Part shown: positions 1 through 21,517 of the stretch, piece by piece
Layout of the letters: every line of letters begins with the position of its first letter
Numbering within the stretch: the stretch's first letter is position 1
Notes under the pieces: model-generated
The model's database searches: none
Told to the model about the DNA's origin: nothing
The model's input: only the letters and a program-made list of their open reading frames with translations
Program-made: the position numbers and the translations under genes
From: a virus
DNA length: 21,517 nucleotides
Direction: 5' to 3' (one strand)
Virus record (IMG/VR): IMGVR_UViG_3300006925_000186
Coordinates: 1-21,517 of that record

Positions 1-1839
1 CAAAATCTTTATCCTTCTTTACCTCGCATTTTTCATACTGCCTATAAAGAACTTGTAGATTCCGACTTTTTTAACTTGGGCAATAAGGCAAACATAAATA
101 AAATGTCGTTTCCAAATCGCCTAAATCTTCACGCTAAAATTGGAAATCACGTAGACATACCTCTTAACAACGAGGAAATGGATCTCTACAACGAATGTTA
201 TTCTGCAGAAACGTGGGATGATGTGATTCGTGTATATCACAAAATCCTAAAATTCATTTCACAAAATAAAAAGAAGAATGAGCAACCAGATCCACAGGGT
301 AGTCTTTTTGATCCATCTGCTTCCATAGATACGCCTGATTTTTACGATGATTCTGATACTGACGAATCTGATGCCGGTGATTCTAATACTAACACCGGTG
401 ATTCTGATGCCGATTTAGAAGAAAATGGCGGCGAAGATTTTGGAACCGAAGATTTTGGCAATAACAATTCAGGTGGTGAAGATTCTGATAACGAAATTTG
501 TGATAAAGAAGATACAGCCATTGATGATAGTTTTGAGAAAAATCTAATTGACAAATCGGCATCTTTTAAAAATAGAGGAGTGGTGCCTGTTGTCTTTCAA
601 AGCAACGAAAATTTACTTAAGTATGTTGTTCCTTATAAAGAGTATTTTAGTAAGTACGTCAAAAATACTCAAGAACCACATTTCAATCCATACACGTCAC
701 AAATCAGCACATCTGGAATGCTGATAAAAAAGAGAACTAGAAAGAAAGGCACAATTTTAGCCAGAGCTTTTGAAAGAAAAAGGGCCGCTTATGAATATGC
801 CCGCGGAAAAGAAAGTAAAACGGGCACACTTAATCCAAACAGGCTTTACTCTTATAAAATTAAAGATGACATCTTCAATAGTGTATTTGAAAAGTACGAT
901 GCCAAAAGTCATGGAATGATTTTCTTTATTGACTTTTCTGCTTCAATGCATAATCAGTTTTATCATATGCTTGAGCATACGTTAAATTTGGTGCATTTTT
1001 GCAAAATGGCCGGCATTCCTTTTAGGGTTTTTTCTTTCACAACTATAAATTTTGAAGAGCGCCAATATGATGATAGTTCAAATGACAACATGTTTAATTT
1101 GACTAATACACGCATTGTGGAACACTTTTCCAGCAAAATGTCTAAACAGGTATACGAAATGGCATACGATAGATTTTGTATGGCCATCGCAGACCGATTT
1201 GAAGTAGGTTGTAGTGAAGGTCTCCTTGGCACCCCTGCTGATTATATGGGAGGGACACCTACGCAAAATGTTTTAGTGATTGCTCACGCACTTATTGACG
1301 AGTTTAGAAAAGCTCATCGTGTTCAAAAATTAAATACTATTGTTTTGACTGACGGCGATTCATCTCCGGCTAAAACTTCTCGTTATTGTGCGGAACACTA
1401 TTTGGTTAGTATTAAAAACAAAACATACGAAATCCCTAGATCTGCCCATTTGCGTACTGCAAAATTTGTAGAAATGCTGGCAGACGCCAAGAATGTCAAC
1501 ACGATTGGATATTATCTTCCAAACAATAGAAGATATCTTAACCAGCAGCTTAAATATCTTTCAAGTATAAAAGGTAAAGACATTTTTAAGATTAAAAAGG
1601 AAATGCATAAAAATAATGTTGTGGAATCACAAAATTACTTGGGCTATAATCAACACTTTATTCTTCCAGTGGATGTAAAAGTTCATAATGATGACTTTGA
1701 TTATTGCGATTCGCCAAACGAAAGCATTAAATCATCCGCAAGGGAACAAGGAAAATTGGCCCGTCACTTTTCTGCTCATATCCAAAAAAACAATAAATCT
1801 AAAATTTTGCTTGAGCAGTTTGCTCAGGCTATCTCATGA
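1..1839 (+). CDS. VWA-domain protein, CobT-like (5' end outside window)
   Basis: The reading frame is open from base 1 through the stop at 1837-1839, so the gene begins upstream; a TTG at 76 is an internal codon, not a convincing start. About 612 residues are visible. Residues ~110-180 (nt ~330-540) form a very acidic Asp/Glu/Ser/Gly linker, as in CobT. The C-terminal half is a von Willebrand A domain with a MIDAS metal site: DFSAS (nt ~931-945; Ala replaces the usual Gly), a Thr in GGTPTQN (~1252) and the Asp of LTDGD (~1350). The phrase FRVFSFTT resembles the CobT-type VWA core. VWA proteins of this kind pair with MoxR-type AAA+ ATPases (CobT-CobS, NorD-NorQ, ViaA-RavA), and such an ATPase is the next gene, so the two probably form an ATP-driven remodelling or metal-insertion complex. 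The target in phage infection is unknown; a true cobaltochelatase role is unlikely since no cobalamin genes are present. Confidence 0.85.
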   Translation, partial: QNLYPSLPRIFHTAYKELVDSDFFNLGNKANINKMSFPNRLNLHAKIGNHVDIPLNNEEMDLYNECYSAETWDDVIRVYHKILKFISQNKKKNEQPDPQGSLFDPSASIDTPDFYDDSDTDESDAGDSNTNTGDSDADLEENGGEDFGTEDFGNNNSGGEDSDNEICDKEDTAIDDSFEKNLIDKSASFKNRGVVPVVFQSNENLLKYVVPYKEYFSKYVKNTQEPHFNPYTSQISTSGMLIKKRTRKKGTILARAFERKRAAYEYARGKESKTGTLNPNRLYSYKIKDDIFNSVFEKYDAKSHGMIFFIDFSASMHNQFYHMLEHTLNLVHFCKMAGIPFRVFSFTTINFEERQYDDSSNDNMFNLTNTRIVEHFSSKMSKQVYEMAYDRFCMAIADRFEVGCSEGLLGTPADYMGGTPTQNVLVIAHALIDEFRKAHRVQKLNTIVLTDGDSSPAKTSRYCAEHYLVSIKNKTYEIPRSAHLRTAKFVEMLADAKNVNTIGYYLPNNRRYLNQQLKYLSSIKGKDIFKIKKEMHKNNVVESQNYLGYNQHFILPVDVKVHNDDFDYCDSPNESIKSSAREQGKLARHFSAHIQKNNKSKILLEQFAQAIS

Positions 1840-1858
1840 ATGGCTTAGCATTTTGTTA

Positions 1859-1887
1859 TGTACAAAAGGCTAAATTTAGTATAGAAT
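1859..1887 (+). promoter_or_regulatory. sigma70-like promoter P1 upstream of the CobS-like gene
   Basis: The -35 TGTACA (1859-1864), a 17-nt spacer and the -10 TAGAAT (1882-1887) match five other promoters in this window. The expected start is near 1894, giving a ~19-nt leader that includes AGGTAAG (1900-1906), a usable Shine-Dalgarno, before ATG 1913. Of the six promoters, this one is followed by the clearest ribosome-binding site. Confidence 0.7.
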
Positions 1888-1912
1888 AACACTACAATCA
1901 GGTAAGAAAAAT

Positions 1913-3022
1913 ATGGAAACACTCAAACAACTTCTCAAAAACACAGAAAACACCACGTTTAAGCGTAAGGAAATTTTAGAAATCGCTGATGAAAATAGTA
2001 TTCCTCATGGCGATGTTTGGAAGCTCCTTCGCGAAATGAATAACGTATCTCGTGGTTGCTATAGTTTTGGCCAAGCCAATAAGCCGGTCACTAAAGTAAA
2101 GCAACCTGCTGTTCTTCAAAATGTTAGCTCCATCGTTAACGAAGATTGTTATATTCCCGATAAAAACGGAACATATGTCAAATGGGGAAATCACTCCTCT
2201 TTGGTAAAAATTATCGAGTCTAAAATGTTTTACCCTATTTACATTCAGGGTATGAGTGGCAACGGTAAATCATTTATGGTTGAACAAGCCTGTGCACAAA
2301 CAAAGAGTGAATATATTCGTGTGCAAATTTCGCCTGAAACTGATGAGGATGATCTTATTGGAGGCTTTAGACTTATCAACGGCGAAACCGTTTTCCATAA
2401 AGGTCCTGTCGTAAAGGCAATGGAAAGTGGCGCGATTCTGCTTATCGATGAAATTGATCGAAGCACAAATAAGATTTTATGCTTACAGGGTGTCCTTGAA
2501 GGAAAGCCAATCATGATTAAAAAGACTGGCGAAGTAATTACTCCTTCTCATGGATTTAACGTTATTGCGACCGGTAACTCTAAAGGTCGTGGATCAGAAG
2601 ATGGTCGTTATAGCGCGGCATCAATTATCGATGATGCATTCCTAGAAAGATTCGTAGCGGTAATTGACCAAGAATATCCTTCTCCAGCACAGGAAGTCAA
2701 AATCTTAAATCTTCATGCAAATGCATTTGATGTTGATGATTCTGATTTCATCCAAAGTCTAATTGGATGGGCCAATGTTATTCGCAAAACATTTGAAAAT
2801 GATGGTGTGGATGACGTTATTTCCACTCGTAGACTATGCCATATCGTCAAAACATATTCGATTTTTAATGATCGTTTGAAATCTATCGAAATGTGCATTA
2901 ACCGATTTGATGATGATACCCGCCAAGCCTTCCTCGATCTTTATAGCAAGATTGACGTGAATGTCGATTATACTCTTGAAGATTCATTTAACTTGGCTCA
3001 GCCACAACCCGTATCACAATAA
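1913..3022 (+). CDS. AAA+ ATPase, MoxR/CobS-like
   Basis: This 369-residue protein is a single AAA+ domain behind a ~100-residue N-terminal region. Walker A is GMSGNGKS (113-120), Walker B ILLIDEID (175-182), sensor 1 the Asn of ATGN (222), the arginine-finger region is DAFLERF (Arg246) and sensor 2 is STRRL (304-308). The arrangement and the DDLIGGF loop are typical of the MoxR/CobS/GvpN group, which act as hexameric chaperone-like ATPases with a VWA partner. The upstream gene supplies that partner, so the pair probably works together in the host cytoplasm, hydrolysing ATP to remodel an unknown client. It has its own promoter and an AGGTAAG ribosome-binding site before ATG 1913, and is followed by two inverted repeats. 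CobS-like genes are recurrent in environmental T4-like phages; their function there is unsettled. Confidence 0.88.
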   Translation: METLKQLLKNTENTTFKRKEILEIADENSIPHGDVWKLLREMNNVSRGCYSFGQANKPVTKVKQPAVLQNVSSIVNEDCYIPDKNGTYVKWGNHSSLVKIIESKMFYPIYIQGMSGNGKSFMVEQACAQTKSEYIRVQISPETDEDDLIGGFRLINGETVFHKGPVVKAMESGAILLIDEIDRSTNKILCLQGVLEGKPIMIKKTGEVITPSHGFNVIATGNSKGRGSEDGRYSAASIIDDAFLERFVAVIDQEYPSPAQEVKILNLHANAFDVDDSDFIQSLIGWANVIRKTFENDGVDDVISTRRLCHIVKTYSIFNDRLKSIEMCINRFDDDTRQAFLDLYSKIDVNVDYTLEDSFNLAQPQPVSQ

Positions 3023-3025
3023 AAC

Positions 3026-3051
3026 TTTGTCGTGAGTAGTGTTTCGACAAA
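3026..3051 (+). repeat. inverted repeat (7-bp arms)
   Basis: TTTGTCG (3026-3032) and CGACAAA (3045-3051) are perfect complements separated by 12 nt, beginning 3 nt after the CobS-like stop codon. No U-tract follows, so it is not a standard intrinsic terminator; it could be a mild stem-loop at the mRNA end or an operator. Confidence 0.4.
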
Positions 3052-3064
3052 TCATAACCTGATC

Positions 3065-3096
3065 GGCGGCCATCCTTTTTATAAGGGATGGCCGCC
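3065..3096 (+). promoter_or_regulatory. GC-rich perfect stem-loop just upstream of the 3108 gene
   Basis: GGCGGCCATCC (3065-3075) pairs perfectly with GGATGGCCGCC (3086-3096), an 11-bp stem extendable by one U-G pair around an AU-rich loop. It ends 11 nt before the ATG at 3108 and stands out strongly from the AT-rich surroundings. Neither strand has a U-tract after it, so an intrinsic terminator is unlikely. It more likely marks an mRNA processing or stability element, or blocks ribosome access to the next gene. Confidence 0.6.
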
Positions 3097-3107
3097 CACA
3101 TAAAACT

Positions 3108-3407
3108 ATGAAAGGTATAAAATACGACTCAGAAAAACCCGACTATAGTCTAATTCCGCCAAATGCTTTAGACGATGTTGTAAAAGTTCTTACCTATGGC
3201 GCACAAAAATATGATAGAGAAAATTGGAAAAAACTTGAAAATTTGGACAATCGTTATTTTGCTGCAGCACAGCGACATCTTTGGGCTCTCAAAAAAGGAG
3301 AAACATTTGATTCTGAAACAGACATTCACCATGCAGCGCACGCAATTTCATGCCTGCTATTCATCATAGAATTTTATTATTTACAAAACGAAAAAACTAG
3401 TGTATAA
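3108..3407 (+). CDS. small MazG/MazZ-like NTP pyrophosphohydrolase (DUF5664-like)
   Basis: The 99-residue product has the pattern of the phage dATP/dGTP diphosphohydrolase N-terminal family (DUF5664): an N-terminal D-SEKPDYSLIP, then GAQKYDRENW (31-40), AAAQRHLWAL (52-61) and a final DSETDIHHAAHA (68-79) helix with conserved acidic and His residues. Members are all-alpha, Mg-dependent enzymes related to MazG that hydrolyse nucleoside triphosphates; this likely tunes dNTP pools. Its substrate cannot be read from the sequence. The start at 3108 lacks a Shine-Dalgarno and is preceded by ATAAAACT, similar to the AATAAACT in front of genes 44 and 43. The last ~9 codons contain the promoter of the clamp gene, and the stop codon lies inside its -10 hexamer. 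Confidence 0.65.
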   Translation: MKGIKYDSEKPDYSLIPPNALDDVVKVLTYGAQKYDRENWKKLENLDNRYFAAAQRHLWALKKGETFDSETDIHHAAHAISCLLFIIEFYYLQNEKTSV

Positions 3408-3408
3408 T
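3380..3408 (+). promoter_or_regulatory. promoter P6 for the sliding-clamp gene
   Basis: TTTACA (3380-3385), a 17-nt spacer and TATAAT (3403-3408) form a near-consensus sigma70-type promoter embedded in the end of the preceding coding region. Only 6 nt separate the -10 from ATG 3415, so transcription should begin at or next to the A of the start codon, predicting a leaderless clamp mRNA. Confidence 0.72.
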
Positions 3409-3414
3409 ACAACC

Positions 3415-4089
3415 ATGAAAATTAGTAAAGAAACAATTGATGTTCTTAAAAACTTTGCCTCCATTCAGCCCAATTTGGTTTTGTGTGAAGGTGATACAAT
3501 TCAAACCATTGCTGAAGCAAAAAACATTTTGGCGTCAGCCAAAGTTCAAGAAGCCTTCCCAAAGAAAGTAGGTATTTATGACTTAAACGAGTTTCTTTCT
3601 GCACTTTCTCTTATCGAAGACCCCGATCTTACTTTTGGCGATGAATCAGTTGAAATTGGATCAGCCGTATCTTCTCTTACATATCGATACGCTGATTCTT
3701 CAATTCTTACTCATCCCGAAAAAGAAGTAAACATGCCCGATGCAGAAGTCACAGTTACTCTGACAGCCGACGATATCGCACAAATTAGAAAGGCATCATC
3801 CGCGCTAGGTCATCCAATTGTTTCTATTACGAAGAAAGAAGCAAACGGCGATACTGTAATGCAGATAAAAGACCCAAGCAATAGTTCGTCCAATACGTAC
3901 TCACATAAAGTTTCGTGTAATACTGATGCAGATTCGTTTGATTTTCAGTTCTTGGTTTCTAACCTTAAATTGGTCAATGGCGATTATGATGTATCAATTA
4001 GCTCTAAGCTTATTTCCCATTGGGCATCAAAAACATCTTCAGTAGAATACTGGATTGCGCTGGAAAAAAATTCGACCTTTAGTAAATGA
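3415..4089 (+). CDS. 45: DNA polymerase sliding clamp (T4 gp45-like)
   Basis: The product forms the trimeric ring that tethers DNA polymerase to DNA and, in T4, also activates late transcription when loaded. The start MKISKETIDVLKNFASI closely matches the T4 gp45 N-terminus, and IYDLNEFLSALSLIEDP (about residues 61-77) matches the T4 IYDLNGFLGILSL segment. At 224 residues it is close to the T4 length of 228. I chose ATG 3415, not the GTG at 3400, because it aligns with the T4 start and the GTG lies upstream of the predicted transcript start. The gene is followed with a 4-nt ATGA overlap by a small ORF and then by the loader subunits, as in the T4 replication cluster. No Shine-Dalgarno is present; translation is probably leaderless. 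Confidence 0.93.
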   Translation: MKISKETIDVLKNFASIQPNLVLCEGDTIQTIAEAKNILASAKVQEAFPKKVGIYDLNEFLSALSLIEDPDLTFGDESVEIGSAVSSLTYRYADSSILTHPEKEVNMPDAEVTVTLTADDIAQIRKASSALGHPIVSITKKEANGDTVMQIKDPSNSSSNTYSHKVSCNTDADSFDFQFLVSNLKLVNGDYDVSISSKLISHWASKTSSVEYWIALEKNSTFSK

Positions 4090-4310
4090 GTAAAGAAACA
4101 CCTGTTATTACTGCCTCAGATCTCGAACTCGTAGTTCAAATCATTGATACTTGTTCTCGCCGCGGCGCCTTTGAAGGAAAGGAAATGGCCCGCGTTGGCG
4201 AAATACGCGATAAACTTGATTCTGTTGTGAATTTCCACGCGCAAGAACCTGCAGGTAAAACACAAGTCGTTACTCCTAGCGCTGGGGGGCCTGCGGAAAC
4301 CTCAGAGTAA
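4086..4310 (+). CDS. small conserved-type phage protein, function unknown
   Basis: This 74-residue ORF starts in an ATGA overlap with the clamp stop codon, indicating translational coupling. The first ~50 residues look like a folded helical unit (DLELVVQIIDTCSRRGAFEG then a KLDSVV helix), resembling small unknown proteins I recall from cyanophages and other environmental T4-like phages (RGAF-G-E pattern). The C-terminal ~20 residues are Pro/Gly/Ala/Thr-rich and probably disordered. Its position between clamp and clamp-loader genes suggests a replication-linked accessory role, but nothing in the sequence proves it. Confidence 0.6.
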   Translation: MSKETPVITASDLELVVQIIDTCSRRGAFEGKEMARVGEIRDKLDSVVNFHAQEPAGKTQVVTPSAGGPAETSE

Positions 4311-4354
4311 CGAAAAGCAACCTGGGCAAGTTCGCAAAAGGCCTACACTTTATT

Positions 4355-4522
4355 ATGAACTATATTGTTGAGCATAGACACTACACCGCAGAAAAAGGAC
4401 CTGAATCAAAAAGTTTCATTGGTCCTTTTGACACCTGGCTTGCGGCAAATGAATATGCCAATTCGCTAAAACATGGTGTATGGACCATTTACTTACTTAC
4501 GCCAAATACTCTAAACCAATAA
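4355..4522 (+). CDS. short protein of 55 residues, function unknown
   Basis: ATG 4355 opens a 55-codon frame ending at TAA 4520-4522, three bases before gene 44. It fills an otherwise empty gap, its codon use resembles its neighbours, and its composition is protein-like: MNYIVEHRHYTAEKG, then SFIGPFDTWLAANEYANSL and VWTIYLL near the end. The pattern FIGPFDT, an aromatic-rich helix, then a closing beta strand resembles small cyanophage-type ORFs. There is no clear Shine-Dalgarno (ACACTTTATT precedes the ATG). No function can be assigned. Confidence 0.55.
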   Translation: MNYIVEHRHYTAEKGPESKSFIGPFDTWLAANEYANSLKHGVWTIYLLTPNTLNQ

Positions 4523-4525
4523 ACT

Positions 4526-5470
4526 ATGACAAACCAAAATGAATTTCTGTGGTGCGAAAAATGGAGGCCACAAACAATTGATAATTGTATTCTTCCTGCA
4601 AATTTAAAAAAGTCTTTTAATGATTTAGTCAAGCTGGTTGAAATACCTAACATGATCTTAAGCGGTTCTGCTGGCCTAGGTAAAACCACTGTTGCTCGAG
4701 CCTTATGCAATCAACTGAATCTGGACTATATGATTATTAATGCTTCTGAAGAAAGCGGCATTGATGTTCTTCGTTCAAAGATTAAACAGTTTGCATCGAC
4801 TGTTTCATTGACAGGTGGTATTAAGGTAGTCATTCTTGATGAGGCTGATTATCTTAATGCGCAATCTACGCAACCAGCTTTGCGTGGCTTCATCGAGGAG
4901 TTTAGCGCAAACTGTAGATTTATTCTTACATGTAATTTTAAAAATCGCATCATCGAACCTTTGCATTCTCGTTGTTCAGTCATTGAGTTCAATACAACGA
5001 AAAAACAGCTAGCAGAACTTGCGGCTAAATTCATGAAAAGAATGCAACTCATTCTTGAAAAAGAAAAGGTTAGCTATAACAATAAAGTACTTGCTGAACT
5101 TATTATGCGCTATGCGCCAGATTGGCGTCGTGTAATTAACGAATGTCAAAGATACTCATCGTCTGGTGAAATCACAACAGACATTCTTGTAGGTATGTCT
5201 GATCAGAATGTTGCATCTCTAATAGGATTCATCAAAGGCAAAGACTTTAAAAACATGCGATCATGGGTAACGAACAACGCCGATGTAGATTCCTCGGTTG
5301 TTTTTCGTAGAATCTATGATATGCTTTATGACTTTGTGCAACCTCAATCGATTCCGGCAATCATTCTAATCCTTGCTGATTATCAGCATAAGGCGTGCTT
5401 TGTTGCAGATAAAGAAATCAATACTGTTGCATGCTTAACAGAAATCATGGCATCAGGTCAGTGGAAATGA
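4526..5470 (+). CDS. 44: clamp-loader large subunit, AAA+ ATPase (T4 gp44-like)
   Basis: The 314-residue protein is the ATPase that opens the gp45 ring and loads it at primer-template junctions, with four copies assembling with one gp62 in T4 (gp44 is 319 residues there). It shows the clamp-loader signatures: EKWRPQT near the N-terminus, Walker A GSAGLGKT (47-54), Walker B VVILDEAD (101-108), sensor 1 at LTCN (134-137) and the SRC arginine-finger motif (148-150), followed by the alpha-helical lid and collar. The start lies 3 nt after the preceding stop, within AATAAACTATG, an 11-mer repeated exactly at the gene 43 start. The 3' end overlaps gene 62 by 4 nt (ATGA), a common arrangement for fixing subunit ratios. 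Confidence 0.94.
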   Translation: MTNQNEFLWCEKWRPQTIDNCILPANLKKSFNDLVKLVEIPNMILSGSAGLGKTTVARALCNQLNLDYMIINASEESGIDVLRSKIKQFASTVSLTGGIKVVILDEADYLNAQSTQPALRGFIEEFSANCRFILTCNFKNRIIEPLHSRCSVIEFNTTKKQLAELAAKFMKRMQLILEKEKVSYNNKVLAELIMRYAPDWRRVINECQRYSSSGEITTDILVGMSDQNVASLIGFIKGKDFKNMRSWVTNNADVDSSVVFRRIYDMLYDFVQPQSIPAIILILADYQHKACFVADKEINTVACLTEIMASGQWK

Positions 5471-5907
5471 GTAATAAAACAACACCATTCACTTTTATAA
5501 ACAACATAAATCAGGGTCGTAAAGGTAAACACCTTTTATGCGATTCAAAGGCTGATGAATCTTTAGAGGTCATTAATCCTGATGCAATAGACAAATCTTA
5601 TGTGCCATTCATTATCAATCGTGGTATGTCTTATTTTAGGGACACCGTTTTATTTGCCAATGAAATGAATCAGCATGCGGACCTTCCGCCAAGAATGCAA
5701 TATGATTTTTATCGAAACATGGTAACAAATAAAAAGCGTTTTTCGAAATGGGCTAAAAAGAAAGATGTGTCTGAAGACATCGCTCTTATACAAAAGGAAT
5801 ACAACTATTCTCGTCAAACCGCTGAAATGCATTATCCTGTTTTTACAAAAAAAGAATTAGAAAAACTAAGAAAAAAACACAGCACGGGTGGCATGAAAAA
5901 ATCATAA
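5467..5907 (+). CDS. 62: clamp-loader small subunit (T4 gp62-like)
   Basis: The 146-residue protein is the non-ATPase subunit of the clamp loader. Assignment rests on position directly after gene 44, with ATG 5467 overlapping its TGA, and on family features: FTFINNIN at the N-terminus, YVPFIINRGMSYF (aa ~48-60), a DTVLFANEMNQHADL segment and the basic KKRFSKWAKKK stretch, which match environmental T4-like gp62 proteins. It is shorter than T4 gp62 (187 residues), as is usual in the cyanophage-type branch. An in-frame ATG at 5431 exists but would add 12 residues of frame-shadowed gene 44, so 5467 is preferred. Confidence 0.85.
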   Translation: MSNKTTPFTFINNINQGRKGKHLLCDSKADESLEVINPDAIDKSYVPFIINRGMSYFRDTVLFANEMNQHADLPPRMQYDFYRNMVTNKKRFSKWAKKKDVSEDIALIQKEYNYSRQTAEMHYPVFTKKELEKLRKKHSTGGMKKS

Positions 5908-5925
5908 GTCGAAGATACTCATTCA

Positions 5926-5933
5926 TATAAATA
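5926..5933 (+). promoter_or_regulatory. T4-type late promoter upstream of regA
   Basis: TATAAATA is an exact copy of the T4 late promoter box and is followed by CTATT, reproducing the extended form TATAAATACTATT. In T4 this box spans -13 to -6 and is read by gp55-bearing polymerase with the clamp as activator. The predicted start is ~5939, only 2 nt before the first regA ATG (5941). Confidence 0.7.
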
Positions 5934-5940
5934 CTATTTT

Positions 5941-6357
5941 ATGAATAATGACATTATAGAATGGTCTCCAACAAGCATGTTGGAGGTCTTATTGAGTGAA
6001 CCTGACGACTTTCTAAAAATAAAAGAAACACTAACTCGCATTGGAGTTTCTTCGAAGAAAGAACATAATACACTTTTTCAAAGTTGCCACATTTTACACA
6101 AACAAGGGCATTACTTTATTGTGCATTTTAAAGAACTTTTTATGCTTGATGGGAAACCATCAAACTTTACAGAGGATGATTTAGCAAGAAGAAACACCAT
6201 TGCAACGCTTTTATCAGACTGGGGTTTATTAGAAATTTGTAAAGTAGAAAACGCAAATCCAAAGACCTCTCTTAAAGCAATAAAGATTATCCCTCACCGA
6301 GATAAAAGAAATTGGACACTTCAGCCAAAGTATTCAATTGGTCTCACAAATAAATAG
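5941..6357 (+). CDS. regA: translational repressor RegA
   Basis: RegA binds start regions of early mRNAs and shuts off their translation, including clamp, loader and its own mRNA in T4. The product (138 residues from ATG 5941) contains FLKIKETLTRIGVSSKKE, FQSCHILHKQGHYFIVHFKELF and the segment RRNTIATLLSDWGLLEI, all close to T4 RegA (122 residues), and ends in PKYSIGL like the T4 PKYTIGN. Two starts are possible. ATG 5941 adds 12 residues absent from T4; ATG 5977 (Met13, MLEVLLSEPDDFLKI) aligns with the T4 initiator and sits in an 8-bp hairpin. Neither has a good Shine-Dalgarno. Position after genes 44 and 62 follows T4 order. A late box just upstream is unexpected, as T4 regA is an early/middle gene. 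Confidence 0.92.
   Translation: MNNDIIEWSPTSMLEVLLSEPDDFLKIKETLTRIGVSSKKEHNTLFQSCHILHKQGHYFIVHFKELFMLDGKPSNFTEDDLARRNTIATLLSDWGLLEICKVENANPKTSLKAIKIIPHRDKRNWTLQPKYSIGLTNK
5966..5985 (+). promoter_or_regulatory. hairpin enclosing the internal regA ATG
   Basis: CTCCAACA (5966-5973) pairs perfectly with TGTTGGAG (5978-5985) around a 4-nt AGCA loop. The A of the ATG at 5977 is the last loop base and its U and G begin the stem, so this alternative T4-like start codon would be buried. This fits autogenous control or a choice between the two starts, but being inside the longer ORF it could also be coincidental. Confidence 0.45.
6349..6356 (+). promoter_or_regulatory. possible late promoter for hsp20 (one mismatch)
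   Basis: AATAAATA differs from the T4 late box at the first base only and overlaps the regA stop codon. The predicted start, ~6362, is one base before the first hairpin of the hsp20 leader, which makes the placement sensible. In AT-rich DNA one-mismatch copies are common, so support is modest. Confidence 0.35.
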
Positions 6358-6362
6358 ATTTT

Positions 6363-6441
6363 GGATAACTGAGTAGGTTATTCAAAGAGACGCCTATTAT
6401 GGGTCTCAAACACAGACAAACAACTCGCTTATTATAAGGAG
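6363..6441 (+). promoter_or_regulatory. putative ROSE-like RNA thermometer in the hsp20 leader
   Basis: Three consecutive hairpins fill the 91-nt gap before hsp20. Hairpin 1 pairs 6363-6369 with 6377-6383; hairpin 2 pairs GAGAC (6387-6391) plus CC (6393-6394) with GG (6401-6402) plus GTCTC (6403-6407), leaving one bulged G. In hairpin 3, CTC-g-CTTA (6424-6431) pairs with TAAGGAG (6435-6441) around a UUA loop, so the whole Shine-Dalgarno AAGGAG (6436-6441) is base-paired. The anti-SD strand reads UCGCU (6425-6429), matching the ROSE consensus U(U/C)GCU with its bulged G opposite the SD. ROSE elements control small heat-shock genes in proteobacteria by melting on heating. The fit of motif, geometry and downstream gene is strong; function is inferred. 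Confidence 0.6.
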
Positions 6442-6448
6442 AACATAT

Positions 6449-6877
6449 ATGACAACACTAAAATATCCACGCTCGTGGTCTATCGGCTTCGATCAATTTT
6501 TTGATCGAATGGAAGCAACAAATAATTATAAATCTTATCCTCCGCACAATCTAATTGCGTGTGATGACGATAAGTTTAAAATCGAAGTAGCCGTTGCTGG
6601 CTTTACTGAGGAAGACATTTCAGTCACACTTGAAAAAAGTGTATTGACTATTGAAGGAAAAGATAACTCAGATATTTCAGCCGACTACATGTATAAAGGC
6701 ATTGGAACTCGTAAATTCGATAAGTCATTTAATCTTGCCGAATTTATCGAAGTCGTTGATGTTACATTGCAAAATGGCATTCTTACCGTATCTTTGGAAA
6801 AAAATATTCCAGAGGAAAAGAAGCCAAAGCAATTTACCATTAATGCTGATAAAAGCCCAAGCCTTCTTACCGAATAG
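6449..6877 (+). CDS. hsp20: small heat-shock protein, Hsp20/alpha-crystallin family
   Basis: The 142-residue product carries an alpha-crystallin domain (about 45-130): FKIEVAVAGFTEEDISVTLE, LTIEGK, then the FDKSFNL strand and the closing NGILTVSLEKNIPEEKKPK. Small heat-shock proteins are ATP-independent holdases forming oligomers that keep unfolding proteins soluble; in environmental T4-like phages an Hsp20 is near-universal and may help capsid or scaffold folding. ATG 6449 is preceded by AAGGAG at 8-nt spacing, the strongest Shine-Dalgarno in the window, but that site is sequestered in a hairpin. A C-terminal I-X-I oligomerisation motif is not evident, although FTI occurs near the end. The gene lies between regA and the polymerase, an insertion relative to T4. 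Confidence 0.95.
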   Translation: MTTLKYPRSWSIGFDQFFDRMEATNNYKSYPPHNLIACDDDKFKIEVAVAGFTEEDISVTLEKSVLTIEGKDNSDISADYMYKGIGTRKFDKSFNLAEFIEVVDVTLQNGILTVSLEKNIPEEKKPKQFTINADKSPSLLTE

Positions 6878-6879
6878 CT

Positions 6880-6887
6880 TATAAATA
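6880..6887 (+). promoter_or_regulatory. T4-type late promoter for the 6893-7083 RNA
   Basis: An exact TATAAATA starts 3 nt after the hsp20 stop codon. The predicted start is ~6893. The next gene begins only at 7098, so the promoter would mainly transcribe the structured non-coding stretch that follows. Confidence 0.68.
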
Positions 6888-6892
6888 ATATT

Positions 6893-7083
6893 AGCTTATC
6901 TACCATGCGTAGAAAAAGTTACGGGATCGTTTAACCTGCGATTCTAGCAAACAACACCTCCCACGCCTCTCCACGATGCGCACCAGGGAGGTTACTCTCT
7001 AAGTCTATAAAAAATTTTTATAGCAGACCCCCGGCGCCTCTCTAGTCTAGCGGACTATGAAGCGTAATTCCGGGGGTGTTTTT
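6893..7083 (+). ncRNA. candidate structured late non-coding RNA (~190 nt)
   Basis: The gap between hsp20 and 7098 contains no credible ORF but a run of inverted repeats. H1: TCTAC/GTAGA (6899-6913, 5-nt loop). H2: GGATCG/CGATTC (6924-6944, one G-U pair). H3: ACCTCCC/GGGAGGT (6956-6992). H4: the near-perfect palindrome CTATAAAAAATTTTTATAG (7005-7023). H5: ACCCCCGG/CCGGGGGT (7027-7077) with an inner TAGTC/GACTA stem and a following U-tract. An exact late box lies 13 nt upstream of the predicted 5' end. Base composition is visibly more GC-rich and C-rich than flanking genes. It is not a tRNA: no T-loop GTTCRA or cloverleaf spacing is visible. H3 exposes or pairs ACCTCCC, an anti-Shine-Dalgarno-like sequence. 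It could instead be a long 5' leader for gene 7098. Confidence 0.5.
7027..7083 (+). terminator. intrinsic-type terminator before gene 7098
   Basis: ACCCCCGG (7027-7034) pairs perfectly with CCGGGGGT (7070-7077), followed by GTTTTT (7078-7083). The 35-nt interior folds further: CGC/GCG (7035-7037 with 7062-7064) and TAGTC/GACTA (7043-7047 with 7053-7057). A GC-rich base followed directly by a five-U tract is the expected layout, though the hairpin is longer than typical. Confidence 0.6.
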
Positions 7084-7097
7084 AACTCTACAAAAAT

Positions 7098-7580
7098 ATG
7101 AAATACCGAATCCTTCAAATTAAGCAATGGATTTGCGACCTCTTCGCACCAAAGCAAAAATGGCTCACTAAAAAAATCCCACGTTGTTGGAGCGATAAGC
7201 CAGAACTTATTAGAGATATTCTCTTTGAGTGTTTGGTGAATTATATCGAGGAAGAAAAAGCTTTTGATAATCTCGACTGGGATTGGTCTGACGAAGTTGA
7301 AGCAGGTCATATTTCTCAGGAAGAAGCTGACGCTACCAATAAGGCACGAGAAGAGTTGGAGTGGGCATATGTTTACATTAAATGTGATCGTCCACGAAAA
7401 AAAGTATATGAAAACGACCTACTTGATAAAGCATTTGAGGGAGCTGATTTTTTTGACATAATTCCAAAACAGCAGGAAGCAATTCTCGATGAGAGCATCA
7501 AGACCGAAAATTACATGCGTGAACGTGATCAAAAAGCCCTTAATATTATTATCAAACATTACGAAAGAATGTGGGTATGA
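7098..7580 (+). CDS. conserved-type phage protein of 160 residues, function unknown
   Basis: The product starts MKYRILQIKQWICDLFAPKQKW, followed by a basic KKIPRCW segment and KPELIRDILFECLVNYIEEEKA, then an acidic Trp-rich patch (FDNLDWDWSDEVE, ~67-79) and long charged helices to the end. I see no catalytic motif, signal peptide or membrane span. Proteins with a similar N-terminal pattern and an ELI--ILF-CLVNYIE core occur, as far as I recall, next to replication genes in cyanophages and related phages without a known role. The start is preceded by CTACAAAAAT with no Shine-Dalgarno. The gene lies between a terminator-like hairpin and the polymerase promoter, so how it is transcribed is unclear unless read-through occurs. 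Confidence 0.65.
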   Translation: MKYRILQIKQWICDLFAPKQKWLTKKIPRCWSDKPELIRDILFECLVNYIEEEKAFDNLDWDWSDEVEAGHISQEEADATNKAREELEWAYVYIKCDRPRKKVYENDLLDKAFEGADFFDIIPKQQEAILDESIKTENYMRERDQKALNIIIKHYERMWV

Positions 7581-7614
7581 ATAAGGGTTCCAAGCCCGTA
7601 ATTGTATTTTTGGT

Positions 7615-7643
7615 TGTACAATTTGCCCAAACTGTGGTAGAAT
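7615..7643 (+). promoter_or_regulatory. promoter P3 for DNA polymerase
   Basis: TGTACA (7615-7620), a 17-nt spacer and TAGAAT (7638-7643), with GTGG before the -10. ATG 7649 is 6 nt from the -10, so the predicted transcript starts at or one base from the initiation codon, making the polymerase mRNA effectively leaderless. Confidence 0.75.
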
Positions 7644-7648
7644 AAACT

Positions 7649-10123
7649 ATGTTTCTTGGAGGATTCTACACTTCTGTCGAGCGGCTGGCGAACAATCTAC
7701 TTTATCGAGGATACGACGATAACGGAAAAAAGATTTCCCATCGCATTAAATACAAGCCCACGGTATATCTCAAATCTGAAAAGCCGAATACCGAATGGAA
7801 ATCGCTTGACGGCGTTCCGGTCGAGCCATTGCAGTTTAGCTCAATGCGTGAGCTTAGGGATTTCCAAAAAACATATAGGGATGTGCCTGAATTTAAAATT
7901 TATGGCAACGATCGTCACATCCCCGCATTTATTCAAGGGCAGTTTCCTAACGAAATTCCTTATGATCGTCGTCTAATTGACATAGCATCGATTGATATCG
8001 AAACAGCATTTGGCGATGGCTTTCCCGAGATTGACAATCCAATCAACGAAATACTTACTATCGCATATAAAAGCTCAAAGGATGATACGTATCGTGTTTG
8101 GGGATTAAAAGGTTATGACGAGAAAAAGTCACAACTAAAACACCTGAATATCGAATACCGTCAATTCACTAATGAGCAATCAATGCTTCAGGCCTTTATT
8201 GAATATTGGTCTTCGCCTGATAATACACCTGATATTATCACTGGTTGGAATACGCGTTTCTTTGATATTCCATATATGATTTCCAGAATGGCGTTTCTTT
8301 TAGGCGAAGAAGTTGTTCGCAACATGTCTCCCTGGCGCAAAATCGAACGAAGGGATATTCGCATTCAAGGCACTGTTCGAACAACCTTTGATATTGTAGG
8401 AATTCAACATCTTGACTATATGGAACTTTTCAAAAAGTTTGCATATACTTATGGTAACCAAGAATCTTATTCGCTTAACCATATTTCAAGTGTAGTCTTA
8501 GATGAAAAGAAACTCGACTATTCTGAAATCGGTACACTGCGTGATTTGTATGACGAAGATTACCAGCTATTTGTCGATTATAACATTAAAGATGTTGAGC
8601 TTATCGAACGTATGGAAGAAAAGCTTGGTCTCATTACACTCGTTATGACAATGGCGTATCTAGGTGGTGTGAATTACCAAGACACACTTGGCACTACAGC
8701 GATATGGGATTCTATTATTTTTCGTCGACTAGCGCGTTCTAAAATCGCCATTCCTCCATCTGAAGATAAAACCACAGCTGCCTTCCCTGGTGGCTATGTA
8801 AAAGATCCGCACGTTGGAATGCACGACTGGGTAATGTCCTTTGACCTCAATTCACTTTATCCAAATCTTATTGTGCAATACAATATGTCACCCGAAACTC
8901 TTCTCACTATGTCAGGCGCCGAAGGTGCGGTTGCTTCGAATGGTGCTGTATTTTCAAAGGCAAAGAAAGGAATCATTCCCGAAATTGTCGAGGAGTTGTA
9001 CGATAAACGTGTTACTGTTAAGCAGGAAATGCTTGACGCAAAAACAAAACTTGAAACAATTTCAAAACGACAGCGCACCGAATATATTGCAACCACCTCG
9101 CAGGTTGCTCGTCTCGAAACTCTTCAGACAGCAATCAAGATTCTTATGAACTCTCTTTATGGTGCTATGGGCAATAAGTACTTTCGATATTTCGATTTGC
9201 GGATTGCTTCTGGTATTACTCTTACAGGCCAAGCAGTCATTAAGCATGCAGAAAAAAGCGTAAATGGCTATTTAGATTCTTTTCTTAAAAGTGAAAAAGA
9301 CCGTGTGATTGCAATGGATACTGATTCGCTTTACATCGGCGTAAAGGATGTCATTGACAAGTTCAAACCAAACAATCCCATTTCCTTTCTTGATGAGTTT
9401 GGAAGCAAGGCGATTGAACCAATGCTAGAAAAAGCATTCGACAAATTTGCTAAAGAAAGTAATGCTTACACAAATCGTATGGTTATGAAACGTGAAGCAA
9501 TCGCTGATCGTGGTGTATGGACTGCTAAAAAGCGCTATATTCTCAATGTTCACAATAACGAAGGGGTCCAATACGCTGAACCAAAAATCAAAGTCATGGG
9601 TATTGAAGCTGTTAAGTCGTCAACACCTCAAGTCTGTCGCAAAGCAATGAAAGAAATGTTTAAAATTATTGTGACCGGCGACGAGGAAAAAACACAGGAA
9701 GCGATTAAGCTCTTTAAAGACCACTTCAAATCTCTTTCTCCTGATGAAGTCGCCTTTCCTCGAGGAATAACGGATATGTCAAAGTGGGCTTGTGCATCAA
9801 CCATTTACGAAAAGGGTACACCAATTCATGTTCGTGGCTCACTTCTCTATAATCGTCAGATACGTAATAAAGGTCTCGAGAAAAAGTATGAAATTATTCA
9901 GAATGGCGATAAGATAAAGTTTGTTTACCTTATGGTGCCAAACAGTATTCAGGAAAATGTTATTGCATTCCCTGGCCATTTACCAGAGGAACTTGAACTA
10001 CATAAATACATTAACTACGATCTTCAATTTGAAAAAACATTCCTTGCGCCAATCGACATTATTCTCAATGCGATCGGCTGGTCAGCAGAACCAAGAGCAG
10101 ATCTACAGCAATTCTTTTTTTAA
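7649..10123 (+). CDS. 43: family B replicative DNA polymerase with proofreading (T4 gp43-like)
   Basis: The 824-residue enzyme replicates the phage genome and proofreads 3'-5' (T4 gp43: 898 residues). Exonuclease motifs are Exo I IASIDIETA (~aa 112-120), Exo II NTRFFDIPYM and Exo III YNIKDVELIERM. Polymerase motif A is DLNSLYPNLI (nt ~8842), motif B ILMNSLYGAMGNKYFRY (~9142) and motif C AMDTDSLYIG (~9313), so all catalytic Asp residues are present. The C-terminus ADLQQFFF resembles a clamp-binding peptide, as at the T4 gp43 end. The N-terminus (FYTSVERLANNLLYRGYDDNGK) aligns with T4, supporting ATG 7649. The ORF is uninterrupted, with no intron or intein. It starts at AATAAACTATG, shared with gene 44, and its stop is 12 nt before the next gene. 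Confidence 0.96.
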   Translation: MFLGGFYTSVERLANNLLYRGYDDNGKKISHRIKYKPTVYLKSEKPNTEWKSLDGVPVEPLQFSSMRELRDFQKTYRDVPEFKIYGNDRHIPAFIQGQFPNEIPYDRRLIDIASIDIETAFGDGFPEIDNPINEILTIAYKSSKDDTYRVWGLKGYDEKKSQLKHLNIEYRQFTNEQSMLQAFIEYWSSPDNTPDIITGWNTRFFDIPYMISRMAFLLGEEVVRNMSPWRKIERRDIRIQGTVRTTFDIVGIQHLDYMELFKKFAYTYGNQESYSLNHISSVVLDEKKLDYSEIGTLRDLYDEDYQLFVDYNIKDVELIERMEEKLGLITLVMTMAYLGGVNYQDTLGTTAIWDSIIFRRLARSKIAIPPSEDKTTAAFPGGYVKDPHVGMHDWVMSFDLNSLYPNLIVQYNMSPETLLTMSGAEGAVASNGAVFSKAKKGIIPEIVEELYDKRVTVKQEMLDAKTKLETISKRQRTEYIATTSQVARLETLQTAIKILMNSLYGAMGNKYFRYFDLRIASGITLTGQAVIKHAEKSVNGYLDSFLKSEKDRVIAMDTDSLYIGVKDVIDKFKPNNPISFLDEFGSKAIEPMLEKAFDKFAKESNAYTNRMVMKREAIADRGVWTAKKRYILNVHNNEGVQYAEPKIKVMGIEAVKSSTPQVCRKAMKEMFKIIVTGDEEKTQEAIKLFKDHFKSLSPDEVAFPRGITDMSKWACASTIYEKGTPIHVRGSLLYNRQIRNKGLEKKYEIIQNGDKIKFVYLMVPNSIQENVIAFPGHLPEELELHKYINYDLQFEKTFLAPIDIILNAIGWSAEPRADLQQFFF

Positions 10124-10135
10124 TAAACAACTAAC

Positions 10136-10537
10136 ATGCAACACTGGGTAAAAGACATCTATGATATGCACACAAAGTTTGGTGTGCGCAAAGCAATTGA
10201 AAAGCTTAGTCCTGAAGAACTAAACGAATTTCTACAATTTAGAATACGTTTTCTTGAGGAAGAACTAAACGAAACGAAAAAGGCAGCCGAAGAAAAAGAC
10301 GCTGAAGAAGTTGTTGATGGTTTGATTGATCTGTGTGTCGTAGCAATTGGCACAATGGATGCATTCGGCGTTAACGCTTATCAGGCTTGGAATAAGGTAC
10401 AAACTGCCAACATGGCAAAAGAGGTTGGCATTAAAGAATCTCGTCCTAATAAACTAGGACTTCCTGATCTAATTAAACCAGAGGGTTGGACTCCACCAAG
10501 TCATAAAGGAAATCACGGAAAACTCAATGAGCTATAA
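10136..10537 (+). CDS. MazG-like nucleotide pyrophosphohydrolase
   Basis: This 133-residue protein matches the all-alpha NTP-pyrophosphohydrolase superfamily (MazG/HisE/dUTPase group): a first helix with FLEEELNETKKA (aa ~39-50) and a second with AEEVVDGLIDLCVVAIG (~55-71) give the ExxE...ExxD metal-binding arrangement, followed by the ANMAKEVG and PEGWTPPSH tail often seen in phage members. It would hydrolyse a (d)NTP to NMP plus pyrophosphate. In a phage that makes hydroxymethyl-dCMP, an enzyme removing dCTP (the role of T4 gp56) is required, and this protein is one of two candidates in the window; that is inference from context. The gene follows the polymerase by 12 nt, where AATAAAC recurs, and overlaps the next gene by 11 nt. 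Confidence 0.75.
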   Translation: MQHWVKDIYDMHTKFGVRKAIEKLSPEELNEFLQFRIRFLEEELNETKKAAEEKDAEEVVDGLIDLCVVAIGTMDAFGVNAYQAWNKVQTANMAKEVGIKESRPNKLGLPDLIKPEGWTPPSHKGNHGKLNEL

Positions 10538-11471
10538 GCTAACAATATTCAATAGCATATTCGATAATAAAACGCATCGAAATATGTCTTTTTCCAATTG
10601 GGAAAAGTTCGAAGATTTGCTATATTCGCTTAGCGAGCAGCCGGGGTATAAACCAAAAAAGGGAGAAAGAAAAGATGGTTCGCCTCTTATCACTCCTGCG
10701 ATTTATAACCCCGGCACTACTCGTGCAAATCGGAATGTCATATCATGGGCAAGCTGGGTGGCGATGGATATTGACGAGTATGAAGATACGTTTGAAAACA
10801 CCATTGAAACATTTAAGGGCCACCATTTTGTATGCTATAGCTCTGCATCTTCTTCAAAAGAAAAGCCTAAGTTTAGAATAGTTTTTCCATTGACAAAAGA
10901 AGTAAAGGCTGATAAGATCAAGCACTTATGGTTTGCTGCAAATAAAGAATATAATTCTCTTGGTGATCCTCAAACCAAAGACTTGTCTCGCATGTATTAT
11001 GTGCCAGCACAATATCAGAATGCTTACAATTTTATTTTTACGCACAATGGTCCTCACCTCGATCCAGACAAACTTATGTCAAAGCACGCTTTTGTGAATA
11101 ATCAAAGCAATACATTTGGCAGCAATTTTTCTGATGCAATACAAGAAGAATTGCGAAAGCATTTTAAGAATAAGCTAACCAATACAAACATAACTTGGTC
11201 AGGCTGGAGGGATTGTCCATTTGTCAATAAGCAATTGGTGGCGGAATATACGACCATCAATGAGTCAGGCTGGTATCATCACATGTATAGAATCATGATG
11301 AGCATTGCAGCAAACGCCATTCGAAGGGGATATCCAATCACTCCAGAGGATGTAGAAGCCCTCGTACGAGAAATCGATATGGAAAATGGCGGATGGTACA
11401 AGGGACGTCCAGTGAGGCTCGAGGCATCCCGCGCCATCGATTTTGCCCTTTCAAAGGGTCAATTTGCGTAA
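10527..11471 (+). CDS. primase-polymerase (AEP)-like protein
   Basis: The 314-residue product shows a pattern typical of archaeo-eukaryotic-type primase domains in phages and plasmids: a strand ending in WVAMDIDEYED (Asp81, Asp83 as the DxD metal site), then FVCYSSASSSKEKPKFRIVFPLT (~101-123) and DLSRMYYVPAQY (~152-163). A C-terminal helical part (YHHMYRIMMSIAANAIRRGY...EDVEALVREI) resembles PriCT helices that follow such domains. The usual S-x-H-type histidine is not obvious; Ser-rich residues occupy that place. No T4 gp61-type primase is in this window, so this may prime DNA with helicase gp41, or be an accessory enzyme. It is tucked behind the MazG-like gene with an 11-nt overlap and has no clear Shine-Dalgarno of its own. 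Confidence 0.5.
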   Translation: MSYKLTIFNSIFDNKTHRNMSFSNWEKFEDLLYSLSEQPGYKPKKGERKDGSPLITPAIYNPGTTRANRNVISWASWVAMDIDEYEDTFENTIETFKGHHFVCYSSASSSKEKPKFRIVFPLTKEVKADKIKHLWFAANKEYNSLGDPQTKDLSRMYYVPAQYQNAYNFIFTHNGPHLDPDKLMSKHAFVNNQSNTFGSNFSDAIQEELRKHFKNKLTNTNITWSGWRDCPFVNKQLVAEYTTINESGWYHHMYRIMMSIAANAIRRGYPITPEDVEALVREIDMENGGWYKGRPVRLEASRAIDFALSKGQFA

Positions 11472-11509
11472 ATACCGCATTTTTGAGATTCACAATGGTT
11501 ACTTTTTTA

Positions 11510-11538
11510 TGTACTTTCTGCCAAGATTTTGGTAGAAT
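11510..11538 (+). promoter_or_regulatory. promoter P4 for the 11545 gene
   Basis: TGTACT (11510-11515), a 17-nt spacer ending TTTTGG, and TAGAAT (11533-11538). ATG 11545 is 7 nt after the -10, again predicting a leaderless message, here at the head of the DNA-modification gene run. Confidence 0.7.
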
Positions 11539-11544
11539 ACTAGT

Positions 11545-11817
11545 ATGAATAAGGAAAATAGTCTTCGTGAAAATGACTTTCTTGTGTATCTTGCTGACAC
11601 TCTTGCCAATCGCTTTTTAGGAGAACGCCTCCCTATTGATTTTGGTGATATTAAGGCAGGACATAAGATCCAAAAATTTCATCTTAAAAGAATAGCCAAA
11701 ACTTTGTTGGCAGTAGGCGGCAATCCCTCTACTATTTACATGCCACCTTCTCCCTTACGCACATTAGCAATTGGCGTTTATGAACATTGCGTAAAAACTT
11801 TTTACAACTACGATTAA
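11545..11817 (+). CDS. unknown protein of 90 residues
   Basis: The product begins MNKENSLRENDFLVYLADTLANRF and is mixed alpha with a positively charged middle (KIQKFHLKRIAKTLL, ~aa 42-56). I recognise no family, catalytic motif, signal peptide or membrane segment. It is supported as real by a dedicated promoter ending 6 nt before its ATG, its tight packing against the next gene (6-nt gap) and protein-like composition. It is the first gene of the run leading to dCMP hydroxymethylase and glucosyltransferase, so a linked role is possible but unproven. Confidence 0.6.
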   Translation: MNKENSLRENDFLVYLADTLANRFLGERLPIDFGDIKAGHKIQKFHLKRIAKTLLAVGGNPSTIYMPPSPLRTLAIGVYEHCVKTFYNYD

Positions 11818-11823
11818 TATATA

Positions 11824-12081
11824 ATGAAAATAACAGCAAATCAAAGCATCGAAGTAGAAATTGATGGAGCCCAAAGGTTTCATATTTGTTATGATTATCT
11901 TTGTCAAAAGTTTAATTGGAGCCGTGATTATCGAATCGAAGATGGTCAGGTTATTCATCGACAAACCGGATATACTACACACTCTTTCGAGTTTGAAACT
12001 CCTCTTCGACCCGCAAACGACATTGATCGTGCTATGGAACTAATCACTAAAGAACTTACAACCAATACATATGCAAGTTAA
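11824..12081 (+). CDS. unknown protein of 85 residues
   Basis: The product starts MKITANQSIEVEIDGAQRF and appears to be a beta-rich N-terminal part (IEVEID; FHICYDYL; DYRIEDGQVIHRQTGYT) followed by a C-terminal helix (NDIDRAMELITKEL). No family is recognised. Only 6 nt separate it from the preceding stop and there is no Shine-Dalgarno, so it probably depends on translation of the gene before it. Its last 11 nt overlap the start of the hydroxymethylase gene, which ties their expression. Confidence 0.6.
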   Translation: MKITANQSIEVEIDGAQRFHICYDYLCQKFNWSRDYRIEDGQVIHRQTGYTTHSFEFETPLRPANDIDRAMELITKELTTNTYAS

Positions 12082-12832
12082 AGATATCAAGAAAGCAATT
12101 ATTGAAAAATACAAAGCTGAACAATTTGTCATAGACAAAACAGATTGTAAAACAATCGAAATAATTAATGCATCTTTTGTGGCAGATGAAGAATTTATTC
12201 TGCGATCTCCTAATTATGACTACATTAAACGCGAACTCAATTGGTACGAATCTCAATCGCTTGATGTAAATGATATTGCCGGTGAAACTCCTGCGATATG
12301 GAAAGCGGTTTCAGATAAAGATGGCATCATTAATTCTAACTATGGTTATCTAATTCATAGCGAAGAAAACTATTCTCAATATCAAAACGTGTTAACTGAA
12401 CTTGCCGAAGATCCAAATTCTCGCCGTGCTAACATGATTTACACTCGTCCCAATATTCACATAGAAGCTTTTAGCAATGGGATGTCAGATTTTATTTGTA
12501 CAAACAATGTGCAATATTTTATCCGTGACAATCAACTTATTACGTCAGTTAACATGCGATCTAACGATGCTGTGTTTGGTTACAATAACGATTTTGCATG
12601 GCAAAAACACGTCCGCGACAATCTCATCGATGATTTAGAAACAGACACATACAAACGATACGAAGCTGGTCCAATCTATTGGAATGTTGGTTCATTGCAT
12701 GTTTACGAAAGACACTTTGGGCTAATCGAAAAGCAAATCGAAAAAGAAGCTGAAAGGCAAAGACTACATAACATGACTGAAGAATTGTTAGGCGATAGTT
12801 TTATGCATAGCCGTATGATAAAAACAATATGA
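12071..12832 (+). CDS. 42: deoxycytidylate 5-hydroxymethyltransferase (T4 gp42-like)
   Basis: This thymidylate-synthase-family enzyme converts dCMP plus methylenetetrahydrofolate to 5-hydroxymethyl-dCMP, the first step in making DNA with hmC instead of C. The 253 residues (T4: 246) align along almost the whole length with T4 gp42: FVIDKTDCKTIEIINASFVADE (19-40), INSNYGYLI (87-95), SRRANMIYTRPN (117-128), MSDFICTNNVQYFIRD (138-153) and EAGPIYWNVGSLHVYERHF (198-216). The catalytic Cys is Cys143. Asp174 in YNND occupies the T4 Asp179 position, where thymidylate synthases have the Asn that selects dUMP, so specificity for dCMP is predicted. The start overlaps the previous gene by 11 nt and the next gene starts in an ATGA overlap. 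Divergence is greatest in the C-terminal ~35 residues. Confidence 0.95.
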   Translation: MQVKDIKKAIIEKYKAEQFVIDKTDCKTIEIINASFVADEEFILRSPNYDYIKRELNWYESQSLDVNDIAGETPAIWKAVSDKDGIINSNYGYLIHSEENYSQYQNVLTELAEDPNSRRANMIYTRPNIHIEAFSNGMSDFICTNNVQYFIRDNQLITSVNMRSNDAVFGYNNDFAWQKHVRDNLIDDLETDTYKRYEAGPIYWNVGSLHVYERHFGLIEKQIEKEAERQRLHNMTEELLGDSFMHSRMIKTI

Positions 12833-13251
12833 AATTCTCACTTCGAGATATAGATCATTCTGCATTAGCATGTCGTGCTAAAGAAGAAGCAACACAAATT
12901 TTTAATAAGCCTAGCACCCGCAGAAATAGATCATTTAACGAAATATTTTCGACATCTCTTTATGGTCATGTTGCCGAACAATATCTCATTGAAAAAGAAA
13001 ACTTTACGGACGATCCGCGGCCTTATAAAGATGTCATAAATAAAAATGGCGAGCATGTTGAAGTAAAGGTTACTGAAGGTGATTATTATGTTCCGTACGT
13101 TTTAAAAAGAGCGAACAGCGCCCATGCAGAAACTTTTCGCAACTACCCTGATATTTTATACATTTTTATCGCAAAAACATTTTCAGACGAATATCACTTA
13201 CACGGGATTTACCAGTGGGACGATAAAAAATTTGTTTTACAATCATCATAA
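12829..13251 (+). CDS. PD-(D/E)XK nuclease-like protein
   Basis: The 140-residue product has the spacing of a small PD-(D/E)XK endonuclease: Glu50 in LYGHVAEQYL, Asp68 in YKDVINKNG, then Glu78-Val-Lys80 in EHVEVKVTEGD, ending a strand. The following NYPDILYIFIAKTF strand fits the remaining core. These residues would bind Mg and cleave DNA. It is translationally coupled (ATGA) to the dCMP hydroxymethylase gene and lies in the DNA-modification block, so an attractive but unproven role is cutting unmodified host DNA, comparable to T4 endonucleases that spare glucosyl-hmC DNA. The Asp is not preceded by Pro, which is tolerated in this superfamily. The promoter of the next gene overlaps its last codons. 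Confidence 0.55.
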   Translation: MKFSLRDIDHSALACRAKEEATQIFNKPSTRRNRSFNEIFSTSLYGHVAEQYLIEKENFTDDPRPYKDVINKNGEHVEVKVTEGDYYVPYVLKRANSAHAETFRNYPDILYIFIAKTFSDEYHLHGIYQWDDKKFVLQSS

Positions 13252-13264
13252 ATAATGTTATAAT
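13236..13264 (+). promoter_or_regulatory. promoter P5 for the DUF1599-like / agt / MTase genes
   Basis: TTTACA (13236-13241), a 17-nt spacer and TATAAT (13259-13264). The -35 is inside the preceding coding region. ATG 13271 is 6 nt after the -10, predicting a leaderless mRNA. The spacer also contains CATAAATA (13247-13254), one mismatch from a late box. Confidence 0.72.
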
Positions 13265-13270
13265 ACACCT

Positions 13271-13618
13271 ATGAAAGAAGAAAAACAGCCGGAATCAATT
13301 CGAGTTCTTAATGAATGCTATCAGCTGCAACTCAAAAAGTCCAAGGATTATCAAAATCCTAATTCTAGAATTCGCCAGGCGGATTATTACCCACGAGGAA
13401 TTGCATCACTTTTGGATATCATTTATGCAAAGACACTTAGAATGTATTCGGTTATTGAAGCAATGGAAAATGATCCAAGCTATGAACCTAATTTTGAATC
13501 AATCGAAGATTCTGGAAAAGATCTAATCAATTACGCTTCATTCTTAGTTGCGTATTGTCGTAAAGGCATCGATGGTCAAGACGCCGATAAAGATTTTTTA
13601 AACCGTGATGTAAAATGA
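13271..13618 (+). CDS. DUF1599-like, nucleotide-modification-associated protein
   Basis: The 115-residue protein has the pattern of DUF1599 (nucleotide modification associated domain 1): an N-terminal helix with LKKSKDYQNP (21-30), then ASLLDIIYAKTLRMYSVIEAM (45-65) and a final helix FESIEDSGKDLINYASFLVAYC (75-96). The conserved Lys/Asp/Tyr, K--R and ES--D---D residues are visible. The family is found in phage base-modification neighbourhoods and has been proposed, from context, to act on modified nucleotides; its reaction is not established. That context is reproduced here, directly before the DNA glucosyltransferase and joined to it by an ATGA overlap. Transcription starts from its own promoter and is probably leaderless. 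Confidence 0.65.
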   Translation: MKEEKQPESIRVLNECYQLQLKKSKDYQNPNSRIRQADYYPRGIASLLDIIYAKTLRMYSVIEAMENDPSYEPNFESIEDSGKDLINYASFLVAYCRKGIDGQDADKDFLNRDVK

Positions 13619-14826
13619 AAAATATTTCTATCATAATGGGCCGCGGCATCGAAGGCTGCGGTGTAACAAAGTTTACACTTGAGCAATTGGCATATCATAA
13701 GTCGGTTGGCGATTCGGTGAAGGTATTTGCCTCAAAGGATAAATCGTGGACACGCAAGAATGCGCATAATGTTGAAGAAATTGAATGCTTTAAGTTTGCT
13801 GATAAAGAACTTGCGTCAAACATGATTCGAGAGTGTAACGAAAAAGACTTCGTTATCATTAACAGTTTACCTCCATTGAGCGCCCCAGATGCAGCAAAGG
13901 AAACTTTTCAGCGATTATTGGATGAGGTAAAGGTGCCAATTGCGCTTATTCAACACGACCATGCTATGGCGAGTATTCGCCGTAATGCGTGTTTAGACGA
14001 GGCCATTAAACGTGCTAATGTTATTTTTGCACACTCACCATCGAATGGATTTGCAAATTACGCAGAAGAATTGGTTGGTCCTAAGGTCTCGTTATTTGGC
14101 ACTGAAGAAGGCACGCCCATTGTTTCCTTTCAGCCAGGGATGGCATTTGAACCAGTGCGCAATAAATATTGGGTTAAAGATTTGAATCGCATTGATACTG
14201 AACATCATAAATGGATTGGTCGTACCACTTCTTGGAAAGGCTACATTGAAATGTTTAAATTTGTCGAAAATTATTTAAAGCCCAATGCCCAACTCACTAC
14301 CTACGAAGGCATCGAACGTAGTCCCGCGTATTTGGGATTTCGTGAACTTGCAGAATTTGAAGAATGCTTAGCCGAAGACATTGCATCTTATAATTTTACT
14401 GAATCGTATGGAGGTAACGCCCACGTTTTTGGCCCATACATTCAAGAAGAAATGCTGCACCGCATGGCTCTTTCTGGGTTTGGATATCAACTTTCACGTT
14501 TAAAGCCTGAATACATTTTCCGTTCAATTGAATATACTCATTGCGAAGTAGTTTGCACAGGAACTATTCCGGTTTTCAATAAACGATATGGTGAACGTTG
14601 TACACACCGCGCAACCGGCAAAAAGCTTATCGAACACGAAGAAAGCGGAACAATTTGGCTTGACGAAAACAATCTTGAAGATGCATGGAATCAAATGAAA
14701 GAAGTTGGTCTATGTCATATGACTCGTAACAAAATGAGAAATGATGCATACGAATTCTATCGTCAACATCAAGATGCCTCTCATACGTTTAAAGAACTTA
14801 CTAATAAAATACTAAAACACATTTAA
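13615..14826 (+). CDS. agt: DNA alpha-glucosyltransferase (T4 Agt-like)
   Basis: The enzyme transfers glucose from UDP-glucose onto 5-hydroxymethylcytosine in DNA, shielding it from restriction. At 403 residues it matches T4 Agt (400) end to end: MGRGIEGCGVTKFTLEQ (8-24; T4 MARGLEGCGVTKFSLEQ), IQHDHAMASIRRN (112-124; T4 YQHDHSVLSLRRN), KWIGRTTSWKGYIEMF (199-214), ERSPAYLGF, a GFGYQLSRL segment and the C-terminal AYEFYRQHQDASHTFKE. The GT-B architecture and the His-Asp pair of the active region are retained. The start overlaps the DUF1599-like stop by 4 nt, and the methyltransferase-like gene follows after 1 nt. It implies that the hmC produced by the gp42 homologue is glucosylated in this phage. 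Confidence 0.93.
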   Translation: MKNISIIMGRGIEGCGVTKFTLEQLAYHKSVGDSVKVFASKDKSWTRKNAHNVEEIECFKFADKELASNMIRECNEKDFVIINSLPPLSAPDAAKETFQRLLDEVKVPIALIQHDHAMASIRRNACLDEAIKRANVIFAHSPSNGFANYAEELVGPKVSLFGTEEGTPIVSFQPGMAFEPVRNKYWVKDLNRIDTEHHKWIGRTTSWKGYIEMFKFVENYLKPNAQLTTYEGIERSPAYLGFRELAEFEECLAEDIASYNFTESYGGNAHVFGPYIQEEMLHRMALSGFGYQLSRLKPEYIFRSIEYTHCEVVCTGTIPVFNKRYGERCTHRATGKKLIEHEESGTIWLDENNLEDAWNQMKEVGLCHMTRNKMRNDAYEFYRQHQDASHTFKELTNKILKHI

Positions 14827-14827
14827 T

Positions 14828-16030
14828 ATGAATTCAAACTACACCCACGCGGCAATCGTGCCTCTTATCGGTGGTCTTCCTTTAGGAATGGAAAAGGTGT
14901 TTGGAAAAAAGCCCGAATACATTTTGTCATATTCTCCTTTTGGTGCTAATGATTCACAATATCGTGATTATCATAATGACACAATACCATATTATAGAAT
15001 TGACGAAAATGAAGTCCCTTCTTCTCTTAAATCGGTAGACGTAGTTGGTGCCACCTGTCCTTGCGCAGGATTGTCTTCACTTAGTCCATCATCATCGACA
15101 GATAATAAAGCCAACGATTGGATGGTTGAATCTGCAAAATACGTCTTAGGCAAAGTTAAGCCAAAGGTTTTCTGGGGTGAAAACGCACCTCGTCTTGCTT
15201 CAAAAATGGGTGAACCTATCGTTGAAAAATTGCGTGTTATAGCAAAGGAAAATGGTTATGCGATGTCGCTATATAAGACTAAATCTAAACTTCACGGACT
15301 AAGCCAAACTCGCGATAGGGCATTCTATTTCTTTTGGAAAGGTGAATCGATTCCCTACATGGATTTTTATCATCGTCAACACGAAAAAATTGAAGACACA
15401 ATTTTAAATGCACACGTCTCAGAAGACGATCCAATGAATCGTCTTACGAATGAATCAACACCATCTGAAAATCCATTCTATCGCTATGTGCTTGAAGAAA
15501 TTGAAGGTGGTATCTCGCATAAAGAATTTTCTCAAAAGCTTGAGCATAGCATCAATCCACTCGATTATTTAGAAAGGCATGGCATTGAATATAACCAAGT
15601 TGCTGAATGGATGGGTGAAAATGGTTACGATAAACAGGCGACGCGCTGTATGCAAATTTATGAAAAGCTTAAAGCGGGTGGGAATATTATGAGAAAGACG
15701 ACAGAAATTCCAAGCGGTTACATTGGAGCATTTGTTGGGCATATGCCAACATGTCTTACACATCCATCCGAAGATCGATATCTTACTATTCGAGAATGTT
15801 TAGAAATTATGAAAATGCCAAAGGATTTTCAACTTCAAGGTGGAAGAAAAAATCTCAATATGATTTGTCAAAACGTTCCAGTCACAACCGCCGTTGACAT
15901 GTCGAAAATTATTTTAAAATGGCTTGATGGAAAAACCGATACAAAGATTTCTGAATTTGCGATATTCGATAACAAAAAAAGAGAATCAGATTTTGAAGAA
16001 AACAAACAAACAATTGAAGCCTTTTTGTAG
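14828..16030 (+). CDS. divergent C5-cytosine DNA methyltransferase-like protein
   Basis: The 400-residue product follows the C5-MTase plan. Motif IV is ATCPCAGLSS (75-84) with the catalytic Cys79 after Pro (PCA in place of PCQ), motif VI ENAP (118-121; usual ENV), motif VIII QTRDRAF (160-166), motif IX RYLTIREC...MPKDF (317-334) and motif X QNVPVTTA (348-355). A target-recognition region fits between VIII and IX. Motif I is altered: AAIVPLIGGLPLGME (8-22) replaces the usual DLFxGxGG, and the Asp/Glu normally binding SAM ribose after the next strand is not evident (YILSYSPFGAND, 31-42). It may still methylate DNA, or have changed cofactor or substrate. It follows agt by 1 nt and its stop abuts the uvsX promoter, so it closes the modification block. 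Confidence 0.75.
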   Translation: MNSNYTHAAIVPLIGGLPLGMEKVFGKKPEYILSYSPFGANDSQYRDYHNDTIPYYRIDENEVPSSLKSVDVVGATCPCAGLSSLSPSSSTDNKANDWMVESAKYVLGKVKPKVFWGENAPRLASKMGEPIVEKLRVIAKENGYAMSLYKTKSKLHGLSQTRDRAFYFFWKGESIPYMDFYHRQHEKIEDTILNAHVSEDDPMNRLTNESTPSENPFYRYVLEEIEGGISHKEFSQKLEHSINPLDYLERHGIEYNQVAEWMGENGYDKQATRCMQIYEKLKAGGNIMRKTTEIPSGYIGAFVGHMPTCLTHPSEDRYLTIRECLEIMKMPKDFQLQGGRKNLNMICQNVPVTTAVDMSKIILKWLDGKTDTKISEFAIFDNKKRESDFEENKQTIEAFL

Positions 16031-16059
16031 TGTACAAAAGCACTTATAAATGGTATAAT
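16031..16059 (+). promoter_or_regulatory. promoter P2 for uvsX-40-41
   Basis: TGTACA (16031-16036) begins the base after the preceding stop codon; a 17-nt spacer ending ATGG and TATAAT (16054-16059) follow. The predicted start, ~16066, leaves a ~14-nt leader with the weak purine run TTAAGAAAAG before ATG 16080. TATAAATG (16045-16052) in the spacer resembles a late box with one mismatch. Confidence 0.78.
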
Positions 16060-16079
16060 ATACACAGTTAAGAAAAGAT

Positions 16080-17123
16080 ATGTCATTATTAGATAAACTA
16101 AAAAAATCAAGTCGAGTTACAGGTACTGATGTACTTGCTGATTCAAAATTATTTGGTGAAAAAGAACTCACCACAACCGCAGTGCCAATGGTAAATGCCG
16201 CTCTTTCAGGTTCCCTTGATGGAGGATTGGCTTCGGGTCTAACCGTTTTGGCAGGACCAAGTAAACACTTCAAAACATCATTCGCACTGCTTATGGCATC
16301 TGCGTATTTGAAAAAACACGATGATGCAGTACTACTTTTTTATGACTCTGAATTTGGTTCACCGCAATCTTATTTCGAAGCATTTGATGTAGACATAAAT
16401 CGCGTACTTCATACACCTGTTACTAACATCGAAGAACTAAAATTCGATTTAGTCAATCAGCTTAATGAAATTGACCGTAAAGATCGTGTCATTGTAATTA
16501 TTGACTCTGTTGGTAACATCGCTTCGAAGAAAGAAGTAGAAGATGCCATGAATGAAAAGTCAGTTGCAGATATGACTCGTGCTAAAGCACTAAAAGGTCT
16601 ATTTCGTATGATCACACCAATGCTTACGTTGAAGGATGTACCATTGGTTGCAATTAATCACACATATATGGAACAGGGTCTTTTCCCTAAAGCGGTTGTT
16701 TCAGGCGGCACAGGCGTAATGTACTCAGCCGATAATGTTTGGATTATTGGTCGCCGCCAAGATAAAGTAGGCACCGAGGTTGTAGGGTATGACTTTGTAG
16801 TAAATGTAGAAAAGTCTCGCTTTGTAAAAGAAAAATCAAAGATTCCTATTTCTGTTTCTTGGGAAGGTGGTATTCAGAAATGGTCAGGCCTAACTGAAGT
16901 TGCACTTGAAATGGGTTATGTTATTAAACCCAAGAACGGTTGGTATCAAGCAAAAAATCCTGAAACTGGCGAAGAGCTTTCAGGAAATGTGCGTATGAAA
17001 GATACTTTGAAGAAAGAGTTCTGGGATAACATCTTTGATAAAACAGACTTTTCTTCGGCAATTGAAAGGCGCTATAAAGTGGCGTATAAATCAGTATTAG
17101 ATAATCAAGAAAACGATGAATAA
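16080..17123 (+). CDS. uvsX: recombinase UvsX (RecA/Rad51 family)
   Basis: UvsX forms filaments on single-stranded DNA and drives strand exchange for recombination-dependent replication and repair. The 347-residue protein (T4: 391) has Walker A GPSKHFKTS (59-67), very close to T4 GPSKSFKSN, the LLFYDSEFGSP motif (85-94) containing the catalytic Glu, and Walker B VIVIIDSVGNIASKKE (137-152). A DNA-binding loop region lies around KSVADMTRAKALKGLFRM, and VPLVAINHTYMEQ and VVSGGTGVMYSADNVWII match the core. The C-terminus is short and acidic (ENDE). The gene has its own promoter and is followed by the gp40-like gene and the gene 41 helicase, the same order as in T4. Confidence 0.95.
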   Translation: MSLLDKLKKSSRVTGTDVLADSKLFGEKELTTTAVPMVNAALSGSLDGGLASGLTVLAGPSKHFKTSFALLMASAYLKKHDDAVLLFYDSEFGSPQSYFEAFDVDINRVLHTPVTNIEELKFDLVNQLNEIDRKDRVIVIIDSVGNIASKKEVEDAMNEKSVADMTRAKALKGLFRMITPMLTLKDVPLVAINHTYMEQGLFPKAVVSGGTGVMYSADNVWIIGRRQDKVGTEVVGYDFVVNVEKSRFVKEKSKIPISVSWEGGIQKWSGLTEVALEMGYVIKPKNGWYQAKNPETGEELSGNVRMKDTLKKEFWDNIFDKTDFSSAIERRYKVAYKSVLDNQENDE

Positions 17124-17436
17124 GATTAATGTAGAAAAACACGTTCAATTCGTTGAAAAAGGAGATAGTGAACTTTATGCCCTTAAAATCATAAAGGGCC
17201 CATACGCTGGTGTAATATATACATACGGAAAAGTACAAATTACAGGTACAACTGATCAGCCCGTTGTAAAATTTGATTTTATTATTAACGAAGTTCCTAA
17301 ACCAAAGAAAAAGAAAAAGCTCGAAAAGTCAAAGGCATTTAAAAACTTTATGGGAGACGTTTTAGTTTCTCTAATTGACAATCATATTGATGACCAACCT
17401 ACAAAAACTGATAATCAAGAATCTGACGAAGGATGA
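17116..17436 (+). CDS. 40: gp40-like protein (head vertex assembly chaperone family)
   Basis: This 106-residue ORF sits between uvsX and 41, where T4 has gene 40, and overlaps uvsX by 8 nt. The N-terminal half is beta-rich: VQFVEKGDSELYALKIIKGPYAGVIYTYGKVQI, then VVKFDFIINE, followed by a Lys-rich hinge (PKPKKKKKLEK, ~62-72) and the helix FKNFMGDVLVSLIDNHIDD. The pattern of a GPYAGV-Y-YG strand pair plus a C-terminal G--L--L-D helix matches proteins usually annotated as gp40 in T4-like phages, where the T4 member is needed for head vertex formation. Assignment relies on position plus this pattern, so it is less certain than its neighbours. Its last 47 nt are shared with the start of gene 41. 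Confidence 0.6.
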   Translation: MNKINVEKHVQFVEKGDSELYALKIIKGPYAGVIYTYGKVQITGTTDQPVVKFDFIINEVPKPKKKKKLEKSKAFKNFMGDVLVSLIDNHIDDQPTKTDNQESDEG

Positions 17437-18757
17437 AGAATTTTGCCGAAAGGCTCTACCTCATATTAAATCAGAATATTTTGAAAATGAATATCGTTCT
17501 GTATATGATCTCATTCTTAGCTTTTTAACGCAATTCAACAAGCTGCCGACATCGGCCGCCCTCGATGTTGAATTTCAAAAAAGCGATTTTATAAATAAAG
17601 GTAATCGTAATGATATTCATGAAATTATCCTTGATTTGGATAACCATGAAAAAGTTGATAGAGAATGGCTATTAAACTCTACCGAGGAGTGGTGCAAGAA
17701 TAGAGCAGTCTATCTTGCAATCATTAAATCAATCAGCATCATAGATAGAAAGGAAACCCAACTAACAGAAGGTGCTATCCCCGGAATTTTATCTAAGGCA
17801 TTACAAGTGTCATTTGATACAAATGTTGGCCACGATTATTTTGAAAACTCAGATCAACGATTCGAATTCTATCATAAGCAAGAGGATAAAATCCCCTTTG
17901 ACTTATCTTTATTTAACACCATTACAAAAGGCGGTGTTTCGAATAAAACTCTCAATATTATTTTGGCAGGTACTGGTGTGGGAAAAAGTCTGGCAATGTG
18001 TCACTTTGCTTCTGCCTATCTCTCCGCTGGATACAACGTTCTCTATGTTACTCTCGAAATGGCAGAAGAAAGGATTGCTGAAAGAATCGATGCGAATCTT
18101 TTTGATGTGCCAATTGACCAACTGGAGACGTTGCCTGAACAACTTTTTAATTCCAAAATTGGTGGGCTCAAAAAGGCTACTCGCGGAAAACTTATCGTTA
18201 AAGAATATCCGACAGCGTCGGCCCACGTAGGTCACTTTCGAGCTTTACTCGATGAACTCAAATTAAAAAAGGATTTTCGTCCTAATGTCATTTTTGTTGA
18301 CTATCTCAACATTATGTCTTCATCTCGTATTAAAGGGCTTGGTAGTTCGGTTAACACGTACTCTCTTATTAAGGCGATTGCAGAAGAACTTCGAGGACTT
18401 GCTGTTGAAAACAATTTGCCTATTTGGTCAGCGACACAAGTTACTCGCTCTGGGTTTGGTAATACCGATGTCGAACTTACAGACACGTCGGAATCTTTTG
18501 GTTTGCCAGCAACGGCCGACCTAATGCTTGCACTTATTTCTACGGAGCAGCTCGAATCAATGAATCAGCTTATGGTTAAGCAGCTTAAGAATCGATATAA
18601 TGATCCTACTCAAAACAAAAGATTTGTGGTTGGTATTGATCGAGCAAAAATGAGATTGTATGATGTTGAAGATTCTGCACAAACGTTATCGAGTGATGAG
18701 ATTCAGCAGTCAACAAACGTTGCGACCAATCAAGATTTTTCAGCATTTAAGATCTAA
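17390..18757 (+). CDS. 41: replicative DNA helicase (T4 gp41-like, DnaB family)
   Basis: The protein is the hexameric 5'-3' helicase of the T4-type replisome. From ATG 17390 it has 455 residues (T4: 475). The N-terminal domain (SEYFEN at 28-33) is followed by Walker A AGTGVGKS (193-200), the DnaB-type motif LYVTLEMAEERIAERIDANLFDV (218-240) with the catalytic Glu, Walker B FVDYLNIM, then ATQVTR and DTSESFGLPATADLMLAL, all near T4 gp41 sequences. I chose ATG 17390, not the upstream TTG 17375, because its N-terminus aligns with T4. The start lies inside the gp40-like gene, an overlap of 47 nt, long for this window. An exact TATAAATA at 17590 inside the gene is probably fortuitous. Confidence 0.95.
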   Translation: MTNLQKLIIKNLTKDEEFCRKALPHIKSEYFENEYRSVYDLILSFLTQFNKLPTSAALDVEFQKSDFINKGNRNDIHEIILDLDNHEKVDREWLLNSTEEWCKNRAVYLAIIKSISIIDRKETQLTEGAIPGILSKALQVSFDTNVGHDYFENSDQRFEFYHKQEDKIPFDLSLFNTITKGGVSNKTLNIILAGTGVGKSLAMCHFASAYLSAGYNVLYVTLEMAEERIAERIDANLFDVPIDQLETLPEQLFNSKIGGLKKATRGKLIVKEYPTASAHVGHFRALLDELKLKKDFRPNVIFVDYLNIMSSSRIKGLGSSVNTYSLIKAIAEELRGLAVENNLPIWSATQVTRSGFGNTDVELTDTSESFGLPATADLMLALISTEQLESMNQLMVKQLKNRYNDPTQNKRFVVGIDRAKMRLYDVEDSAQTLSSDEIQQSTNVATNQDFSAFKI

Positions 18758-19230
18758 TGTGTGTTTCAGTAGTTGGTTCCGGTTGTCGAGTTCGCGACCT
18801 TGTTTATGATGCAAGCCTATGGGGCGTGAACCATCTAATGCCCCGCATGGTAAAATCACTTGAAATTACCATTAAGCTAAAGAGCAATCTTTTAAGTGAA
18901 GATGGCTATCATGGCGATTGTATCTGGGAAGATAGCACATATCGTCCTCGGGAGTATACCATTCATCTTGATTCTAAACAGAATAAGCCATATCTCATTC
19001 AAACATTAATGCACGAATTGGTTCATGTTAAGCAATGGGCCCGCGGCGAGCTAAAGGACATTTACAATTCATCGCACCTTTCAAAGTGGAAAGGTGTTGT
19101 GTATGATACTAATGTAACAAATTATGATGATTTACCTTGGGAAATTGAAGCCCACAAAAAAGAAACTGATTTATATACAAAATGGCTTAATCAAAGTTCT
19201 TATAAAAACGCTAAATGGGTCAATGATTAA
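18757..19230 (+). CDS. SprT-like zinc metallopeptidase-type protein
   Basis: The 157-residue product has a zincin signature: HELVH (86-90) within LMHELVHVKQWARGE, and a downstream Glu in PWEIEAH (127-133) as likely third zinc ligand, at the spacing seen in SprT-like and related minimal metallopeptidases. The N-terminal half is a beta-sheet leading into this helix, ending in YTIHLDSK. Cellular SprT/Spartan proteins cut DNA-crosslinked proteins, but many phage members are uncharacterised, so a role in clearing host or DNA-bound proteins is only a possibility. ATG 18757 shares one base with the gene 41 stop (TAATG), so it is expressed with the uvsX-41 operon. The C-terminal ~25 residues are polar and unstructured-looking. 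Confidence 0.7.
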   Translation: MCVSVVGSGCRVRDLVYDASLWGVNHLMPRMVKSLEITIKLKSNLLSEDGYHGDCIWEDSTYRPREYTIHLDSKQNKPYLIQTLMHELVHVKQWARGELKDIYNSSHLSKWKGVVYDTNVTNYDDLPWEIEAHKKETDLYTKWLNQSSYKNAKWVND

Positions 19231-19242
19231 ACAAACATTTTT

Positions 19243-19250
19243 TATAAATA
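19243..19250 (+). promoter_or_regulatory. T4-type late promoter for the 19277-21517 genes
   Basis: An exact TATAAATA in the 46-nt gap after the metallopeptidase gene. The predicted start, ~19256, leaves a ~21-nt leader before ATG 19277 with only a weak ribosome-binding site (GGGAA directly before the ATG). A four-codon frame starting at ATG 19270 overlaps the true start. Confidence 0.72.
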
Positions 19251-19276
19251 GATCTATAATCTTAACTTAATGGGAA

Positions 19277-20824
19277 ATGCGTAAATTTAGATCGTACTTA
19301 AACGAAGACATAGCCACCGGTTCTCTTAAAAAAGCAACAAAGCTTATTTTAAACTATTTAAGAAAGAAGACTGGGAAAACATCAATGTTCCATACGATGG
19401 GTATGGAAACATTCAAAAACAAAAATGGTGCTGGATATGGTATCCGATATTATTTACCCGGTGCATCGAAAATTGAATCGGTTCGCTTCAACTGGAAATC
19501 AATAGGGTCGGCAAACTCAACCAACTTAGCATCAGTCGATTTTTGGAATGGTACAACATCAGGACCAAATTATCACATTGCATTTGATCGTAATGTTTCT
19601 TTGGTTCAGGTTTTACCACAAATTGCTGATATCCTTAAAAGTGGAAAAATCGCCATGGGATACTTTATTACGTATCCAACTGATGTATCGCTCAAAGAAG
19701 ATTTTAGCGATGATGAATGTGACTTTCTAACAGAAGCCGTCGACCCAAACGATGCTTATGAAAACGTAGTAAGTCTTATTACAAGCCCAGGGTTTACTAA
19801 GCAAAAGGTATTTAAGGTCTGGAAATCAGTAGGTATTAAAATCTTCGACGAGTTAGAAGCGCAGAATCCGGCACTTATTCAAAAGGTTGGAAGAAAGTAC
19901 GACTGGAAAGGAACGAAAAAAGATATTACTAAACTCCTTTCTCAAAGAGATACGATTTTAACGGCGATTGGTTCTGTTCGTGGTTCTGTCAGAGCAGGTT
20001 CCTCAAAAGAACAGTATTCCTACAACTCACAGCTTGATGATTTAGAGGCACAAAAGGAAAAGCTTTCATATGAAAAGCAACTCGGCGATTTGGAAAACCT
20101 TATTAAAATGACAATCTCCGGTGCGTCCAATGCGCTCTTTGTTGCAGGCCGTGGAGGTATTGGTAAAACGTTTACCGTTGAAAAGGTCTTAGCTTCAAGT
20201 GGATTATCTGATGGTAAAGGTTACTTTAAAAACACCGGTACGGCATCAGCCGCAGGTATCTATTCTCTTTTGTTTAGATATCAAAATGATATCATCCTCT
20301 TTGATGATTCAGATGATGCCTTAAAGGACCAAGAAGCACGAAACATCTTTAAGGCTGCAACCGATACTAAAAAAGTACGAAAATTGGTTTGGAACAAAAT
20401 GGGTAAAAACGTCGTTGAACCCGATGAATACGATGACCCCGAGGAATTAATTGACCAAGGCAAAATTCCACGTTTCTTTGAATTTACTGGAAAGGTTATT
20501 TTCATCTCCAACCTAAAATTAGATAAGCTTGATCCTGATGGTGCTCTTAGGACCCGCGCATTTATGATCGAAATCGATCCCACCGATATTGAAATTTACG
20601 ATTTCATGGAATCAATCGTAGATAAAATAAAACTTGATGGTGATCTTGATCTTGACATGAAAAGTCGTAAAAAGGTCGTTGATTTATTACGTAAAGGAAA
20701 GTCTAAGCAAACGGCAAACCTTCGAAAACTTTCGAGGGCATTAAACATGCAAGCCGGCGCAATTGAATCTGGTGTAAACGTTGCTGATTCTGAACTTACA
20801 AGAATGATCGAAACCTATGCTTGA
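19277..20824 (+). CDS. AAA+/P-loop ATPase with capsid-targeting-like N-terminus
   Basis: The 515-residue protein starts MRKFRSYLNEDIATGS, resembling T4 capsid targeting sequences (MKTYQEFIAEA in T4 internal proteins); LNE at 8-10 fits the L/I-x-E site cut by the gp21 prohead protease. A second such site, FLTEAV (150-155), lies between the N-terminal domain and the ATPase part. Walker A is GRGGIGKT (291-298), Walker B DIILFDDSDD (338-347), sensor 1 the Asn of VIFISN (412), with Arg residues in DGALRTRAF. A charged coiled-coil-like stretch (~245-275) precedes the P-loop. A late promoter and this N-terminus suggest a virion-packaged ATPase, possibly injected with DNA. Its biochemical role is unknown. 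The next gene overlaps by 8 nt and also has a targeting-like N-terminus. Confidence 0.72.
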   Translation: MRKFRSYLNEDIATGSLKKATKLILNYLRKKTGKTSMFHTMGMETFKNKNGAGYGIRYYLPGASKIESVRFNWKSIGSANSTNLASVDFWNGTTSGPNYHIAFDRNVSLVQVLPQIADILKSGKIAMGYFITYPTDVSLKEDFSDDECDFLTEAVDPNDAYENVVSLITSPGFTKQKVFKVWKSVGIKIFDELEAQNPALIQKVGRKYDWKGTKKDITKLLSQRDTILTAIGSVRGSVRAGSSKEQYSYNSQLDDLEAQKEKLSYEKQLGDLENLIKMTISGASNALFVAGRGGIGKTFTVEKVLASSGLSDGKGYFKNTGTASAAGIYSLLFRYQNDIILFDDSDDALKDQEARNIFKAATDTKKVRKLVWNKMGKNVVEPDEYDDPEELIDQGKIPRFFEFTGKVIFISNLKLDKLDPDGALRTRAFMIEIDPTDIEIYDFMESIVDKIKLDGDLDLDMKSRKKVVDLLRKGKSKQTANLRKLSRALNMQAGAIESGVNVADSELTRMIETYA

Positions 20825-21517
20825 TATAGTTAACTTTAAGGAGTTTGTAGCTGAAGCCACAAACCTCACTCCTGCGGAATTAAAAAAGGATGCTTCAGGC
20901 GGCCCTAACGTTGGTGTTTCTCGGCTTGAAATTTTTACCAACATGGTAAAAAAACAAGAGCCACTTACTCTTATGAAGGGCGGAACAGTTATTGCCGCCA
21001 ACACTGAAGAAGTACTTGCTTCCATTGAACAGTTTAAAAAGGACAGTAAAACATTTAAATTTGTTGGCCTCGATGGTAAGACTTATTCGACTTCTGATAT
21101 CAAAAAATCTGCTGAATTCGGTGGAGGCGCAGGTGCCGGAGGTGGTACAGCACAAACTGCAGTCGGTGAATCGGCACAATGCCTTTGGATGGCGGCGATG
21201 CTAGGTGAAGGCCATGATAAGCCCGTTGATTATTTTACAGACGAAATTCTTTCTAAATACTTTAAGCGCATTTCGGTAGGCAAAACTTCTTTAAAGGATA
21301 TTTTAAATATCGATGAAGGTTGGAAAACGTCTGCATATCTTACTGCGCAATATGCCATCCGCGAAAACATCATTGATCGTGATATGACATTTCACCGCGA
21401 TGACAAATTAATGAAAGCAATTTATTCTGCTAAAAACGTTGCTTTCAAAAACAACGACTTTAAACCTTTGCCAGATGATAAGTGGAATCCAGGAGATATC
21501 TGGGCGGCTGAAAGAGG
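20817..21517 (+). CDS. putative packaged protein, function unknown (3' end outside window)
   Basis: ATG 20817 opens a frame that overlaps the ATPase gene by 8 nt and stays open to the window end, giving at least 233 residues. It starts MLDIVNFKEFVAEATNL; FKEFVAEA closely resembles the T4 capsid-targeting FIAEA with its gp21 cleavage site. Residues ~95-125 hold a Gly-rich segment (GGGAGAGGGTAQTAVGESAQCLW) that leads into a helical domain, and KWNPGDIW appears near the visible end, a motif I have seen in phage and restriction-associated proteins of unclear function, some nuclease-like. The pairing with an overlapping ATPase and shared N-terminal signal suggests the two are packaged together and act jointly. 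I cannot assign an activity. Confidence 0.7.
   Translation, partial: MLDIVNFKEFVAEATNLTPAELKKDASGGPNVGVSRLEIFTNMVKKQEPLTLMKGGTVIAANTEEVLASIEQFKKDSKTFKFVGLDGKTYSTSDIKKSAEFGGGAGAGGGTAQTAVGESAQCLWMAAMLGEGHDKPVDYFTDEILSKYFKRISVGKTSLKDILNIDEGWKTSAYLTAQYAIRENIIDRDMTFHRDDKLMKAIYSAKNVAFKNNDFKPLPDDKWNPGDIWAAER

Follow-up and report, generated by a model that had tools for sequence, protein, structure and literature searches.

The head tag of phage T4 is a textbook delivery signal, and its natural cargo, as far as known, consists mostly of small restriction inhibitors together with Alt. IPI, IPII, IPIII and Alt are tagged and injected; each is encoded behind a late box and carries a tag of 10–19 residues ending in an L/I-x-E cut. 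The internal proteins are small inhibitors (IPI, Ip2 and Ip3 inhibit type IV restriction) and Alt is an ADP-ribosyltransferase. Mutations in IPIII assign residues 4 and 7 to targeting and residues 8 and 10 to cutting, and the gp21 cleavage site follows L/I-x-E (PMC9026906). The virion proteome of cyanophage S-CREM2 includes a SAM hydrolase, a kinase, a nucleotidyltransferase, a Cas9-like nuclease, gp13 and gp136, and its authors left undecided whether the virion-detected enzymes are cargo or contaminants (PMC10665884). A nucleotidyltransferase of T4-GC 190 was found in S-SM1 virions (PMC3037559).

The two genes analysed here, p1 and p2, come from a marine T4-like virus of bacteria and share with the T4 proteins the late box, the tag and the predicted cut. 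The cargo here would be of another kind, an AAA+ ATPase and a protein of ~460 aa. Unlike the T4 internal proteins, p1 has two more, predicted internal sites and belongs to an operon of tagged enzymes. Searches of the open-access literature turned up no account in which p1, p2 or DUF6267 is cargo of the head. The signal for delivery has been described before; an AAA+ ATPase with internal prohead-protease sites heading a tagged-enzyme operon was not found in the literature searched. The T4-type delivery signal here marks a conserved late enzyme operon in aquatic T4-like phages, with the ATPase first.

The window, meaning the whole stretch of DNA analysed (21,517 nucleotides), is a viral contig of 21.5 kb that carries replication genes like those of T4. 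Upstream of the p1/p2 region (Table 1) lie UvsX, the gp41 helicase and a short SprT-like gene. The sequence-only reading had placed an exact late box ahead of both genes, and TATAAATA is indeed there, 26 bp from the p1 start codon. Across the window the box occurs 4 times, with 1.8 occurrences expected, and 4 or more turn up in 9 of 100 shuffles; a single TATAAATA copy is thus not beyond chance, and we rejected the box as stand-alone evidence. Its conservation carries more: a late box stands within 80 bp upstream of 37 of 39 distinct p1 homologues and of 0 of 131 UvsX, gp41 and SprT controls. Presence and conservation of the box strongly support the predicted late transcription from TATAAATA. 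The overlap of the two genes suggests translational coupling.

Table 1. Features of the p1/p2 locus, in window coordinates; a slash marks a predicted cut.
Feature	Coordinates	Strand	Basis
T4-type late promoter box TATAAATA	19243..19250	+	Read directly; kept before p1 homologues
p1, 515-aa AAA+ ATPase with N-terminal extension	19277..20824	+	ORF; phrog_1250; AAA+ model matches
p1 capsid-targeting sequence MRKFRSYLNE, predicted cut after E10	19277..19306	+	T4 IPII/IPIII positions 4/7/8/10; relatives
p1 N-terminal domain, residues 11-141	19307..19699	+	Model: separate alpha/beta domain before low-confidence linker 138-143
Predicted internal prohead-protease site 1, L139-K-E141/D	19691..19699	+	L and E invariant 24/24; linker pLDDT <50
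Predicted internal prohead-protease site 2, L151-T-E153/A	19727..19735	+	[LI]-x-E 24/24, then A/S/N; length-variable linker flanks
p1 middle domain, residues 154-249	19736..20023	+	Structure model
Walker A GRGGIGKT	20147..20170	+	G-x-GG-x-GKT invariant in alignment A2
Walker B region IILFDDSDD	20291..20317	+	FDDSDD invariant in alignment A2
p2, phrog_1462-related, 3' end beyond contig	20817..21515	+	ORF; phrog_1462 E 2e-18; complete homologue P0004
p2 capsid-targeting sequence MLDIVNFKEFVAE, predicted cut after E13	20817..20855	+	[FY]xx[FYH][LI]xE/[AG] kept in relatives
p1/p2 overlap, 8 bp	20817..20824	+	Read directly; many relatives share overlap

Two more TATAAATA boxes lie at window positions 5926-5933 and 6880-6887, the first of them 7 bp ahead of an ORF of 138 aa at 5941. 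In five relatives (L045, L048, L080, L131 and L147) the late box is only ~14 bp before the p1 or p2 start codon, a spacing that would make the transcript almost leaderless.

The first residues of p1, MRKFRSYLNE/D, have aromatic residues at 4 and 7, Leu at 8 and Glu at 10, equivalent to positions 4, 7, 8 and 10 of MKTYQEFIAE/A, the N-terminus of T4 IPII and IPIII. The p2 N-terminus, MLDIVNF7KEF10V11AE13/A, repeats the p1 spacing shifted by three residues. The window proteins therefore show the 10–19 residue tag with aromatics at 4 and 7 followed by L/I-x-E, with the proviso that window p2 has three extra residues and reads V-x-E, the V three before the cut standing where T4, and nearly all p2 relatives, have L or I. 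With the tag pattern written as [FY]xx[FYH]..[LIV]xE near the start and set before the S-CREM2 test described below, no window ATG ORF of at least 60 aa matches except p1 and p2. The T4-like N-termini MRKFRSYLNE/D and ..NFKEFVAE/A had been named from the sequence at the outset, and both were confirmed. Applied to 39.5 kb of T4, the pattern hits ipII and ipIII only and misses ipI.

IMG/VR yielded 139 candidate stretches with p1 relatives and at least 442 with p2 relatives, and the tag was counted in the subset that was fetched. Of the distinct N-termini, 37 of 39 for p1 and 64 of 90 for p2 carry it, against none of the neighbouring controls (0/32 UvsX, 0/42 gp41 and 0/57 SprT; 0/131 in total). 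Variants such as MQFKDYITE/E, MSNVVSFKSYLAE/A, MKSFQTFLIE/G and MHKFSGFKSLKE/A retain the aromatics and the site. Two near-complete relatives have the tag in 5–6 of 195–243 ORFs, mostly clustered around p1, with 0.8 expected from matches in internal windows of the same proteins. Some p2 homologues (in L131, L133, L147, L157 and L164) are untagged and begin (MATNLGSKELL.., MALGKLTPAEL..) at the point predicted to become the N-terminus after cleavage, so that the tag acts like a module that can be detached. The existence of untagged homologues, including that of cyanophage S-H38, indicates that p2 is able to function without it.

Near-complete relatives of 142–174 kb encode a gp21 homologue; none is on the window contig, which is a fragment. 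In the gp23 alignment, the T4 site SFLTE/A faces QYLNE/A and AYLAE/G at the end of the relatives' gp23 propeptide, so the sites predicted in p1 and p2 are of the type expected in this lineage. The earlier proposal of gp21-type sites in both N-termini agrees with what the relatives conserve. Conservation strongly supports a capsid-targeting N-terminus with a prohead-protease site, and two predicted internal sites of p1 add to this support.

These internal sites emerged from an alignment of 24 p1 homologues with identity down to 53%. Nine Glu columns are invariant after the tag, and in just two of them, E141 and E153, is the Glu preceded at a distance of two residues by L or I, in 24/24 homologues. 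Both fall in the linker of variable length that follows the N-terminal domain. The p1 structure model has a mean pLDDT of 75, drops below 50 at residues 138–143 and shows folded domains on either side. The conserved tag site and the two linker sites give three predicted p1 cuts, after E10, E141 and E153. Multiple cuts are also what one would expect if p1 and p2 were packaged and cut as prohead-only core or maturation factors, like gp67, gp68 and gp22, and were not delivered effectors: T4 core proteins are likewise gp21 substrates with several internal cuts (PMC9026906). We regard this explanation as improbable. p1 is missing near p2 in many relatives and p2 may be untagged, unlike core structural genes, and both genes sit among enzyme genes, away from the gp20–gp23 head cluster; the patchy distribution of p1 and of the tags makes a purely structural core role less likely.

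The assignment of p1 to the AAA+ ATPases draws on its motifs, its PHROG match and structural scores that are moderate (Z up to 7.8). Residues 237–476 match phrog_1250 (E 2e-27), the family of the NrdC.10 AAA+ ATPases, and the Walker A and Walker B core of that family is present. For model residues 264–515 the best matches are AAA+ folds: the segment aligns with the Rubisco activase AAA domain (Z 7.8), ClpA, RFC and NorQ, with scores lying so close together that a subfamily is not assignable. A Foldseek search with the whole p1 model gave hits of E 2e-3 or worse, mostly of AAA+ type. T4 NrdC.10, a hypothetical AAA protein, belongs to phrog_1250 by gene family and annotation; it shares the AAA+ domain with p1 and has neither the tag nor the long N-terminal extension.

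In the two near-complete relatives, a late region after gp41 holds most of the tag matches, in p1, p2, a DUF6267 protein and an NMNAT-like nucleotidyltransferase. The DUF6267 protein is RNA-ligase-like, with a KxDG motif. The tag is found in 65 of 95 distinct DUF6267 and 35 of 70 distinct NMNAT-like N-termini, and many of those scored as untagged read MKSFKQFNEE.., with F replacing L/I. A conserved late p1–p2–DUF6267–NMNAT-like cassette was seen in L030 (5992-12792), L007, L012, L079 and L152, where nearly all of the proteins have some form of MKSFKxYLxE at their start. The gene order is the same in P-HM1 and Syn1, with GC 533 (p2), GC 71 (DUF6267) and GC 190 (nucleotidyltransferase). The phrog_1462/T4-GC 533 proteins of P-HM1, Syn1 and S-H38 are whole-protein p2 homologues at the same place after gp41 and, unlike window p2, are untagged. 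In L205 (8918-9667, minus strand; genome G002), an untagged late-box gene lies between p1 and the DUF6267 gene; its SDQPDLAL..CELK string resembles a PD-(D/E)XK nuclease.

We examined proteins from published virion data for the same tag. In the S-CREM2 genome the strict matches are the SAM hydrolase (MKDFDSFLEE), the kinase (MKRFDAFLTE/E) and the nucleotidyltransferase (MKNFSSFLTE/A). All 3 of these 3 matches, a small number, are virion-detected (Fisher P 0.013, or 0.002 without structural proteins). Looser matches are the Cas9-like nuclease (..RFASFMAE/A), gp13 (MKDLHSFLTE) and gp136 (MQTFSMFFSE/D). A relaxed pattern was rejected as too loose, with 6 of its 13 matches virion-detected. As an observation in its own right, the virion-detected Cas9-like nuclease, SAM hydrolase and kinase of S-CREM2 (OR473000; L215/L216) start with capsid-targeting-like sequences. 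The nucleotidyltransferase detected in S-SM1 virions begins MKKFSAFLNE/A. The S-CREM2 and S-SM1 enzymes, present in purified virions (PMC10665884, PMC3037559), thus have the same tag as p1 and p2, and differ from the p1/p2 cassette except for the nucleotidyltransferase. The S-CREM2 genome has no p1 and no p2, so its proteome supports the tag rule and not p1 or p2 directly. The tag bears in turn on the cargo-or-contaminant question: a tag common to the S-CREM2 SAM hydrolase, kinase and nucleotidyltransferase argues that these are true cargo. A late box combined with [FY]xx[FYH]..[LIV]xE at the protein start is a rule that yields a testable listing of injected proteins in uncultured phages.

These data also bear on the idea that p1 works inside the cell in late infection as a normal ATPase of the T4 NrdC.10 family, its N-terminus being a trait of the lineage that has nothing to do with capsids. 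NrdC.10, untagged and in the same AAA+ family, is in keeping with that idea. We nevertheless consider it very improbable, as the tag is common to unrelated proteins of the cassette and not to neighbouring genes, the invariant L/I-x-E sites lie in a variable linker with no other obvious reason for their conservation, and tagged proteins are virion-detected in cyanophages.

Packaging and cutting of p1 and p2 are supported by the tag counts against controls, the late box, the match to the IPIII positions, the linker sites, the gp21 and gp23 data and the virion-detected tagged proteins. From these sequence features we infer that packaging and head-protease processing of both proteins are quite likely. 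With the tag, late box, conserved sites and cassette as the observed basis, we favour as probable the fuller reading that p1 and p2 are late-made cargo of a T4-like head that is cut and delivered. Delivery into the host, taken by itself and argued from the T4 precedent, is favoured with less assurance. p1 and p2 would be made late, and the N-terminal tag of 10–13 residues would recruit each into the prohead core. A gp21-type protease would then cut after L/I/V-x-E, taking the tag off both. Two further cuts in the flexible linker of p1 would probably separate a C-terminal AAA+ part of ~40 kDa from an N-terminal domain of ~15 kDa. The mature pieces would remain beside the DNA in the head and pass into the next host together with it. 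Since in relatives the genes are members of a late cassette whose enzymes are tagged, the role is most likely one played within minutes of the start of infection, ahead of phage gene expression, on incoming DNA or host machinery.

Of the two proteins, p2 is the less readily placed. A 98%-identical contig (L005/L085) extends it to 417 aa with its end still open, so that completion of the 3' gene, which the sequence-only reading had called for, was achieved in part. Complete homologues are of ~460 aa (P0004, 465 aa), and homology to phrog_1462 runs along the protein (P0004, E 1e-38, residues 63–460). The p2 model (pLDDT 89) matches P-HM1 E3SMZ1 (E 7e-22) among predicted cyanophage proteins. Against the PDB, Foldseek and VIA-align gave only noise (best E 1.6, Z 2.1), the p2 profile reached no better than E 1.5 with PDB sequences, and a Pfam scan of 54 p2-family members returned scattered weak matches only. 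The fold searches proposed earlier gave AAA+ matches for p1 and no PDB match for p2. E118, R194, WxPxD227 and S265-L-K267 are invariant in p2, which suggests that they form a catalytic centre; in the model, D227 and S265-x-K267 lie in or at strands. By eye these residues resemble the PD-(D/E)XK nuclease pattern, a likeness that we take as a guess from motifs. With no PDB or Pfam match for p2, the nuclease reading stays a hypothesis, and DNA action, as suggested earlier for the pair, is for p2 a motif-level guess with no structural match in the PDB.

p1 and p2 are adjacent and overlapping in many marine contigs. p2 is frequently present with no p1 nearby and with its own late box upstream, and in freshwater relatives p2 lies 0.5–1.5 kb from p1, so the two are not an obligate pair. 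A two-component injected system, as first read from the overlap, is plausible from overlap and marine adjacency, as long as it does not mean an obligate pair. A more specific form of the cargo reading has the p1 AAA+ part driving or loading p2, as a nucleic-acid enzyme, in one injected machine, for example an anti-defence one. The gene overlap and marine adjacency speak for it, as does the by-eye resemblance of p2 E118, WxPxD227 and S265-L-K267 to PD-(D/E)XK; p2 is frequently without p1 nearby, and has no PDB, Pfam or PADLOC match. We hold this form to be tentative and unlikely. Counter-defence would be a reasonable guess from the T4 precedent. The anti-defence role proposed for the pair found no supporting evidence: p2 was unmatched by the profiles of PADLOC-DB, a library of defence proteins and not of counter-defence cargo. 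It is doubtful, and somewhat more so than the specific form just given, that the protease activates the injected machine by freeing the AAA+ ATPase from its N-terminal domain in the head, the ATPase then acting with p2, and perhaps with the tagged ligase-like and NMNAT-like enzymes, on incoming DNA or a host defence before phage gene expression.

Several other proteins were seen in the course of these comparisons. In L014 (6464 onward), a 325-aa protein occupies the usual p2 position behind p1, is p2-like only over its first 123 residues and has its own tag-like start, MLNIINFKEFIFES. L200 (11855-13385, minus strand) carries four adjacent small paralogues that start MNLSNKxxxLEDAARGILEG, beside a tagged late gene; they are possibly a second internal-protein family with another tag. 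At the other end of the window, 1-1839 encodes a phrog_459 'peptidase' (CobT-like) and 1913-3022 a MoxR/CobS-like AAA+ ATPase (phrog_249), paired as in cyanophages.
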